A DNA stretch of 64,000 nucleotides, taken from Thalassomonas sp. RHCl1 (lineage in GTDB: Bacteria; Pseudomonadota; Gammaproteobacteria; Enterobacterales; Alteromonadaceae). Where the stretch lies: assembly GCF_947387555.1 (NCBI RefSeq), contig NZ_CANDNZ010000003.1, forward strand, positions 248,001-312,000. The letters run 5' to 3'. The notes under the pieces were generated by a model, which was not told where the DNA came from, did no database searches, and saw only the letters and a list, made by a program, of their open reading frames with translations. Below are positions 1-64,000 of this stretch, piece by piece. A program made the translations under genes and the position numbers. Positions within the stretch are counted from its first letter, which is position 1, and each line of letters opens with the position of its first letter.

Positions 1-253
1 AGTCAGCCGAGGTTTCTGCCAGGTAGCATTCACGCCAGATATATGAGAGCTTGGCATCGAGTTTGCCGTCGTCATAATACAATGAAGCATTATGGCTTGA
101 GGAGGATAAACCGGAGCTGCGGACATCGTGTTCAATGCCAAAATCGGCATTACTGTCGGTTTTGGTGGAATTAATAAGAAAGCCGAAATCTTGCAGTATG
201 CCTTCAGGCGCAAAACTAAAGGGCTGCTGATATAAAAATTCAAAACTTTTTAC
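1..253 (-). pseudogene. TonB-dependent receptor, internal/C-terminal fragment, truncated 5' end
   Basis: Reading the minus strand from about 253 down to the window edge gives an open frame with the usual strand pattern of a TonB-dependent outer-membrane receptor: FEFLYQQPFSF, then a segment around NSTKTDSNADFG, then SSHNASLYYDD and LSYIWRECYLAE. In the family these lie in the last third of the beta-barrel (consensus like GlE-YQQPF ... NATLYYE ... SYNWRDEYL). No start codon or plug domain lies upstream in this frame; in-frame stops occur within about 15 nt and the neighbouring gene's stop codon is at 250-252. So the receptor is broken exactly at the end of the solute-binding gene. The rest, if any, lies outside the window. 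Certain about the family, less about whether it is a dead remnant. Confidence 0.6.
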
Positions 254-1128
254 TGGTGTTTTGTTGTGGTTTTATCAATAAAGTAAAATTCCCGGTAAAA
301 CCGTCGAAGAATTGCTTTCTCTTCTTCACCGTACCAGTACAAGCGTGAATGTAAAAAAGAGGGAGACAGGCTTTCTTCAATCAAAATTTTATTTATTTTC
401 GTTATCAGCTTTTTTCCCCATTCGTTCTTCGGGCAGGCAATATAAACCGGAATATAGCTGCTGGCTGCTTCCTCATCGATTAAATACGTTAAAAACTTAT
501 CGCTTACAGCGGCCTGCCTTGCTCTATAGGAGAACACAACCGGATACTGAATGATCACATCCAGCCTGTTGTTCAGTAGTAAAGTGATCAGCACATCATA
601 ATTATTGTTAATCAAAACATTAGGCTGATTTTTGTTTTGATTGACAATATGGTTAATCGTTTGGGTATAGCTATCTTCACTGACGCCGATTCTTAATGAA
701 TTGATTTTAAATAAAGCTTTTAAGCTGAGACTTTTGCCTTTAGGTAACAGATCCGCTTTGCTGGCACGGATGATAATGCGATGGGGAAGTACAATGCTGT
801 TGAGCAGGGAGAGTTGAAAATTCTCTTGATTCTCAGTTTTTTTTATCGTGGAAGGATGGCAAATTTTTTTACCTGCACTCAGGAGTTTTTGAGCCCTGAT
901 GGTATTCATTTTTAATCGATAATGCTTGTACTCAGGAAGGCCGCTGGCAAGTTTGCTGATAAGTTGGTCATAGATCCCCTGACCTTTGTTTTCAGCATCA
1001 AGAATATAAAAGGGAGGCCAGTCAATGGTTCGCCAGGTGATCTTATCTGTTGCCTTGCTCTCTTGGGCAATAGATTGCAAGCACACAAAAAGATTACAGA
1101 GGAATAAAGCAAATAAACTTTTATACAT
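250..1128 (-). CDS. Periplasmic solute-binding protein (SBP_bac_3-like, TIGR02285-type)
   Basis: About 292 residues from the start at 1128, which gives a clear signal peptide (MYKSLFALFLCNLFVC...IAQ). A start at 1191 would only add about 21 residues before that signal. The mature part opens with ITWRTIDWPPFYI, the WPPF motif of periplasmic amino-acid-binding-like proteins, and ends with a two-lobe fold pattern (LRIGVSEDSYT, then LLNNRLDVIIQYP). Such proteins bind a small ligand in the periplasm; many in this subgroup have no linked ABC permease and their ligand is unknown. No transporter genes are adjacent here. An AGAGG sequence lies close to the chosen start. The stop codon overlaps the remnant of a TonB receptor. 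Confidence 0.65.
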   Translation of the reverse strand: MYKSLFALFLCNLFVCLQSIAQESKATDKITWRTIDWPPFYILDAENKGQGIYDQLISKLASGLPEYKHYRLKMNTIRAQKLLSAGKKICHPSTIKKTENQENFQLSLLNSIVLPHRIIIRASKADLLPKGKSLSLKALFKINSLRIGVSEDSYTQTINHIVNQNKNQPNVLINNNYDVLITLLLNNRLDVIIQYPVVFSYRARQAAVSDKFLTYLIDEEAASSYIPVYIACPKNEWGKKLITKINKILIEESLSPSFLHSRLYWYGEEEKAILRRFYREFYFIDKTTTKHQ

Positions 1129-1719
1129 GCCTCTTATTGTGACCTTTTTGCTCGGTTTTAGACAATAAAGAGATATTCCGCTATCCATCATCTGCAGCTA
1201 TGGAAATAAGGCCGCAGTGAATGAATAAACTTTCTCGCTTTAACAAAAATAACTTAATTCAAAGCTAAGTTCAGATAATTTGTTTATTATCGGCACAAAG
1301 TCGGTAAATACCTCGCCTTTTGTTAAGAATATAGTGGTGATAGGCTGTTTTTGCCAAAATAGCCGTGGTTACTCACTTCCCCACTAAGTCAAAGCTAAAA
1401 GAGGCAATATTATAATGATATTTAACCAGTAAGAGCCAAACCCTCTTTAAAACCTGTGTATTGCGGTGAATTTAATCTTTAGTTTTTTCACTGAATAAAG
1501 ATTTTTGAGATGCTATTGGAAGGCCGCATCATTTGCCATAAAATTGATGATGAGTGACGCTATCATTACTGTTGCCACCATAAGGTGGGTCAACCATTAA
1601 TAAAATAGCTTACCTTCATGCTCCTGAGTTGATTCAGGATATAGAAAGAGCAGTACGTCCGACTTGATATGCGAAGTCAGGCGAAAGTAAATATCTGGAA
1701 TATTGGCTAGGAAATCATA
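1129..1719. other. Intergenic stretch, no supported gene
   Basis: Nearly 600 bases without a convincing gene, AT-rich on the left half. On the minus strand around 1516-1590 a short open stretch reads LLMVDPPYGG, resembling motif IV (DPPY) of adenine-N6 methyltransferases, but the flanking frames are closed by stops; it is either chance or a very decayed remnant. The start of the next gene is preceded by TAGGAA at a normal ribosome-binding distance. Confidence 0.4.
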
Positions 1720-2874
1720 ATGAAAATATTAATTGTCGGAGCAGGTATTGCCGGTTTGTCAATGGCGCGCCTGCTGCAAAAGCAAGGGCTGGATTTTACC
1801 ATCATAGAGAAAAAGCCTGCCGCCAGTACCGTCGGTGCAGGTATCGCCCTGCCTTTTAATGCTTTAAGGGCGCTAAAAGAAATCGGGGTTTATGATGAGG
1901 TTATGGCTCATGCTCACCAGGTACGGGAAATCCACTATACCACGGCGCAAGGTAAACTGCTGGCACAGGCCGATTTAACCGCCCCTCCTTTTGCGCAGGA
2001 CAAGTTTATCGCCCTGAAAAGAAAGCAGTTACAAGATGTCCTGCTGTCCGGACTGGAAGATAAAATCCGTTATGCCACTGAGCTGACCGCAGTAGATAAC
2101 CAGATACATGGGGTCAAGGTTAACAGTAATAACGGCGACATTGATGGCCGTTATGATCTGGTCATTGCCGCAGACGGTATCAACTCAGGGCTTAGAGCTG
2201 AACAATATCCGAACAGACATACCCTTTACCGCCATAAATTACCCGGTTGGCGTTTTGTGATTAAGGTGGAGCAGCACCAGCTTCAGCCGCTTTATATGTT
2301 GGGCAAGAGCGACTTGTTTATGGCTTATCCGTTAAGTGAAGACGAGTTGTACTGCTACGCCCATATTCATGAAGACAATGATTCACATCCGCTAAGCGGC
2401 GACGCAAAAAAAGATCTGAGAGCTATCTTTTGTACTTATGGCGGCCCGGTAGGCAAGATTTTACAGGCCCTGGACGATGTTGAAGTGATCTGCGGCGAAT
2501 TAAAATCGGTCGACCAGGCCCGCTATTATAAAGATCGTATCGTTTTTATCGGTGATGCCGCCAATGCCTGTTCGCCGCTATTACAACAGGGGGCCGCCGC
2601 CGCATTTGAAGATGCTATCTGCCTGGTAGAGTCCCTCATCAAAGACGAAAACATCGGCCCGGCATTGGAACAATATAAGCAGGCGCGCCGGACACGGATA
2701 GAATGGATCATTAATTATTCAGATAAGCCTTTGGCCAGCATAAAAAAAATGGAGAAGGCGCTGCCGCGTTTTATCCGAAATACCCTGATCCGCTTGCTGG
2801 GGCCTTTCAATGTCTTCGGTTGGAAAAAGCTTGCCACACAGGCCAAGCTGGCCAATAAAAGAAAGTTGGACTAG
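1720..2874 (+). CDS. FAD-dependent aromatic-type monooxygenase (PF01494 family)
   Basis: 384 residues, normal length for the UbiH/PhzS/salicylate-hydroxylase-like class. The N-terminus has the Rossmann motif VGAGIAGLSMARLL (GxGxxG) followed by the acidic EKKP that ends strand 2; DLVIAADGINS is the mid-protein DG motif that contacts FAD and NAD(P)H; IGDAANACSPLLQQGAAAA near residue 280 is the second FAD-ribose (GD) motif followed by the P-x-x-x-x-G loop. The enzyme would hydroxylate a small aromatic or polyprenyl substrate using NAD(P)H and O2 in the cytoplasm. It stands alone, without an operon partner, so the substrate cannot be deduced. The 2875-3078 gap holds nothing recognisable. Confidence 0.8.
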   Translation: MKILIVGAGIAGLSMARLLQKQGLDFTIIEKKPAASTVGAGIALPFNALRALKEIGVYDEVMAHAHQVREIHYTTAQGKLLAQADLTAPPFAQDKFIALKRKQLQDVLLSGLEDKIRYATELTAVDNQIHGVKVNSNNGDIDGRYDLVIAADGINSGLRAEQYPNRHTLYRHKLPGWRFVIKVEQHQLQPLYMLGKSDLFMAYPLSEDELYCYAHIHEDNDSHPLSGDAKKDLRAIFCTYGGPVGKILQALDDVEVICGELKSVDQARYYKDRIVFIGDAANACSPLLQQGAAAAFEDAICLVESLIKDENIGPALEQYKQARRTRIEWIINYSDKPLASIKKMEKALPRFIRNTLIRLLGPFNVFGWKKLATQAKLANKRKLD

Positions 2875-3078
2875 CTAAATCAGCTGTAATTGCTTATACA
2901 CAGGCAGTGCCTTTAGATCTTGGCTGCGATTTTAATGCAAATGCCGCGATGATCTCTGGAGAAGCCTTTACAGCAAGGCAATGTGTCTGTTTACTTTTTT
3001 GATACGCTCTACTCTTGCGTATATTTTTGCGTGATTGCTCAGCTTTGTCTGCTCCTTATTACCTGAGCGTAATAATAC

Positions 3079-3657
3079 CTAAGGCGGAAGGTCCTTTTGG
3101 AAGGCCGGGCTCCCATTCTCATAAACGGTATCATTGAGCGGGTTCCACCACCCCGTATTCCCCGGAGCACCTTCCACCGGGGAATGTTTAACTCCCAGCT
3201 TAGTCAGTAGATTATGGCAATGTTTACAACAAGGCGCATTTGCAGCTATATATACCTCACCACAAGTATTTTTCAATTCAGTTTGACAGGCGCTATAGTC
3301 CGGATTTTTATCTCCTTTGGCAGTATTAAGTTTTTCAATAATCCTGTGCTTAAAAAGTAATGCTGCCAAAGTGATCATTTCCGCATGATACCCGGTCCAT
3401 TGGGTCACATTGCAAATAGTTGTTTGGATACATTCAGGGCTTCTGCCGTCAATAATACTATCGTACCCTGGTATCTCCTTTATTTTAAATGGGCCTTTTT
3501 GTGTTGCTCCTATGAGCTGTTTAGGGAAGTGACTGGCCCAGCATAGCGCTGAGGTCGGTGCTTGTTTCCCTCCTGCTCCTCGTTTTCCTATTTGTTCCAT
3601 CAAAATTTGTTGTAATTCTCTTAAATATTCATCTGTTTCATCTGTTTCATCGGCCAT
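3079..3657 (-). CDS. Small deaminase-fold protein (HAE ... PCxxC)
   Basis: 192 residues, no signal peptide. It carries the two zinc signatures of the cytidine-deaminase fold: GYHAEM (HAE, ligand His plus catalytic Glu) near residue 93 and NAPCCKHCHNLL (PCxxC, two ligand Cys) near residue 143, preceded by a hydrophobic strand (GEVYIAA) as the fold requires. The tail contains a GWWNP motif and an NGSPAFQKDLP end. The spacing between motifs (about 45 residues) and the tail are unlike housekeeping Cdd or TadA; the layout is closer to bacterial toxin or nucleic-acid-mutator deaminases, but I cannot name a family. The N-terminus has a short repeat (DETDETDE, from a 9-bp DNA repeat). A ribosome-binding AAAGG precedes the start. 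It lies just upstream of, and divergent from, the 4048-6013 gene pair. Confidence 0.6.
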   Translation of the reverse strand: MADETDETDEYLRELQQILMEQIGKRGAGGKQAPTSALCWASHFPKQLIGATQKGPFKIKEIPGYDSIIDGRSPECIQTTICNVTQWTGYHAEMITLAALLFKHRIIEKLNTAKGDKNPDYSACQTELKNTCGEVYIAANAPCCKHCHNLLTKLGVKHSPVEGAPGNTGWWNPLNDTVYENGSPAFQKDLPP

Positions 3658-4047
3658 GACTTATCTACCTTTGTTATCTAATAGTGGCTAATATCCGGTA
3701 TCTTTCAAGCTATAAAACTATATTGAAAATATAGTTACAAAATAACGGTATTCCAGTGCATTAAATAAATGCATTCTGCAATGAGAGCCGCCTCCGGCAT
3801 AACCTTTGAATTAATTGTAAGTTGCTTGTGTTTACTGGCAAGACTTCAACCGGGCACCTGAGACTGCTACAGCGAAATAACCTTTTAATCAGGAATTTCG
3901 GGTACTGGATAAAAGTGTTTATTAGAAAAATAAAGGTTAGTTTGTCATTACTTGCAGGCCATTACTGGCTCAATGTTATTGCAATCGCACCACATAGATC
4001 GTAAGTTATTGACCAGGCAGGATAACTATAAGAAAAGGAGCCCCCTA
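3658..4047. other. Divergent promoter region
   Basis: Upstream region shared by the deaminase-fold gene (minus) and the small-protein gene (plus). It holds an inverted repeat TGCATT-5 nt-AATGCA near 3757-3774 and a strong Shine-Dalgarno (AAAAGGAG) at 4033-4040 just before the plus-strand start. No gene is supported here; an upstream extension of the plus-strand frame from 3952 has no ribosome-binding site. Confidence 0.4.
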
Positions 4048-4407
4048 ATGCCAAAAAGCAGTGAAAAAGGCCTACAAACCCTGATGGATAAAATTGTTGA
4101 CGGTGTGCAAGACTTTACCACCACGACCGTTAATTCTTATACCGGCGACATCCGCGGTATGCTCAAAGATGACGCCAGCGGAAAAATTGATTTTAAAAAG
4201 CTGTTTGAAGAGTCGGACAAAAAAGACAGCAGCATTAAGCTGGTGATGAGTTCGGAATACAGTTTAGACGGCGACGCCAATTTGTACCGGGACTCCTCAG
4301 AAGAGCTACGCCCGGACATTAAAGCCGCCCATGATGAAGCGGTGCAAACCGCCCGGGAGATGAAAGCCGATTTATTCAAGTTAATCTTTGAAGCAATCAA
4401 GAAATAA
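4048..4407 (+). CDS. Conserved-looking small cytoplasmic protein, unknown function
   Basis: 119 residues starting at the ATG that follows a strong AAAAGGAG ribosome-binding site. It has no signal peptide or membrane segment, is rich in Asp, Lys and Glu, and is mostly predicted helix at both ends (KGLQTLMDKIVDGVQDF; AAHDEAVQTAREMKADLFKLIFEAIKK). I recognise no family. It lies 31 bp upstream of the peptidoglycan-binding-domain gene on the same strand, so the two are probably co-transcribed and may act together. Confidence 0.55.
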   Translation: MPKSSEKGLQTLMDKIVDGVQDFTTTTVNSYTGDIRGMLKDDASGKIDFKKLFEESDKKDSSIKLVMSSEYSLDGDANLYRDSSEELRPDIKAAHDEAVQTAREMKADLFKLIFEAIKK

Positions 4408-4438
4408 CAGCCAGCCGCAGATAACTTAACTTCAGCCC

Positions 4439-6013
4439 ATGTCAGATACTCTGGATATCCGCTTTGCCGTAGAGCAATCCCTGAACATTGATAAGCTTAC
4501 CAGCTACCAATCCTGTATCCGCAGTGCGGTAGACCAGGGGGTTTTACTCGACACGCCGGGATTTTCCGGGACGCCTAAAGATAAAAAAGCCCTGTCACCG
4601 CAATTTCGTCCCTTGCTGTGTACCCGCCTTTACCGCCTGGGTTATCTGGATGAAGAAGACACAGATGACATCAGCAATGGCAAACTGGTCAAGGCCATTA
4701 AACAGCTGCAAAAAGAAGCGGGGTTAAAAACTGACGGCTGGATCGGCGAAGTCACCTGGCAGGCATTACAGCAGCTGTTTACTTTCGAAGAGCCAACCGA
4801 GCTGGAAAAATGGTACCGGGCCGGGCAGCCCTCGCTGTTTTTAAGACGGGCGGTGAACCTGAGGTTGATGGTCCTTGGTATCAGTCGCCGGCGCTCACAG
4901 GCTGATAATGATGATTTTTCAAAAGATCTGGCTAAATTCGGGCAAATACTGAGCCACCTGGGCATAACAGTCGACAAGACAAATGAACAAACCTTCTTAT
5001 TAGACTATTTGTTTGATATTGACTGCCAAACCAGGCACATCGGCTCCTTATCCCCCGAATATATCCGGGCAATTGCGAAAAAGTACCAGCAGGTAAACAA
5101 CCAGTCGATGTTGTCCTATTTTGGCGGTTTATTACGGGCTGAGCTCTGGTTAAGTGGCTATAAGGATGCAGCATTAAGCAGCCGTATTCTTAAGAGAAAA
5201 CAGCATCATATGTCCAGTAAAAGGCATATCTGGTTCACCAGTGGCCTTAACGATGCCATTAAAGTTTTCTGGAAAGATCTTGAGCAAAAAGGGCTCAGCA
5301 CTCTTGATTTTAATGAAAAAAAGAGTGATATCGAGCGCTTTATTTATAGCATGCGCTTTCTCGCTCAGGGAGTCGAAGCGGTTAACACCCAGAGCATAAG
5401 TAAAGAACAAATCACCCAGGAACTCAGAGAAAAATCCAATGATCAGCAATACAGCCAGCATATTAGCGAGCAATGGCAGTCGGTGGGCTGGTTCAGCTGG
5501 GTTTTTGACGGCCTGAAACGCATCTGGCATGCCATTAAAAACCTGTTAAGCGATGTTCTGGAAACGGCCAAATATCTTATCCGCGGCATGAAGCAGGTGA
5601 TCAGCAATGGCCTGTTTTATCTGCAACGGGCATTTTACGTGCTTGAACAGGGGCTGGAATTTCTGCTGTGTAAAACCGTGCCCGGCTCAAATGAACAGCT
5701 GCATATGCAGCGGGATCGGGATTTTGATTATAAGGTGTTTATCGGCGAACAGGTGACCCGTGAGGACATTTCATTGTTTTCCCGTATCGTGGCCCATAAA
5801 CGCCTGATGACACGCGCTGCCCTGCGGGTTTTTGAAATTATCAGCAAAGCGATGGAAATGGCATTATCGCTGTTTCAGCTCAGTAATCCGGTTGGCTGGT
5901 GGAAGTTGATCCAGTCGCTGATCAATATCAATGAGCTTTTTGATGAACAAGACAAGCATATTCTCAGCCAGGCGTTTGCTCCCGATTTACAGTTACTCCT
6001 TCCCTCATCCTGA
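4439..6013 (+). CDS. Protein with N-terminal peptidoglycan-binding-like domain (PF01471), remainder unknown
   Basis: 524 residues without a signal peptide. Residues about 60-115 form a PG_binding_1-type domain: RPLLCTRLYRLGYLDEED followed by AIKQLQKEAGLKTDGWIGEVTWQALQQL, with the typical D-G-x-x-G-x-x-T-W turn. The rest (about 400 residues) is helical and unassigned, including an amphipathic or weakly hydrophobic stretch (VGWFSWVFDGLKRIWHAIKNLL) near residue 345. The family role is binding cell-wall peptides or serving as a modular domain in secretion-system cargo; without a signal peptide, cytoplasmic location or export by a specialised system are both possible. No strong ribosome-binding site precedes the ATG, suggesting translational coupling with the gene 31 bp upstream. 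Confidence 0.6.
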   Translation: MSDTLDIRFAVEQSLNIDKLTSYQSCIRSAVDQGVLLDTPGFSGTPKDKKALSPQFRPLLCTRLYRLGYLDEEDTDDISNGKLVKAIKQLQKEAGLKTDGWIGEVTWQALQQLFTFEEPTELEKWYRAGQPSLFLRRAVNLRLMVLGISRRRSQADNDDFSKDLAKFGQILSHLGITVDKTNEQTFLLDYLFDIDCQTRHIGSLSPEYIRAIAKKYQQVNNQSMLSYFGGLLRAELWLSGYKDAALSSRILKRKQHHMSSKRHIWFTSGLNDAIKVFWKDLEQKGLSTLDFNEKKSDIERFIYSMRFLAQGVEAVNTQSISKEQITQELREKSNDQQYSQHISEQWQSVGWFSWVFDGLKRIWHAIKNLLSDVLETAKYLIRGMKQVISNGLFYLQRAFYVLEQGLEFLLCKTVPGSNEQLHMQRDRDFDYKVFIGEQVTREDISLFSRIVAHKRLMTRAALRVFEIISKAMEMALSLFQLSNPVGWWKLIQSLININELFDEQDKHILSQAFAPDLQLLLPSS

Positions 6014-6404
6014 TAACCTGTTTTTATTATAAAAAAGTGTTGCGGTGAATCAGTGCGCCTCTGTTATTGCTACTGCATACAACAATTTCCTCAAGAGATA
6101 CCGGGCTACGGAAAAATCCAATGTAAAGATTTGTATAATTTTATGCCCCGCATTTTTACATAACATGCCTGCTATAACCTAAAACGAAGAGCTATATTAG
6201 CCCCAGTTAAGACTGTCCGCTTGAAAACGGGACTAGCAGTCCTTGGCATCTTCGTTCAACGATACTACTAGGTAAACCTCAACGTTTTTTATTTGGCATG
6301 GGTTATAGAATCCGGGTAAAAATAACGGAGTGTTTTGCAAAGCTGAACTCCCAAAAATAGAAAGCGTAAATTAACAAACTCAGTTAAGCGCAAGGAGACA
6401 ATAG
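6014..6404 (+). other. Long leader with potential stem-loops upstream of the esterase gene
   Basis: 390 bases with no gene. Between about 6210 and 6365 several short inverted repeats can pair: GACTG/CAGTC (6210-6242 region) enclosing GTCC/GGAC, CGTT/AACG around 6255-6263, and GGAG/CTCC around 6330-6355. The run of nested pairings just before a gene suggests a structured 5' leader, but I cannot match it to a known riboswitch class. AAGGAG precedes the start at 6405. Confidence 0.3.
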
Positions 6405-7319
6405 ATGTACACAAAATTATTACTTGGATTATTGGCCGTTACTATGAGTTGGTCAGCTCTTGCAAAAACCACCTTAAATACCTATCCCCTTCCTTCCGGC
6501 ATTAAAGTCTTGGCTGACCTTGCCTATGGCCGGGATGCAAAGCACACTTTAGATGTTTATATTCCTGCCGACGCAAAAGATGTCCCGGTAATCTTCATGG
6601 TGCATGGTGGTGCGTGGCAAGGAGGCGATAAGGCGATTAAATCAGAAGTTGAAAACAAGATAGCTCACTGGGTGACAAGAGGTTTTATCCTGGTTTCTAC
6701 CAACTATCGTACCCTGCCGCAAGTCGGGCCGGTTGAACAAACCAAAGATATAGCCGCGGCTTTATTTTTTGCTCAAGAAAGGGCATATAAATGGGGAGGT
6801 TCTGCGGAGAAGTTCCTATTGATGGGCCATTCATCAGGAGCGCACTTGGTGTCTCTGGTATCAGCTAATTACCATACTATCATCGGAGATGGCATCATGC
6901 CCTGGTTAGGCACGATTTCACTGGATATTTCCGGCTACGACATAGTGAAAAAGGTAATTGGTCCAAACCCTTCTGAATTTTATAAGAAAAAGTTTGGTGA
7001 GAATCCTGATTATTTGAAAAAGGCATCCCCCTTTTATGCCCTTACCGACAAAATTCCTCCATTTCTGGCAATATGCTCACGGCGAAGTGATGATGCCTGT
7101 ACTCAAGCTGAAAATTTCATTGGAAAAGCCAAAAACCTTGGTACCTATGCAGAATTGCTACCTGTAGATTTATCTCATGGAGAAATCAATTCAGAACTTG
7201 GCAAAGACTCTTGCTATACCAAGGATGTTGATGATTTCCTTAAAAAACTAAGTTCAGGCATAGCGTCAATGCTAACGAGCCAAACCACCCTGATACAGAA
7301 AAACTGCGCCGGTGCTTGA
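6405..7319 (+). CDS. Secreted alpha/beta hydrolase (esterase/lipase, BD-FAE/Abhydrolase_3-like)
   Basis: 304 residues with an N-terminal signal peptide ending ...WSALA. HGGAWQGGDK near residue 67 is the oxyanion-hole HGG motif of the hormone-sensitive-lipase/carboxylesterase group; LMGHSSGAHLVSL near residue 145 is the nucleophile elbow (GHSSG, Ser nucleophile); the late LSHGEI supplies the catalytic His and the preceding ICSRRSDDAC region probably the acid. It should hydrolyse ester bonds of small acyl substrates in the periplasm or outside the cell. AAGGAG lies just upstream of the ATG. A strong hairpin follows the stop codon. It is convergent with the PEP-CTERM metalloprotease. Confidence 0.8.
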   Translation: MYTKLLLGLLAVTMSWSALAKTTLNTYPLPSGIKVLADLAYGRDAKHTLDVYIPADAKDVPVIFMVHGGAWQGGDKAIKSEVENKIAHWVTRGFILVSTNYRTLPQVGPVEQTKDIAAALFFAQERAYKWGGSAEKFLLMGHSSGAHLVSLVSANYHTIIGDGIMPWLGTISLDISGYDIVKKVIGPNPSEFYKKKFGENPDYLKKASPFYALTDKIPPFLAICSRRSDDACTQAENFIGKAKNLGTYAELLPVDLSHGEINSELGKDSCYTKDVDDFLKKLSSGIASMLTSQTTLIQKNCAGA

Positions 7320-7340
7320 AACGTTATTCTCAGATGAAAG

Positions 7341-7383
7341 ATAGCTAAAGAGACAACATTGTTGCTTGCTCTTTAGCTATTTA
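7341..7383. terminator. Terminator hairpin between convergent genes
   Basis: Perfect 12-bp stem: ATAGCTAAAGAG at 7341-7352 and CTCTTTAGCTAT at 7369-7380, with a 16-nt loop, then TTT. It lies between the esterase (plus) and the PEP-CTERM protease (minus), and can serve both. The T-run is short. Confidence 0.6.
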
Positions 7384-7405
7384 TGAATGGCATTAAAGGG
7401 AAGGT

Positions 7406-8518
7406 TTAGTGATTCATCGACGCTTTTTTACGGCGCCCAAGTAGCAGGCCAACACCGGCCAGGCCAAATAAAGCAACAGATGCCGGTTCAGGTACCTGCG
7501 AAGTTGATGCTAAATCCCAGCCCATAACATCAAAGGCTAAAATATCCAGGGTAGAGACTTGTTGATATTCACCAAATCCCGTGGTGGGATCCATAGTGCC
7601 CAGGCCAAGATGATCTTTCCAGTGGCTTGCCTGGCGGCCATCGCCGCCAAAAGAGCCGGATGAAAACTGGGCAAGCGAGGTTTGCCCGCCATCAATGGAA
7701 AAATAACTGTCGGCGCCCGGCCGAAAATCTAATACCCCGTCGCCGGCCGCCAGGCTTTCATCGGAATAGCGAAATAAATCCAGGGTATTGATGATGGCAT
7801 AATTGTCTAAATCCAGCGGAGATGCCTGGCCATTATACCAGTAGTCATAGGTATCAACACCGCTGGTGAAACCGAGCGCATGCCCTATTTCATGAATGGC
7901 AACCCCGACAAAGTCCATTTTGTCGCTGTCGATGCCGTCGGAAGGATCAAAATCAAAAGCAAAGGCATTGCTAAAGGTGATTGACGCATCCGAGTCCAAG
8001 AACGCCGTGCCCCAGGAGTTGGCGGAAAACCCCAATGCCTTAGCATTGGCCTGCGTCAGTGCCAGGGCATAATTATCGGCGGAGCCATCGTTATCCAGGC
8101 CGGGGGATGCGGTATCGGCTTCTTGATCTAAAAAACTAATCGCACAAACGCCAATGCTTTGATCATCACAGCCTAGATGATTAACCGCAGAGGCATCCGC
8201 CGCCGAAGTGGCGTCATTGGCCATGCTTTGTATGATATCGTCATACAGAAATACCGCCCGGTTAGAGCCGGTAGAGCCGATAACATTAGGGGCTAAGGCG
8301 GCAAAGCCGATATCCAGGTTGATGGTGACATCATCAACAAAAGTTGACGACCAAAAATTGGCCGCCTGACGAAAGCCGGCCAGGGCCTGCTGTCCCTGGG
8401 CATCGGCAAAGTCAGAGTCGTTATAGGTTAATTCGATAGTGGTTGCAAAAGCAGTTGAAATGTTAATACTCGCAGCAAGGATCACTGCTGCAATGGCAGA
8501 CATTTTATTGATATACAT
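7406..8518 (-). CDS. PEP-CTERM-sorted zinc metalloprotease
   Basis: 370 residues. An N-terminal signal peptide (…AASINISTAFA) leads to a secreted domain with AIHEIGHALGF near residue 207, an HExxHxxG zinc-protease motif followed by SGVD, the pattern of NF038122-like PEP-CTERM metalloproteases. The C-terminus is a PEP-CTERM sorting signal: VPEPASVALFGLAGVGLLLG then RRKK, i.e. PEP motif, transmembrane helix, basic tail. Such proteins are processed by an exosortase (EpsH/XrtA type) and end up at the surface or in exopolysaccharide; no exosortase gene is in this window. The 454 bases upstream (8519-8972) separate it from lodA, divergently transcribed. Confidence 0.85.
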   Translation of the reverse strand: MYINKMSAIAAVILAASINISTAFATTIELTYNDSDFADAQGQQALAGFRQAANFWSSTFVDDVTINLDIGFAALAPNVIGSTGSNRAVFLYDDIIQSMANDATSAADASAVNHLGCDDQSIGVCAISFLDQEADTASPGLDNDGSADNYALALTQANAKALGFSANSWGTAFLDSDASITFSNAFAFDFDPSDGIDSDKMDFVGVAIHEIGHALGFTSGVDTYDYWYNGQASPLDLDNYAIINTLDLFRYSDESLAAGDGVLDFRPGADSYFSIDGGQTSLAQFSSGSFGGDGRQASHWKDHLGLGTMDPTTGFGEYQQVSTLDILAFDVMGWDLASTSQVPEPASVALFGLAGVGLLLGRRKKASMNH

Positions 8519-8972
8519 GCGAATTCCTTTTAATTTTATTATTTTTTTATTGGTTTATTGCAAACCAAGGCCTGTGACATCACGGACAATTTTCCTGCCG
8601 TACACTTAGATAAATAAAGTTAATAGAAGTGAAATAATCAAGGGAAGAGATGACATTCAAGATAATAAAAAGACAATTTTATGTAAAATCAAGACAAAGG
8701 GAGTATGCCGCTATCATTACCTTAACGCATCACCTGCTGTTTTAAACTTTCTTTTTCTGCTTTGCGCTCATGAAAGATACCAAGCCTGCCCGGGTGTAAT
8801 AACGGGTAATATTTTTAAATTCCCCAAATGGTATGCTAATTGACCAGATCTGATGGTAACGACCGGGGGAATATCTTTTGTTTATTATCAGCTTTACTAC
8901 TATAGCGAAGACCATGGCAGCTAAGTTGCCATTGCCGTTAACCGATAATTACATAGCGTAAAGGAAGACGAG
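8519..8972. other. Divergent upstream region between the PEP-CTERM protease and lodA
   Basis: No gene seen. AT-rich next to the protease start, consistent with its promoter. AAGGAAGACGAG immediately before 8973 is the lodA ribosome-binding site. I could not identify a specific operator. Confidence 0.4.
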
Positions 8973-11201
8973 ATGACTAAGCTAGCAAGACATTATTATA
9001 TATATCCTGCCATTGGTATCGCCCGTGTCGGCAATAGTGAAAGCGAATATTTAATCTCCCCGGAAGTGATCAACCAGCAACTTGACGCCGATCAGGATTA
9101 CAAAGATAAAGCAGGCAAGGTTAAACGTCAGGCGGCAAAGTTTCGTATCTATGCCCTGGATGAAAACGGCAAGGTATTGGAAGAGATGGTCTGCAGTGAC
9201 AAGGTGCAGATAGAGTGGAGTGTGCACCTGGCAAACCGCAAGGCCATTAATTATCAATTTAATAACGCCATGGATGTCGACGACCTGCCTTTAGATGACA
9301 AACAACTGGCCAAGGCATTAGCAAAGTTACCCGATGAGTTGAAAAATTTATTCACCGAGCCCGGCAACCTGGCCATGGATTGCAACTTACGCAACCCTGA
9401 CATCGTTGATCTTGAAAAACGCAAACAGCTGCTGTTACTGGATCCGGGCAAGCGCAAAATTGCCGGTAAATCCCGTCACCAGGGCAATGCCGGGAAAAAA
9501 GAGAACTTTACCTTTGACAGCGCCAAGTTTTATCAAGGTACCCGCCACCAGCAAGATGTTTATTTAGGTGAACTGCAAACCGATGAGCAGGGACGTTTGC
9601 TGGTCTTGGGGGGCCGCGGAAAATCCGCCAGTTTTGACGGCCAGCCTGCGGTAACCTTTGCCAACAATAACGGCTGGCATGATGATGTCGCCGACGGTAC
9701 GGTCCGGGCCAAAATCATTATCGACGGTGAAAAATTTACTGCTGAGCCGGCCATGGTGGCGGTAACCCCTCCCAACTTTGCTCCCGGTATTGAGGGCACG
9801 GTCACCTTATTGGATGTGGTACAAGACCTGTTCGAAAAACAAGGTTTGCTCGAACCAATAAAAAATGTCTCTTTCTACCGTGATATCTACCCGATATTTA
9901 AAAGCCTGGTGGATAACCAGGCAGTTAATGCCGGTTTTTATTTTCTTTTCGGGGAAAATGCCCCGGGGAACTTCACCAGCGGGCAACTACTGGAAAAAAT
10001 ATCAGATAACAGCAGTGCTAACCGGGAATTACGGCAATACCTGTTTGACCAGTTCAGGCCATCGGTGACTGCGGCTAAGGTGAAACGCATTAAGGCGCTT
10101 GCCGATATTTACCAACAGCACCAAGCGAAGCATTCCGCTTTATCCCTGCAGGTAGGAGAGATTGCCCGCCAGGCGATATCCGCCAGCCAGGAAGCGATAG
10201 AAGCCGATCAACTGCCGCCCTTTTATGGCGATGCCTATGCCGATTATACCGATAACCCGCTGGCAAACCTCAGCCTGACCGATCGGCAATATCAAGCATT
10301 AAAGTGCTGGTCTGAAGGTTATTTTAACTGTGATGTTCCTGAACCGCCTATAAAGTGTCTTGAGCAGTTGCCACTGCAACAACAACCCCAGGCATTAACT
10401 CAGGGCCATCTAGCTCAATGTCTGGGAGGCCCCTTTCATCCGGGCATAGAGCTGACCTGGTTTTTGCGCCGCATCAGCATGTGGAATACAAAAGATCCCC
10501 TGGATAAGATGCGTTTAAACATCTTGGCAAAAGATCAGCCGGTGCAGGATTATTTTGGCCCGGTATTAACGCCGGCTGTTGCCCTGGCCCAAATGTTTAA
10601 TGCCAGCGGCCCCGGTACTCTAACGCGTTTTATGGGCGTGCCATGGCAAACGGATGAGGGCAGCTGTCGTTCGGGGCAAGATTACGATCCCGCTTATTAT
10701 TTACCTTTAGCCAGTTTTTGGTCGGCCCGGGTGCCGAACCAGGTATTAAGCGAGCGCAGTTTTGCTCGCCTTAGTGATAAAAACTTACCGCCGCTGCAGC
10801 GGCTGAAACACCTGGATTATCGCCAGGACTGGCTGCGTTTTTTTAACTCAACCGTATATCAAACCCAGATCAATGGCATGGTCAGCGACTGGAGTAAAAT
10901 CGGCATCGTGAAAGAGAAAAAACTGGATCCGCCGTTAAAGATTGAAAACTACGAATTAAGCTCACTCTGGGTGGAGTCGGAAGTTAATAAAAAATTCACT
11001 GTGAACGACCCAAGCTATCGCCAGCTGTTGCATATGGAAAACCTGGCCAATGCAAGCGGTGAAGTAACCCCGCCGGATCAGAATAAAACTTATCTTGAAA
11101 ACTTGCGTGAACTTGAGCGGAACGACTGTGACTTTGCCGACAACGCAGAGCCGAAACGGCCAACCTTTACCCGTCAGCAGTTGTTCGGTGAAAAAGATTG
11201 A
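8973..11201 (+). CDS. lodA: LodA-like quinocofactor (CTQ) amino-acid oxidase
   Basis: 742 residues, usual size for LodA/GoxA. The N-terminus IYPAIGIARVGNS is the family hallmark, as are GPFHPGIE and WSARVPNQVL further on. Known members (L-lysine 6-oxidase LodA, glycine oxidase GoxA) oxidatively deaminate an amino acid, releasing H2O2 and ammonia, and act as antibacterial proteins; the cofactor is cysteine tryptophylquinone made from the protein's own Cys and Trp. By analogy with LodA (Asp four residues before the cofactor Cys) the candidate Cys is Cys565 in QTDEGSC with Asp561; the partner Trp could be Trp620 (RQDW), which I cannot fix without alignment. There is no signal peptide, as in LodA. 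Its stop codon overlaps the lodB start by one base. Which amino acid it uses cannot be told from sequence. Confidence 0.88.
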   Translation: MTKLARHYYIYPAIGIARVGNSESEYLISPEVINQQLDADQDYKDKAGKVKRQAAKFRIYALDENGKVLEEMVCSDKVQIEWSVHLANRKAINYQFNNAMDVDDLPLDDKQLAKALAKLPDELKNLFTEPGNLAMDCNLRNPDIVDLEKRKQLLLLDPGKRKIAGKSRHQGNAGKKENFTFDSAKFYQGTRHQQDVYLGELQTDEQGRLLVLGGRGKSASFDGQPAVTFANNNGWHDDVADGTVRAKIIIDGEKFTAEPAMVAVTPPNFAPGIEGTVTLLDVVQDLFEKQGLLEPIKNVSFYRDIYPIFKSLVDNQAVNAGFYFLFGENAPGNFTSGQLLEKISDNSSANRELRQYLFDQFRPSVTAAKVKRIKALADIYQQHQAKHSALSLQVGEIARQAISASQEAIEADQLPPFYGDAYADYTDNPLANLSLTDRQYQALKCWSEGYFNCDVPEPPIKCLEQLPLQQQPQALTQGHLAQCLGGPFHPGIELTWFLRRISMWNTKDPLDKMRLNILAKDQPVQDYFGPVLTPAVALAQMFNASGPGTLTRFMGVPWQTDEGSCRSGQDYDPAYYLPLASFWSARVPNQVLSERSFARLSDKNLPPLQRLKHLDYRQDWLRFFNSTVYQTQINGMVSDWSKIGIVKEKKLDPPLKIENYELSSLWVESEVNKKFTVNDPSYRQLLHMENLANASGEVTPPDQNKTYLENLRELERNDCDFADNAEPKRPTFTRQQLFGEKD

Positions 11202-12286
11202 TGCCCTTATACGACGCCATCATAGTCGGTGCCGGGGTCGCAGGTATGGCGGCGGCCTCTGCCCTGGCCAAACAGGGACTGCGCATTGCCATTATCGACA
11301 AGGGCTCACCGGATGTGCTTAAACCCGGGGAATGCCTGATGGCAGATGCCCTTAAGATCATGAAGCGCCTGGGGTTAAGTGAAGACTTTATCGCGGCGAA
11401 CCACAGATCATTACAGGCTTATCACGTGAACTGGGGCCAGCAAAGCAGCTATCAGCGTCATCTGCTGACCAGTCCTATGGGGGCCGGCTGGATAGTCAAC
11501 CGCCAGCACTTTGATGGCATGCTGTTAAAGCACTGTCAGCAACAACAGGTAGAGATGTTTTGGCAAAACTCGCTGCAAGCTATAGCAAGAGATAACAGCG
11601 GTTACTGGCAACTACAGCTGAAAAATCCCGAAAAATTATGTCTCAGTGCCAGGTTTGTGCTTGATGCCAGCGGCCGCGCCCGGGCATTTACCCGGCATTT
11701 GGGCATCAATAGCCAGCGGCTGGATAAAATGGTCGCCACCAGCTGTCATATTCACAGCGTCAGTGAGTTATCGGCCGCCACCGCCACGATTGCCAGCGAT
11801 TATCAGGGCTGGTGGTACTATGCAAAATATTCCGATACCCGGGGCTGTTTATGCTATTTCTCCGATGGTGATTTGCCTTTGCCCGACGGCCCGAAAACCT
11901 TATTAGCGCAGGCAAATAAACAGAATTTATTGGTGCCGTTGTTAGCCGACGCCAGACCCATGACATCAACCTTTAAACGCAGCGCCGCTTATTCATCCGC
12001 TTTGCAAAGCTGTGTTGGGGAAAACTGGCTGGCTTTGGGTGATGCCGCCGCCAGTTTTGATCCCCTGTCCTCTTACGGTATGACTTCGGCCCTGTCCGGC
12101 GCCTTTTATGCCAGCCAGGCGCTGAAACGCTATTTCAATCACCAGCCGCAATATCTGCAAACTTACCAACAGCTGATGCAGAAAAACTTTCTTGCCTATC
12201 TGGAGAAACGTTACCAGCAATATGAGCAGGTTGCCGGTTATAACAGTCCTTTTTGGCAACGCCGCCAACAAGGTGCTGCGGCCTGA
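11201..12286 (+). CDS. lodB: LodB-like FAD-dependent maturation oxidoreductase
   Basis: 361 residues from the ATG at 11201, which shares one base with the lodA stop (TGATG); a TTG one codon earlier is an alternative. VGAGVAGMAAASALAKQ is the FAD Rossmann motif, IIDKGSP ends the next strand, and ALGDAAASFDPLSSYGMTSALSGAF is the second FAD motif with the D-P-x-x-x-x-G loop typical of tryptophan-halogenase/LodB-like flavoproteins. LodB proteins are required to build the tryptophylquinone cofactor inside LodA; the one-base overlap argues for coupled translation and a one-to-one partnership with the upstream oxidase. Confidence 0.88.
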   Translation: MPLYDAIIVGAGVAGMAAASALAKQGLRIAIIDKGSPDVLKPGECLMADALKIMKRLGLSEDFIAANHRSLQAYHVNWGQQSSYQRHLLTSPMGAGWIVNRQHFDGMLLKHCQQQQVEMFWQNSLQAIARDNSGYWQLQLKNPEKLCLSARFVLDASGRARAFTRHLGINSQRLDKMVATSCHIHSVSELSAATATIASDYQGWWYYAKYSDTRGCLCYFSDGDLPLPDGPKTLLAQANKQNLLVPLLADARPMTSTFKRSAAYSSALQSCVGENWLALGDAAASFDPLSSYGMTSALSGAFYASQALKRYFNHQPQYLQTYQQLMQKNFLAYLEKRYQQYEQVAGYNSPFWQRRQQGAAA

Positions 12287-12424
12287 TCAGATATCATCCA
12301 GGCATAAAGCTGTATGTTGTTTCGCCGGAACTTGTGGCCAGCATTCGCTTTCCTGCCATAGATCTTGTATATATTAAAACTAATCGTCTTAATTATTCGC
12401 CTGTTAGGTCATGCTTTAGTCAAT

Positions 12425-13564
12425 ATGCAAGAAACCAGCAGTCTATTATCCCCGGTTCAATTGATAAGCACAGCTTGCTTATTGCTTGCCTCGTTTAGTT
12501 TATCGTCGACAGAAATTAAGCTGGGCATGTCTACGGCCCTGAGCGGACCGACAAAAAACCTCGGCCTGCAGGTAAGGCAAGGAGCCGAAGTTTATTTCAA
12601 ACAATATAATCAAAGCGAGAAAGGACGAAAGAACCCTATCACCCTGATCAGCTACGATGACGGTTATGAGCCCCGCAATACTGTGATAAATACGATCAAA
12701 CTGATAGAGGATGATAAGGTTTTTGCCCTTTTCGGTTATGTTGGCACCCCTACATCAAAAGCCATTATGCCCTTGCTGGAAGAGCACAAGATCATCTATT
12801 TTTCCCCCTATACCGGCGCCGACTTTCTCAGATCGCCAATTAAGAAAAATATCTTTAATATCAGGGCCAGCTATTACACCGAAGCCGAAACCCAGGTGGA
12901 ATATTTTATCGACCAGTTGAATTTATCCAAAGCCGCGTTATTTATCCAGGCAGATGCCTTTGGCCTGGCCGCGAGTAAAGGTTATAAAAATGCCTTAAGT
13001 GCCAGGGGGATCACCGCCATAGAACAGCTCAGGTACAAGCGTAATACCTCAAATATTGCACTCGCCACCGAGCGTCTTAAACAACTGAATCCCGAGGTTA
13101 TTTTTTGTGTCGGTACTTATGAACCTATCGCGAAGTTAATCAATGATTTAAGAGCCGCTAACATCGACAGTCATATCGTTATGTTATCTTTTGTCGGCGC
13201 ACAGTCGTTAATCAAGCGACTTAAGTACTTTAATAACGTTTATGTAACCCTGGTGATGCAGGATCCCCATGATTCACAGTTGCCTATTGTCAAAGACTAT
13301 AGAAAAGCCATGATGGGGCAAACCTTAAGCCATGAGTCGCTGGAAGGTTATGTCGATGCCGCGGTCTTTGCAGCCATAGTGAGCAGTATCAAGGGGGAAA
13401 TCACCCATAACTCTTTTATCAGGTACGCCGAGCAGCTAAGAATGGATCTTGGCGGGCTGCCGATATATTTTTCAGAGTATGATCATCAGGGACTCAACAA
13501 AGCCTATTTAAATCAAATAACATCAGCAGGGCTAAAACCCGTAAGTGATAAATCAGCGAAATAA
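12425..13564 (+). CDS. LivK-like periplasmic ligand-binding protein (Peripla_BP_6)
   Basis: About 379 residues from the ATG at 12425, chosen because it gives a plausible signal sequence (LISTACLLLASFSLSS); an ATG at 12365 would add 20 hydrophobic residues. The mature start EIKLGMSTALSGPTKNLG is the typical opening of branched-chain amino-acid-binding proteins, followed by NPITLISYDDGYEP and the GYVGTPTSKAIMPLLEEHKI segment. It should bind an amino acid or similar ligand in the periplasm. No LivHMGF transporter genes follow. It lies about 140 bp after lodB on the same strand; a link with the amino-acid oxidase is possible but is inference only. Confidence 0.75.
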   Translation: MQETSSLLSPVQLISTACLLLASFSLSSTEIKLGMSTALSGPTKNLGLQVRQGAEVYFKQYNQSEKGRKNPITLISYDDGYEPRNTVINTIKLIEDDKVFALFGYVGTPTSKAIMPLLEEHKIIYFSPYTGADFLRSPIKKNIFNIRASYYTEAETQVEYFIDQLNLSKAALFIQADAFGLAASKGYKNALSARGITAIEQLRYKRNTSNIALATERLKQLNPEVIFCVGTYEPIAKLINDLRAANIDSHIVMLSFVGAQSLIKRLKYFNNVYVTLVMQDPHDSQLPIVKDYRKAMMGQTLSHESLEGYVDAAVFAAIVSSIKGEITHNSFIRYAEQLRMDLGGLPIYFSEYDHQGLNKAYLNQITSAGLKPVSDKSAK

Positions 13565-13595
13565 GACGTTAAACCGCTTAGTCTTGCTGTCAGTA

Positions 13596-13940
13596 TTACT
13601 GATTTCGGCTTTTACTTTGGCAGTCGAGTAAAATATAGGGGGTTAACTGGCGTCGGTGCAAACCAAAAAATTTAAGCTCAATCTGAAAAACAGAAACCAG
13701 GGTGATCTTATTGTTGTTATCGAACTGGATAACGACGGTTTCAACCCCCTTACTTACCTGAACGGATTGGCTTTCATCATCAATAAGCACTTTGGCCTGA
13801 TAACTTGCTGCACGTTTGATAATCACAGTCCGGCTGTCATCACAGGCTATTTTTCCGGCATATAATTCCAGTTCTTGCCATTTGTTATAACAGCCAATTA
13901 ATGGCGCCGATAAAATGAAAATTAACAGGTATTTATACAT
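13596..13940 (-). CDS. Small lipoprotein, unknown function
   Basis: 114 residues. The N-terminus MYKYLLIFILSAPLIGC has a lipobox (APLIGC), so the mature protein should be acylated on that Cys and anchored in the inner or outer membrane. The rest is beta-rich (TVIIKRAASYQAKVLI, VETVVIQF) and I recognise no family. Transcribed convergently with the LivK-like gene (31 bp apart). Confidence 0.55.
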   Translation of the reverse strand: MYKYLLIFILSAPLIGCYNKWQELELYAGKIACDDSRTVIIKRAASYQAKVLIDDESQSVQVSKGVETVVIQFDNNNKITLVSVFQIELKFFGLHRRQLTPYILLDCQSKSRNQ

Positions 13941-14040
13941 ATTACTTTGCCCAAGCGTTTTAGCCGGACAATTTACAGGTTTTAAGCAATTTGTTTATTC
14001 TTGTTAGCCTAGTCATGAATATGCAAAATTAACATGATTT

Positions 14041-14217
14041 TTATGAAAATTTTCTCGCTTTAAACTTACGGCTAATACCACAGACAAGTAAATAAAGGAT
14101 AATATAAAGCCAGATTAGCGGCGTGGATATCCAGCCGACTACAGCAATGAATCGGTTTATCAGGCACGGCTGCTCACCTTTGGCGCCCAGCGATTTTTCT
14201 ATTTTCAATGCGCTCAT
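14041..14217 (-). CDS. Small membrane protein, 58 residues
   Basis: A short frame from ATG at 14217 to TAA at 14041. The translation has a polar start (MSALKIEKSLGAKGEQP), one long hydrophobic helix (INRFIAVVGWISTPLIWLYI continuing ILYLLVCGI), and a basic tail (SRKFKARKFS), the expected arrangement of a single- or double-pass inner-membrane protein with positive-inside ends. GGGG lies 7-8 nt before the ATG. I know no family; the evidence is composition and start context only. Confidence 0.45.
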   Translation of the reverse strand: MSALKIEKSLGAKGEQPCLINRFIAVVGWISTPLIWLYIILYLLVCGISRKFKARKFS

Positions 14218-14598
14218 CAATGTTACCCCGACAAAATGACTTTATTGATTATGTGCCGCCAATCCGGTTTTTATCTCACCGGTAATCGCCTTTACCGGTA
14301 AGGCTCAGGTAAAGTCAGGATAAAACTTCTGATCATGGTGCATATCCAGCGATTAAAAGCTTTGCTGCAATTCCTAAATACACTGGATTGATGATGGCGA
14401 GTTGCGCTATTAAAGCGGGGGATTTTTTACCCTGACTCGGGTACTTTTCTGCCGTTTTACATAAAAACCATCACTTCCCGGCCCCACTTATGAAAAAGGA
14501 AAGTGTTAAGTATTTAATTATATTGGACTTATACCTTTTTTATGGAATGGCACCCGGTTTGCATTTTCTGCTATATTTTCATCTGCCCGGAGCTCCTT
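14218..14598. other. Intergenic region with inverted repeat
   Basis: No gene supported. An 8-bp inverted repeat ACCGGTAA (14278-14285) / TTACCGGT (14292-14299) with a 6-nt loop could be an operator or hairpin. A GGAGCT ribosome-binding site precedes the start at 14599. Confidence 0.35.
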
Positions 14599-15141
14599 AT
14601 GGATTGGTTTAAAAGCAAATTTTCAACGACAACGCCCTCTCACAGCTATACACCTCTTGACTCACATACCGCATCAACTGGCAGCGGACAATTTACCTCA
14701 GAGCATGGCTCCTATGTCAAGGTGGAAGGGCCGTCAGCAAGTCGCGGCATCGGCAATGACTATACCGGAGCATCAGGCAGCCTGGGCGGTGTAAAAGTCG
14801 GCATGCCGATGAACCAGGACACTACTTATGGCGGCGGCATTGGTGTGAAAACCTTCGGAGGCGGTATCGGCCACTCGGAAGATCATCTGGGTGGGCAAAC
14901 AACTACGGTCGATATCCCTTTTACCCCTCTCTCGGTGTTTAAAACCAGTTATTCCCCGGGAACATCTCCCTGGGCACAAAAATCAGCCATGGAAGATCAA
15001 GCCCATACCGACCAACTGAGAAGTGAAGGCATCAAAATGGAGATGGCCGACATCCAAAGGAAACGTAGTTTACTGTCAACTTCCGACTACAACCGCCAGA
15101 TGAGTTACTTTCAAAGCAAGCTTGATGATACTAAGGGCTGA
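14599..15141 (+). CDS. Gly/Ser/Thr-rich protein, unknown function
   Basis: 180 residues from the ATG at 14599, preceded by GGAG at a proper distance; an ATG 57 bases earlier lacks this. It starts MDWFKSKFSTTTPSH with no cleavable signal, then a Gly-rich middle (GASGSLGGVKVGMP, TYGGGIGVKTFGGGIGHSE), and a charged helical C-terminus (QLRSEGIKMEMADIQRKRSLL). No family recognised. It ends 28 bp before the convergent AraC-family gene. Confidence 0.5.
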   Translation: MDWFKSKFSTTTPSHSYTPLDSHTASTGSGQFTSEHGSYVKVEGPSASRGIGNDYTGASGSLGGVKVGMPMNQDTTYGGGIGVKTFGGGIGHSEDHLGGQTTTVDIPFTPLSVFKTSYSPGTSPWAQKSAMEDQAHTDQLRSEGIKMEMADIQRKRSLLSTSDYNRQMSYFQSKLDDTKG

Positions 15142-15169
15142 GCGGCAGACGATCTTGATACAAACAGGC

Positions 15170-16192
15170 TTATTCCTGTATTGACTGCAGGGCTTTCGTT
15201 TGTCGAAACTGCGTTGCCGTCATGCCTGTCGCCTGCTTAAAAACCTTGCGAAAATGGCCTACATCCTGATAGCCGGTTTGCAAAGCCACCTGTTCAATAT
15301 TATCCCGGCTATGCTCAAGCAGATAACTGGCCCGGCGCATTTTCAGCCCGGTCAGCAAGGCGGTAAAAGTGGTGTTTTCATCTGCCAGCTTTTTGCGCAG
15401 GTTTCTCGGGCTCATGCACAATTTATCCGCCACTTGTGCCATCGATGGACAGGCAGCCAAATCCCCCTGCAGCAGGTTGCAGACTTTATCGCGAAAATTA
15501 CGCGACTCTTTTAACGCTAAAACCTTTAACCGGCATAAAGACAGCAACTCGGTTTTTGTGGTCATATCCGGCCTGAGATTATTGATATTGAGATATTCCC
15601 TGCGCAGACGAAAGGTCAGTTCATCAGCACCATAATAAGGTTTCATCGCCAGCAGGTGCTTGGCCAGCAACTTCTTTGTCCCGGATGCTCCTTCGGGCAG
15701 AGGAATGGCGATAGCAACTTGTTCCCGGCCAAGATCAAAGTAGGTTTGTAAAAACCGGCAAAATCCGGCAACCGCATAATTGACATGTAACCATAAACTC
15801 GGCGCGAAAGCCTCGGGAAAATGCACATGAAAATATACATAATCACTGTCTTGCGTGCGGCTGACAGACACGGGAAAGGCAGCAGAAGAGAACTCCATTA
15901 ACAGCTGCAGGCTCTCTTGCAGGGTATCGGCCAGGGCGATGGCCATGCCAAAGACGCTAAAATCAGAAGGCATGCGCTGGGCTCCCTGTTGCCATATCCA
16001 GTCGGGATCCCGGATATATTCGGCCAGTTGGGAGAAAAAGTGACCGATAGGCTGAATTTGAGAATGATAGTCCTGATCTAAATTGACTTGTTCCAGCCAG
16101 TATCGGCACCGGGCCAAAGCGGAAGGTGACAATTGAAAATCTTTGCCCGCTGATGACAATAAGTGGGGTAATTCGACCATAAATAAGGGCAA
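15170..16192 (-). CDS. AraC-family transcriptional regulator (Arabinose_bd + HTH_18)
   Basis: 340 residues, the length of the OruR/ArgR-type AraC group. The N-terminal about 200 residues match the PF12625 ligand-sensing domain (e.g. DFSVFGMAIALADTLQESLQLLMEF). The C-terminal DNA-binding region has two helix-turn-helix units: MAQVADKLCMSPRNLRKKL and VALQTGYQDVGHFRKVF followed by FKQATGMTATQFR, the AraC signature. Such proteins activate nearby or distant genes in response to a small molecule. No obvious target operon is adjacent. Confidence 0.85.
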   Translation of the reverse strand: MPLFMVELPHLLSSAGKDFQLSPSALARCRYWLEQVNLDQDYHSQIQPIGHFFSQLAEYIRDPDWIWQQGAQRMPSDFSVFGMAIALADTLQESLQLLMEFSSAAFPVSVSRTQDSDYVYFHVHFPEAFAPSLWLHVNYAVAGFCRFLQTYFDLGREQVAIAIPLPEGASGTKKLLAKHLLAMKPYYGADELTFRLRREYLNINNLRPDMTTKTELLSLCRLKVLALKESRNFRDKVCNLLQGDLAACPSMAQVADKLCMSPRNLRKKLADENTTFTALLTGLKMRRASYLLEHSRDNIEQVALQTGYQDVGHFRKVFKQATGMTATQFRQTKALQSIQE

Positions 16193-16325
16193 GCTTGGTT
16201 TAATGAAGCTTCACTATAACCAAGAAAATATTACAAAAACAAGCCCGGGTATTGCTGCTTCACAGCGACAAAATCAGGGGATAGTTAACATTGAAGCTGG
16301 TAATTAGTTGAGACCGGGAGCATAG

Positions 16326-16385
16326 CAGGGGAAAGCCTCCTTTCCCCTGTTTTATTGATTCAACCACTTAGCTAACTAAGTGGTT
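16326..16385. terminator. Two tandem terminator hairpins
   Basis: Hairpin one: CAGGGGAAAG (16326-16335) / CTTTCCCCTG (16340-16349) with TTTTATT after it on the plus strand. Hairpin two: AACCACTTAG (16362-16371) / CTAAGTGGTT (16376-16385). Both lie just downstream of the minus-strand phospholipase-like gene and should end its transcript. Confidence 0.6.
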
Positions 16386-16393
16386 ACGACAGA

Positions 16394-18181
16394 TTAGTTA
16401 AACTGACGCGAGTAAAAGCCCACCGCATCCAGCTCGTTGCCCGAACGGCCTTTCATGGCAAATATTTCATAGCCGCCGTAAGCAGTAGTCGTCGTACATC
16501 CCCCCTGCTCACTGCCGCCGCTGAGGCTTTTACCTGTATTGGTTTCGAAATACAGGTAAAAGATGCGGTCTGAGCCGTTTTTGCTATCCACGCAGGCTTT
16601 GGCTTTATAGATATACTCACCCGAGCTTAAATTCAGCTCCCGGTCAAAACCGTTGCCACCGTGAGACACCGACTGACCGTCACTATAAGTAAAGCCAACC
16701 TTATCCACCCGGTTACCGGCACTCATCTGAATTTTGGTTATACGGCGCTTATCGCGATACTGATCTAAGGTCAGCTGTTCAATATCATCAAAACTGCTGC
16801 CGCCGGAGCCGCCAACCACACTGCCGGTGCGGTAAAAACGCGACTGTGCCTCGTCCAGGGAAGCAAAATTGGCTACCCACTCCCCTTCCATCGCCTGGTC
16901 CGAATAGTTAATCCAGGCCGAGTTGCCGGCCAGTACGGCATTCAGAGCATTTAGCTGCACCTTGTTTACCGGTGCTTTAAAAACCCCATTGCCGCCACTA
17001 CAAACGGCAAAGCCATCCTGCCAGCTACCGCTGCCTGAGCTTAGTGACCAACCTGTGCTATCACTGTAACAGGCATATTGATAGCTATTGCTGCAAGAGG
17101 CGTCGTTAAACTTACCGTCGCTGCGCACCATGGCACAGTCTTCGCCGTTATAGTCATCCGGCTGATTGGCAGACCAGCTCCATACCATATTTTCCTGGTT
17201 TACGGGGTAATCCTTGACGCCATTTTCATCATCCACCCGCCATTCGCTGCCGGCGGCGTTAAAGCCGTACAGTTCAAAAATATTCAAACCGGCATCAAGC
17301 CATTGTTCGACATTACCCGGCACCATTTTCGCATAATCTTTGGTACTGAGGATCTGGCTCTTGGTGACTGCATCCTTTACCCGGCTCATTTTATTGAGCT
17401 TGTCATCAGCGCTCCAGGCCGTAAGTTTGTCAATACTGTTGACATCTTCTGCGGCATCGCCGCCATAAAACACCACATCATTAAAACCGTTATCGCTCTG
17501 ACAACTCTCGGTGACAAAAGCGATGACATTTTTACCGGCATTTAACACATCTTTTTTACTGATTTGTGCCGTTGCCAGTTCGGTACAGCCGGTGGAATTA
17601 TCCAGATCGCCGTGATAACTTCTGTTTTCGGGCTTATAAAGATAATCGGCGATATGGTTATCAATTTTATCTTCCACCTTATTGATGTTGCGGCGGGCGC
17701 TATCCTGTAATTCCAGTTTCAGCAACACCACCTGATCGCGGTTACCTTCATTGAGCCATTCGGCAATATCATCCAGGGCATTCTTAAATTTACGGTTGCC
17801 TGTGATGCCGTCGGTACAACCGCCAAAGCTACCGCCGTTATGGCAAACGCGCACCGCCTTATTGACATTGATCAGATCTCCCACAACATCGGCAGCATAA
17901 TGGACATCAAAAACAATTTCCCGCACTCCGGCCCGAAGCTGGTTTTTAACCGAATCCCCCTGGTTAACATCCAGGTAGTCATCATCATCGGCATTGGCGA
18001 ACGAATTATGGGTGCCAACCCAGGTGCTCTGCGACAGGGGAACATCTTTATCCAGCATGTTTTGGAGCAACAAGGCCCGCTCCCCCCAGGTTTCGGCTAC
18101 AACCTGGGAAGAAATCAAAGTGGACGCCATTACCGGGGCAAGCACTGACAGTGAAAATGCTTTTACTAGGGAGGTGTTCAT
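16394..18181 (-). CDS. Secreted PI-PLC-like protein with C-type-lectin-like and jacalin-like regions
   Basis: 595 residues with a signal peptide (…STLISSQVVA). Residues about 48-330 resemble the TIM-barrel of phosphatidylinositol-specific phospholipase C: WVGTHNSFA (His58), REIVFDVHY and VRVCHNGG (His114) correspond to the two catalytic His segments and the Glu/Asp strand. Around residues 340-400, a segment with EDCAMVRSDGKFNDASC then YQYACY looks like the end of a C-type-lectin fold. The last about 130 residues (RITKIQMSAGNRVDKVGFTY ... YGGYEIFAMKGRSG ... LDAVGFYSR) read as a jacalin-type lectin. So the probable role is an extracellular lipid-cleaving enzyme targeted to glycans. Catalysis and substrate are unproven. 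Confidence 0.65.
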   Translation of the reverse strand: MNTSLVKAFSLSVLAPVMASTLISSQVVAETWGERALLLQNMLDKDVPLSQSTWVGTHNSFANADDDDYLDVNQGDSVKNQLRAGVREIVFDVHYAADVVGDLINVNKAVRVCHNGGSFGGCTDGITGNRKFKNALDDIAEWLNEGNRDQVVLLKLELQDSARRNINKVEDKIDNHIADYLYKPENRSYHGDLDNSTGCTELATAQISKKDVLNAGKNVIAFVTESCQSDNGFNDVVFYGGDAAEDVNSIDKLTAWSADDKLNKMSRVKDAVTKSQILSTKDYAKMVPGNVEQWLDAGLNIFELYGFNAAGSEWRVDDENGVKDYPVNQENMVWSWSANQPDDYNGEDCAMVRSDGKFNDASCSNSYQYACYSDSTGWSLSSGSGSWQDGFAVCSGGNGVFKAPVNKVQLNALNAVLAGNSAWINYSDQAMEGEWVANFASLDEAQSRFYRTGSVVGGSGGSSFDDIEQLTLDQYRDKRRITKIQMSAGNRVDKVGFTYSDGQSVSHGGNGFDRELNLSSGEYIYKAKACVDSKNGSDRIFYLYFETNTGKSLSGGSEQGGCTTTTAYGGYEIFAMKGRSGNELDAVGFYSRQFN

Positions 18182-18984
18182 GCATAAGTTCCTTTTCTCA
18201 TTATTTTTTTATTGATGCGAAGATGAAGTGAATATTCACTTTATCTTCAGCTCCCGGTATTCAGTATCGCTAAATGGTGCGGGTGAAACCTGGAACTTAA
18301 TCGATTAAATCAAAAATGATTTCAGGGAACAAATTTTAGCCGGGTAAAGTTACCTATCTTTACAAAAACTGAGTTGAAAAATGGGGGGATGTGTAAATCA
18401 GCTAACAAAAAAGATCCCTTATTCCCTCGCAATTTAGCCTATAATCCCCTTGAATCCGGAAATATCCCTGGTTGATCGTAGCAATGAAAGAACATGAGAT
18501 CACAGTAAGAAACAAGATTTCCTTTACCTTCAACTAAATGCTTTAAGTCAATGGTAAATTTATACCCGGCTATTTTTTTTGTCTGGAATGTACAGGCACA
18601 AAAAACACCTGTTCAAAAGTGGTTTTAGTAAATTTGGCCATGATAATTTGTCCTGACTGCACTCGGCAATTGATTGTGATTTTCCGGCTGTGTTTGCGTT
18701 GACTGTTGCAGCCCTGTAACAAGCCATCAACCCCTGTTTTTATCCATACATTTCATATAGTTGATGTTTTCGTACAGCTATTAATACAGTGTGGGCAATT
18801 GGCATAAACATTAAATACCAACCCAGGGAGATTTTTCCGGTATTTTGTACTATCACTAACAGGTGAATTCCCCGTCAGCGGAGGTGTTTAAAGAAGAGAA
18901 CCAGCAGATAAACCAAGCGCTGCCCCTAAGTGCCGGAAACACTCAGAGACAGCTAACCACAACAGATAACTAGAGGTATCTATC
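18182..18984. other. 800-base stretch without a long gene
   Basis: Upstream regions of the minus-strand phospholipase-like gene and the plus-strand small-protein operon. I see no coding frame with a start and ribosome-binding site. The last 140 bases before 18985 are less AT-rich and probably the leader of the small operon, ending with AGAGG 9 bases before the ATG. Confidence 0.35.
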
Positions 18985-19146
18985 ATGGCTAATCCTAATG
19001 ATATGCCAGAGTTTCACTCGGTTAAAGCTTACCTAACAGAAAGTTTAACAGAAAATATACCAGTCCCCATAACCAAGTTTCCACCGCCAGTCTATGACAA
19101 CAGCTATACGCAGTTAACCGGCAAGGGAGGAAGCTGTCATGTCTGA
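18985..19146 (+). CDS. Small protein, 53 residues, first gene of an overlapping pair
   Basis: ATG at 18985 preceded by AGAGG; stop at 19144-19146. The product starts MANPNDMPEFHSVKAYLTES, has a Pro-rich centre (IPVPITKFPPPVYD) and ends TGKGGSCHV. It overlaps the next frame by 8 bases, a strong sign of real, coupled translation. No family recognised. A Gly-Gly near the C-terminus followed by Ser-Cys is notable but not enough to call it a modified peptide. Confidence 0.5.
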   Translation: MANPNDMPEFHSVKAYLTESLTENIPVPITKFPPPVYDNSYTQLTGKGGSCHV

Positions 19147-19420
19147 ATCAAAGTTACCCCTGACGGAGGATGCAGTCAAAAGGGAGCAGCTGTCGGACGA
19201 TTTTGCCAACCTGCGTGAAGACTTTAGCAAATTCAGTGAAGAATGCGCCTTCCTGTTCGATGCATTCGCGGCGATTACCCGCGAACCAGAATGCATCACG
19301 GAGCACACCAGTGAAGGTATCAGGCACCTATGTTTTTGGCTCAAATATCAGGTTATCGGCTACCGGGAGAAAATAGGCGAGATGCAAGAACGCTGGAGAG
19401 TGCTCAGCCGCAAGAAGTAA
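19139..19420 (+). CDS. Small helical protein, 93 residues, unknown function
   Basis: Starts at ATG 19139 after GGGAGG with correct spacing, overlapping the 53-residue gene by 8 bases. The product is charged and helical (LSDDFANLREDFSKFSEECAF; YREKIGEMQERWRVLSRKK), without signal or membrane segment. I recognise no family. Its partner upstream and this gene form a compact operon with no further gene downstream for 600 bases. Confidence 0.55.
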   Translation: MSESKLPLTEDAVKREQLSDDFANLREDFSKFSEECAFLFDAFAAITREPECITEHTSEGIRHLCFWLKYQVIGYREKIGEMQERWRVLSRKK

Positions 19421-20064
19421 TGTTAAGTACAACTTAAACGGAGCAAAAGGCGGGCGAGTCAACGGCAATAAGAATTTTAGCTATGTCAGTGACCCGCCCG
19501 GTATTAACTGCAATTCTGGCCCCCTGAGAGGAATTGCCTTCCTGTTAGCGCATTTTAACTTAAGCGCTTTAGTGACTTCTGCACTTTGCCGCGAATGTAT
19601 AACGGTATAGGTAAAATTACGCCTTCCGGGAAATACATTTCTGGAAGCCCTGCCAGTAATATTGGGATCTACACTGCGATAATTGATAACTGCAGTCACT
19701 AGCAATTAATACATTTGATCGCTACTGGTTACCAATCCTGATGTCGTGATAATCCCCCGTATAGCTGAACTTTTCATACCGCAGTGAATAATTAACAGCA
19801 GCCCTAAACGCAAACAAAGCCGGTTTTCTCCATTTAAAGGGCGTTATCTCACTATGACACCCGCTTGCTTAAATGCTTTTCGAAAGAGGGGAGTAACAAT
19901 GTAACTCCCTTTTATTGAGCTAAAACAAACAAGATAATCATATAAGATACAAAGGGTTGATTCTTTCAGATACAAGCGATTAACTATGACTGGCGTATAG
20001 TTGCGCCTTAACTTGACCCTGCCTTGAAGGCCAAGGCAATAACATTGAACAAAAGGAATCGTTG
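19421..20064. other. Intergenic region upstream of the RiPP-like precursor gene
   Basis: Holds a hairpin at about 19887-19915: GGGAGT-AC arm, short loop, GTAACTCCC, then TTTTATT, compatible with a terminator. A TTG-started minus-strand frame at 19481-19705 exists but has no ribosome-binding site or family likeness. AAAGGA lies 8 bases before the start at 20065. Confidence 0.35.
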
Positions 20065-20241
20065 ATGAAACTTCAATTAAACAAAAAGAAACTAAAAAAC
20101 CTGTCAAAAGATAAAAATGCCCTGCCGGCAGCAATGACGCCACAGATCGCCGGCGGCCGTGATACCCGTTTTTCTGCCGATGACTACGCTACTTGTCCTT
20201 ATACCGAAACTTGTGGCTGTCAAACCTCATATTTATGTTAA
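20065..20241 (+). CDS. Gly-Gly-leader peptide, probable RiPP (class I lanthipeptide-type) precursor
   Basis: 58 residues. Leader: MKLQLNKKKLKNLSKDKNAL then PAAMTPQIAGG, the layout of class I lanthipeptide-type precursors in Bacteroidetes and marine gammaproteobacteria (Lys-rich start, conserved TPQ(I/V)AGG cleavage motif). The core is the 27 residues after Gly-Gly: it is Thr/Ser/Tyr-containing and Cys-rich, ending CPYTETCGCQTSYLC with four Cys. AAAGGA gives a good ribosome-binding site. Double-glycine leaders are normally cut by a peptidase-containing ABC transporter or a separate protease during export. No LanB/LanC/LanM, radical-SAM or peptidase-transporter gene lies within this window, so processing would have to be by genes elsewhere. 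The core might alternatively be disulfide-bonded only. Confidence 0.7.
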   Translation: MKLQLNKKKLKNLSKDKNALPAAMTPQIAGGRDTRFSADDYATCPYTETCGCQTSYLC

Positions 20242-20375
20242 CAAGCTGATTTATAGTATCATTAAATAATATCGGCCGGGAGAAGGCTCGGTTGCCTCAT
20301 CCTGGTCGACTTTTTAGAGATAACGTCTTTGAACAGGTAAGTATAGCTTTGTTACATTCCTTACTTAAACAGCGC

Positions 20376-21125
20376 CTATTCCGAACCCGGATTTAGGGTA
20401 TTAAAAATAACGTTATTCATTTCCTCCCCCTGACGGATAATATACATCACCGTACGGGAACTGCCGCCTCCGAGGTTAAAATGCTGCATATGATAACTAT
20501 TGGGTAATTCACGCCGGATCAGCTCAAAATTATCTTTGCTGCCGATGTCGTCATGAGAGGCTTCAAAACGGCAAAAGGTTGATTTACAACTTGGGCTAGT
20601 GATAGTAGAGCCTTGGTATAACTCCCCTTGTGAAGCAAAAGAGATCATGTTTTCCATTTCTGCTGCCCAGCCTTCATCCCGGACTTCCTGATCAAGCGCA
20701 TGATCAAATGCCGCCACTTGCGCCTGAGCCCGCTCCTCGGCCAAGGCTTGCTCGTATTCTGGCGAAAACACTTGAGGTTCACTTACAAGGGGGTGTTCAG
20801 GCGTATCACCTTTATGTTGTAAGGTCGATTGTAATTGCTGGATATTTTGTTCAAGAGTCTTTATCCGCTTTTCATTGGCTAACTGGTTTTGTTCAACCAC
20901 ACCTTTAAGTGCCGGTATAGCATCTTGGATAGCTATAAGCGCATTTTCTATCGTTAACAGTGTGTTGGCATCTGTAGTTGGCTGTTCAATTGCGGGTGAA
21001 GTTATCGGGCGGATTGTAATTTTTGCCGGAGCTAAATCATTTTGCCGTGAAGTTGCCGCAATGATCAGCATAATAACCAAGGCTGCCGCACCAATGCCCA
21101 ATATGTAAATATGTTTTGTCAGCAT
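20376..21125 (-). CDS. Membrane-anchored coiled-coil protein, unknown function
   Basis: 249 residues. An N-terminal uncleaved helix (IYILGIGAAALVIMLIIAAT) anchors it in the inner membrane; residues about 60-105 form a coiled coil (VEQNQLANEKRIKTLEQNIQ); the C-terminal about 90 residues contain WAAEMENMI and a CKSTFCRFE pair of cysteines, a pattern I have seen in small periplasmic gammaproteobacterial proteins of unknown role. The C-terminal domain should face the periplasm, where the two Cys may form a disulfide. Convergent with the RiPP-like gene. Confidence 0.55.
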   Translation of the reverse strand: MLTKHIYILGIGAAALVIMLIIAATSRQNDLAPAKITIRPITSPAIEQPTTDANTLLTIENALIAIQDAIPALKGVVEQNQLANEKRIKTLEQNIQQLQSTLQHKGDTPEHPLVSEPQVFSPEYEQALAEERAQAQVAAFDHALDQEVRDEGWAAEMENMISFASQGELYQGSTITSPSCKSTFCRFEASHDDIGSKDNFELIRRELPNSYHMQHFNLGGGSSRTVMYIIRQGEEMNNVIFNTLNPGSE

Positions 21126-21241
21126 GACTGCACATCCTCTAATATAAAAAATGTTTAAATTGTCGGGTGGTTAATATGCCTTGCGGAATTTATTGCAAAA
21201 CCTGTAGCAAGACGGCTGCATATTAACCATCACAAAAGCAG

Positions 21242-21709
21242 TTAAGTGCGCTCTTTTACCCGGTAAGCATTGATATAAGCGTTGTTGTAAAGGTACAGCT
21301 CAAGGTTTAAAGACGCTCTATTAATAGGGCTGGCCCAAGCATTGCCGCTAAACCAGTAATACTGCACTCCGCCGCCAACAAAACTTAATCCGCTGGAGTT
21401 CCATCCGGACAGGGAGCCATTACCCGGCGCACGCTGCTCAAAGCGGACATTGGTTGCGGTGCCAACCATGTCAAGCGACAGGTACTCGACCCCATTGAGC
21501 ACACTGTCTCTAACAATAGGACATGTCACCCACTGGCCCCTGCCTGAGAGGTTTTTATGCCGGTGATGCATTTTATTGTGAGAAGCCAATGGAAAGTCGG
21601 CAAAACTGCACATGGAGCCGGGATACATTTTTTCATCGTCGGCATGTGCTGAGGTTACAAAAGCAGCCAAGGCTGCGCTACAAATCGATTTAATAATTAA
21701 GTTTTTCAT
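21242..21709 (-). CDS. Secreted protein, unknown function
   Basis: 155 residues with a signal peptide (MKNLIIKSICSAALAAFVTSAHA). The mature protein starts DDEKMYPGSMC and has two Cys (SMCSF, VTCPIV), probably bonded, followed by beta-rich sequence (YLSLDMVGTATNVRFEQ, LNLELYLYNNAYINAYRV). No family named. Lies 116 bp upstream of the membrane-anchored gene, same strand; a joint transcript is possible. Confidence 0.55.
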   Translation of the reverse strand: MKNLIIKSICSAALAAFVTSAHADDEKMYPGSMCSFADFPLASHNKMHHRHKNLSGRGQWVTCPIVRDSVLNGVEYLSLDMVGTATNVRFEQRAPGNGSLSGWNSSGLSFVGGGVQYYWFSGNAWASPINRASLNLELYLYNNAYINAYRVKERT

Positions 21710-22277
21710 AATAATTCCTTATTGCTAAAGGTTTATCTCCACATCGCTGTGCAGGGATATTGGATACCCACTCAAACAACCATCCGATTTAACCTGCTGT
21801 GCAGATAAACAAGCATGTAACCACAAAAATATGGCAAAGCTTATGGTGACGCTTAAAGAGCAACACATCGAAACAAGGAGCTACACCTGTAAATTAAAAA
21901 CCTGAGTGATAACCGGGGTTTAGTGGAGTATTTTCACTTTTGTATTTGAAGCTTTTCAGACATTTGGCTCTCCTGTGTTAAGGGTCTAGGTTGTGGCTAA
22001 ATCAATAGAAACTGAGCTGTTATACACTCACTTTCCATGTTGTAGATGCTTGGTTTTTATACCTGCAATTGAACGTTTATGTTTCAATGTTCCCGGTAAA
22101 CAGGATTATCAATGGCCTGAGCCGAGCATCATTACTATAACTAGTGCGTTGTGAGTAAAAATGATCTCAGTAGAGACGGAAAATATTTTTTATGATATTT
22201 GACAGAGCTAGCAGATGATTGCAGCTTTAGTTGAAGGTGAGGTTTAACGGAAGGAGATAAACGGGAGTTAACAGTAT
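21710..22277. other. Intergenic region, nothing recognised
   Basis: About 570 bases with no frame that has both a start with ribosome-binding site and a plausible product. Some of it should be promoter for the secreted protein gene on the minus strand. Confidence 0.35.
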
Positions 22278-22304
22278 AAAAAAGGTTGCCTGAGCAACCT
22301 TTTT
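22278..22304. terminator. Rho-independent terminator
   Basis: AAAAAGGTTGC (22279-22289) / GCAACCTTTTT (22294-22304) with loop CTGA: a perfect stem flanked by A and T runs, so it works on both strands. It lies just downstream of the minus-strand yjdM gene. Confidence 0.85.
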
Positions 22305-22331
22305 ATTTTCCTTAAAGTTCAATAACTAATA

Positions 22332-22667
22332 TCAGGCTTTTTTAACAAATTTCGATTTCAGCATCATCGCACCTGCGCCATCGACTTTACAGTCAATATC
22401 ATGATCGCCATCTACAAAGCGCTTGATTACTGCTTTAGTACCAACTTTTAACGTAGTTGAAGTGCCTTTTACTTTAAGATCTTTGATAAGCGTCACTTTA
22501 TCACCCTCAGCCAGGAGATTCCCGACACTGTCTTTTAATACGATCGCGTCTTCATCGGCGGCATTGGGATCCCACTCGTGGCCACATTCGGGACAAATCA
22601 GTAAATTTTGATCTGGGTAAGCGTATTCGGAATTACATTGCGGACATGGTGGTAAAGTATCTGTCAT
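22332..22667 (-). CDS. yjdM: YjdM (PhnA-like) zinc-ribbon protein
   Basis: 111 residues, full family length. The N-terminal zinc ribbon has [10 protein letters not shown] and CPECGHEW (two CxxC pairs), followed by the PhnA/YjdM core with [22 protein letters not shown] and the end [13 protein letters not shown]. The family was once linked to phosphonate use but has no proven enzymatic role there. Single gene with its own terminator. Confidence 0.9.
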
Positions 22668-22907
22668 TGATCTGCTCTAAGCACTAAATAAAATTAATCG
22701 CAGATTATAGCCTAATTGCTCGCAATGGTTAATCAAAGAAGGTGGTATTTATCAACCAGGTAAGGCGGCGCTAAGTTATTGGGGTTATTTTATGGAAAAG
22801 TTAATACTGATAAAGAATACAAAGAGTTGAGACTCGACAGATTAAACGATAATTCCGATATAACCTATAAAGGAGCCAATACAAGATGTCGATGACCACA
22901 GTTTTAT

Positions 22908-23423
22908 TTATGCCAGGCCATTTATCTTTTTGAACTTTCTCACTTTACTGCGCATGTTCTTCATTGGTGATGATGTATTGAACTGGATCATTTTCCCCAA
23001 AGTATATTTTTCATACCAAGTTTCATGGTAAAGCTCATGATTGCTCAATGAATCGATCAGAGCCAGTAACTCATCGGTAGTGCTTTTAAATTCGCTCATG
23101 AGATCCCGGTAAGTCCAGTTTTGATATTGCCGGTGAAAGTCTTGCGCCAGCCTGCCCAATTCATTCCACTTATAACCCGTCTCCGGTAAATCCACCGCTT
23201 GGCCGGCAGCTTTTCGTTTATACCACTTTAAAACCAGCTTCCCCCAGCCGATAAGGTAAGCCAGGGTATCACTGACGCTGATCTCTGTTCCCTTAACATT
23301 GCCTTCGACACCTGTTATGCGAACATAATTTTCAGGTACAGACAAGTAATCAGCGTTAAGCTTATCAAAAGCCTGGCTGACGGCCTGATACAATTCCTGC
23401 TTATTCCGGGGTACAGATGTCAT
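22908..23423 (-). CDS. ClbS/DfsB-family four-helix-bundle protein
   Basis: 171 residues. The start SVPRNKQELYQAV, the central LAYLIGWGKLVLKWY and the LIDSLSNHELY segment match the ClbS/DfsB family (DinB-like four-helix bundle). The best-known member, ClbS, protects colibactin producers by opening the reactive cyclopropane; most members have no known substrate. Its start lies inside the upstream SH3 gene (23-bp overlap), so the two are co-translated. No colibactin-like biosynthetic genes are in the window. Confidence 0.75.
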   Translation of the reverse strand: MTSVPRNKQELYQAVSQAFDKLNADYLSVPENYVRITGVEGNVKGTEISVSDTLAYLIGWGKLVLKWYKRKAAGQAVDLPETGYKWNELGRLAQDFHRQYQNWTYRDLMSEFKSTTDELLALIDSLSNHELYHETWYEKYTLGKMIQFNTSSPMKNMRSKVRKFKKINGLA

Positions 23424-23763
23424 GGCAGCATTTTACCGTTTTTACCGGGACCCAACCAAGGACACCGCGAGAGTTCATCACCCTAAACCACTCATTTAAT
23501 TCGAACATCACCTTCAATTCTTCGCCTGGCACAGTATTTAATTCATTGGCATCATAATCTGACTGTGCCACCCCGGCTTCCCCATCTGAACAAGCAGAAA
23601 TATATTGCAAGGGAGCCCAACCGGTATTGCCATCGGTTGTCGTCACTTTAATCCAATTAGGGAACTCAATATCCACTTCTCCTAACACTAAAGTGTCACC
23701 ACACTTGAACTTGACAGGATCTGGGTAGTTAGACTCATGTGCTTGAGTCACGATTGCTTTCAT
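23401..23763 (-). CDS. Two-SH3-domain cytoplasmic protein
   Basis: 120 residues without a signal peptide. Two SH3-like repeats can be seen: residues about 15-58 (FKCGDTLVLG ... WIKVTTTDGNTGWAPLQYI) and about 70-113 (PGEELKVMFELNEWFRVMNS then GVLGWVPVKTV). Each ends with the GW-x-P turn of bacterial and eukaryotic-like SH3 barrels. The ending CCHDIC is Cys-rich. It overlaps the downstream ClbS/DfsB-like gene by 23 bases, suggesting a functional pair; the role is unknown. Confidence 0.65.
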   Translation of the reverse strand: MKAIVTQAHESNYPDPVKFKCGDTLVLGEVDIEFPNWIKVTTTDGNTGWAPLQYISACSDGEAGVAQSDYDANELNTVPGEELKVMFELNEWFRVMNSRGVLGWVPVKTVKCCHDICTPE

Positions 23764-24006
23764 CTATTTCCTCTTAGTATTATGCCAGCAGCAATGAATT
23801 TCTAGATAATGGCTTGGCACAGTAAATACGATTTTTTAACACCTGATAAGGCATTTTATTAGGCAATATCTAGTCTGCAAATGCCAGCTTTCAACCCGAA
23901 AATTAAAAACCGCTACAGACCAGCAGCGGCTTCTAAGTTCAGGATAAACGCTATGCCGTGTTGATACAAACATCAAAGCACAGCAAGATTCATCGATCTT
24001 TTCTTT

Positions 24007-26700
24007 TTAACAGCCCGGCGCCGAAATGCCAAAGTCAATGCGCTCAAACACAAACCTGTTTTCATCATCTAAGCTCACAGACTTCCAGCTGCTACTAGTT
24101 TCATCATAAAGCGAAAAAGACAAACCGTTAATCTTGGAAACCAGGGAATTATACTTGCTAACCGCAGTATTATCAGAGCGGCTGGTTGTCCCTGCCGAGT
24201 TATAACTTAAACATGTGCCTGGTATCGAGCTTTGCTGAATATGGCCGCTGGGGTACAGGTGGTAATTATCAGTGTTGTTGCTGTCCATATGGCCTGAGGT
24301 CATGCCGGAAATGGCATAATACAAATTCGCACTTGAGCTGGCGACCCGCTGCGGGTTGATGATCATATTGGCGATATCATTACCTTGAGTGGTATTGGCA
24401 TGCAGATCAACCTGGAAATCCTGCCAGGTGGGCGAATAACAGTTATTGCCGCAGTTGCTGGTGGTGTAAAGGTCAACACAGGGATCGCCGCCGACTTCCG
24501 AGCACACCCCGTAACTGGTCTGGGACATAGCGCAGGTCGTGCCGACTTCACAGCTTGACGGCACCGCAAATAACGGCGTGCCCCGGGACAAAATTTCTAT
24601 GCCCGCCCGGCCGCTGTTGTTAAAGCTGTTATCCTGTACCCAGACATCATAAATACCGCCCTGGCCGGTATAACCGAACTGCCCGGCATAGGCATATCCC
24701 GGCACTATGCTTAAACCGTTGACGCCGCTGTTTTCCACCGTATTTTTGTAGATTAACACATTCTCAGCCCCGGGATTAACCTTGATACCGTGGGAGCCGA
24801 CTCCGGTGATGTCGTTATCCACTAAAGCAACGCCGCCGGTGGTGGCGCCGGAGGTGGAAATCCCGTAACCGTTCCACTGGCGGTTGGGCCAGATGGTGGT
24901 GGAGCTGACAGAAGTTGAATTTTTGGTGTATTTATCTTCATCAGTATCGGAAATCGGCAAGCTGCCAAGGCCCGGCTGAGTCACCCCGCCGCCGATATTC
25001 GTGATGACATTTTTACTCACCAGAATATCGTTCAAGTCCTCTTTATTTATATTGATGCCGGCGCCGTTGCCGCCTAAACCGGCATTTTTCACGCTGTTAT
25101 CATGGATCCACAGACGCTCAGAGCCAGGTCCCGGGTAGATGCCCCGTTCGCTGAGGTTGCTGATATCGTTTTTCACGATCGCCGCATCCACCATGGCCGT
25201 GGTGGAAAAAATACCGTAGCGGCCGCCGGATGTTTGCGAGTCGTTGGTGATGACATTATCGTAAATCAATACTTTGTGGTGCTCGTTGTTATGCAGGTAA
25301 ATGCCGATATGGGTATCTTCAATATGGGAATGTTGAATACTCAGGTTTTGCGAGTGCTTGGCAAAAACGCCGTATTCAGCCCCTTTGAGTGACACATCTT
25401 CAATCGAGATATCTTTGGCCAAAGTGGCGTCCAGGCTGAGCATAATGGCGCCGTCAAAAGTCCAACTTGTGGTTGAGTGCTTCTTGCCTTCTATGCTCAA
25501 ATCGCTGATGGCGATGCCTTCGGGGTTTTGCCTGAAATGCAGCATGCCCCAACCGTCGGTGCTGCACGTCGCCGAGGTCATACAGAATTTCAGCCGGGTA
25601 TTTTCCTTGCCCGCGCCTTTGATCACCACGTCCTGGGCGGCGGTATTAAAATAGCTGAACATCAGTTCATGGCTGAAATGATAATCTCCCTGATCAAATT
25701 CAAAGCTGACATCCGGCTTGCCGCCGCTGAGGTTGCCCCGAAAATCAATGGCCTGATCAAATATATAATTGCCCGGTTTAAGTCGTAAACTGACCTTGCT
25801 GCACGAGGCGCTGTTTAAATGGGCATTGATGGCGGGATCCGGGTTCAAACTGCCGCCGCTGCCAAAATCGGCGGGTTCTACCACCATATGGCAAGTGTCG
25901 TTGGCCGCCACTTCTATGGCGTAGGTCAGGCTGTTGTTATCTTCGTTACTCTCGGTGAAGCGGTTAATGTCATCCACTATCGCTTTAACCGAATAATTGC
26001 CGCTGCTTGCCGGCCAGGTGCCGCTGAAGCTGGCGCTATATTCTTCATCTACTGCCAGCGAGGTTGTTTGGCCGCTATCATTGCGGACAAAAAACGCACC
26101 GACATAACCGCCGCTTACCTGCAAACCTGTGCCGACGGCTACCCCGGCCGGAGTGGCGGCCGTGCCTTTATTTTTCAAGGTGGCGGAAAAAGTCACCGTC
26201 TCTCCCGGCTCGGGAGAGATCGGGCTCCAGTTAATATCCCTTACCACCACATCCGGTAAGGGTTGTTTTACGCAAAAGGTTTTTGTTGACGACCAGGGAC
26301 CGTAATCGCCGATTTTCCGCTCTCCCCGGATCCACCAGTTGTAACATTGCCCGGCGGTCAGGCTCTGGGGATCGGTATGGGAGGTCGCCGACGGTAAAGG
26401 CTCTGGTAAAATGGCATATCCGCCGCTGTTTTTTTGAATACTCAGGCGATAGTAAGCCGCGCCGTCAATGGCATTCCACTCAAAAGTCGGGGTCAGATCA
26501 TAAACATCTCCCGCCGGGGAAAGTGTTGTGCCCTGCGCTAACGTCGCGGCCATGGCGCCTTGGGAAAAAGCACAGGCGGCCAGGAGCAAAGTTAACGGTT
26601 TCAGTTTTTGTTTAAGGGAATAAGCAGAGGTGAATGAGACTTGTTGTCCGCCGCCTTTCAATGGCCTTGATAAGGGGCGAAGCTTATTGCTATACATCAT
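24007..26700 (-). CDS. Secreted CARDB + right-handed beta-helix protein
   Basis: About 897 residues. The start at 26700 is chosen because GGAG lies 6 bases before it; an ATG four codons earlier has no such site. A long signal sequence (LTLLLAACAFSQGAMA) leads to a fibronectin-like region (LTPTFEWNAIDGAAYYRLSI), then a CARDB domain (VVVRDINWSPISPEPGETVTF ... ESNEDNNSLTY), then about 550 residues of parallel beta-helix repeats (NosD/pectate-lyase-like: ISIEDVSLKGAEYGVFAKHS, HNNEHHKVLIYDNVI, and similar). It probably binds or cleaves a polysaccharide outside the cell; no catalytic residues can be assigned by eye. Confidence 0.7.
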   Translation of the reverse strand: MMYSNKLRPLSRPLKGGGQQVSFTSAYSLKQKLKPLTLLLAACAFSQGAMAATLAQGTTLSPAGDVYDLTPTFEWNAIDGAAYYRLSIQKNSGGYAILPEPLPSATSHTDPQSLTAGQCYNWWIRGERKIGDYGPWSSTKTFCVKQPLPDVVVRDINWSPISPEPGETVTFSATLKNKGTAATPAGVAVGTGLQVSGGYVGAFFVRNDSGQTTSLAVDEEYSASFSGTWPASSGNYSVKAIVDDINRFTESNEDNNSLTYAIEVAANDTCHMVVEPADFGSGGSLNPDPAINAHLNSASCSKVSLRLKPGNYIFDQAIDFRGNLSGGKPDVSFEFDQGDYHFSHELMFSYFNTAAQDVVIKGAGKENTRLKFCMTSATCSTDGWGMLHFRQNPEGIAISDLSIEGKKHSTTSWTFDGAIMLSLDATLAKDISIEDVSLKGAEYGVFAKHSQNLSIQHSHIEDTHIGIYLHNNEHHKVLIYDNVITNDSQTSGGRYGIFSTTAMVDAAIVKNDISNLSERGIYPGPGSERLWIHDNSVKNAGLGGNGAGININKEDLNDILVSKNVITNIGGGVTQPGLGSLPISDTDEDKYTKNSTSVSSTTIWPNRQWNGYGISTSGATTGGVALVDNDITGVGSHGIKVNPGAENVLIYKNTVENSGVNGLSIVPGYAYAGQFGYTGQGGIYDVWVQDNSFNNSGRAGIEILSRGTPLFAVPSSCEVGTTCAMSQTSYGVCSEVGGDPCVDLYTTSNCGNNCYSPTWQDFQVDLHANTTQGNDIANMIINPQRVASSSANLYYAISGMTSGHMDSNNTDNYHLYPSGHIQQSSIPGTCLSYNSAGTTSRSDNTAVSKYNSLVSKINGLSFSLYDETSSSWKSVSLDDENRFVFERIDFGISAPGC

Positions 26701-27044
26701 AGTTATCTCCATTAGCTATTATTGTTATATTGCGTTCCTTCCTCTTAATAAATCCATTACTGCCAGTGAAGAGGTGGTTAGAAAACAACCGGAACCTTTC
26801 CATATTATGCTTTGCTTATATTTCCATCACCCGATATCTTGTAACAAAGTATTAACTCTGAAATAAAAAATATTTCACCTGAGAATCGCCTGATAAATGT
26901 TTGTCGGGGCTGAGGTAAAGAGGCCTTGCTGCCCTTACCCGGATAGCGCTCATGCATGAATGCCAGGCTAAATTAATAACGGGGTCTTCCTCGGCATCCA
27001 AGGCAATGCTAACATCTGCCCATCATTACCGTTTAGAAGCCACT
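26701..27044. other. Divergent promoter region between beta-helix gene and ptrB
   Basis: AT-rich, no supported gene. The in-frame upstream extension of ptrB (from 26952) lacks a ribosome-binding site and family similarity, so this part is best read as leader. Confidence 0.4.
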
Positions 27045-29099
27045 ATGAATTTAAAAAACACACACCAAGCCCCTGTTGCTGCGAAAAAAACACATCAACA
27101 TGAAATACACGGCCACAAGCGCCGGGATGATTATTTCTGGTTACGCGATGACGAGCGTCAGGCGCCGGAAGTCTTGGCCTATCTAAACGAAGAAAATACC
27201 TTTACCGAAGCTGTGATGGCGCCGCTGGCGTCTTTGCAAAAACAGCTCTATGACGAAATGGTTGCCCGTCAGGAGCCGGCGCTGGAATCTGTCCCTTATT
27301 TTAAGAACGGCTTTTGGTATATCTCCCGGTTCGACGAGGGTAAAGACTTTACCGTCTATGCCCGGCGCAAAGGAGATATGGACGCCCCCGAGCAGGTGAT
27401 TTTAGACTGTAACGAGCGCGCCAAAGACAAAAGCTATTATGAGTTGGGGGAGTTAACCTTATCCAGCAATGCCATGCTGATGGCCTACAGCGAAGATACC
27501 GTCAGTCGCCGCCAGTACACCCTCAGGTTCAAAAACCTGGCCACAGGGGAAGATTATCCCGAAGTCATCGAAGAGACTGCTGGCGCGGTTTGGGCCAACG
27601 ATAATGAAACGATTTTTTATGTCAAACAGCATCCGGAAACCTTATTGCCCTATCAGGTTTACCGCCACACCTTAGGCACGGATGCTAGCCAGGATCAGCT
27701 GGTTTATCAGGAAGACGATGAGTCCTTTTACCTGCACCTGTATAAAACCCGTTCGGAAAAATACCTGGTACTGGGCATTAACAGTACCACTACCTGCGAC
27801 TGTTTGCTGCTTGATGCCGATAAACCCGATGGTGAATTTGCCGCCTTTTTACCGCGTGAGCGCGGTCATGAATATACGGTGGACCATTTCAGAGACAAGT
27901 TTTATGTCCTTACCAATAAAACCGGCAAAAACTTCGCGCTGATGACCTCCACGCAACAAACACAACAAGACGGCAATAACTGGACGAGTGTTGTGCCTGC
28001 CCGTGAAGAGGTATTGCTTGAAGGTTTTGATCTGATGCACGACTACCTGGTCGTTGAAGAGCGCCAGGCAGGCCTCCCCCTGCTGCGGCAAATCCACTAT
28101 AAAAGCGGCGAAGCAAAAACACTGCAATTTAATGATCCCGTCTATACGGTATTCAGTCATTACAACCCGGACGGCAACAGCAATAAATTCCGTTATCAAT
28201 ATACTTCTTTTACTACGCCATCAAGCATTTATGAGCTGGATCTCGACAGCGGAGAAACCAGGTTGCTCAAACAAAGCAAGGTCATGGGAGACTTTGCCAG
28301 CGACGATTACCAAAGTGAACGGCTTTGGGTGAGCGTGCGTGACCAGGTCAAGGTGCCGGTTTCCCTGGTTTATAAAAAAGCCCTGTTTAACCATGAAAAT
28401 CCCCTGCTGGTATACGCCTATGGCGCCTATGGCGAAAGTATGGATGTCAGCTTCAGCCCGTCAAATTTAAGCCTGCTTGACCGCGGCTTTGTTTATGCCG
28501 TGGCCCATGTTCGCGGCGGCGAAGAATTGGGCAGGCACTGGTATGAAGACGGTAAGTTGCTGAACAAGAAAAATACCTTTAATGATTTTATCGATGTCAG
28601 CCAGGCCTTGGTTGAACAAGGTTATGGCGCAAAAGACAAACTGTTTGCCGCAGGCGGCAGTGCCGGCGGTTTATTGATTGGCGCCGTTATCAACCAGGCG
28701 CCCGAGCTTTATAAAGGGGTGGTCGCCTCGGTGCCTTTTGTCGATGTAGTTTCGACCATGCTTGATGAGTCCATTCCGCTGACCACAGGGGAATACGACG
28801 AATGGGGTAACCCCAACGATGCGGATTATTACCACTATATCCACTCCTACAGCCCTTATGATCAGGTAAGCGAACAGGCCTACCCTCATATGCTGGTGAC
28901 CTCGGGGTTGCATGATTCCCAGGTACAATACTGGGAGCCGGCCAAATGGGTGGCCAAATTACGCCAGCACAAAACCGACGATAAGCAATTGCTGTTATAC
29001 ACAGACATGGAAGCCGGACATGGCGGAAAATCCGGTCGCTTCCAGCACCTGGTAGATGTTGCCCGGGAGTTTGCCTTTTTAATTGATCTGGCCAAATAG
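27045..29099 (+). CDS. ptrB: Oligopeptidase B
   Basis: 684 residues from the ATG at 27045 (AGAAG upstream); this matches the family length. HGHKRRDDYFWLRDDER at the N-terminus is the conserved opening, followed by the beta-propeller, then the S9 peptidase domain with AAGGSAGGLLIGAV (catalytic Ser in GGSAGG), VTSGLHDSQVQYWEP (Asp) and DMEAGHGGKSGR (His). It cleaves after Arg or Lys in short peptides in the cytoplasm. A TrmK-like gene follows after 23 bp, probably as an operon. Confidence 0.93.
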   Translation: MNLKNTHQAPVAAKKTHQHEIHGHKRRDDYFWLRDDERQAPEVLAYLNEENTFTEAVMAPLASLQKQLYDEMVARQEPALESVPYFKNGFWYISRFDEGKDFTVYARRKGDMDAPEQVILDCNERAKDKSYYELGELTLSSNAMLMAYSEDTVSRRQYTLRFKNLATGEDYPEVIEETAGAVWANDNETIFYVKQHPETLLPYQVYRHTLGTDASQDQLVYQEDDESFYLHLYKTRSEKYLVLGINSTTTCDCLLLDADKPDGEFAAFLPRERGHEYTVDHFRDKFYVLTNKTGKNFALMTSTQQTQQDGNNWTSVVPAREEVLLEGFDLMHDYLVVEERQAGLPLLRQIHYKSGEAKTLQFNDPVYTVFSHYNPDGNSNKFRYQYTSFTTPSSIYELDLDSGETRLLKQSKVMGDFASDDYQSERLWVSVRDQVKVPVSLVYKKALFNHENPLLVYAYGAYGESMDVSFSPSNLSLLDRGFVYAVAHVRGGEELGRHWYEDGKLLNKKNTFNDFIDVSQALVEQGYGAKDKLFAAGGSAGGLLIGAVINQAPELYKGVVASVPFVDVVSTMLDESIPLTTGEYDEWGNPNDADYYHYIHSYSPYDQVSEQAYPHMLVTSGLHDSQVQYWEPAKWVAKLRQHKTDDKQLLLYTDMEAGHGGKSGRFQHLVDVAREFAFLIDLAK

Positions 29100-29122
29100 C
29101 CCTTTCTGGGGAGGTCGCGGCA

Positions 29123-29842
29123 ATGAAAACAGGCAAACGTTTAAGCCAGATAGATCAGATGATCACAGCGCATTATCCGGATATCTGGGATTGCTGCTGC
29201 GATCACGGTTTTTTGGGCATGTCGCTGCTCAAGCGCCAGGCGGCAGGCACCATCCACTTTGTTGATATTAACGCGCCGATTATCAGTCAATTAGAGGCAC
29301 AGCTCTTACAACATTTTCCACAAACTGAACACGATAGCGGGCAAAGCCGCTGGCGGGTATATTGCGAAGATGTCGCACAATTGCCACTGTGCACCGCTAA
29401 CGATAGCAAAGCCGGCAGTGGGGATACTCCGCTGATCATTATTGCCGGGGTCGGCGGCGACCTGTTGACAGAGCTGGTGGAGAAGATAATCGGGGCAAAC
29501 CCGAACCGGTCGCTGGAGTTTATCCTATGCCCGGTCCATCACAACTATAAAGTGCGTCAGGCGTTGCAGCAGCTTGACTTTGGCCTGATTCATGAGGTTT
29601 TAGTCAAAGAAAACCGCCGCTTTTATGAAATACTCCATGTCACGACAGCCACTGCATCAGGACATGCCCTTGCGGCGGTTTCCCCGGTGGGGCATAAAAT
29701 GTGGGATTTCAGCCAGGCAGAGCACCGGCAATATTTACAGCAAACCATCAGCCACTATCAGCGGATGCAGAAAAATCCGCGCCAGGAAGTTACGCATATT
29801 ATTCACGCTTACCAGGCGCTGTTGGGGGAATTAAGCAAATAA
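29123..29842 (+). CDS. tRNA (adenine-22-N1)-methyltransferase-like (TrmK/COG2384) protein
   Basis: 239 residues. It starts with KTGKRLSQIDQMI and WDCCCDHGFLGMSLL, the modified SAM-binding motif of the TrmK family (normally DIGtDHayLp); FVDIN supplies the acidic end of strand 2 and IIIAGVGGDLL the catalytic NPP-like position replaced by AGVGG, as in TrmK. TrmK methylates A22 in tRNA of Gram-positives; gammaproteobacterial homologues are less studied. GGGAGG precedes the ATG. Its 3' end overlaps the convergent prenyltransferase gene by 12 bases. Confidence 0.8.
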   Translation: MKTGKRLSQIDQMITAHYPDIWDCCCDHGFLGMSLLKRQAAGTIHFVDINAPIISQLEAQLLQHFPQTEHDSGQSRWRVYCEDVAQLPLCTANDSKAGSGDTPLIIIAGVGGDLLTELVEKIIGANPNRSLEFILCPVHHNYKVRQALQQLDFGLIHEVLVKENRRFYEILHVTTATASGHALAAVSPVGHKMWDFSQAEHRQYLQQTISHYQRMQKNPRQEVTHIIHAYQALLGELSK

Positions 29843-30742
29843 CAGCGAGAGCGCCAATAACAAGGTTGTTGCTAAGGTCACGGCCACATTTAAAGCCAAA
29901 TATTGGGGACTGTCGGCAATATTTTCCCGTAGACGGGCAAGTTTGACCGCCACTACCAACCCCGGCAGTAAGGGTAAAAGTGCAATAGTTGATAACAAAG
30001 GTAATAACCCGGCCGAAATGAACAATCCCAACAACAAAAACGGCAGCAGCATAAAGATGGCAAAAACTCGGTTACTGCTTGTTATGCCGTAGGCAATAGC
30101 AAAGTGGTTGCGGCCAACCGATTTGTCCGCTTCGATATCCGGGTATTGGTTAATCAGCAATAAGTTGTTGATATGGAAAAAGGGCACCAGGGACAAGAGC
30201 AGCGTCTGAATTGTTATCTCCCCTGCCAGTAATAACACCGCCCCGGGGACCATTAAAAGACCAAATCCCAGTCCGGGAGCTATCAGGCAAAGCCAGGGAA
30301 AGCGGTTAAGAATGCGGGTATAACTGACGATAACGCCGAGTCCGGTTAAACCTATTATGAATAACATCAGCCGGGTATGCACTTGCAGCGGTGCCTGAAA
30401 TAAAAAATACCCCCCCACCAGACACATCAGCAACAGGCAGACATAACTTGCCTTTAATACCAGGGGCGCACTTTGGGGATCGCCGGGTAAAGCGCCGCTG
30501 CCGCCGCTAAAAGGCGTTCTGTGGGTGATTAAATCAAGACCACTGCGAAAGTCCTGATATTCGTTGAACAGGTTCACCGCCAGATGTGCTGCCAGCGCGC
30601 CGATAAATACTAAACCGGTATCGAGCAGGCTGACATCCGTTTTTTGCCTGCTGGCAAGAGCATAAGCCAGTAACAGGCATACCGGGGTTAATGCCAAAAA
30701 AGGCAGACGGGCTGCTTTAAACAGGGTTTGAAATGCCATCAT
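29831..30742 (-). CDS. UbiA-family prenyltransferase (MenA-like)
   Basis: 303 residues with eight or nine hydrophobic helices. NLFNEYQDFRSGLDL is the first Asp-rich N-x-x-x-D motif and INQYPDIEADKSVGR the second, as in MenA and other UbiA prenyltransferases, which attach a polyprenyl chain to an aromatic acceptor in the inner membrane. The HRTPFSGGSGALP segment is found in the MenA-like subgroup. It stands alone, without men or ubi genes, so the acceptor is uncertain. Confidence 0.8.
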   Translation of the reverse strand: MMAFQTLFKAARLPFLALTPVCLLLAYALASRQKTDVSLLDTGLVFIGALAAHLAVNLFNEYQDFRSGLDLITHRTPFSGGSGALPGDPQSAPLVLKASYVCLLLMCLVGGYFLFQAPLQVHTRLMLFIIGLTGLGVIVSYTRILNRFPWLCLIAPGLGFGLLMVPGAVLLLAGEITIQTLLLSLVPFFHINNLLLINQYPDIEADKSVGRNHFAIAYGITSSNRVFAIFMLLPFLLLGLFISAGLLPLLSTIALLPLLPGLVVAVKLARLRENIADSPQYLALNVAVTLATTLLLALSLLFA

Positions 30743-30894
30743 TGCCCTCCTGCGCCGTAAATGATTTCTTCGCCCGGCAATACTGAAAAGCGCCGGAGCA
30801 GCTTAAAAAAACGCAAGGGCTAAACAGCTTCTGTCCGATAAAAATTTATCCTGCCTAGCCCGGCTTCACTTCTATATGAGTTATCTATAAATCG

Positions 30895-32184
30895 CTATTC
30901 TATCAGCAGTTTAATGGTTTTACTCGAACCGTCATAAGTTGCGGTGATCACTACTTCGCCGGTTGTTGACGTGCTGGTTAATTTATAACGCGCATCTTCC
31001 GTGCCGGCCGAAGTTATTTCGCTACTGACCAGGGTGCTGCTAATGCTCCAGGTGGCAAATTCCGTAACATTCAACCCTGTGGTGCTGCCGTCAAAATTAG
31101 CATCCAGGGATAATTCCACTGACTCTTCCGCATTAATGCTGATGGATTCAACGTCATCTGCTATGGCGCTATCTCCTTGGTTCAGGGTTAAGGCCGACAA
31201 AGTCGCATCGCCGCTAACGGTTAAAGTGGCAGTGGCGGTTTTGCCGCCGCAGTTGGCGGTAATGGCGGTGATACCGGGTTTCAACGCCAACAGCTGGCCG
31301 TTGTTCGCGCCTGAATTGGTAACACCGGCCAGTGTGCTGTCAGTAAGCTGCCAGTTGATATTCAAATCGGCATTGTACTCGGTTTCATCTCCGGAAAGTG
31401 TTGCCCGGGATTGCAATTGCAGCCTTTCGCCGACAGCCAAAGCGATACTGGTGGTGCTGTCCTGGCTGCGGATGTCAATAGTGTTGAGGTTAACCGGATC
31501 GGCGGATACTTTCTTGGTTGTGCTTACCTCTTCGTAAGTCGCGCTGATGGTGGTTTCTTCAACTTCATCGCTATAGGTATGCAAGGTACCGTCGCTGTCT
31601 ATGGTCGCTGTGGTGTTATCATCTACCGACCAGGTAATATCACTTGTTCTTTCAAAGGTAGTGCCATTGGTATAAGTCACATCCAGGGCAAAGCTGGCAT
31701 CAATACAAGTTAAGACATCGCCACTTGCCGGCGATTCTTGCCTGATGGCAACCGACTGTACCGTCAGATCCTGTACCAAGACTTCAACCTCGGCGGCGAT
31801 GCCGGTATTAGTTGTTGCTGTGATAGTGACAGGCTCGGTTGAATAACTCACCCCGGTCACCTGGCCTTTACTGCTTACTTTGGCAATGTCTTTATTGCTG
31901 GATGTCCAGGTCAGCTCCTGGGTAATGTCCCGGTTGTCGCCGTTTTGATCTGTTCCTTCGGCGCTTAGCTGGTACTGCTCATCCTCTTTGAGAATAATTT
32001 CGCTCTCTGAAATTGTGAACGACTCAATAAGCGTGCCTTTCTCGGTTTGTGCTGCCACCTCGACTGCGGTAGCTAAATCTTCGGATTCACTGCTGCTTGA
32101 ATTGCAACCGGCCAACAACAGGCCTGGCATAAGCAGGGCAAGTGTTTTTACTTTTGGCCAGGCAGCGTTTTTTCCTGAGTTCAT
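30895..32184 (-). CDS. Lipoprotein with bacterial Ig-like (BIG_2) repeats
   Basis: 429 residues. LLMPGLLLAGC is a lipobox signal; the mature part is Ser/Thr-rich then at least three Ig-like repeats: LKEDEQYQLSAEGTDQNG with ITQELTWTSSNKDIAKVSSK (classic BIG_2), a second around DITWSVDDNTTATIDSDG, and a third around NINWQLTDSTLAGVTNSG. Such proteins are cell-surface adhesins or scaffold parts. It lies 51 bp downstream of the outer-membrane barrel gene on the same strand, so co-transcription is likely. Confidence 0.75.
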   Translation of the reverse strand: MNSGKNAAWPKVKTLALLMPGLLLAGCNSSSSESEDLATAVEVAAQTEKGTLIESFTISESEIILKEDEQYQLSAEGTDQNGDNRDITQELTWTSSNKDIAKVSSKGQVTGVSYSTEPVTITATTNTGIAAEVEVLVQDLTVQSVAIRQESPASGDVLTCIDASFALDVTYTNGTTFERTSDITWSVDDNTTATIDSDGTLHTYSDEVEETTISATYEEVSTTKKVSADPVNLNTIDIRSQDSTTSIALAVGERLQLQSRATLSGDETEYNADLNINWQLTDSTLAGVTNSGANNGQLLALKPGITAITANCGGKTATATLTVSGDATLSALTLNQGDSAIADDVESISINAEESVELSLDANFDGSTTGLNVTEFATWSISSTLVSSEITSAGTEDARYKLTSTSTTGEVVITATYDGSSKTIKLLIE

Positions 32185-32235
32185 TTGAAAATACCTTATT
32201 TAATAAATTAGAAGTCTGTTACTTAAAGGCAATAG

Positions 32236-32784
32236 CTAGAAGTAATAGTTAAAACCCAGGGTAAAACCGTCGATTTTTATATTGTTGTCATCATAGAGGG
32301 ATTTATAACCTAATTTCATTTGCAGGTTTTTATAGGCAGGAAATGAGTCATAAAAGGAAATGCCCCAGGAAAAGCCATTATATTCTTCGCTGCTGCGGTA
32401 GTCGTTTTCATCACCGGTCACGGTGAGTTTAGTACTGGCGTAACCCAGGGTAACATCGACACCAAAGGAGGTGTCATCGCCGGATTTAAACAGCAGGTAT
32501 AAGCCTTTGCTGTCTTCAACATCAAACTCTAAACCAACAACATCATCTGTGCTGGTGCCTTGTAAATAGTCTGCTTCAAGGGAGATTTGCTCATAGAGGC
32601 TAAAACCCGCCTTCAGGCCCGCTAATTTGGGCTTGGCATCTTCACCGGAAAGTTTGACACTGGAGAACATATAATCGACACCGACAAAGCTGGAGTCGCC
32701 GAGGCGAAAATCGGTCCAGCTTGAAGCAGCAAAACTGGGAAAAGCGCTGCTGAGCAGCAATAACAGGGGAATAGATCTTTTCAT
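32236..32784 (-). CDS. Outer-membrane beta-barrel protein (OmpA/OmpW-sized)
   Basis: 182 residues from the ATG at 32784, chosen for its signal peptide (MKRSIPLLLLLSSAFPSFA). The mature part alternates hydrophobic and polar residues in 8 or so strands (SFVGVDYMFSSVKLSG, AGLKAGFSLYEQISLEADY, GYASTKLTV) and ends GFTLGFNYYF, the terminal aromatic (Phe) that the BAM machinery recognises. It is about the size of small 8-strand barrels. Likely transcribed with the Ig-like lipoprotein downstream. Confidence 0.7.
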   Translation of the reverse strand: MKRSIPLLLLLSSAFPSFAASSWTDFRLGDSSFVGVDYMFSSVKLSGEDAKPKLAGLKAGFSLYEQISLEADYLQGTSTDDVVGLEFDVEDSKGLYLLFKSGDDTSFGVDVTLGYASTKLTVTGDENDYRSSEEYNGFSWGISFYDSFPAYKNLQMKLGYKSLYDDNNIKIDGFTLGFNYYF

Positions 32785-32925
32785 AACGGAGGCCAAAGTG
32801 TCCTTATTGGAAAAAGGATTGCATATTAACCAGTTAGTCATAAATTATCTACCAAATAACCGGTAAAAAGAGACTTTTCTTTATCTTTACCTGCTTTACT
32901 GCAATCAGCTTGCAAGGGAGCGCTT

Positions 32926-35028
32926 TTATTGCCGGCTCTCAACAAAAGCATAACGGTAAATATCTCCGGTCACCGGTTTTTGTTTCACCCAGTAAAGCTG
33001 CTGCTGATCAGGCGAGACAGCAAACTGATGGATAAAGTTATCCGGCTTTGCCATCAACAGCTTTTCCTTGCCGTCGGCGAGATGGTATTGCCAAATCCCG
33101 GAAGATGGCCGGAAAAAATAAACCCGGTTGGCAAGTAACTGCCAGTTGAGCCAGTTTATCAGGGGAAAGTCTTCAATAATGAGTTGCTCTTCATTTTCTT
33201 TACTTCCACTATCACCAAGAGCCATGCGCCACAGGCCATCCTGGTTAAATTTGCTAAAATAAAGCACTCCTTCCTTCACCCGGCCACTATAACCTCCCCG
33301 GGTGGTCAGTTGCCGGTGCTGGTCCAAATCCCGGCGATATTGCCATAATTGCCATTGGCCGGAGCGGGTACTGCTATAGATCACATCATGATGTTCGCCG
33401 TAATTAACCACATAAGCCTGGCTGGACTCAGGCAACAGCCGGGTATAGCTTTGACTTTCGATATCGATTTCAAATACTGCCCCTGATTTAGACAACAGGA
33501 TTTTTTTGCCGTCAGGAGAAAATTCATAGCGGGAAAATTCAAGTTCAAACGGCAGATCAAGCTCCAGCAGCCGGGATTTATTATCTTTTACCAGCCATAA
33601 GTTATGTGATTTATGCCGGGTGGAGATTAACGCTGCAACATCGGCGGAAAAACGCGGTAGCAGCTCCAACCGGGAGCTGGTTTGCCACAAGGTATTTGTC
33701 CCTGTATTGATATCATATTGAAAGATCTCACTGGAAATTCGGGTTTCACTTATTAAGATTTGCTCCTGCCCTTGATGGTTTACCACCGCCAGTGAGTTGA
33801 TTTTTTTGCCAACTTGCCCTGCCAGGGTAAGCTGTCCGTTTTTGGGGTTGAAACTATATAAACGATCATCACTGACCAGCAGCAACTCTTGCCCGTTTGC
33901 CAGCCAGGCCAGTGTTTTAACTTTTAGTGGCAGGGGATAAACAGCCGGAGTCGCCTGGTCAGCTTGCTTGCCTGAAAACAACAACAGCTCGGTTGCCTGT
34001 TCATCTTTATACCTTAATACCGCCAGCTGCGCACTGTCGGAGTTAAAGGCAAAATCAAAGTCCCCTTTTAGGTTGCTATGGCCTGTTGGCATGCTGAGCT
34101 GGCTGATGGTTTTGGTATTAATATCAAAACTAAACATCTGGTAGGGGTATGACTTACTGAGCCTTTGATTATAATAAATCAGGTTGTCCGGCCCCCAGGC
34201 CAATCGGGTTGGCCATTTTTGGCATTGGAACAGGGGCTGTGTTTCTTTTGTGGCAAGCGTGTATAAGCGCACAAAGCAGCTATCATTTTCTTCTTCGAAA
34301 TAAACAACTTTAGTGCCGTCAGGACTTAAGGTAGCCCGTACATCCTGCAAAATCGGACGGCTTTCATGACTATGGCTATCGTATAGATAGACCTTATCCT
34401 GTTTATGTTTATCCCTGTGGTGGTAGAGGATTTGCCCGCCATCGTCGCTGGCAGATAATCTATATTGCCAGCCGTCAAGGCTGATAATCGGCTCACCAAG
34501 CAAGGAAAGTGGCTGTTGCTCGCTAAACTTTGAAAAGAGCAGCCACAATAAAAAGGTGATGATCAAGATCAGCGTGCTAAGGGTGAATATTACCTTAAAC
34601 TTACCTTTTTCCGGCGCCTCATGAACTTGAACGCTTGTGTTATTGCCACCGGCCCTTGTTGGCTCATCAGCATCGACGCAGTGAGTAACCACTGCTTCTT
34701 CGTCCGCGGTATCAGTGCTTATTGGCTGGATAAGTTTGGCTGTTAAGCGGTATCCCTGGGTAGGTACGGTTTCAATGACACTTTCACAACCTAAGGCGCT
34801 GAAATGTCCCCGCAGTAGAGAGATGGCACGGTTTACCGCCCCCTCCCCGACAATACGCCCCTGCCAGACTTCTTTAATCAGCTCATCCCGGGTGACTAAA
34901 GCGCCGTTTGCGCCTAGCAATACCGTTAATAACGAGAAAACTTTAGGTTCCAAATGACGGTATTCGTGCTCTTTTTGCAGCCAGCGCTGCTGAGCGTCAA
35001 ATTTAACCCCGGCAATGACCACTTCCAT
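32926..35028 (-). CDS. CadC-like membrane transcriptional regulator with C-terminal beta-propeller
   Basis: 700 residues. Residues 1-95 form an OmpR/CadC-type winged helix (LEPKVFSLLTVLLGANGALV, RDELIKEVWQGRIVGEGAV, SVIETVPTQGYRL). One transmembrane helix follows near residue 150 (VIFTLSTLILIITFLLWLLF), then about 520 periplasmic residues with WD40/TolB-like propeller repeats (KIISLDGWQYRLSASDDGG-type, YEFSPDGKKILLS, ALSPDGTKVVYF). It should sense an external signal and act on DNA from the membrane. It is divergent from the serine-less hydrolase lipoprotein at 35168, the likely target; the 139-bp intergenic region would hold both promoters. Confidence 0.85.
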   Translation of the reverse strand: MEVVIAGVKFDAQQRWLQKEHEYRHLEPKVFSLLTVLLGANGALVTRDELIKEVWQGRIVGEGAVNRAISLLRGHFSALGCESVIETVPTQGYRLTAKLIQPISTDTADEEAVVTHCVDADEPTRAGGNNTSVQVHEAPEKGKFKVIFTLSTLILIITFLLWLLFSKFSEQQPLSLLGEPIISLDGWQYRLSASDDGGQILYHHRDKHKQDKVYLYDSHSHESRPILQDVRATLSPDGTKVVYFEEENDSCFVRLYTLATKETQPLFQCQKWPTRLAWGPDNLIYYNQRLSKSYPYQMFSFDINTKTISQLSMPTGHSNLKGDFDFAFNSDSAQLAVLRYKDEQATELLLFSGKQADQATPAVYPLPLKVKTLAWLANGQELLLVSDDRLYSFNPKNGQLTLAGQVGKKINSLAVVNHQGQEQILISETRISSEIFQYDINTGTNTLWQTSSRLELLPRFSADVAALISTRHKSHNLWLVKDNKSRLLELDLPFELEFSRYEFSPDGKKILLSKSGAVFEIDIESQSYTRLLPESSQAYVVNYGEHHDVIYSSTRSGQWQLWQYRRDLDQHRQLTTRGGYSGRVKEGVLYFSKFNQDGLWRMALGDSGSKENEEQLIIEDFPLINWLNWQLLANRVYFFRPSSGIWQYHLADGKEKLLMAKPDNFIHQFAVSPDQQQLYWVKQKPVTGDIYRYAFVESRQ

Positions 35029-35167
35029 GAATATATCTATACCACTGAAATATATGATTATTTTTAAAGGGTAACATAATCATAATGAAAACATAAGCTC
35101 AAGATGTTTCACCTTATCAGCAAAAATGCTGCATTAACGGCCTGATTAATAAATAGGTGATAACACT

Positions 35168-37009
35168 ATGTTCAAAATGCGTTTATGTGCGCCCCTGCTT
35201 GCAACTCTCTTGCTTGTTGGTGGCTGTAATAACAATCATGAAGTCGTCATTAACAAAGAAACCGGGCAAGAAAATAACTCGAATTTGCAGCATTTTACGC
35301 TGGGGGATCGGGAGTATTACCTGGCCTTGCCGGATTCAGGTTTTAATGAAAATAAATCCTATAAATTACTGCTGGCTTTTCATGATGCAGCATCAACCCC
35401 GGATGACATGCAGCAACTGGCTGAGCTGGAGCGCTACTCAGAAAATTATATAGTGGCCTATCCGCAAGCATCAAATGAAACCTGGAATGACGGCTGCGAT
35501 TGCAGCCCCGCGTCTGAATTAAATATTGATGACTTAGCGTTTGTTGAAGACCTGGTCACTGATATTGAAGACAAGTTTAACCTTATCGACAGCGAACTCT
35601 ATGCCGTCGGTTATGCCCAGGGGGGATTGTTTGTGCAAAACTTAATGTGCAATAGCCCCCTGGCCTTTAACGGCATTGTTTCGGTCGCTGCTCCTATGTC
35701 AGCTGATCTGGCGCAAAGCTGCCAGATCAGTCATGCCACCAATTATATGCTGGTCCATGGCACCGCAGATACTGTGTTGCCATACCTTGGCGGAAAGAGT
35801 CTTGGCGGAAAGAGCCTCGGCGGTGAAAGTGTTGCTGACAGAGAGTTTCTTGCCAGTAAAGAGAGTATTGCCCTGATTGCCTCATTAAATGGTATTACCG
35901 GGGAAAAACAGCAACAGCAAAATGAAAACTTTGTCCGCGACAGCTATCAAAATGCCAGTCACACCAATGAGCTGGTTTCTGTCATTCAGGGCGGCCACGC
36001 CTGGAGTTACAGTGAGTTTGACACTTCAAATGAAGTAATGGCATTTTTTGATTCTGTCAGCCACATGCCCCTGCCCCCGGCTTCTTCCCTGTACCGCATT
36101 GACGATAAAGACATACATGTCAGGAGCATGGGACTTGAGCATGAAGGGCCGGCCATAGTACTGCTTTCAGGACCAAACAAAAACTTCCATAGCGACAGCG
36201 CCTGGTTTTCCTTGTTGCAGCCGCTGATCGCGAAAACCCACAGGGTACATGCCATCGACCGCTTTGGTAATGCCTTTAGTTCGGCAGTTGAGCAACCTTC
36301 CTATCAGGCATTTGTCGAGCCTCTTCATCAAACCCTGCTGGCCCTGGGTGAAAGTGAAATAATACTGCTCAGTTTTGCCAGCGGTAATATCCTTGCCCAC
36401 TTATGGCAGCAAGACTACCTGGATACAACGGAAATAACGCTAAAAGGCATGTTATGGATAGATCCTGACATCTTATTGCCTTACTCAATAGATTTCTATC
36501 AGGGTTATCCCGTAGATGTATACCGGGCCTACGAAGAAGATATTATCCCCCATATCGCAGCAGGTAACTGGACCGATCGCACCTTAGGCAAACTGGCAGA
36601 TGAAAAAATCACCGTTGAAAGTCTTACTCCCCAAGCCTTGCAAAAGGATATGGACTGGCCTTATTTTAACCAGGTAAGTGAGTCGCGGGCAAGCATTGCT
36701 TATCAACTGACGCGCGCCAATGAAATCATTAATTACCATGATGATCTGGAAGCTTTGCGGGATAGCCAAATATCGCAGACGATCCCGATTTCGGTGATCG
36801 ACAGTGATTTTGAATTACATGACATTGAAGGTTTCAGTGAAGAAGAAATCGCCGAGATGACTCAATGGCAACAAGAAGGTAGCCAGTGGAGTCAAGAAAT
36901 CAGTGAGAACTCACAAGGCCAGTACCTGCCGTTAACCGACAGCAGTCACTTAGTGGTGTTTGAACATCCCCGGGTGATCTTGGATGCATTGGCCTATTTA
37001 CTGGAATAA
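35168..37009 (+). CDS. Lipoprotein with two alpha/beta-hydrolase domains lacking both nucleophile serines
   Basis: 613 residues. LLVGGC is the lipobox. Domain 1 (about 40-290) resembles LpqC/PHB-depolymerase-type esterases: LLAFHDAASTPDDM, then AVGYAQGGLF, VHGTADTVLPY (acid) and QGGHAWSYSEF (His). Domain 2 (about 320-600) is a second hydrolase with IVLLSGPN, LLSFASGNILA and a late DSSHLVVF (His). In both elbows the nucleophile position carries Ala: GYAQG (Ala150) and SFASG (Ala404), while acid and His positions look kept. So it is probably a binding protein, not an esterase, unless Ser405 or Ser402 substitutes. It is divergent from the CadC-like regulator. Confidence 0.75.
   Translation: MFKMRLCAPLLATLLLVGGCNNNHEVVINKETGQENNSNLQHFTLGDREYYLALPDSGFNENKSYKLLLAFHDAASTPDDMQQLAELERYSENYIVAYPQASNETWNDGCDCSPASELNIDDLAFVEDLVTDIEDKFNLIDSELYAVGYAQGGLFVQNLMCNSPLAFNGIVSVAAPMSADLAQSCQISHATNYMLVHGTADTVLPYLGGKSLGGKSLGGESVADREFLASKESIALIASLNGITGEKQQQQNENFVRDSYQNASHTNELVSVIQGGHAWSYSEFDTSNEVMAFFDSVSHMPLPPASSLYRIDDKDIHVRSMGLEHEGPAIVLLSGPNKNFHSDSAWFSLLQPLIAKTHRVHAIDRFGNAFSSAVEQPSYQAFVEPLHQTLLALGESEIILLSFASGNILAHLWQQDYLDTTEITLKGMLWIDPDILLPYSIDFYQGYPVDVYRAYEEDIIPHIAAGNWTDRTLGKLADEKITVESLTPQALQKDMDWPYFNQVSESRASIAYQLTRANEIINYHDDLEALRDSQISQTIPISVIDSDFELHDIEGFSEEEIAEMTQWQQEGSQWSQEISENSQGQYLPLTDSSHLVVFEHPRVILDALAYLLE
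35786..35830 (+). repeat. Three 15-bp tandem repeats inside the hydrolase gene
   Basis: CTTGGCGGAAAGAGT, CTTGGCGGAAAGAGC and CTCGGCGGTGAAAGT in tandem, giving LGGKS LGGKS LGGES in the first hydrolase domain. In-frame and length-variable by slippage. Confidence 0.9.
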
Positions 37010-37637
37010 ACACCTAGGCAAGTATTAAATAAACACTGCCGTTAGGAGCTTAAGAACAACAAGTTCTTTTCGGCAGGTATTGTCAATAACCCCGGCAGGA
37101 GGCAAAATCTTATGCCTGAATAAAATTTAGTTATAACAATTGATTAGGACGAGTCTTGGCAGTCGATTTCAGGTTATCTACCGGTGATTAGGCCGCTGTA
37201 TCTGTTATCTCAAGCGAGCATAGATAATATCAGGCTAATATCATTTGGTTACAAGATATATCTGTTTTATCTAATGTGACAACAAAAACTAAGAAAAAAT
37301 TGTTGTTTATTTACCAGAACAACCGCTTTAGCGACGTTCACAAGAAGTTAACAAAAAAAACAGCCAAACTGAGGTTAATATAAAATCAACTCAGCTTACC
37401 ATGTGGTCAATATTTATTAAAATAATTATAAATCAGCACGTTAAAACAAATCCTGAAATAAGGTTTCTATCTGGTCCGACTTTCCCTCCAATATTTGTAT
37501 ACAAAAAAACCACTTGCATTGTTTAAATAAATGTCTATATTCGACGAACTTTTCACCAAGTAGAGAAGTGGAAATTATAAAAAGAGATATTTAAATATCC
37601 GAAGGAAATAGATGAGCAATCAAAATGGAGCAGCAGC
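37010..37637. other. AT-rich 628-base region upstream of the LuxR-type gene
   Basis: Strongly AT-rich with long A and T runs; likely promoter and regulatory region. A 35-codon frame starting ATGAGCAATCAAAATGG at 37612 with AAGGA upstream overlaps the start of the regulator in another frame and may be a leader peptide; I do not call it a gene. Confidence 0.35.
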
Positions 37638-37853
37638 ATGGAATCTACAAAAAACATCAACAACTCATTATCTTCAAGAGAGGCTGAAATTATTAGCCTG
37701 CTCTCAAAAGGTTTAAGCAATAAAGAAATCGCCAAAACCCTGTATTTAAGTGTGCATACGGTGATCACCCATACTCGAAATATTTATAAAAAATTAAATG
37801 TAAACTCTCGTGCTGAAGCCGCCTACGAGCATTTAATCCGTCAAACAAAGTAG
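37638..37853 (+). CDS. Single-domain LuxR/GerE-type DNA-binding protein
   Basis: 71 residues, only the helix-turn-helix: LSSREAEIISLLSKGLSNKE, IAKTLYLSVHTVITHTRNIY, KKLNVNSRAEAAYEHL, a complete GerE domain (T-R-E-x-E-x-L, recognition helix SVHTVITH). Receiver or ligand domains are absent, so it is an orphan effector like other stand-alone GerE proteins. GGAG precedes the ATG. The propeptide/protease pair lies 390 bases downstream on the same strand and could be a target. Confidence 0.85.
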   Translation: MESTKNINNSLSSREAEIISLLSKGLSNKEIAKTLYLSVHTVITHTRNIYKKLNVNSRAEAAYEHLIRQTK

Positions 37854-38242
37854 TCACTGGCTAATCAAGACTTTACCCCCACTAAAGTCCCTATTTTTAA
37901 AGCCCTTAGTTCCCCACTAAAGCAAAACTGGCAACTGATCTTCAGCGGTCAATATCTTGATGCGTCTTTTATTTATTCCGGGATAAATAAAAGACCTCTT
38001 CAGGCCGATGAAACGGCAAAGCGTGCACAAATACTAGCTATATGACGGCATGTGAAAAAACAGGACGAAAAAATATCTTTCAGCCAAGGGGCTAGTTAAT
38101 TAATTGATTTTAAAGTGTATTTGGTCTTGCTTATTTGCCCTGAAAAGTGGGGAAATAGTCAATATACCTAATTTTAGGTATATGCCACGGACAAAACCCT
38201 AATTATAGTGATGCCATTATTTTCAAGCATGGAAGATCAACA
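37854..38242. other. Intergenic region with a perfect hairpin
   Basis: No gene seen. The main feature is the 13-bp inverted repeat at 37964-37995, which could end the regulator transcript; the rest is upstream of the propeptide-like gene. Confidence 0.4.
37964..37995. repeat. Perfect 13-bp inverted repeat
   Basis: GTCTTTTATTTAT (37964-37976) / ATAAATAAAAGAC (37983-37995), loop TCCGGG. AT-rich stem without a downstream T-run, so either a weak terminator or an operator-like site. Confidence 0.8.
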
Positions 38243-38995
38243 TTGAAAAAAGGTATTGCCCTCTTACTGATATCGACTTTTGCTGTTACTGCCCTGTATT
38301 ACTTTAATCGTGATACCACTAAGCAGTACAGCACAAGTGTAACTGCAGCCGATAAAGCGGTAACGGCCAAAAGAATGCTGCTTAAACAGGCTGTAAAATC
38401 TAAAACCACTGCCGACAAACCGCCATTATCCGTGACCCAAATGACCCCGACACGTGAAATAACGGTTGATAAAAATGCCGGGGTTGAAGACACCAGCACG
38501 GAAAACAATGCCAGCGAATCCCTGTTCGTCGAGTCACAAAAAGCCAAAGAGTTTTTACAGGCATCAGGCAAGCTCAGGGAGAATTTACAAGGGGAAGTGT
38601 ATATAGAAATCAGCAGCAACGAAATCAAGTCGCTGGCAGTCGGCGATACCTTCAAACTGGAAATACCGGCACTGGATATGTTCTACGACATTCAAGTGGA
38701 TCAAACCCGCGAGGATCAATTTGGCAACCAAACCATAGAAGCAGTATTGCCGGATGAAGAAGGTAAATACAGCTCGATTATCACTGTCAGCGAGCGTTCC
38801 ATTTACGGCAATATCACAACGCCCCACGGCATCTATGCCATTGAAGGAAATGGTCAATATGCCTGGATAGCCGAAACCGCAGGTTTGCTCGACGGTGTGA
38901 TTCAAGACCAGATTGGTGGTGGCAGCATAGATAGCGAAAACCACAACCATGCGCCTATCGATACGGGTAACGGTAAGCGCAGCAGTACCCATTAA
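38243..38995 (+). CDS. Propeptide-like protein encoded apart from its protease
   Basis: 250 residues, start TTG at 38243 (GGAAG upstream; no in-frame ATG gives the signal). MKKGIALLLISTFAVTALYYF is an uncleaved or cleaved signal/anchor, then a low-complexity linker, then a domain from about 120 on: GEVYIEISSNEIKSLAVGDT, FKLEIPALDMFYDIQVDQ, YGNITTPHGIYAIEGNGQYAWI. This reads like the N-terminal propeptide of secreted metzincin proteases (a G-D-x-x-x-L-x-L-P strand followed by a 'G-x-I-x-T-x-x-G-x-Y-x-I' strand). The next gene, 48 bp on, is such a protease without its own propeptide. So it may act in trans as chaperone or inhibitor. Inference from pattern and neighbourhood. Confidence 0.6.
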   Translation: MKKGIALLLISTFAVTALYYFNRDTTKQYSTSVTAADKAVTAKRMLLKQAVKSKTTADKPPLSVTQMTPTREITVDKNAGVEDTSTENNASESLFVESQKAKEFLQASGKLRENLQGEVYIEISSNEIKSLAVGDTFKLEIPALDMFYDIQVDQTREDQFGNQTIEAVLPDEEGKYSSIITVSERSIYGNITTPHGIYAIEGNGQYAWIAETAGLLDGVIQDQIGGGSIDSENHNHAPIDTGNGKRSSTH

Positions 38996-39043
38996 CCCGA
39001 ATAATAAAAACACAAATCAAACATAAAACAAAAGGAAAATGTT

Positions 39044-39802
39044 ATGTTGAAATCTCTATCTAAGAAGACATTATTAGGACTCTCATTATCGGCATTATTC
39101 AGTGCCTCAGCCATGGCGACAGATGTTGTTGTTGATGTTTATTACACGGCATCGGCGGCGTCAAGAAGCTTTGATATTCAGTCAGAAATCACGCAAATGG
39201 TGGCGGCTTCCAACCGCTATTACGCCGATAACGGCTTATCCATTAACCTGGTACTGGCAGCTACGCCTTACCAGTTAGGCAGCGACGTTGTTGCTTCTCA
39301 CTCCGACCTGCAAAGTGTTTACAAGGATAGCCAGATCAGAAGCTGGCGCGATCAGTTCAATGCAGACTTCGTGGTTGTGCTTGGCTCTAAAAACAGTACC
39401 TGGCAAGGCACTACCTGTGGTATCGCCGGTGACATTTACGGCCTGAAAATCTTCCCGGATCATGATAACTATGAAAGTTATGCCTACAATATCACCGCCA
39501 ATGACTGCGGCAATACCACGTTAACTTTTATGCATGAGCTTGGCCACAACATGGGCTTAGGTCACTCGGTAAGACAAGGCGCCGAAGGCGGTGTTTACAA
39601 ATACGGTGTCGGTTACGGCGTTGACTATGAGTTTGCCACTATTATGGCCTACCCTCAGGAATTCAATACCTCGACCCATTTACCGGTCTTTTCCGATCCG
39701 GGCAGAACCTGTAACAACTCTTATAGCTGTGGTGTCAGTAACGTAGCAGATTCGCAACGTGCCCTGGATAACATCACCAATACTATTGCCAATTTCAGGT
39801 AA
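39044..39802 (+). CDS. Secreted metzincin-type zinc metalloprotease (M12-like)
   Basis: 252 residues with signal peptide (LLGLSLSALFSASAMA). FMHELGHNMGLGHS near residue 166 is the full metzincin site HExxHxxGxxH, and TIMAYP about 37 residues later is the Met-turn. Six or more Cys (TTCGIAG, ANDCGN, RTCNNSYSCG) suggest disulfides. The mature protein begins almost at once with the catalytic domain (DVVVDVYYTASAA), so no propeptide is present in the same chain; the upstream gene supplies a candidate. AAGGAAA precedes the ATG. A strong terminator follows. Confidence 0.85.
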   Translation: MLKSLSKKTLLGLSLSALFSASAMATDVVVDVYYTASAASRSFDIQSEITQMVAASNRYYADNGLSINLVLAATPYQLGSDVVASHSDLQSVYKDSQIRSWRDQFNADFVVVLGSKNSTWQGTTCGIAGDIYGLKIFPDHDNYESYAYNITANDCGNTTLTFMHELGHNMGLGHSVRQGAEGGVYKYGVGYGVDYEFATIMAYPQEFNTSTHLPVFSDPGRTCNNSYSCGVSNVADSQRALDNITNTIANFR

Positions 39803-39826
39803 GCAAACTTCTGGACTTTGCTAGCC

Positions 39827-39857
39827 AGGCTGCCGATCTCCCTCGGCAGCCTTTTTT
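39827..39857 (+). terminator. Rho-independent terminator of the propeptide/protease operon
   Basis: AGGCTGCCGA (39827-39836) / TCGGCAGCCT (39843-39852), loop TCTCCC, then a T-run. Ends the plus-strand transcript before the convergent SDR gene. Confidence 0.9.
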
Positions 39858-39869
39858 CTTGCTCTGCCG

Positions 39870-40622
39870 CTACAAGCCGCCGGCTAAATCGAGGAAATTT
39901 CCGGTGGAAAAAGAAGACTTTTCAGAAGCCAGCCAATAGATGGCTTCTGCCACTTCTTCCGGCTGTCCGCCCCTTTGCATCGGGATTTTGCTTTGCAGCC
40001 GTTCGATACGGCCCGGCTCGCCGCCATCGCTATGCATTTCGGTATAAATAAGCCCGGGACGGACACAATTTACCCTGATCCCTTCATCCGCCACTTCCAG
40101 TGACAAGCCTTTGGTTAAGGTATCTACCGCGCCTTTGGAAGCGGCATAATCTATATATTCATTGGGGGAGCCGCTGCGGGCCGCCCCGGATGAGACATTG
40201 ACTATAGTGCCGCCCTTACCGCCATGTTTTGTCGACATTCTCTTGACCGCTTCGCGGCAGCATAAGAAATAACCGGTAACATTGTTGGTTAATATTGCGT
40301 TGATACGCTCGGCGCTCATATCTTCCAGCCGCATTTGCGGTTTTAAGATACCGGCGTTATTGACCAGTACATCCGGGGGGCCGAATTCCTGATCTACCGT
40401 GGCAAAAAAACGCTGCACATCCTGTTCAACGCTGATATCCGCCTGAACCGCGATACTGCGCCCACCTCTGGCGATAATAGCATTTGCCAGTGTCTCGGCA
40501 GGCGCCGATCTGGATTTATAATTGATACAAACCGCATAACCTTTATCGGCAAAAAGTTGTGCGCTCGCAGCACCTATGCCGCGCCCGCCACCTGTGATAA
40601 TCACTACTTTTTCAGCAGTCAC
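39870..40622 (-). CDS. Short-chain dehydrogenase/reductase (SDR, FabG-like)
   Basis: 250 residues, classical SDR. ITGGGRGIGAASAQLFADKG is the NAD(P) motif (TGxxxGxG), NNAGI near residue 90 the NNAG motif, and YIDYAASKGAVDTL supplies the catalytic YxxxK with an upstream VSSGAARS serine. The R in CINYKSR after strand 2 points to NADP(H). The substrate is unknown. AGGAG lies before the ATG. Confidence 0.88.
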   Translation of the reverse strand: MTAEKVVIITGGGRGIGAASAQLFADKGYAVCINYKSRSAPAETLANAIIARGGRSIAVQADISVEQDVQRFFATVDQEFGPPDVLVNNAGILKPQMRLEDMSAERINAILTNNVTGYFLCCREAVKRMSTKHGGKGGTIVNVSSGAARSGSPNEYIDYAASKGAVDTLTKGLSLEVADEGIRVNCVRPGLIYTEMHSDGGEPGRIERLQSKIPMQRGGQPEEVAEAIYWLASEKSSFSTGNFLDLAGGL

Positions 40623-40684
40623 AAAAACTCCTATTGGTTTGAGATAATGAATTGAAAAGACTCAAGCTTAAATGCAGCAATAAA

Positions 40685-41047
40685 CTATTGTCGGCTGGCC
40701 CGGTATACCGCTAACTCTTTTAACAGCCAGTCCTGACTTTTCACCGGGGCCTGATTGCTGCAGTGAATTTTATAATGTTTACCGGAAATTTTACTTTTAG
40801 TGGCAGAATATTTGATAAAATCTTCTGTTGATTCAATGTCATCTTTATAGTACCGGTATTTTTCACTGATATGTTTTACCGCCTCACTGCCATTGTGCAT
40901 AGTGCCGTTTCTTTCATATTGGCAGGAGGTGGTTTTAACCACATTTAATAAATGGTTAATTTCATCTTCTGTAGCGGTTTGGGCCTGGCTTGCCATGGTA
41001 AAAAACAAGGTGGTGAACACCGCAGTTAATATTTTAATACTTCTCAA
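40685..41047 (-). CDS. Periplasmic DUF5329-type protein
   Basis: 120 residues from TTG at 41047, chosen because GGAG lies 8 bases before it and it gives a signal peptide (ILTAVFTTLFFTMASQAQ); a longer frame to 41116 runs into the end of the preceding gene. EINHLLNVVKTTSCQYERNG, HISEKYRYYKDDIESTEDFI, SGKHYKIHC and DWLLKELAVYR match the DUF5329 family, which is of unknown function. It is the second gene of a pair, 52 bp after the NTF2-like gene. Confidence 0.75.
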   Translation of the reverse strand: MRSIKILTAVFTTLFFTMASQAQTATEDEINHLLNVVKTTSCQYERNGTMHNGSEAVKHISEKYRYYKDDIESTEDFIKYSATKSKISGKHYKIHCSNQAPVKSQDWLLKELAVYRASRQ

Positions 41048-41099
41048 GTTATGCTCTCCAATAAATGATGGCCCGGTAAAAATAACGGCAGGATCCTGG

Positions 41100-41585
41100 T
41101 CAATCCGTATATTCACTCAAGGCTAAATCAGATGGGATTTGCTCAGCTTTGATCCGGGTTGAGTGTAACATCTGTATTTTCCAGCGGTTGTCTTGTTTCA
41201 CCAGCACAGCACTCTCTAACCAGGCCACTGCCTGTTCACTATTTCCTTCGTTCTTTTCCTTGTTTTTCTCCTTAGAAAAGGTCGCTTTATTCCAGTAACT
41301 GACCCAGGCGATATCGCCATAGACACGGCTATTGATCAAATGAAAATAATTGCGTCTGTTATAGTCGGAAGGTTTAATGACATCGATTAGATCCTGCATA
41401 TCCCAGTCTTCACCGGCTTCGAGCAATTGAAAATCATCGGTGACAACAGCCTGCATTTTTTTATGATCTATAGCCGACATCGCCGAGAATAACTCCTGAA
41501 CCACCCTAAAAGGCTTTTCCTGAGCATAAGCAGACGTTGTTATTACCAAAGAAAGAACAACAATGAGTGATTTGAATATAGGCAT
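41100..41585 (-). CDS. Periplasmic NTF2-like (SnoaL/DUF4440-type) protein
   Basis: 161 residues from ATG at 41585 (AGGAG upstream; it yields the signal peptide MPIFKSLIVVLSLVITTSAYA). The mature part has the cone-shaped NTF2-like pattern: VVQELFSAMSAIDHKKMQAV, ADDFQLLE-like VTDDFQLLEAG, IAWVSYWNKATF, and VKQDNRWKIQMLHST. Such domains bind or convert small molecules or serve as scaffolds. Function unknown; probably co-transcribed with the DUF5329 gene. Confidence 0.65.
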   Translation of the reverse strand: MPIFKSLIVVLSLVITTSAYAQEKPFRVVQELFSAMSAIDHKKMQAVVTDDFQLLEAGEDWDMQDLIDVIKPSDYNRRNYFHLINSRVYGDIAWVSYWNKATFSKEKNKEKNEGNSEQAVAWLESAVLVKQDNRWKIQMLHSTRIKAEQIPSDLALSEYTD

Positions 41586-41787
41586 AAAGCGACAACTCCT
41601 GTTAATGCTATCAAGCTTTGAGGCTTGTTGATTATTATTGTTATTTGGACTGATGAGCCTAACCGAGTTATCTTTACAATTCAATGTATTGCTCTATAGC
41701 TGATGTATATATCATTGAAATATAAGTTAACTTGCTTATTATTATCCTAATATCACTTAATGAAACATAAAATCAGCGGATGAAACC

Positions 41788-43119
41788 ATGTCAGCAAACA
41801 CAGGCCAGGACACCCCGGTAAAGGATTATTTAAAAAAGGGCAGCCTGATCCTGGCAGTGGCGGTGATCGCCGGTTTTGCCCTTGACTATATCTTTAACCT
41901 GACTCTGAGCCGGACGCTGTCCAGCCATGAATACGGCGACTACAAGGTCGCTTTTGCCTTTGCTACTATTACCAGCGTATTAACTTTATTGGGGGGCGAC
42001 CGGGTTGCGCCACGTATTTTATCCGGGCCGTTATCACAGGGAGATAACCGCAGTGTCTGGGAGTTTTTGCGCTTTTATCTTTTGATCACTGCTGCCCTTT
42101 CCCTGCTGGTGATCATTGGCACCGCCCTTGCCAGTTATTGGCATATCGGCTCGACCGATTTAGAGCATCACCACCCGTTACTTTTGATGTCGCTGGCCAT
42201 TCCCCTGATTTCAATCGGCGCCCTGCTAAGCCGTATCCTGCAAGCGGCGAAGATGCTGGCACTGTCAAACCTGCCCTGGCGTATTGGTCTGCCGCTGTTA
42301 AAAACTTTACTGATTTTATTGCTGGCTGTCACCTTAGCCGAAGTGGAATTATGGCACGTAGTCGTATCGGGCATTACTGCCGTGTGTCTTATTATCAGTT
42401 GGCAATGGTATAAGATCAGGCAGTTGAATTTAATCCAATTGCAACGTGTCCCCGGCAGCTTTACCGGCAATAAGCTGTTAACACTGTCGGTGCCTATGAT
42501 GATGGCAATGCTGATCACCCTGGCGCTCAATCAGATCGATTTATTTCTGTTGGAAGTGCTGGCCCCTGAGCATGAGGTGGGACTGTTTGCCGCGGCCGCC
42601 ACCACCAGCCATATCTTGCCTGTGGTGCAAACCACCATCGCCGGTTTGTTCCTGCCGCTCATCGGTCCCGCGCTTGAAGGTAATGCCGAGCGTGCCAGAG
42701 CCCTTTTTTGGCAAGGACAAAAATTAATTAGCGCCAGCATTTTATGTCTGGTGATAACCCTGCTTTTCGTCGGCTCCTGGCTGCTTTCTTTTTTCGGCAA
42801 GGATTATGTGCAGGCGGAGCAGGCCCTGATCTATCTTGCTTTAGCCTATGCCTTATGGGGACTGGCCGCATTTGCTTCTACCTGGTTACAATATGCTAAT
42901 AAAGGTAGTTATGTTATTCGTATCGGCTGCGCTACCCTGGCAATAGATGCCGGTCTTAACTTATGGCTGATCCCTTTATATGGCATCAATGGCGCTGCGC
43001 TTGCGACCTTGATTGCCATGGCTTTTGCCGCCCTGATGACCTGGATTGTCTACTACAGGTCATTAAGCAAACATGCCAATAAAGTCATTGATAATGACAG
43101 TGCGATAAAGGCAAAATAA
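41788..43119 (+). CDS. Wzx/MATE-type oligosaccharide flippase-like membrane protein
   Basis: 443 residues with about 12 to 14 hydrophobic helices. The start (GSLILAVAVIAGFALDYIFN) followed by LSRTLSSHEYGDYKVAFAF is typical of polysaccharide-biosynthesis/flippase proteins (PF01943/PF13440), which move lipid-linked sugars across the inner membrane. No glycosyltransferase or polysaccharide cluster is nearby, which is odd for Wzx; it may serve a cluster elsewhere or transport another lipid. Confidence 0.75.
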   Translation: MSANTGQDTPVKDYLKKGSLILAVAVIAGFALDYIFNLTLSRTLSSHEYGDYKVAFAFATITSVLTLLGGDRVAPRILSGPLSQGDNRSVWEFLRFYLLITAALSLLVIIGTALASYWHIGSTDLEHHHPLLLMSLAIPLISIGALLSRILQAAKMLALSNLPWRIGLPLLKTLLILLLAVTLAEVELWHVVVSGITAVCLIISWQWYKIRQLNLIQLQRVPGSFTGNKLLTLSVPMMMAMLITLALNQIDLFLLEVLAPEHEVGLFAAAATTSHILPVVQTTIAGLFLPLIGPALEGNAERARALFWQGQKLISASILCLVITLLFVGSWLLSFFGKDYVQAEQALIYLALAYALWGLAAFASTWLQYANKGSYVIRIGCATLAIDAGLNLWLIPLYGINGAALATLIAMAFAALMTWIVYYRSLSKHANKVIDNDSAIKAK

Positions 43120-43176
43120 ATTGTCAGGGTAAAGCAGGTTAATTTTAATGTCTGCCAGATAACAGACAATTAAGGG

Positions 43177-43494
43177 CTAAATGCCGTAGTCGCGCTCGAC
43201 CTTAGATATTCTTACTTTGAACGCGGCATACCAGTTTTCACGACCTAATTTTTGCGCCTCAAGATGTTCGATATTGGCTTTCCATTTCTTTATCGCTTCC
43301 AGATCTGACCAATAAGAGACGGTGATGCCGACATCTTCCCGGGCCGACTCTACACCAAGAAACCCCGGTTGCTGCGCAGCCAGCTGTAACATTTTCTCTG
43401 CCATTTCCCCGTAACCTGAATCGCCCGGTGTACGCAGGCTGGTAAAAATAACCGCATAATAAGGCGGCTTGGGGGTCTTTGCGATAAGGTCCAT
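43177..43494 (-). CDS. Antibiotic-biosynthesis-monooxygenase (ABM)-domain protein
   Basis: 105 residues from ATG at 43494 (GGAG upstream). YYAVIFTSLRTPGD, MLQLAAQQPGFLGVESA, VSYWSDLEAIKKWKANIEH fit the ferredoxin-like ABM fold (PF03992), as in small heme-degrading or quinone monooxygenases. Likely dimeric and cytoplasmic. The substrate is unknown. Confidence 0.8.
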   Translation of the reverse strand: MDLIAKTPKPPYYAVIFTSLRTPGDSGYGEMAEKMLQLAAQQPGFLGVESAREDVGITVSYWSDLEAIKKWKANIEHLEAQKLGRENWYAAFKVRISKVERDYGI

Positions 43495-43629
43495 CGAAAC
43501 TCCAATGCTTTTTATTGTGTTGTAAAAAATCAAGCGGCAAAGCACTTTACCTGTGATAGCCCCCGGATAAAAGGATAAAATTCGGGGGCTAATTCTTCAC
43601 TCGCCATCCTCCCCGGACAAGCCCGATAA

Positions 43630-44454
43630 TCAACGGTTTGGTACGAAAGCAACGATGCGTAACGGGCCACCGCTGCCCCCCTTGATCTTCATCGGCAAGG
43701 CAACCACAGTAGCACCGGTTGCCGGTAAACTGTTAAGGTTGGCAACATTTTCAAAACCGGGAATATTATGGCTGAACAGGGTGACATGGCTTTGAAATTG
43801 GGTTGACTTGCCATAATCCAGGCTCGGGGTGTCCAGACCGACGGCTTTTATTTTCCGTTTGCTGGCAATAAACTCGGCGGCTTTGGGATGAATGCCGGGA
43901 AAGCTTAATTCTTTTACTCCCTGCTCGCCGCGTTTTACCGTACCCATATATTTTTTCTGATCGCCGTAATAGCGGGCAAAGCCGGTATTAACCAGTAAAA
44001 TACTGCCATCCGGGATCTTGCCTTGCTTGGCTTCCCAAGCCTGAATATCGGCAACGGTGAGTTGATAATCCCGGTTTTGAGCTGTTTTGCTGCTGATATC
44101 TATTACCACCGCCGGGCCGATAAGTTGTTCTAAAGGGATTTGTTCAACACTTTGTTGTCCCTGATAAAAATGCACCGGAGAATCCAGATGGGTGCCGCCA
44201 TGCTCGGCGGCGGCAAAGTTATAAGCGGAATAATAAAAACCACCCGGGGTTTGCCCTTCAAAAACAGTGGTTTTCTTAAACGGCTCAGCGGTTGGCCAGT
44301 AAATGGATTGCTCGTTAAATTCATGGGTGAGATCCAGCCATTTGCCGCTGGTGAAATCCTGGCTTTGCACGCTAAAAATGGTGGTTAAGGCGTAAAGGCC
44401 CAAGGCCGCGAAAGTCTTTCGCCAGAAACCGGGGAAAGCATACTGCTTGTCCAT
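43630..44454 (-). CDS. Secreted cyclase-family (PF04199) hydrolase
   Basis: About 274 residues. The start at 44454 follows AAGGAG by 6 bases (the ATG at 44460 is directly adjacent to it and so less suitable). Signal segment FAALGLYALTTIFSVQSQ. The domain has LTHEFNEQSIYWP, AAEHGGTHLDSPVHF (HGGTHLDxPxHF, the metal-binding motif of the cyclase/kynurenine-formamidase-like family) and AVGLDTPSLDYG. Family members hydrolyse amide or lactone bonds. Periplasmic location is unusual. Confidence 0.85.
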   Translation of the reverse strand: MDKQYAFPGFWRKTFAALGLYALTTIFSVQSQDFTSGKWLDLTHEFNEQSIYWPTAEPFKKTTVFEGQTPGGFYYSAYNFAAAEHGGTHLDSPVHFYQGQQSVEQIPLEQLIGPAVVIDISSKTAQNRDYQLTVADIQAWEAKQGKIPDGSILLVNTGFARYYGDQKKYMGTVKRGEQGVKELSFPGIHPKAAEFIASKRKIKAVGLDTPSLDYGKSTQFQSHVTLFSHNIPGFENVANLNSLPATGATVVALPMKIKGGSGGPLRIVAFVPNR

Positions 44455-44724
44455 ATTCATCTCCTTATTGTTTATGGTGATAATAGCCGAGATAAGAATA
44501 ACAGCAATAACATCTATTATCACAAACGAAAGCTTATAATGGATGCCCTCTGAGTTTTTAGTTTTCCCCTTGCTGTATACTCTGCTGCTGTATTGCCTTA
44601 TAACAAGTTAAGATTATTGTAACTTTATTACTGGGTGCTTCATTTAAAACGAAATTAAATCAATGTATTAATGTGTTTGATGAAGTCAACCCAACTACAA
44701 GTCAGCCATATTAAGGAGGAATGA

Positions 44725-45834
44725 TTGATAGTTAAACAATTTATTATAGGAGTGGCTATATTAGTAATGGTTGCGTTAGTGGGATGCAGCCAGACGAAAG
44801 AAGAATTAAGTGTAGAAATAACCCAGCAGCTAGAAAAAAACTCTAAAGTACATGGGATCCCAGCACAAGCATTAGTAATTATGCATAATCAGGAGGTTTT
44901 GTATCGTAATAGTGTTGGCGTTAGAGATATAGAAAATGGCCTACCGGTAACGAATAAGTCGATATTTCCAATATATTCAGTAAGCAAACTGTTCGCCAGT
45001 ACTTTGGTGTTGCAGCTTTATGAATCTGGCCAATTGGATTTAGCTGCCCCGGCTTCAAAATATGTATCAACCTTACCCAGTTCTTGGCGTGATATTCGGG
45101 TTGAACAGTTTTTAAACCACGCTTCAGGAGTACCCGAATATTATGGTTATAAAAATGGGGAATACGAATTTCCGCGTACAATTGAAGAAGCATTTAATCG
45201 AATGAAAGATAAAGGATTGTCATTCAGTCCTGATACGCAAATGCAATATAACCAGACAAATTATTTAGTGATCAAAGCTGTTTTAGAGGCGATTACTGAT
45301 ATGTCTTATTACGAGCTGGTTAACAAGAAAATTATTAAACCATTGGGCTTAAAAGAGACTTGGTTTGGATTAAAAGAGGTACCTAAAGAGCACCTTGTTT
45401 CCTCGTACCTTCCCGAAAGTGGAGGCGGTTATTTAAAGAACGAGGTCCACTTTCCCGAATATGCTATTTCACATTCTGACGCTTATTCATCATTAGATGA
45501 TCTGAGCAAGTTTATGTCATCACTGGCACAAGGCCTGCTGATCTCACAACAGTCTTTGGTTGAACTTTGGCGCCCTTATAGATTATCGGATGGTGATGAA
45601 GGATATTTTTCCACAGGCTGGGATTATAACCGTGCAGGAGGTTGGCATGAAGTTGGGCACGATGGAGGGACTCTGGTAAGAGTGAGAATTTTGTTTCAGA
45701 GCAGTTTAGATGACCATTATATAATTGTTTATTTAACAAATGGTAACAAGGATGGTGTTTGGTCACGAACCCTTGTGGATTCAGTTCAAAATTATGTGAT
45801 GCCAGGTTTGTTTTCTCGAATCCCTATAAACTAA
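44725..45834 (+). CDS. Lipoprotein serine hydrolase of the beta-lactamase/transpeptidase (class C-like) family
   Basis: 369 residues. The start is TTG at 44725, four bases after a strong AAGGAGGA; an ATG at 44721 in another frame stops after four codons. LVMVALVGCS is the lipobox. Motifs: FPIYSVSKLFAST (SxxK nucleophile), MQYNQTNYLVIKAV (YxN) and WHEVGHDGGT (HxG-like third motif). PF00144 members cleave beta-lactams, esters or D-peptides. The gene is more AT-rich than its neighbours, suggesting acquisition. Confidence 0.85.
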   Translation: MIVKQFIIGVAILVMVALVGCSQTKEELSVEITQQLEKNSKVHGIPAQALVIMHNQEVLYRNSVGVRDIENGLPVTNKSIFPIYSVSKLFASTLVLQLYESGQLDLAAPASKYVSTLPSSWRDIRVEQFLNHASGVPEYYGYKNGEYEFPRTIEEAFNRMKDKGLSFSPDTQMQYNQTNYLVIKAVLEAITDMSYYELVNKKIIKPLGLKETWFGLKEVPKEHLVSSYLPESGGGYLKNEVHFPEYAISHSDAYSSLDDLSKFMSSLAQGLLISQQSLVELWRPYRLSDGDEGYFSTGWDYNRAGGWHEVGHDGGTLVRVRILFQSSLDDHYIIVYLTNGNKDGVWSRTLVDSVQNYVMPGLFSRIPIN

Positions 45835-45930
45835 CCATAAAATTTTGTTAAATAATTTCATGGTTAGGTTCTTGGCGTTTTTTATTTTAACAGGGGCTAA
45901 TTTGTGAAAATAAAGTTTAACATGCACGTC

Positions 45931-45965
45931 AATGCACAAAACGAATGCACAAAACGGGACACCCC
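45931..45965 (+). repeat. 13-bp direct repeat next to an IS200-type end-like motif
   Basis: AATGCACAAAACG occurs twice in tandem (45931-45943, 45944-45956), followed by GGGACACCCC at 45956-45965 and AAAGTTTGATTTTG. The same GGACAyCyCyAAGTTT pattern occurs in the hairpin at 47673. Probably a residue of an IS200/REP-type element; no gene between 45835 and 46115. Confidence 0.5.
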
Positions 45966-46115
45966 AAAGTTTGATTTTGTTGATACTTAGGTCGACACCG
46001 TTAAAACAAGGTACCAGATAAATCGTCAGTCTTGGAAGGGGAATAAGTAGTCTGAGGCAGAAAAGTATGAAGTGGCTTTAGATAAGCCACTTCTATCACA
46101 AACGGCTAATATCCG

Positions 46116-47525
46116 CTAAAACGGCAGCGGCATCGGTTTTTCATTAACCTTAAGCTCGCTGTCTTTCAGGCTGATACTGGTGCTGTAGCCTTTATCCGTT
46201 GCCACTAACAAACCTTGCTGTTCAAGCGACGCTAATATGGTCGGTACTTGTTGAGCAGCTATTTGCGCCAGTTGCTCTTCACTCATGCCTTGGGTTTGCG
46301 GGTTATTTTGTAATTGAGCTTTCATCGCATGTACGGCAATAAATTCAATCACGGCTTTATCGCCGCTTAGCTTACCGTCAACTAAGGCATGTGACAGCCA
46401 GAAAGCCGGATCCAGTAGTTGATCCGGTAATGCGCTGATGCCCACTAAGCTGGTATGAAGGTTACTGTTAAAGCTGCCTTGCGGGAAAGTGCCACGTAAG
46501 CTGGTGATGTTCACTTGAGGCTCGCCGGCCACTAAAGACAACAGATTAGCGCCCATAAACTCCATTGCCTTAGCACCTGCTTCTTCAGCTGACAGCTGAT
46601 TGAGTGTGTTGGTAAAATCCAGGTAAGACTTCAAAAATGCTTGGCTGATATTGGTGATCTCAAACTCAAGGGCCAGATCTTCACCGTGGAATTCATCTAT
46701 ATCGACCTTTTTAGTGCCGTAGGCAAGTTGCATATTCCCCTGTTGTTTTTCCTGATTGAGCTCAGTAATGACCTTTATATACAGGTCGGCAATGTCAATG
46801 TTTTCGTTTTGTGCTTTATTATTGAACTTGATGGCAGAAAAGTTAATGGTTGTATCAGAGTCATAAAAAGCACCTTCAAAGATTTCTTCAAGGGAGGAGG
46901 ATATCTTCATATCCATAGTCAATCTTTCAACCTTGGCGTCCATTAACTCTGAAGTGGCGGAAAAGCTATCGACCCCTCCCAGGTAAGTTAATTGTTCATT
47001 CTGATATTGCCCTTTGCCCTGAAAACCGCTAAAAGTTAACTGAGTTTTATGCTCTTCAATATCGGCAGTAAATGACGGAAAGCTGTCGTTATAGTGATAA
47101 CCACCTAAAACATTCATATTGCCATGAGCCTGATAAAAAGGAGTTTGCTCAGCCCAATCCAAATGTTCACGTAATTGCTCACCGGCAACTTGTACCGTCC
47201 AGCCGAGCCAACCAAAACCGGCATGTTCACCAAAGCGAAAGGGGCCGTGGGAAGCGCTAAAATCGACTTCTACGGAAAAAGGGTCAACTTCAGGGGCATC
47301 TGATACACCCGAGACAGCATTGACATCCATGCTTACCAGCAAGGTTGCCCGGGTTGAAAACCAGGATGATTCCATGTTTTTTACTTCAACCGTGTATGCC
47401 GGATTTACATTCGCGGCAGTGATTATTTCATCAATAGACGACTCAAGTTGAGTGCCAACAATCTTAGGTGCAACAACACCGGTAAGCACTGCTGCCGGAA
47501 GCAATACAGTTAATAGTTTTTTCAT
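46116..47525 (-). CDS. YdgA-like (DUF945) protein
   Basis: 469 residues. MKKLLTVLLPAAVLTGVVAPKIVG is a signal anchor, then VKNMESSWFSTRATLLVSM, the DUF945 opening, an FSASHGPFRFGEHAGFG segment (HGP motif), and a helical/beta repeat body ending SEEQLAQIAAQQVPTILASL. YdgA family proteins are inner-membrane-attached periplasmic proteins of unknown function. The gene has its own upstream region. Confidence 0.85.
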   Translation of the reverse strand: MKKLLTVLLPAAVLTGVVAPKIVGTQLESSIDEIITAANVNPAYTVEVKNMESSWFSTRATLLVSMDVNAVSGVSDAPEVDPFSVEVDFSASHGPFRFGEHAGFGWLGWTVQVAGEQLREHLDWAEQTPFYQAHGNMNVLGGYHYNDSFPSFTADIEEHKTQLTFSGFQGKGQYQNEQLTYLGGVDSFSATSELMDAKVERLTMDMKISSSLEEIFEGAFYDSDTTINFSAIKFNNKAQNENIDIADLYIKVITELNQEKQQGNMQLAYGTKKVDIDEFHGEDLALEFEITNISQAFLKSYLDFTNTLNQLSAEEAGAKAMEFMGANLLSLVAGEPQVNITSLRGTFPQGSFNSNLHTSLVGISALPDQLLDPAFWLSHALVDGKLSGDKAVIEFIAVHAMKAQLQNNPQTQGMSEEQLAQIAAQQVPTILASLEQQGLLVATDKGYSTSISLKDSELKVNEKPMPLPF

Positions 47526-47672
47526 TAAGATAAATCCAAATTACAAATGGGATGGAAAGGAGGCTTGATATTATTATTTCCATCATTATCTCATATTTAC
47601 AGGCGGCTGTAAGTTAAAATGTAAAATATTTGTTATGAAAGATGCTGGCGTTATTAATTTTCACAACCGAAC

Positions 47673-47699
47673 AGGACATCTCTAAGTTTTGAGTGTCCT
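47673..47699 (+). repeat. REP-like hairpin upstream of a transposase pseudogene
   Basis: AGGACA-T-CTC (47673-47682) pairs with GAG-TGTCCT (47691-47699) leaving one bulged T and loop TAAGTTTT. Placement about 40 bases before the transposase start is what is expected of REP/IS200 subterminal hairpins. Confidence 0.55.
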
Positions 47700-47738
47700 T
47701 GATTACTTCTAGTTATTTTACTGGCAATGGTGTTCACT

Positions 47739-47982
47739 ATGACTCACGCATGACGTTCCCAAATTTCCCTTTTCGATACCTGTTATTACCATTTGGTTTC
47801 CCGCTGTATTTGTCGCACTTTACTGTGCGGTGATGATAAATATATCAACAAGAATTATCATCACAGGTGGCAGTGGATGGTTGATCGTATCCGTTTTCTT
47901 ACCTCGGTATTTTTGATTGAAGTGGCCGCTTATTGTAGTGATGTCAAATCACTACCACTTAGTGGTATATGCTAGCCTTTGA
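47739..47982 (+). pseudogene. REP-associated tyrosine (IS200-like) transposase, N-terminal remnant
   Basis: From the ATG at 47739 the frame reads MTHA, then a stop (TGA at 47751, one base from CGA for Arg), then RSQISLFDTCYYHLVSRC, LLCGDDKYINKN, RWQWMVDRIRFL and SVFLIEVAAY. A one-base frameshift near 47930-47940 follows, after which MSNHYHLVVYAS continues to a stop at 47980. This matches the start of Y1_Tnp/REP-associated transposases (ISL-D-T-xYYHxVSRC-xxRxxLCG ... RRQWxxDRIRFL ... AYAVMSNHYHLVV); HYH is the HUH metal motif. The C-terminal catalytic Tyr region is missing. Non-functional. Confidence 0.85.
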
Positions 47983-47999
47983 TTTCCGCTCCATGGCAT

Positions 48000-48119
48000 T
48001 TATTGCCCTTTAGCAAACTCTTCAAAAATTCGTTGAACCGATAATTTGGTCTCAAATTCATTTAAGGTAGTTCCTTGCGCATTGCTGATATTAACACTAG
48101 AAATACCCCCATATATTTC
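48000..48119 (-). pseudogene. Short coding-like remnant, unknown protein C-terminus
   Basis: Minus-strand open frame of 39 codons ending at TAA 48000-48002: it reads EIYGGISSVNISNAQG, then TTLNEFETKLSVQRIFEEFA, KGQ. It has protein-like composition but no start codon; an in-frame TAG lies directly upstream (48120-48122). I read it as the tail of a degraded gene; family unknown. Confidence 0.3.
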
Positions 48120-48350
48120 CTAATGATTTGAAAAGCTTATTTATTGCTTCATATCAAACTTCAGGGATATTCGTTTGTGGATGCCCCATACTTTTGATAC
48201 TTTTGCCAACCAGGGAAAAGGCATAAAATTTGACGAATAGTTTTTATTTGAGCATTCAATAACACAGATGGCTAACGATATAAATATTGCCACAATTAAC
48301 AACTTAGAAAATCAATAGACCCAAAACCACTTTAGGAAAGAAATATAGCT

Positions 48351-49802
48351 ATGCGGATACTACGAAAATCACTAAGGATATTGTCTAGCAGTACGCTATT
48401 GCTTTTAACTGCCTGTAGCGGTGGTGGAAATTCCGATAATACGGGATTAGATACAATCCCTCCGGTTATTACCCTTCATGGTGACAGCACAATGACTTTG
48501 CCCCTGGGAAGAAGTTATAGTGAGCCAGGAGCAAGTGCTACCGATAATGAAGATGGCGTTGTTGAGGTTGCTATTTCCGGCGCTATTGATACCAGCACTT
48601 TAGGTAATTACACCCTTACCTATACCGCAACTGACATTGCCGGCAATAGCGCGAGTATAACCCGTGATATTATTGTCTCGGCTCCCAGACCTTTTATCAC
48701 CACGTGGGAAACCAATGCCAACGGTAAAGCCTTTTCAGACGATAATCAAATCATGATAGATACTGATGGCACGGGATATGACTATCAGGTCGACTGGGGT
48801 GACGGCACCGTGGATGAACATGTTACCGGTGATATCGTACACACATACGCTGCTGAAGGTACCTATACCGTTACAATAAACGGTAGTTTTCCTCAACTTT
48901 ATTTTGAAGCGCCTATTGACGAATATTATGATCTTTATAGCAGTGACCACAACAAGCTACGTTCAATCGAGCAATGGGGCGATATTGAGTGGCGTTCAAT
49001 GCATCGCGCTTTTGCAGGCTGTAAATCCCTGATCAGCAATGCAACGGATAAACCTGATTTGTCGAATGTGAGCGACATGAGCTCTATGTTTGAGGGTGCT
49101 GAAGTATTTAATCAGGACCTTAGCAGCTGGGATGTGTCTAATGTTACGGATATGAGTGCTATGTTCTTTGGGGCCAAGGTTTTTAATCAGGGGCTAAGCA
49201 GTTGGGATGTATCGAATGTTACCGATATGAGCGACATGTTCTTTCTTGCTGAGGCCTTCAATCAAGAGCTAAATAGCTGGGATGTATCGAATGTTACTGA
49301 TATGAATGGCATGTTCGATTTTGCTAAGGCCTTTAATCAAGAGCTAAACAACTGGGATGTATCGAATGTCATGGATATGGGCCATATGTTCTATATGGCA
49401 AAGGTCTTTAATCAGGAGCTAGGCAGCTGGGATGTATCGAATGTCACGGATATGGGCGCTATGTTCTCTGGGGCCGAGGCCTTTAATCAGGATCTAAGCA
49501 ATTGGGATGTATCGAATGTCATGTCTATGCACAGCATGTTCGGGAATGCCGGTAACTTCAATCAGGATCTAAGCAGTTGGGATGTATCAAATGCCACAAA
49601 TATGTTTGGGATGTTTGACGGAGTAACACTTTCAACAGAGAACTATGACGCATTACTGATTGGTTGGCTTAACTTTCCTTTGCAGCACAATATTTCTTTC
49701 CACGCTGGCAATAGTCAATATTCAAATTCAGCGCAAAGTGCCAGAGATGTTCTCACGGTTACCTATGGGTGGAACATCAGCGATGGTGGTGTTGCCAATT
49801 AA
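48351..49802 (+). CDS. Surface lipoprotein with BspA-like (DUF285) 25-residue repeats
   Basis: 483 residues. LLLLTACSGGG is the lipobox region. Residues about 35-110 form an Ig-like HYR/DUF5011 domain (DTIPPVITLHGDSTM, YSEPGASATDNEDG, YTLTYTATDIAGN). A PKD-like segment follows (YQVDWGDGTVDEHVTGDIVHTY). From residue 247 there are seven 25-residue repeats with core FNQxLSSWDVSNVTDM, the DUF285/BspA pattern found in adhesins of Mycoplasma, Bacteroidetes and marine bacteria. Presumed surface binding protein. GGAAAG precedes the ATG. Confidence 0.85.
   Translation: MRILRKSLRILSSSTLLLLTACSGGGNSDNTGLDTIPPVITLHGDSTMTLPLGRSYSEPGASATDNEDGVVEVAISGAIDTSTLGNYTLTYTATDIAGNSASITRDIIVSAPRPFITTWETNANGKAFSDDNQIMIDTDGTGYDYQVDWGDGTVDEHVTGDIVHTYAAEGTYTVTINGSFPQLYFEAPIDEYYDLYSSDHNKLRSIEQWGDIEWRSMHRAFAGCKSLISNATDKPDLSNVSDMSSMFEGAEVFNQDLSSWDVSNVTDMSAMFFGAKVFNQGLSSWDVSNVTDMSDMFFLAEAFNQELNSWDVSNVTDMNGMFDFAKAFNQELNNWDVSNVMDMGHMFYMAKVFNQELGSWDVSNVTDMGAMFSGAEAFNQDLSNWDVSNVMSMHSMFGNAGNFNQDLSSWDVSNATNMFGMFDGVTLSTENYDALLIGWLNFPLQHNISFHAGNSQYSNSAQSARDVLTVTYGWNISDGGVAN
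49089..49613 (+). repeat. Seven 75-bp tandem repeats (25-residue DUF285 units)
   Basis: Each unit starts near TT(T/C)NNNGGGGCC...GCC and carries the nearly constant AGCTGGGATGTATCGAATGT block; repeats agree strongly at DNA level, so copy number could vary by recombination. Confidence 0.85.
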
Positions 49803-49860
49803 GTTGACTATGCAAAATGTGAATGTTCAGGCAGCGTTTTTTAAAAATACTGACTGAGGT

Positions 49861-49895
49861 GATAAATATTGGGGGCCAATCTCCCAATATTTATC
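49861..49895. terminator. Perfect 13-bp hairpin after the repeat lipoprotein
   Basis: GATAAATATTGGG (49861-49873) / CCCAATATTTATC (49883-49895), 9-nt loop. Lies 58 bases after the stop; no T-run, so function as a terminator is uncertain. Confidence 0.5.
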
Positions 49896-50066
49896 CTACA
49901 TTATTTGTTGTCCGCTGTTGGTCGCCTAAACGAGCGAAGTGCGTATGCCAAATTGAGTGCGGACAATGTCTGGAAAGTGGCAGAAAGCGTCCATGCTTGC
50001 TAATTCTTTGCGTTGGTCATATATCTGTAGCTTTCGAAAGTGCTAAAGCATCATCTAGTTCAATTA

Positions 50067-51521
50067 TCACATATTGACATCATAGGTTTTATTCATGATA
50101 TCAACAGAGATATTGTTATTGTGCTTGAAAGCAACAATTCGGTTGACCTTAAGCTGCTTACTTCGGACAAAATCAATAAAGGTTTTTGTGTAACTTGGTA
50201 TTACCTTAGCAATGGTATTATCGTAAGGAATGTGCAGAAAGTCTGCTTGAAAAATAATCCCGCTGTCTTTGAAATATACAAAGCTTTGCCTTTTTGAGTG
50301 CATATTTTCCAATACATAAAAATGTGCTCCATCAATGACTTGCTCATGTTCAATGGTTTGAAACTTGAACCTGGTGATATCGTCAGCAAAGCGTGGGTAG
50401 GCTTTGATGGCAGAAATACTATATTCATCGGCAAGTATTTCAATACCCTGATCCACAAAGACTTTGAGGCCATCAATTTGATCTCCGTGAGGATGGGTAA
50501 CATAAACAGAGGTGATTTTCTTATTTGGAAATTTTTCAAGAATAAGCTTGATAGTTTTCTCTGCTAAATCGGAATCTTCAGTTGCACCATATACCGCAAT
50601 TTTATCACCGTTCACTTTAAACAAGCTATTTTGATAGGCTGAAGCATCGGTAACAAGGTATAGGTCTTGTGCAATTTCTTTTGACACTAACACCCCGTCC
50701 CATTTAGGGATTTTGGAGTTATATCCTTCTGGAACCTGAAGTTTGCCAGGGTCCACTTTATCAATGATGCCAAAGTGATCATTAAAGGTTATATAGGTTG
50801 GTTCCGTTGTTCCTTCAAAATATTTGTGTACGGTTCTGGCATAGGTTAAACCTCTAGTCGTTTGATAGTCACTATAGACAAAAATGCCACTTTGGCCCCC
50901 CTTGTTGATTGACACAAGCTGCAATGGATTGTGACTAAATTTATAATCGATAACATTATCATCAGAAATTTTATGGGTAAGCGTTGTGTTTCCCGGTATG
51001 CTGTCCTGGTGAAGGGTAATATTTTCCTCAATATTGGCTTCTTCAAAGAGAGGCCTTACTGCCAGAAAGTCGAAATTCATGACAATATGGTTTTTAAAGA
51101 TATCAAAGTAATCCATGCCTCTTTTGAAACTAGCTTTCCCTATGGTCGTGGCACTTCTTTCATAAAAAAAACTTTCTGTATTATTCTGCATTTTAACTCT
51201 GTCGTATAGCCGCCCGCCTGCATAATAAAGGATATCGTTATCATAAAAATGCTTTCTTGCCAGATCCACCTCGGCCGATCTTACCGACATGTATACGTTT
51301 GGTGTTTTATAGTCCCAATAATTAAGGTCTCTATATTGTTTGTTTGTGAAGTGCTGATTCAGTGTGAAGGCGTTAATTGACAGTGTTTTTTGATAGTGTG
51401 TTTTGAGCTTAGCGACAAACTCTTCAGCTTCTGCGGCTAATGCTGTTGATATCGTGATGTTGAAGAATGTCAAACAAGCAAATACAAAGGTGCGTGAATA
51501 ACGTGTTAGGTTAACTTTCAT
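50067..51521 (-). CDS. Secreted MBL-fold metallo-hydrolase with altered zinc motif
   Basis: 484 residues with signal peptide (FFNITISTALA). The N-terminal about 250 residues are beta-rich and unassigned; the C-terminal part is a metallo-beta-lactamase fold: VYVTHPHGDQIDGL near residue 345 and FQADFLHIP near residue 430 with a later FKHNNN. The usual zinc motif HxHxDH reads HPHGDQ here, so the last His is Gln; this may leave a single-metal or altered site. Not one of the true beta-lactamase subclasses by motif. The gene is AT-rich and faces away from the cassette region. Confidence 0.7.
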   Translation of the reverse strand: MKVNLTRYSRTFVFACLTFFNITISTALAAEAEEFVAKLKTHYQKTLSINAFTLNQHFTNKQYRDLNYWDYKTPNVYMSVRSAEVDLARKHFYDNDILYYAGGRLYDRVKMQNNTESFFYERSATTIGKASFKRGMDYFDIFKNHIVMNFDFLAVRPLFEEANIEENITLHQDSIPGNTTLTHKISDDNVIDYKFSHNPLQLVSINKGGQSGIFVYSDYQTTRGLTYARTVHKYFEGTTEPTYITFNDHFGIIDKVDPGKLQVPEGYNSKIPKWDGVLVSKEIAQDLYLVTDASAYQNSLFKVNGDKIAVYGATEDSDLAEKTIKLILEKFPNKKITSVYVTHPHGDQIDGLKVFVDQGIEILADEYSISAIKAYPRFADDITRFKFQTIEHEQVIDGAHFYVLENMHSKRQSFVYFKDSGIIFQADFLHIPYDNTIAKVIPSYTKTFIDFVRSKQLKVNRIVAFKHNNNISVDIMNKTYDVNM

Positions 51522-51688
51522 CGGTAATTCCTTATTTTTATTTAGGTTAGATCACCCGTGCCAAATAAAAAGTGGTGAGTTTTGCGCAAAAATAGTGTTG
51601 GGCAAAGAGGCACTGGATGACTAGCTCCTATCAACCAGATAGCCCTAATTAGGGCTAATATAGATCTTCGTTTAACGTTACAACAGGC
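51522..51688. other. Divergent region with an 18-bp palindrome
   Basis: TAGCCCTAATTAGGGCTA at 51640-51657 is a perfect palindrome, a possible operator. CGTTTAACG at 51669-51677 could be the 5' core (R') of the upstream candidate cassette. Confidence 0.45.
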
Positions 51689-51904
51689 ATGTTATGTAAA
51701 AATGCGAGGGGTCAAGTTTTACAAAAGTTTACATGTGATTTTGCTGAAATATTGTCGCTTGAAAATTCAGTTTTTGGCTGTCTTGCTTTGCTAGTTAAGT
51801 TGTCATGTTTTGCCATAATTCATCATGACTTGAGCATTGTTCTAGCAAAACTTAAAGATATACTAGCCCTCACTAAATGGGCGCAACATAGTAAGTGGTT
51901 ATAG
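51689..51904 (+). CDS. Possible ORF of an upstream gene cassette, unknown product
   Basis: 71 codons from ATG 51689 to TAG 51902, ending 6 bases before an attC-like site, which is how cassette genes normally end. It begins MLCKNARGQVLQKFTCDFAE and ends LTKWAQHSKWL. There is no ribosome-binding site and no family. I keep it only because of the position; it may not be translated. Confidence 0.25.
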   Translation: MLCKNARGQVLQKFTCDFAEILSLENSVFGCLALLVKLSCFAIIHHDLSIVLAKLKDILALTKWAQHSKWL

Positions 51905-51910
51905 ATACTC

Positions 51911-51999
51911 GTTTAAACCGGGACCAATAACAGTTGGTTCTTGCTCCTGCGTCGCTTATTTTGACCAACGATTATTTCCCCGTTAATGGGGCGTTAGAG
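51911..51999 (+). other. attC-like recombination site 1 (cassette 5' boundary)
   Basis: R'' candidate GTTTAAA(C) at 51911; AACCGGG (51916-51922) pairs with CCCCGTT (51978-51984) 6 of 7; GTTGGT (51933-51938) pairs with ACCAAC (51964-51969); R' is GTTAGAG at 51993-51999 (GTTRRRY, one mismatch) in GCGTTAG. Length 89, in the normal attC range. The recombination point would be between 51993 and 51994. Confidence 0.7.
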
Positions 52000-52010
52000 G
52001 CTATTTAACT

Positions 52011-52742
52011 ATGAAATCAATTATTCTACTTATACTCGTTTTTCCTTGTATTGCTTTTGCAAAGAATGAAAGTGTTAAACAACTTAAAATTAAAAAATTA
52101 AGTGATAACGTCTATCAGCATATTTCATCTAGGAGGGTTGAACCATGGGGGGTAGTAGAGGCATCAGGTCTCGTTGTTATTAATGGTACTGAAGCACATA
52201 TGATTGACACTCCTTGGACAACTCAGGGAACTAAAGAATTAATTGAGTGGATTGAAGCTAAAGGGCTAACTTTGAAAAATACTGTCGTTACTCATTTTCA
52301 TGAAGATGCTAGCGGCGATTTACCACTTTTAAATGATCTAAAAATAAAAACTTATGCAACATCATTAACCAACAAACTGCTCAAATCAAACCAAAAAGAA
52401 ACGTCTAGTGATGAAATATCAAGTAATACATTTGAATTAGTTGATGGTGTCGTGAGTGTTTTTTACCCGGGAGTAGGACATACAGAAGATAATATTGTTG
52501 TTTGGCTGCCTAAGGAAAAGATACTATTCGGCGGCTGTTTTGTTAAAAGCCTGCACAATAAACATTTAGGCTATACTGGGGACGCTGTTATTGGTGAATG
52601 GTCAAACTCTATTCAGAAAGTCATTAATCGCTATCCTGATATTAAGTTAGTTGTTCCTGGGCATGGTAAAGTTGGAGACGTTAGTTTACTCACTCATACA
52701 CAAAAATTAGCTTTGTCTGCAAAGGCCTCTAACAAGGACTAA
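52011..52742 (+). CDS. Subclass B1 metallo-beta-lactamase
   Basis: 243 residues with signal peptide MKSIILLILVFPCIAFA, so a periplasmic enzyme hydrolysing beta-lactams including, in this subclass, carbapenems (activity here is inferred). All zinc ligands are present: His95, His97, Asp99 (HFHED), His157 (GVGHTEDN), Cys176 (FGGCFVKS) and His218 (VPGHGKVGD), i.e. BBL His116/118, Asp120, His196, Cys221, His263; Lys179 fits the Lys224 position. Order and words (VVWLPKEKILFGGCF, FYPGVGHT, YATSLTNKLLK) resemble the IMP and DIM/TMB branch. The gene starts 17 bases after a cassette boundary, its stop lies in the following attC-like site, and it is more AT-rich than its neighbours. Confidence 0.95.
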   Translation: MKSIILLILVFPCIAFAKNESVKQLKIKKLSDNVYQHISSRRVEPWGVVEASGLVVINGTEAHMIDTPWTTQGTKELIEWIEAKGLTLKNTVVTHFHEDASGDLPLLNDLKIKTYATSLTNKLLKSNQKETSSDEISSNTFELVDGVVSVFYPGVGHTEDNIVVWLPKEKILFGGCFVKSLHNKHLGYTGDAVIGEWSNSIQKVINRYPDIKLVVPGHGKVGDVSLLTHTQKLALSAKASNKD

Positions 52743-52812
52743 AAACCGTTGGCTTTAGCTCCTTTGTCGCTTATTTTAGCCAAATATTATTAAGCCGCTT
52801 ATCGTGGTATTA
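52725..52812 (+). other. attC-like recombination site 2 (cassette 3' end), R' decayed
   Basis: R'' is CTCTAAC (52727-52733), extended to GCCTCTAAC (52725-52733), the exact reverse complement of GTTAGAGGC (51993-52001) at the cassette start. TTGGCT (52749-52754) pairs with AGCCAA (52778-52783). The centre shares GCTCCT and GTCGCTTATTTT with site 1. The expected R' (GCGTTAG) is replaced by something like GTATTAT near 52807, so this end is degenerate or a chain end. The lactamase stop codon lies inside it. Confidence 0.7.
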
Positions 52813-53003
52813 TCGATACACAATCTAATCCAAATTAGCTTTAAGTGCCAATCTCCTAATGTCGCGCATGTGGCAAAACCGGTCTAAAACCACTGAAACA
52901 GTATCAGTTAAAAAAGCCTGTTTAAACCAACTACCTTGCGCTTCCTTAGTTTCCATTTACCTGTAAAGCTCCCGACCAATCAATCAGCCTAAAGGAGCAT
53001 ATG

Positions 53004-53312
53004 TTAACGTGCTTTCGGATCAATAGCTTTTGCCAATGCTGCAAAGGCTTTTATCTCGTCCAGGCTAAATTTTGTATGAACCCTTTGTGTTGCAGCTTGC
53101 TGATGAGCCAGGCTAACCCCTTTTCTGCGGGCTGTTTTGGGCCTTACCGGCCTGGGGGTGAAACCACCGCCACAGTTTGGACAGACATTTTCAAGCACTT
53201 CAAGCACACACTTTTGGCAAAAGGTACATTCATATGTACAAATCATGGCATCGTCGGCATCCGGCGCAAGATCCTTATCGCAGTATTCACAGTTGGGCCG
53301 AATTTCCAGCAT
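53004..53312 (-). CDS. DUF1272-domain zinc-binding protein
   Basis: 102 residues. MLEIRPNCEYCDKDL, ICTYECTFCQKC and CPNCGGG carry paired CxxC motifs typical of DUF1272, followed by RPVRPKT. Probably zinc-binding and cytoplasmic; no role is known. Its start overlaps the upstream peptidase gene's stop by one base pair (TGATG), so the two are co-translated. Confidence 0.8.
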   Translation of the reverse strand: MLEIRPNCEYCDKDLAPDADDAMICTYECTFCQKCVLEVLENVCPNCGGGFTPRPVRPKTARRKGVSLAHQQAATQRVHTKFSLDEIKAFAALAKAIDPKAR

Positions 53313-54280
53313 CAGGACTCCCCTTCTCTATTCTCTTTATATTCCGGCCATTTCTTATTGATATAATCCAGCCACTGTTGCTCCAGTTGATGATTATCTT
53401 TGTTAAAGTGCCCTAAAAACTTAGCATTACACTTTGCCTGATCATCCCGGCAGCCGTCTGTTACCAGTTTCAGCGCTTCAAAATAGGAGCTTTTGCCGTA
53501 GGTTTCCAATAAAAATAAAGTGGCCGCCCCGGCACGAGAGTAATTAGGACGCTTGGGATCCATGGCATGGGCAAATTCGGCATTTTCTTTTAAAGACTTC
53601 ACCAGGCGATCTTTCCAGGTGAGCATCTGTCCGGCTACAACCGTGGCCAAGCCTTCCTCAATCCAATAAGGCGACATGCTTTTTTCTTGTTCCTGTGCCA
53701 GCTCATCCTCGCTTTTTAGCAGGCATTGTTCACTGTCAAATTCTCCACGCAGGGCATAGGCATAAGAATGCGCCAGTTCATGTTTTACCAGCTCGCGCAG
53801 TACCACAAAGTCGTGAGAGCGTTTGTCCCATTTATCTGGGTTGATCACCACCTGATCATTGGCGGTCAGCATAGAGCCTACCACATACCAGGCTTTCTCC
53901 CAGTCAAGATTAGTACCGGCAAGGCGTTCCCAGTGGGAGCGATCGGTTGCTACGTACAGGCGAAAGGGAGACTGGCGGTCCAGCTCAAAGAAATTTTGTA
54001 ATTCACTATCTAATGCTAAGGCCGAGTCTGCAATTTCCGTTGCCAGTTGTTTATCTTGTGCATAGTGATAGATGGTAAAAGCGCCTTTACCCGCTTTTAA
54101 TTCAATGGCCTGGAACTTGGGATCTTGCCAGCAATAGCTTGCTGTTTTAGCCATAACCGGCTCAGGAGCGGTTGCGTGCGTGTTTGCCAATCCGTGAGCA
54201 TGAGAAACATGAGTCATTAAACACAGGCCGATTGTTGCCATCACCGGGCTGGCCAAAAAAGTTTTTACAAATGCATTCAT
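53312..54280 (-). CDS. Secreted gluzincin-like (peptidase MA) zinc protease candidate
   Basis: 322 residues from ATG at 54280, with a signal peptide (ASPVMATIGLCLMTHVSHA). LVKHELAHSYAYAL is an HExxH motif and PYWIEEGLATVVAGQ about 45 residues later is the E-E-G-x-A segment that supplies the third ligand in gluzincins. The early FRLYVATDRSHWERL is typical of this 'peptidase MA'-like domain. Substrate unknown. Followed by the DUF1272 gene, overlapping by one base. Confidence 0.7.
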   Translation of the reverse strand: MNAFVKTFLASPVMATIGLCLMTHVSHAHGLANTHATAPEPVMAKTASYCWQDPKFQAIELKAGKGAFTIYHYAQDKQLATEIADSALALDSELQNFFELDRQSPFRLYVATDRSHWERLAGTNLDWEKAWYVVGSMLTANDQVVINPDKWDKRSHDFVVLRELVKHELAHSYAYALRGEFDSEQCLLKSEDELAQEQEKSMSPYWIEEGLATVVAGQMLTWKDRLVKSLKENAEFAHAMDPKRPNYSRAGAATLFLLETYGKSSYFEALKLVTDGCRDDQAKCNAKFLGHFNKDNHQLEQQWLDYINKKWPEYKENREGES

Positions 54281-54525
54281 TAATATATCCAATTATTATT
54301 TTATGCGATTAAAAGATACTGGCCGATTTTATCGCCGATACTAACTGATGCCGGACCAAGTCATTGCCGCTTCTGTTAAATACCATATCAATTTGCATTT
54401 GATATCACTACGCCTTACATCCCGCTAATCAGTTGCTTCGTCGATAAATCAATGCAGCTTTTAGCGCCGATCAGTTATGATGACAGAGAAAATGATCAAA
54501 CAGCCAAGTTCAGATAATAAAAATA

Positions 54526-56337
54526 ATGCGTTATCAATTTACCGATTTTGAATTTAACAGTACCAGTCTTGTGCTGGCAAAAAATGGCGAAACAATCGAT
54601 ATTCGCCACAACGAAGCCAAAGTACTGGCCCTCTTGCTTGAACAAAAAGACAATGTCCTGAGCAAGGAAGAAATCCTATCCCGGGTTTGGCAAGATAAAG
54701 TGGTGTCGGAACAGGCCGTTTTCCAAAACATCAGCCACTTAAGAAACCTTTTTGGCAATCAGGCTATTAAAACCTTCCCCAAACGGGGTTATCAATGGCA
54801 GCTCGAAACGCAAATACTTTCATCGGCTGCAAAGCCTGCTACCAGTCCTGACGAAACAAGGCAACAAGCCGTCCCTTCTGCACCGGGGCAAAAGCGGGCT
54901 TACTGGCCGTATGCGGTGCTGGCAGGCATGGTTTTGCTAATGGTTGCGCTAATGAGTTGGCAAAATGAGCCGGTGCAGCCAAAGACTGGACCGGCCATAA
55001 AAATGGCCTATATCCCGCTCACCGACAACCGGGACAGCAGCATCACCTTAAAGGATGATGTTCATTTTGATTTCACGCCATTAACGCATCTGGATACCGC
55101 CTATTTTGAAGCCTCAGCTGAGCTTGAATACCCAAACCTGACAGATGAACACCCGTTTGTGTTAACCGGTCACAGCCGCACTTACGGCGGGCAGACACAC
55201 CTGGATTTCTTATTAAAAGGCCCTTATGGCCAGTGGCAGGGACAAATCAGCGCTGCGTCAAAAGATGAGGCGATAAAACAAATGCAACAGCATTTACAGC
55301 AGCCTTTTATCTATGAATTGCTCAGCAGCGCCCAGGCCCCCGAACTTAAGCAGGCTAATCTGCTGATCGCCCACCAGCAGGCGCCTGAGGATCTCATTGT
55401 TCTTGATAATCTGATCACCACTTATATCGAAACCGGTGAACTTGAAAAAGCTATGGTGATGGCAGATAAGCTGGCCAGCATCGCGCTTAGCCAAAACAAT
55501 GGCCAGCAAACCGGCAATGCTTATCTGCAGCAAAGCAGAATTTTAACCAGCAAGGAGTTATTTGAGTTAAGCGCGCATAAGCTTGCTTTAGCAATTGAGC
55601 AGTTTGAGCACATCGGCGATTTAAAACGCCAGGCGGATGCCTGGCATGCACACTCTTGGCTTGACCATCAACAAGATGATTATCCTGCGATTAAATCCAG
55701 TTTACTCAAGGCGGCACAGCTGGCTTTTGATGCCGGGGATAAAGCGCGGGAGCTGGATGCCCTAACCTACCTGTCGGTAATGGCCCATAAACATCATCAG
55801 GAAGCCGATAAATACCTGTACCTGCAGCAGGCTGAAAATAAGATGAAAGCGTATCAGCTGCCAGTGTATCATTTTGCCAAAGTACCATTCCATTATGCTA
55901 TCTTTGCTAAAAAGCGGGCAGATAAAGAGCCGCATTTAAAACAAGTGCTCGAATTTACCGCGTTAACCCCGGATCACTGGGTGGCGCAGTCAAGCCGCAA
56001 GCAGCTGATGAAATATTATATCGACCAGAACCGCCTGAGCGAGGCCCGGGCATTGGTTGACAGCCTGACAAGCGATAATGCCCACCGCTCTTACCTGAAA
56101 ACCTTGTTGGCACAGGCCCGGCAGCAACCTGAGCTGTTTATCAGCCATGCCCAGCGTACTTTCGAACAAGCCCACCTGGCAGGAGAACGGTCGTTGAGTT
56201 TAGATGTCGCCTTGCTGCTATGCTCTACCCCCGACAGCCAGGTAAACTTTGACTTTTATTCGCAATACATTCATGAAAATGCCCCGCTGTACTGGCGGCG
56301 CGCCAATAAAAACAAGTTACTTGCCCTTAAGTTATAA
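54526..56337 (+). CDS. CadC-like membrane regulator with TPR-like C-terminus
   Basis: 603 residues. Residues 1-95 form an OmpR/CadC winged helix (RHNEAKVLALLLEQKDNVL, KEEILSRVWQDKVVSEQAV, KTFPKRGYQW). One transmembrane helix at about 126-145 (YAVLAGMVLLMVALMSW). The rest, about 450 residues, has TPR-like helical pairs (LEKAMVMADKLASIALSQNN, AFDAGDKARELDALTYLSVM). It should pass an external signal to DNA. Target genes are not evident; the divergent peptidase/DUF1272 pair is a candidate. Confidence 0.8.
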   Translation: MRYQFTDFEFNSTSLVLAKNGETIDIRHNEAKVLALLLEQKDNVLSKEEILSRVWQDKVVSEQAVFQNISHLRNLFGNQAIKTFPKRGYQWQLETQILSSAAKPATSPDETRQQAVPSAPGQKRAYWPYAVLAGMVLLMVALMSWQNEPVQPKTGPAIKMAYIPLTDNRDSSITLKDDVHFDFTPLTHLDTAYFEASAELEYPNLTDEHPFVLTGHSRTYGGQTHLDFLLKGPYGQWQGQISAASKDEAIKQMQQHLQQPFIYELLSSAQAPELKQANLLIAHQQAPEDLIVLDNLITTYIETGELEKAMVMADKLASIALSQNNGQQTGNAYLQQSRILTSKELFELSAHKLALAIEQFEHIGDLKRQADAWHAHSWLDHQQDDYPAIKSSLLKAAQLAFDAGDKARELDALTYLSVMAHKHHQEADKYLYLQQAENKMKAYQLPVYHFAKVPFHYAIFAKKRADKEPHLKQVLEFTALTPDHWVAQSSRKQLMKYYIDQNRLSEARALVDSLTSDNAHRSYLKTLLAQARQQPELFISHAQRTFEQAHLAGERSLSLDVALLLCSTPDSQVNFDFYSQYIHENAPLYWRRANKNKLLALKL

Positions 56338-56361
56338 GGAGCATAAGGTGTAGCCAATAAC

Positions 56362-56388
56362 AAAAAGGCAGGATATCCCTGCCCTTTT
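56362..56388. terminator. Terminator between convergent genes
   Basis: AAAAAGGCAGG / CCCTGCCCTTTT with a short ATAT loop; A and T runs on both sides make it bidirectional for the CadC-like and the SUMF1-domain genes. Confidence 0.75.
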
Positions 56389-56410
56389 GCTGCAGCTTAT
56401 GCCTGCGGTA

Positions 56411-58057
56411 TTAACCCTGTTTAAGGGTTAACCAGTTTAACTTCCAGTTATTATCCAGGGATTTAACCGTAACCGTGTTTTTCCCTTTTTTAAGATAAAC
56501 TGCTTTTCCCTGTTGGGTTTGCCACTCATGATAGCCCCCGGTTTTCACTACCTGGTTTACCCCGGCTTTTTCATCATTGGCATAGAGCTCGAAACCTTTG
56601 GTATCACGCGGTGAAGCAACACGATATTCGAGCTGATAAAGTCCGGCTTTTGCCACTTCAACCTGATATTTAAGGCTGGCGTTATCTGAAATGCCGCCAA
56701 CCCCGGTGAAGTTATAGCCACCGTCAACATCTGAAGTTTGCGTAAGCTCGCTGCCGCTGTAATCTGATGCCCATTGCGCCTCGACTCTGCCGGGAACATT
56801 GACCCAGCCAGCCTTGGTAGAAACCGGCTCGCTATAATGCCCTTGCTTATGGTACTTCACAGCCACGACCGTATAGTCGTATTTATAGGGACTGACATTA
56901 CTGTCGGTATAGCTGGTTTGCGTTAAGTTACTCGCCAGCAGTTTAAACATGCCGCCGGCAATTTCATTGCGGTAAACCCGGTAGCTTTCAACATCACTCT
57001 CTTTGCTTTTATCCCAGCTGATGGTTACCGCATCGCTGGTTTGCTGCAATGTGACATTGGTCACGGCTTGCGGGAATTCAGGCTGTATATTGCGGCGTTT
57101 TTGCTCCTGCTCCTGGGCAAAGGTCAGCCTGGCCAGGAACCGCTTGCTGGCTTTTGACAGTTTTGGCGCCTTGCCGTCAAGCGCCAGGCGGAAACCGTCC
57201 ACCCCGCCGGCAAAGTCCTCAGGAAAACTATTGCGTTGCACCAACGGCCAGTGACTCCAATGCCAGCTGCTGCCGCGGATAGCACGGCTTTCACAGCTAC
57301 CTTCGAGGTTGGCAGAGCCATCGCTGCTTGCCTTGGAGTAATCCCCGCTATAACAATCTGCCAGCATTTCGCGGATATTACTCACCATATCATGCAGGCC
57401 AAACGGGTTGGCTTTATACATACCTACGATACTGGCATAACCCGAGTGATCGGCACAATCGGCAATTTCCCCGGTCCAGTTGTAATAACTGGTATTGCTG
57501 TCGCGCTGCAAAATATTTTCACCGCTGAGATCGCCGGTATTTTCATAGTCGCATACCAGGGTATTATCGCTGTCATCACCAAAATAATAATTGGTTTTTG
57601 TCCCTGCCCTGGCGGCATATTCCCATTCGGCTTCCGAAGGCAAACGGTAGGGCTTGCCGGTTTCCTTTGCCAGCCATTTCACATAGGCGTTGGCGTCCTG
57701 CCAGGTAATGCAGACTACGGGCTGGTATTCACTGGTATTTAAGGCATTGGTTTCCCAGTTGCCTTTAGAGCCGGGTCTGAACCAGCCGTTTAACTCGTGT
57801 CGGCACTCCTTTGATGCCGGGTAGTTGGTAGCCCGGATAAACTGACGAAACTCGTTCACTGTGACTTCATATTTACCCATGCTAAATTCTGGCATATCAA
57901 CCTTATGTAGAGGCTGGGCATTGTTATAATCCATAGAGCCCATTTCGAAACTTCCCGCAGGAATGGTGACCATTACAGGCTCTATCGGTCCGCCGGCATA
58001 AAGCGCATAGCTGTTTGCAGATAAACACAGGGCAATAAATAATTTGTTTACTTTCAT
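56411..58057 (-). CDS. Secreted SUMF1-fold protein with FN3 and carbohydrate-binding domains; lacks catalytic Cys
   Basis: 548 residues from ATG at 58057 (AAGGAAG upstream), signal peptide IALCLSANSYALYAG. Residues about 25-305 are an SUMF1/formylglycine-generating-enzyme-like domain: VTIPAGSFEMGSMD, GKYEVTVNEFRQFI, RLPSEAEWEYAARAGT, then RAIRGSSWHW and VDGFRLALDG. The region after RGSSW, where true FGE has the catalytic cysteines, has none, so it is probably a binding protein. Then an FN3-like domain (DAVTISWDKSKESDVESYRVY) and a C-terminal CBM-like domain (AGLYQLEYRVASPRDTKGFE). Confidence 0.75.
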   Translation of the reverse strand: MKVNKLFIALCLSANSYALYAGGPIEPVMVTIPAGSFEMGSMDYNNAQPLHKVDMPEFSMGKYEVTVNEFRQFIRATNYPASKECRHELNGWFRPGSKGNWETNALNTSEYQPVVCITWQDANAYVKWLAKETGKPYRLPSEAEWEYAARAGTKTNYYFGDDSDNTLVCDYENTGDLSGENILQRDSNTSYYNWTGEIADCADHSGYASIVGMYKANPFGLHDMVSNIREMLADCYSGDYSKASSDGSANLEGSCESRAIRGSSWHWSHWPLVQRNSFPEDFAGGVDGFRLALDGKAPKLSKASKRFLARLTFAQEQEQKRRNIQPEFPQAVTNVTLQQTSDAVTISWDKSKESDVESYRVYRNEIAGGMFKLLASNLTQTSYTDSNVSPYKYDYTVVAVKYHKQGHYSEPVSTKAGWVNVPGRVEAQWASDYSGSELTQTSDVDGGYNFTGVGGISDNASLKYQVEVAKAGLYQLEYRVASPRDTKGFELYANDEKAGVNQVVKTGGYHEWQTQQGKAVYLKKGKNTVTVKSLDNNWKLNWLTLKQG

Positions 58058-58310
58058 TTGAGCTTCCTTTTTTAAAGAGAGCACAAGCATGAAAAAGCCG
58101 GGCTGGAAAATCCTATAAAAAAGCTAGATATTGCTTAAAATAGAAAAATTATAGATTTATAAGGTTTAAAAACAGCCTGTTAAAAACATGTAAGCACCTG
58201 TTTTAAGTTGTCTTTTAAGGAGGTGGCAAAAATTAAGGAGCTGAGACGAAAAAATGTGATTGCAGCTGCCCGCAAAGTCCAAATGCGGTTATTTTAACCC
58301 GTTTCCCGGC

Positions 58311-60203
58311 CTACCAGGACCATAAACTTAAGCCGATATAATTAAAATACCAACCGTAAACCGTCAGCATCACCAGGGCGGATACAGAAATCAGGGAAAA
58401 ATATCTGGCGCCAGAATGGGGTTCAAGCCGCCACATTTTTACAAGTTGCAATAATCCCAACAAGGAACAAATGGCAAACACCAGAGTAAAGATACAGATA
58501 AACAGTGTTTGCCAGTTCAGTTGTCCCGCCTCTTCGGGAGACAAGCAAAATAAGGCCATCATCACTATAGCCAAAGACACGCTTGCCAGGGCAGGATATA
58601 AGCGCAGGCTAAGCCGCCCTTTTCCGGGCAGTTTACCCGAAGTATGGTTTATCAACCAATAGGGAAGATACAACAGGGTAAGCTGCACAGCAAAAAAGGC
58701 CCATGCCAGCATAATTGGTATACCCCAGGCAGCAAAGGCGCTTGACTTAGCATAATATTGACCGTCAAACACGAATACTTTGCCGTCAACCGATTCTTTG
58801 ATAAAAACCCCGCTGGCATGGCTGTTGCCCGGCAAACGAAATTGTTGCTGCCCCACATGCAGCAACCTCTCCCCTTCGCCGATAACAGGTATCAGATCTA
58901 TTTCGCTGTCGCGTGCCTCAATAATGATGGTATCTAAGGGATAACTGAGACCGGCAAAAATTTCATTGCGGTTATTCACCATACGGTAGTAGCCGCCGAT
59001 CTCAGCATCAATACCGGCAACTTGTATTTGCTTGCCGGGAGGATGATCTTTTGCCAGGTAGCGGGTGATGAGTGTCAGCAGGGTATGAATATGCGCAGAG
59101 TCGGAGTTGACGACCAGTGCATAACCCTGACCGATTGCCGGCGAATAACCATATGCGGCTAAAAATCCGGCGATGGCGCCGCCGTGTCCTAACCAGGGCC
59201 GCCGGCTCTGGCTGCTGGAATAAAGCCCCAGGCCATAACCGTAATTAAGACCTGCCCGGGCAGCCAAAGTCGTGCGTGGTTGTTCCATTTGCAAGATATC
59301 GGCAGCGCTGATATCCGCCAGGATATTTTGCCGGTTACGGGTTAACAGCAAATGGCCGAACAAGGCCAGCTCATATGCCCGGGTCTGTATGTTGCCGGCA
59401 GAGCGCAGATAAATATCCCGGTAAGGCACGGCTTTCCCGGCGCTATACCCTTGGCTTAACTTCTGCTGATGGCTGGACGATGGCCCCATAGTGGAGTGCT
59501 GCATCGCCAGCGGCTGCAAAATATGTTGCCTGATATATTGCTCAAAACTCTGGCCGGAAAATTTTTCAATGATATAGCCCAGTACGCCATAACCCGGGTT
59601 TGAATAGGCATGCCGTGTGCCGGGTTGCCAGCGCACTTTTAAAGCGCCTGCATCCCGGTTGACGGCATCGAGCAGGCTGATCCCGGGATCGGAAGTATTA
59701 TAGATATTGCGAAAGTGCATATCATCCAGCCCGGCGCTGTGTTCCAGCAGATGCACCAGTTTTACCGGATGTGTGGCCTGCCAGGGATTCTCTATTTTGA
59801 CCTCCGGCGCCAGGTCAGTAAGCTTGTCCTGCAAAGTCAGCCGTCCCTGTCCGGCCAGCTGCATAATGGCCAGGGCGATAAAGGTTTTAGTGGTTGAGCC
59901 GCCCCGAAACAGGGTCTCTTGTTCTACCGGTAACGCCTTATCTATATCCCGTGTTCCCAGGGCCTGCTGCCAATAAATCCCCTGTTCATCAAACAAGGCT
60001 ATTTGCAGGCCGGGAATTTTTTCCAGCGCCAGCAAAAGCTCCAGCCGCTGTTTTAGCTGAGGCAAAGAGTGCGGGATTGAATGGGCGGAAGTGTGAAACG
60101 AATGGGCTGAGGTTTGCGGAGTTTGTGCTTGTCCGCTTTGCAGTCCGTAGACTGTAAGGCAAAGTAAAAAAATCCCCGTTATTAGCCAAAAAAGCCGTTT
60201 CAT
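58311..60203 (-). CDS. Serine hydrolase (beta-lactamase family, PF00144) with C-terminal membrane domain
   Basis: 630 residues from ATG at 60203 (GGGAG upstream). N-terminal signal anchor (LFWLITGIFLLCLTVY). FRGGSTTKTFIALA is the SxxK site (S-T-T-K), HAYSNPGYGVLG the YxN motif (Y-S-N), WLGHGGAIAGF the HxG third motif. The last about 130 residues hold four or so hydrophobic helices (FAAWGIPIMLAWAFFAVQLT ...), so the catalytic domain should face the periplasm. Members cleave esters or D-amino-acid peptides; no beta-lactamase activity should be assumed. Confidence 0.88.
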   Translation of the reverse strand: MKRLFWLITGIFLLCLTVYGLQSGQAQTPQTSAHSFHTSAHSIPHSLPQLKQRLELLLALEKIPGLQIALFDEQGIYWQQALGTRDIDKALPVEQETLFRGGSTTKTFIALAIMQLAGQGRLTLQDKLTDLAPEVKIENPWQATHPVKLVHLLEHSAGLDDMHFRNIYNTSDPGISLLDAVNRDAGALKVRWQPGTRHAYSNPGYGVLGYIIEKFSGQSFEQYIRQHILQPLAMQHSTMGPSSSHQQKLSQGYSAGKAVPYRDIYLRSAGNIQTRAYELALFGHLLLTRNRQNILADISAADILQMEQPRTTLAARAGLNYGYGLGLYSSSQSRRPWLGHGGAIAGFLAAYGYSPAIGQGYALVVNSDSAHIHTLLTLITRYLAKDHPPGKQIQVAGIDAEIGGYYRMVNNRNEIFAGLSYPLDTIIIEARDSEIDLIPVIGEGERLLHVGQQQFRLPGNSHASGVFIKESVDGKVFVFDGQYYAKSSAFAAWGIPIMLAWAFFAVQLTLLYLPYWLINHTSGKLPGKGRLSLRLYPALASVSLAIVMMALFCLSPEEAGQLNWQTLFICIFTLVFAICSLLGLLQLVKMWRLEPHSGARYFSLISVSALVMLTVYGWYFNYIGLSLWSW

Positions 60204-60261
60204 TAAAACTCCCGTGCCGAACATTAGCTGATACACAACCCGCCAGTGATGCGCTGATAAA

Positions 60262-60290
60262 ACACAAAACGGGCCGCAGCCCGCTTTTTA
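60262..60290. terminator. Terminator hairpin
   Basis: GCGGGC-TGCG-GCCCG on the minus strand followed by TTTTG, and A/T flanks on the other side. Lies downstream of the SRPBCC gene (minus strand). Confidence 0.65.
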
Positions 60291-60370
60291 CAACAAGGTT
60301 AGCCCGGCTGAATCGTTACCGGGCAGACACAGAGCAGGCATAGTTGGCTGCCCGAAAAAATCAGTCAGCG

Positions 60371-60907
60371 CTACCGGCTCTCCTGAATTTCTTTCAGGTT
60401 GTCCAGGCCGGTTTGCAGATCGTCACCGATAATTTTTTCAAAATCCATAAACAAAAACATCAGGTTCATGGGGTAGTCCATATGGCCGCTAAAGCCCCAT
60501 TTTACTTTGGTCTGGTTACCGGAAACATCTTCGGTGATCATATAGGCGGGCTCGGTTGCCTCAAAGGGTTTAAGGAACCTTAATTCAAAATCGATGCGGT
60601 GACCGTCTTGTATGGCGACGATTTCCTGTTCACCCGTGCCCACTTCCTCGTGTTGAGAGTCCCAGGCGGAAACAAAACCGACTTCCCCGTCAATGCCCCG
60701 ATAGCTCTTGGTCATATTGGGGTCGATATTAGCCCACTTACTAAACTCATTTTGGTTCTTCAGGAAACGAATATAGTTAAACACCTGATCCTTAGGTTTA
60801 TTAATCACCACTTCCCTTTCAACGTCATAACTTGTTTTCACAAATATCGCCATTACCAGAGGAATGGCAATGATAGTGACTATTACTAACGCGATTTTTT
60901 TTAACAT
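60371..60907 (-). CDS. SRPBCC-family (polyketide-cyclase-like) protein with N-terminal anchor
   Basis: 178 residues. MLKKIALVIVTIIAIPLVMAIF is a membrane anchor or signal. YDVEREVVINKPKDQVFNYI is the typical start of an SRPBCC domain (hydrophobic ligand pocket), with VGFVSAWDSQHEEVGTGEQEI and TKVKWGFSGHMDYPMNLMFL later. May bind a lipid-like ligand in the periplasm. Function unknown. Confidence 0.8.
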   Translation of the reverse strand: MLKKIALVIVTIIAIPLVMAIFVKTSYDVEREVVINKPKDQVFNYIRFLKNQNEFSKWANIDPNMTKSYRGIDGEVGFVSAWDSQHEEVGTGEQEIVAIQDGHRIDFELRFLKPFEATEPAYMITEDVSGNQTKVKWGFSGHMDYPMNLMFLFMDFEKIIGDDLQTGLDNLKEIQESR

Positions 60908-61123
60908 AAGAAATTCAACCTGTTATTGTTTTGCTCTAGTGTGGCCTAATAAGATTAAATTTTCAATTGCCGGGTTTGGCAATATATCTCCGGATAGTGA
61001 CACTGCCCGTAAAGCAGTTAATAAAAAGCCAGCAATTTAGTATTACTGGCTTAAGTGGTTTTTCCGGTTATAGACCGAAGCTATGGGTAAACTTGCTGCC
61101 CGTTAAAATCTGGGACAGTATTT

Positions 61124-61363
61124 TTAATTGATGAAGCCGCAAGCAGCACCTCTGGTGACCCTATAATAAGACGTTACGGTTCCTGTAATCGTCTCCATGT
61201 CGCCACGGCATTGATTTATAAACATTTCGCCGACAACCTGAGAATAACTGGCGTCTGAGTAATAGGTAATCGTAAGTAGATAGCCTGCATATACATGAGA
61301 AGCATACGAAAATGATAAAGCTGCTACCGCTATAGCAGCGGCTTTTTTTAATGCTGTTTTCAT
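61124..61363 (-). CDS. Small secreted DUF6289-type protein
   Basis: 79 residues. AAAIAVAALSFSYASHVYA is the signal peptide; the mature part LLTITYYSDASYSQVVGEMF and NQCRGDMETITGTVTSYYRV followed by CGFIN fits DUF6289, with two Cys likely bonded. Role unknown; small secreted peptides of this kind are common in Alteromonadales and Xanthomonadales. AAGGA precedes the ATG. Confidence 0.7.
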   Translation of the reverse strand: MKTALKKAAAIAVAALSFSYASHVYAGYLLTITYYSDASYSQVVGEMFINQCRGDMETITGTVTSYYRVTRGAACGFIN

Positions 61364-61716
61364 AAATAAATCCTTTCATTGTTACTAACATTAGCCAGGG
61401 ACAGAAAACAAAAGTCAATTTTCCTAATTCATTTTGCTACTGCGCTCTTCCCTGAAATTTCACAATAATACAACAAATTTTTATTGTAAAGCTTACAAAG
61501 CATCATTTTTAAAGCTGATGCTGGCTCGGCTTATTCAGAAAAAAGTCAAAAGCCAGCTGGTGTTGCAAAACATAGCTGCGCTTGGAAGCCTTGCCGGGCG
61601 GTCGATTTGTAGCCATTAACCTCCCCCCGCTTGCATGGAATTTAAACAATTCGTTGCATACATACCAAGGAGTATGTAAAATCCCGCCAAAATAAACATT
61701 CTCGATGGTATGTATA
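61364..61716. other. Promoter region of the RND operon
   Basis: No gene seen. Holds the inverted repeat at 61659-61678 and a GGTATGTA half-site at 61707-61714 adjacent to the start of the adaptor gene. Confidence 0.5.
61659..61678. promoter_or_regulatory. TetR-type operator candidate
   Basis: TACATAC (61659-61665) / GTATGTA (61672-61678) with a 6-base spacer, the form of AcrR/BepR-like operators upstream of RND pumps. The regulator gene is not in the window. Confidence 0.65.
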
Positions 61717-63039
61717 ATGTCAAAACGAAAAAATCCAGGTAAGCGTTACTTAACTACCTTCCCGGCCCGAACATTCAGGCTAAGAAACTATCTCTTGTGT
61801 ATGCTCTTAAGCTGCACCGCTTTTAGCTCAGTTTCAGCATCGCAAGTCAAGCGTCAGCCGGTACGGGCGGTTGCAGTAGAAACGGGTACTGTCTATGACT
61901 GGGCTTTCAGTGAAGGGGTCGCACAGGGCATTCGCCGTGAATACCTGAGCTTTGAAAAAGGCGGCAAAATCACCTTTATCGCCAGTGACGATAACCAGAT
62001 CCCGCTGCGCGCCGGTAGCCGGGTTTATGGCCCTAAAGCTGGGGAGAAATTCGGCCAGTTACTTGCCCGGGTTGACGAAAGGGCCGATATCGAGTCGGTC
62101 CGTGAATTCGAAGCCGCTTTAAATGCCGCCCGCCTGCGCATTGCCCAGGCGGACTCTCAGTTAAAACAGGTGGAAAATAACCTGCAGCTGGCAAAAAACA
62201 GCTTTGCCCGTAACGAGTCTGTCTGGAAAAAAAAGCTGATCCCAAAAGAAAAATATGAGGCTTCCCGTACCGAACTGTTAAATGCCAAAGAATCGTTAAC
62301 CACCGCCAAAGCCGAGCTGGCTGCGGCCAGGAGCCAGGAAAAATCGGCCCTTGCCCAGCTGAACCAGGCTAAGGTTGCCCTGGAAAAAACCAGTATTTTT
62401 GCCCCTTTTGACGGGGTGCTGCGTAAGGTCAACGTACGCCAGGGGGATTATTGGGGCGGTCCGGCGGCAGCCACCAGTGACCGCCAGCGGGAAGCCTCGT
62501 CTGCCATGGTCGTTGTTGATACCAGGGAGTATGAAGTCACCCTTAATGTTCCCTATTATGCCGGTGACAAGTTACAGGAAAACCAGGCGGTATTTCTCAG
62601 CTGGAGTCCGGCGAAACTGCTGGCGGCGGCAAAAAGCGGCTTTAGCGGCAATCAGGTGAGCCAAGGTGTTGTCTATTCCGTCAGCCCCAGTATTAATCTG
62701 GAGCAAAGGGCGATAGAAGTGAAAGTACATACCCGCTCGGGTGCCGGACTATTAAAAGACGGTATGCATGTTACCGCCTGGATCATGGTGGATAAAAAAG
62801 AAAATGTCACCCTGGTGCCCAACAGTGCTATCGTGACCCGCAACAATAAACCTTATGTTTATGCGGTAACAGAGCAGAATAAAGCCGAACTGGTGGCAGT
62901 ACAAACCGGTATCGAGGATCTGAACCAGGTGGAAATCACCCGTGGTCTCAGTACCGGCATGCAGGTGATCACCGAAGGCAAGCACAAAGTGGTGGACGGC
63001 AGCGATGTACGTCTGGTGCAGGAGTCTTTGCATGAATAA
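61717..63039 (+). CDS. RND efflux periplasmic adaptor (membrane fusion protein)
   Basis: About 440 residues; ATG at 61717 chosen over 61705, neither with a clear ribosome-binding site. Signal segment YLLCMLLSCTAFSSVSA. The order is typical of HlyD/AcrA-type adaptors: RAVAVETGTVYDW (beta strand), a lipoyl-like half, an alpha-hairpin (AALNAARLRIAQADSQLKQV ... LTTAKAELAAARSQEKSA), ISVFAPFDG-like TSIFAPFDGVLRKVNVRQGD, and the beta-barrel end. It connects the inner-membrane pump to an outer-membrane channel. It overlaps the pump gene by 8 bases. Confidence 0.92.
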   Translation: MSKRKNPGKRYLTTFPARTFRLRNYLLCMLLSCTAFSSVSASQVKRQPVRAVAVETGTVYDWAFSEGVAQGIRREYLSFEKGGKITFIASDDNQIPLRAGSRVYGPKAGEKFGQLLARVDERADIESVREFEAALNAARLRIAQADSQLKQVENNLQLAKNSFARNESVWKKKLIPKEKYEASRTELLNAKESLTTAKAELAAARSQEKSALAQLNQAKVALEKTSIFAPFDGVLRKVNVRQGDYWGGPAAATSDRQREASSAMVVVDTREYEVTLNVPYYAGDKLQENQAVFLSWSPAKLLAAAKSGFSGNQVSQGVVYSVSPSINLEQRAIEVKVHTRSGAGLLKDGMHVTAWIMVDKKENVTLVPNSAIVTRNNKPYVYAVTEQNKAELVAVQTGIEDLNQVEITRGLSTGMQVITEGKHKVVDGSDVRLVQESLHE

Positions 63040-64000
63040 GTCTTCTTTTGCCTATAAGTTGTTTGTCGAAAAAGTTATTTCCTCCTTATTATTGGGGGTC
63101 TTGCTGCTGGGCGGCGTACTGGCCTATAACGCCATGCTGAAAGAAAACAACCCGGATCTGGAAATTCCCCAGGCGCTTATCACGGTGGAATGGCCGGGGG
63201 CCGCCGCAGAGCAAATAGAAAAAGAAGTCACCAAGCCGTTAGAAGATGTGCTCAATGGTTTAAAGGGCTTGAAAAAGCTGCAAAGCGGCTCGCAATATTC
63301 TTTTGCCATCATTGCGGTAGAGTTTAATACCGATATTTCTATTTCCGATGCCATGGTACAGCTGCGCGCCAAAGTAGATGAAGGTCAGGCGGAATTCCCG
63401 CAGGCGGTAAAGAAACCGCTGATAGAGCAGGTTTCCGTTAATGACTCGCCGGTGATCGAATATATGCTCTACGGCGACCTTGACGACTACGCTTTTAGCC
63501 AGGTAGTAAAACGCATCGAAAAACGCCTGGAAGCGCAATCCGGGGTAAAAAAAGTTGAAAAAGGCGGCTATCGTGAAACCAGCGTACATGTGCGCCTGCT
63601 GCCCCACAGGTTACAGTCCCTGCGTATCTCCCCCAATATTGTGCGCCAGCGTATCGAAGAAGCCAACCAGGATATGAGCTGGGGCGAATTTGACAACAGC
63701 GAAACCATTATCCAGCTGTACCTGGCGGGCCGTTTCGACAGTATTGAAAAATTACGGGCCTTGCCGGTCTACCGTATGGGCGATAACCGTGTGGTGCGCC
63801 TGGAAGAAGTTGCTTTGGTATATAAGGGACTGGACAAGGTAAAGTCGGAAACTTACTTTTCCCAGCATGGCTCACAGTTCACCCAGGGGGTATCCCTTGG
63901 CGTGAAAAAACGTCCCGGGGTCGATACCATTACCCTGATCAATGAAGTTAAAACCCTGATGGCTGAGTTCGAACAGCAAAGTTTCTGGCCGAAAGGGCTT
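63032..64000 (+). CDS. RND efflux transporter permease, partial at window end
   Basis: 323 codons from ATG 63032 to the window edge, open at the 3' end. Starts with cytoplasmic residues, TM1 (ISSLLLGVLLLGGVLAYNAM), then EWPGAAAEQIEKEVTKPLED, the classical RND porter-domain start, and SDAMVQLRAKVDEG and LPHRLQSLRISPNIVRQRIE further on. Should export toxic compounds using the proton gradient. Its substrates are not predictable. Its start overlaps the adaptor's stop. Confidence 0.92.
   Translation, partial: MNKSSFAYKLFVEKVISSLLLGVLLLGGVLAYNAMLKENNPDLEIPQALITVEWPGAAAEQIEKEVTKPLEDVLNGLKGLKKLQSGSQYSFAIIAVEFNTDISISDAMVQLRAKVDEGQAEFPQAVKKPLIEQVSVNDSPVIEYMLYGDLDDYAFSQVVKRIEKRLEAQSGVKKVEKGGYRETSVHVRLLPHRLQSLRISPNIVRQRIEEANQDMSWGEFDNSETIIQLYLAGRFDSIEKLRALPVYRMGDNRVVRLEEVALVYKGLDKVKSETYFSQHGSQFTQGVSLGVKKRPGVDTITLINEVKTLMAEFEQQSFWPKGL

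Follow-up and report, generated by a model that had tools for sequence, protein, structure and literature searches.

A VMB-type metallo-β-lactamase gene as a lone integron cassette in a Colwelliaceae chromosome

How does a metallo-β-lactamase gene of subclass B1 come to stand in a Colwelliaceae chromosome, and what does its location say about the source of the mobile enzymes of this subclass? We know of no origin for most of the metallo-β-lactamase cassettes that mobile integrons carry. The stretch of DNA analyzed here (64 kb in length, hereafter the window) contains such a gene, and although its product is an ordinary enzyme, its location is informative. Very probably, a VMB-type B1 enzyme arrived at this place as an integron cassette and now stands alone with worn attC sites, and marine pools of such cassettes gave rise to the plasmid-borne VMB-1.

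The enzyme and its family

The gene occupies positions 52011..52742 of the window (+ strand) and is intact, with 243 codons starting from ATG and followed by TAA, exactly as an earlier sequence-only reading of this DNA had it. In an alignment of 11 B1 sequences, including VMB-1, VAM-1, DIM, TMB-1, IMP-6, VIM-1 and NDM-1, the six zinc ligands listed in that reading (His95, His97, Asp99, His157, Cys176 and His218, which we take to be H116, H118, D120, H196, C221 and H263 of the standard B1 numbering) are invariant, and Lys179 is present in the window protein as well. The assignment to subclass B1 likewise holds, with a score of 256.5 bits for the subclass model NF033088 (cut-off 200). The best family model is the NCBIfam blaVMB model NF038184, which yields 517.8 bits against a curated cut-off of 500 and is matched over its entire length (residues 1-242 of the protein, positions 1-242 of the 242 in the profile); the DIM/SIM/IMP model NF012145 reaches 268.5 bits, below its cut-off of 288, which leaves the protein outside that group. 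To judge from these scores, the window protein is a new member of the known VMB family and not the representative of an uncatalogued one. The earlier suggestion that the enzyme was apparently uncatalogued is thus wrong at the level of the family, which had already been described; the best relative in the plasmid records searched is VMB-1, with 83.5% identity.

In a tree of 62 proteins, from which the truncated L165 (181 aa) and three duplicates had been dropped, the window protein clusters with its counterparts from two genomes of the same genus (G001 and G002) and with L148 (that is, L003), L149 (L004) and L008 (95/95). This clade adjoins VMB-1, VAM-1, L005, L006 and L007, the 11 rows together having 99/88; the DIM/TMB and IMP/SIM/KHM groups are separate from it, and NDM and VIM are far away. 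The placement near IMP and DIM/TMB rather than NDM or VIM that had been proposed from short sequence motifs is borne out as a neighborhood, although the nearest family, VMB, had gone unnamed.

The closest solved structure is that of VMB-1 (PDB 6jv4), and the alignment of the crystallized chain with the window protein begins at residue 18; residues 1-17 (MKSIILLILVFPCIAFA; 52011..52061, + strand) look by eye like a signal peptide. The product is most likely a periplasmic two-zinc B1 β-lactamase, and homology together with the intact zinc ligands predicts hydrolysis of β-lactams including carbapenems. The coding sequence is constrained: dN/dS is 0.096-0.23 in seven of the eight pairs compared, namely 0.23 with G001 and with L003 and 0.096-0.128 with five more distant sequences, the one pair outside this range being that with G002 (0.398). 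At this locus, the GC content is 0.355 versus 0.456 across the window. A promoter scan yielded three candidates against 4.2 expected by chance, and thus nothing above the chance level. The gene is presumably expressed and its product presumably active.

Several other genes of the window deserve mention. Two proteins of the serine β-lactamase family (PF00144, E about 1e-56) are encoded within 8 kb of the metallo-enzyme (44725-45834, + strand, and 58311-60236, - strand); they may be lactamases, esterases or peptidases. The gene at 50067-51521 (- strand) encodes a secreted-looking protein of 484 aa that has no Pfam match at E ≤0.01 and contains, in its C-terminal half, a THPHGDQIDG motif resembling by eye a degenerate metallo-β-lactamase fold. 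The gene at 48351-49802 (+ strand) encodes a surface protein that resembles a lipoprotein and combines Ig-like and PKD domains with DUF285 repeats (WDVSNVTDM), a repeat family that Pfam labels as a mycoplasma family.

The cassette and its worn attC sites

A direct repeat of 72 nt (74%) lies on either side of the gene, its two copies 815 nt apart. We built a covariance model, R1, from 13 aligned attC sites of the Colwelliaceae loci L012 and L003, none of which lies directly beside a lactamase gene. In the 64-kb window, this model detects two significant sites, both flanking the gene and both on its strand, at 51899..51998 upstream (75.3 bits, E 7e-14) and at 52715..52814 downstream (59.1 bits, E 2e-10), the next-best match having an E-value of 0.042. 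A simple script searching for R'' and R' motifs, which this model replaced, recovered some sites of the arrays at L081, L012 and L003; it also returned chance matches, and it missed both sites of the window because their boxes are degenerate. An Rfam scan of positions 51500-53100 gave no match at E ≤1.

The upstream site retains an intact R' box (GTTAGAG, 51993-51999, + strand), and its R'' region is non-canonical, reading TTATAGATAC instead of the usual NNNTAACAAG. The downstream site is that of the gene's own cassette. Its R'' box (CTCTAAC, 52727-52733, + strand) lies within the end of the ORF, so that the C-terminal residues ASNK are translated attC sequence (GCCTCTAACAAG, 52725..52736, + strand); the same tail is found in VMB-1 and in the proteins of L003, L005 and L006. 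In the R' box of this site, the triplet ATT (52809-52811, + strand) has taken the place of GTT. The predicted cassette (51994..52809, + strand) begins with TTAGAGGC and continues up to this decayed R' box, and its start, GTTAGAGGC, is identical to that of the VMB-1 cassette (L066, position 7971). With a single ORF, an attC of its own behind it and a start at the G/TT junction, the window gene is an integron gene cassette, and the upstream attC is best explained as belonging to a neighboring cassette. The sequence-only reading had recognized the gene and overlooked the attC sites on both sides of it.

Both sites look decayed. Folded as single strands, they have z-scores of -1.4 (19 of 200 shuffled sequences as good) and +0.2 (110 of 200), versus -3.5 for the attC of VMB-1 and -3.4 for an attC of L012, which are well kept; the upstream R' of the G001 and G002 copies also reads ATT. 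The 64-kb window contains no match to the integron integrase model TIGR02249 and is therefore not a complete integron. In the genome to which the window belongs (G000; 7.56 Mb, 39 contigs), the only match above the cut-off is an intact integrase on contig C9 (456 bits), at the head of an array in which about 18 small ORFs (counted by eye) are separated by attC-like spacers. This is the genome's own chromosomal integron (C9:63726-64676, continuing to 75000; L081). R1 finds one site of 67 bits and three of 24-27 bits in this array and, since only one scores high, most of its attC sites appear to be of another type. A broken second integron integrase on contig C4 (85630-86248; L082) consists of pieces 69-91% identical to the C9 copy. 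Across the genome, R1 has at least 15 matches at E ≤0.1, a lower bound with 150 of the 3,632 candidates scored. On contig C1 (210888-231384; L209, L210), 12 attC-like matches (E ≤0.05), all on the same strand, are spread across about 30 kb and form another cassette cluster, with no integrase above the cut-off on that contig.

Arrangements of at least two attC sites with no integrase nearby are known as CALINs, and the window locus, which has two attC sites and lacks an integrase throughout the 64 kb, is one of these; it differs in being a minimal case, with a single gene and decayed sites. The lactamase gene would have arrived as a cassette, the 3' end of its ORF running into its own attC, and would then have settled alone, apart from the integrase on C9, as its attC sites decayed and presumably lost the capacity for recombination. 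A cassette that is alone, distant from the genome's integrase and bounded by decayed attC sites has probably become a stable resident of this lineage.

A block shared within the genus

The window shares with G001 and G002 a block at 51786..52875 (+ strand; 90% and 88%) that lies in unrelated places: in the three genomes, this block of 1.1-1.2 kb occupies different positions, and the proteins that it encodes in G001 and G002 are 88-92% identical to the window protein. Between G001 and G002, a single 1.2-kb block (94%) is the only homology at E ≤1e-5 in 20 kb of each; outside the block, the window resembles the G001 stretch weakly at one place (63.5% over 159 nt). Because the block exceeds the cassette on both sides and reaches past both attC sites, its latest move is not explained by cassette excision.

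The two ends of the block recur elsewhere. The left module (51786..51898, + strand) is also found in Colwellia DT_19, and ends related to it stand before other cargo in other places. The right module (52810..52875, + strand; TTATCGATACACAATCTAATCC...CTAATGTC...TGTGGCA) is repeated in Colwelliaceae as GTTATCGATACAAAATCTAATCC...CTAATGTC...TGTGGCA, with matches, some of them short, in 19 of 147 genomes at E ≤0.01. Among 30 module loci (L109-L138), an R1 attC ends at the right module in 12, three of which are copies of the lactamase block and two near-copies of each other, and the offset is the same in 11 of the 12; no such attC is found there in the other 18 loci. The expected attC R' junction, CGTTAT, directly precedes the core in 13 of 29 distinct matches, a one-off form of it in seven and neither form in nine, against a background of 0.4 per kb and strand for CGTTAT, of which TTAT, but not CG, was within the query. 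By eye, no right module is present at the attI of the C9 integron.

These observations could be accounted for by a small non-autonomous mobile unit of 1.1-1.2 kb that swallowed the cassette, in which case integrons would have no role in the present spread within the genus. The 94% block that G001 and G002 share without any surrounding homology is compatible with such a unit, as are the block ends, which carry GACATTAG and CTAATGTC (imperfect inverted ends), and the fact that the flanks of each copy hold other DNA in the other genome. However, no clear target duplication was seen, and the search for clean empty sites in G001 and G002 led in both cases to variable regions holding different cargo. 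At 30 right-module loci, 28 of which have a recognized core, a strict search for inverted terminal repeats yielded nothing upstream and a single weak match downstream.

The site of the G002 copy also argues against a moving element. Inter-genome homology at this site begins at the right module, which is present there, in diverged form and with no attC before it, in both G000 and G001, and relatives of the left end are found as well (70.9% over 86 nt in G001 and 74.6% over 59 nt in G000), with other cargo in between. In G001, the sequences that flank the G002 copy surround genes for TIR (ThsB-like), SMEK-domain and ParA-like proteins; an attC follows the SMEK gene, and the cargo is possibly defense-related. 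The flanks of the G001 copy surround other DNA in G002, where the left end of that copy is present without the lactamase. Because the modules are resident with other cargo, a fixed slot accounts for the site no less well than a moving element would, and the mobile unit is a doubtful explanation. With similar reservation, we tentatively suggest that Colwelliaceae chromosomes contain integrase-less slots, consisting of the right module, repeated over the chromosome, with or without the left end, at which cassettes could be parked at the GTT in trans to the integrase. The carbapenemase gene might, equally tentatively, be one cargo among several of such slots.

Related regions of the genus show a variety of contents. 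The window's neighbor genes are present in G001 without the lactamase; at this syntenic site (L106, 10818-11877), its place is taken by three small ORFs, two of which look by eye MerR-like and MerC-like, so that the site is variable in its cargo. The G001 variable region L206 (7538-10908) contains the ThsB-type TIR, SMEK-domain and ParA-like genes and the attC. In G003, a fourth genome of the genus, the VMB-like gene has decayed: two short remnants (C2:780583 and 786446; L105) lie within the same 20 kb as attC-like sites.

Relatives of the cassette and the source of VMB-1

A pattern-based scan of genome contigs identified 63 loci, of which 11 have 59-88% identity; by title, all are from Gammaproteobacteria and most are named as Colwelliaceae or Alteromonadaceae. 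Among Colwelliaceae, a lactamase match at E ≤1e-20 is present in 37 of 147 genomes, which represent 18 of 52 genera; the phage records searched contain no relative. Of the earlier description of the locus as a marine chromosome, the chromosomal part holds and the marine label rests on relatives. With R1, a same-strand attC adjacent to the gene (E ≤0.1 in one scan and ≤0.05 in another) was detected at 12 of 38 distinct chromosomal or MAG loci, namely the window, G001, G002, L003, L005, L006, L007, L009, L010, L011, L012 and L150, and at none of the remaining 26. The L003 locus belongs to the Colwellia MAG DT_19, and a stretch of 3,120 nt in G101, a genome of the same family as that of the window, is identical to it, which places the window genome in Colwelliaceae.

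In two cases, the gene is located inside an array. At L012, it lies between attC sites at 5888-5988 and 6709-6825, among 20 same-strand attC sites; at L011, where there are 10, the flanking sites are at 5893-5988 and 6715-6834, the second of which is weak (E 0.048). The VMB cut-off of 500 bits is passed by five of the ten relatives scored (G001, G002, L003, L005 and L006), with L004 just below it (493.9 bits) and L011, L012, L150 and VAM-1 at 350-414 bits, so that the enzymes encoded mid-array are VMB-like rather than VMB. In the 62-protein tree, cassette and non-cassette forms are intermingled yet clustered, with 6 changes against a mean of 12.9 after shuffling (0 of 500 as low), a count that is rough because the 14 rows labeled as cassettes include L149 and L156, where the sole cassette mark is a start of the GTTATAGG or GTTAGAGG type and R1 detects no neighboring attC on their strand, and do not include L010 despite its upstream attC.

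The 26 of 38 loci without an adjacent R1 attC, and the more divergent homologs, which are found in contexts free of cassette marks, would agree with the window gene being an ordinary resident chromosomal B1 gene that has attC resemblance by chance. This is nevertheless very improbable in the face of two R1 matches with E-values of 7e-14 and 2e-10 on the same strand, one per side, a cassette start in common with VMB-1, sharp boundaries in Alteromonadaceae and the arrays at L011 and L012. The cassette reading stands: cassettes for related enzymes reside in arrays of other Colwelliaceae, and Alteromonadaceae chromosomes carry the VMB-1 cassette itself at 93-95% DNA identity with identical boundaries.

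Among 72,556 plasmid records, the best relatives of the window protein are VMB-1, found in two records (83.5% over 242 residues), and VAM-1, found in three (67.4%); the remaining 2,705 records with a match are below 60% identity. On the IncC plasmid pVb1796 of Vibrio alginolyticus, VMB-1 is the first gene after the integron integrase; R1 gives the attC of VMB-1 78.2 bits. Positions 7971-8809 of pVb1796 (L066) have 95.0% DNA identity to Alteromonadaceae bacterium Bs31, and positions 7966-8808 have 92.6% to Glaciecola sp. KUL10; within five bases, the edges of this homology are the cassette start GTTAGAGG and the GGCGTTA of the attC, and edges this sharp point to integrase-mediated exchange. The examined stretches of L005 and L006 contain no integrase similar to two query integrases. 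The VMB-1 protein is 94% identical to the KUL10 and Bs31 proteins and 83.5% identical to the window protein (dS between the genes 0.76). The KUL10 and Bs31 genes being far closer, the window gene is a cousin and not a parent of VMB-1, and the earlier hint of an ancestor of clinical enzymes is not sustained; the broader proposal of a chromosomal B1 enzyme related to mobile ones is supported by this Colwelliaceae chromosome. Recent acquisition from VMB-1-bearing Vibrio plasmids, with which the shared family and cassette start would agree, can be practically dismissed in view of the 83.5% protein identity and dS of 0.76 to VMB-1, the same block in same-genus genomes at 88-92% protein identity, the decayed attC sites and the lack of any much closer copy in the 72,556 plasmid records searched.

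The most likely source of plasmid VMB-1 is integrase-mediated capture from the cassette pools of Colwelliaceae and Alteromonadaceae: an integrase would have taken the gene from such marine chromosomal pools onto the plasmid, and we infer a direction from chromosome to plasmid. We had considered the R1 type of attC to be specific to Colwelliaceae, an idea rejected by an order-wide control in which it was found in at least 79 of 158 genomes (at least 26 of 68 genera) at E ≤1e-6, these being lower bounds with 26 candidates scored per genome. Being so widespread in the order, this attC type points to no single donor family. In the records of other enzymes, the best R1 matches are 18 bits (IMP-6), 15 bits (VIM-1) and 11 bits (DIM), and there is none at E ≤1 in those of TMB-1, KHM-1, SIM-1 and NDM-1.

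Comparison with these enzymes delineates what is particular to the window. VMB-1 has the same zinc ligands, family model and cassette start, a related attC and 83.5% identity over 242 residues, but it follows an integrase on a conjugative plasmid and its attC folds well, whereas the window copy is chromosomal and alone. The KUL10 and Bs31 cassettes (L005, L006) are on chromosomal contigs, have the same boundaries and exceed the VMB cut-off, but their proteins are 82-83% identical to the window protein and their attC R' boxes keep GTT. VAM-1 (Vibrio alginolyticus pC1579) has 67% identity and falls within the VMB clade of the tree; unlike the window protein, it scores below the VMB cut-off (413.7 bits), and its gene is near ISCR1, with no adjacent attC found. 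DIM, TMB-1, IMP-6 and KHM-1 are subclass B1 enzymes too, but with about 44-51% identity to the window protein and in separate clades; in the records examined, DIM and TMB-1 are beside intI1 and IMP-6 lies between cassette-type aminoglycoside genes, whereas KHM-1, unlike the window gene, is beside an IS.

As far as the portions of the published reports covered here go, VMB-1, VMB-2 and VAM-1 were found in shrimp Vibrio, and recipients of the VMB-1 plasmid gained in imipenem MIC (PMC9604146). VMB-1 is described as integron-borne on IncC in the relevant part of PMC12238668, where AMM-1 is given as 36.6% identical to VMB-1, an identity at which we rejected AMM-1 as a close relative. The main text of Berglund 2017 makes no mention of Colwellia, Thalassomonas, Glaciecola, Alteromonadales or attC (PMC5637372). 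None of the papers surveyed by abstract describes chromosomal cassettes with VMB-type genes in Colwelliaceae or Alteromonadaceae; parts of these findings may already be in print.

Taken together, the loci show one group of enzymes in several states, namely as non-cassette chromosomal genes, within arrays, as the solitary decayed cassette of the window and, with identical cassette boundaries, on a conjugative plasmid. This suggests that a VMB-type resistance gene circulates as a cassette among ocean bacteria, beyond Vibrio plasmids. If the repeated module is indeed a landing site, it would represent a new way to spread cassettes across a chromosome. The marine origin of VMB-1 thereby becomes testable, and Colwelliaceae together with Alteromonadaceae are the reservoir to watch.
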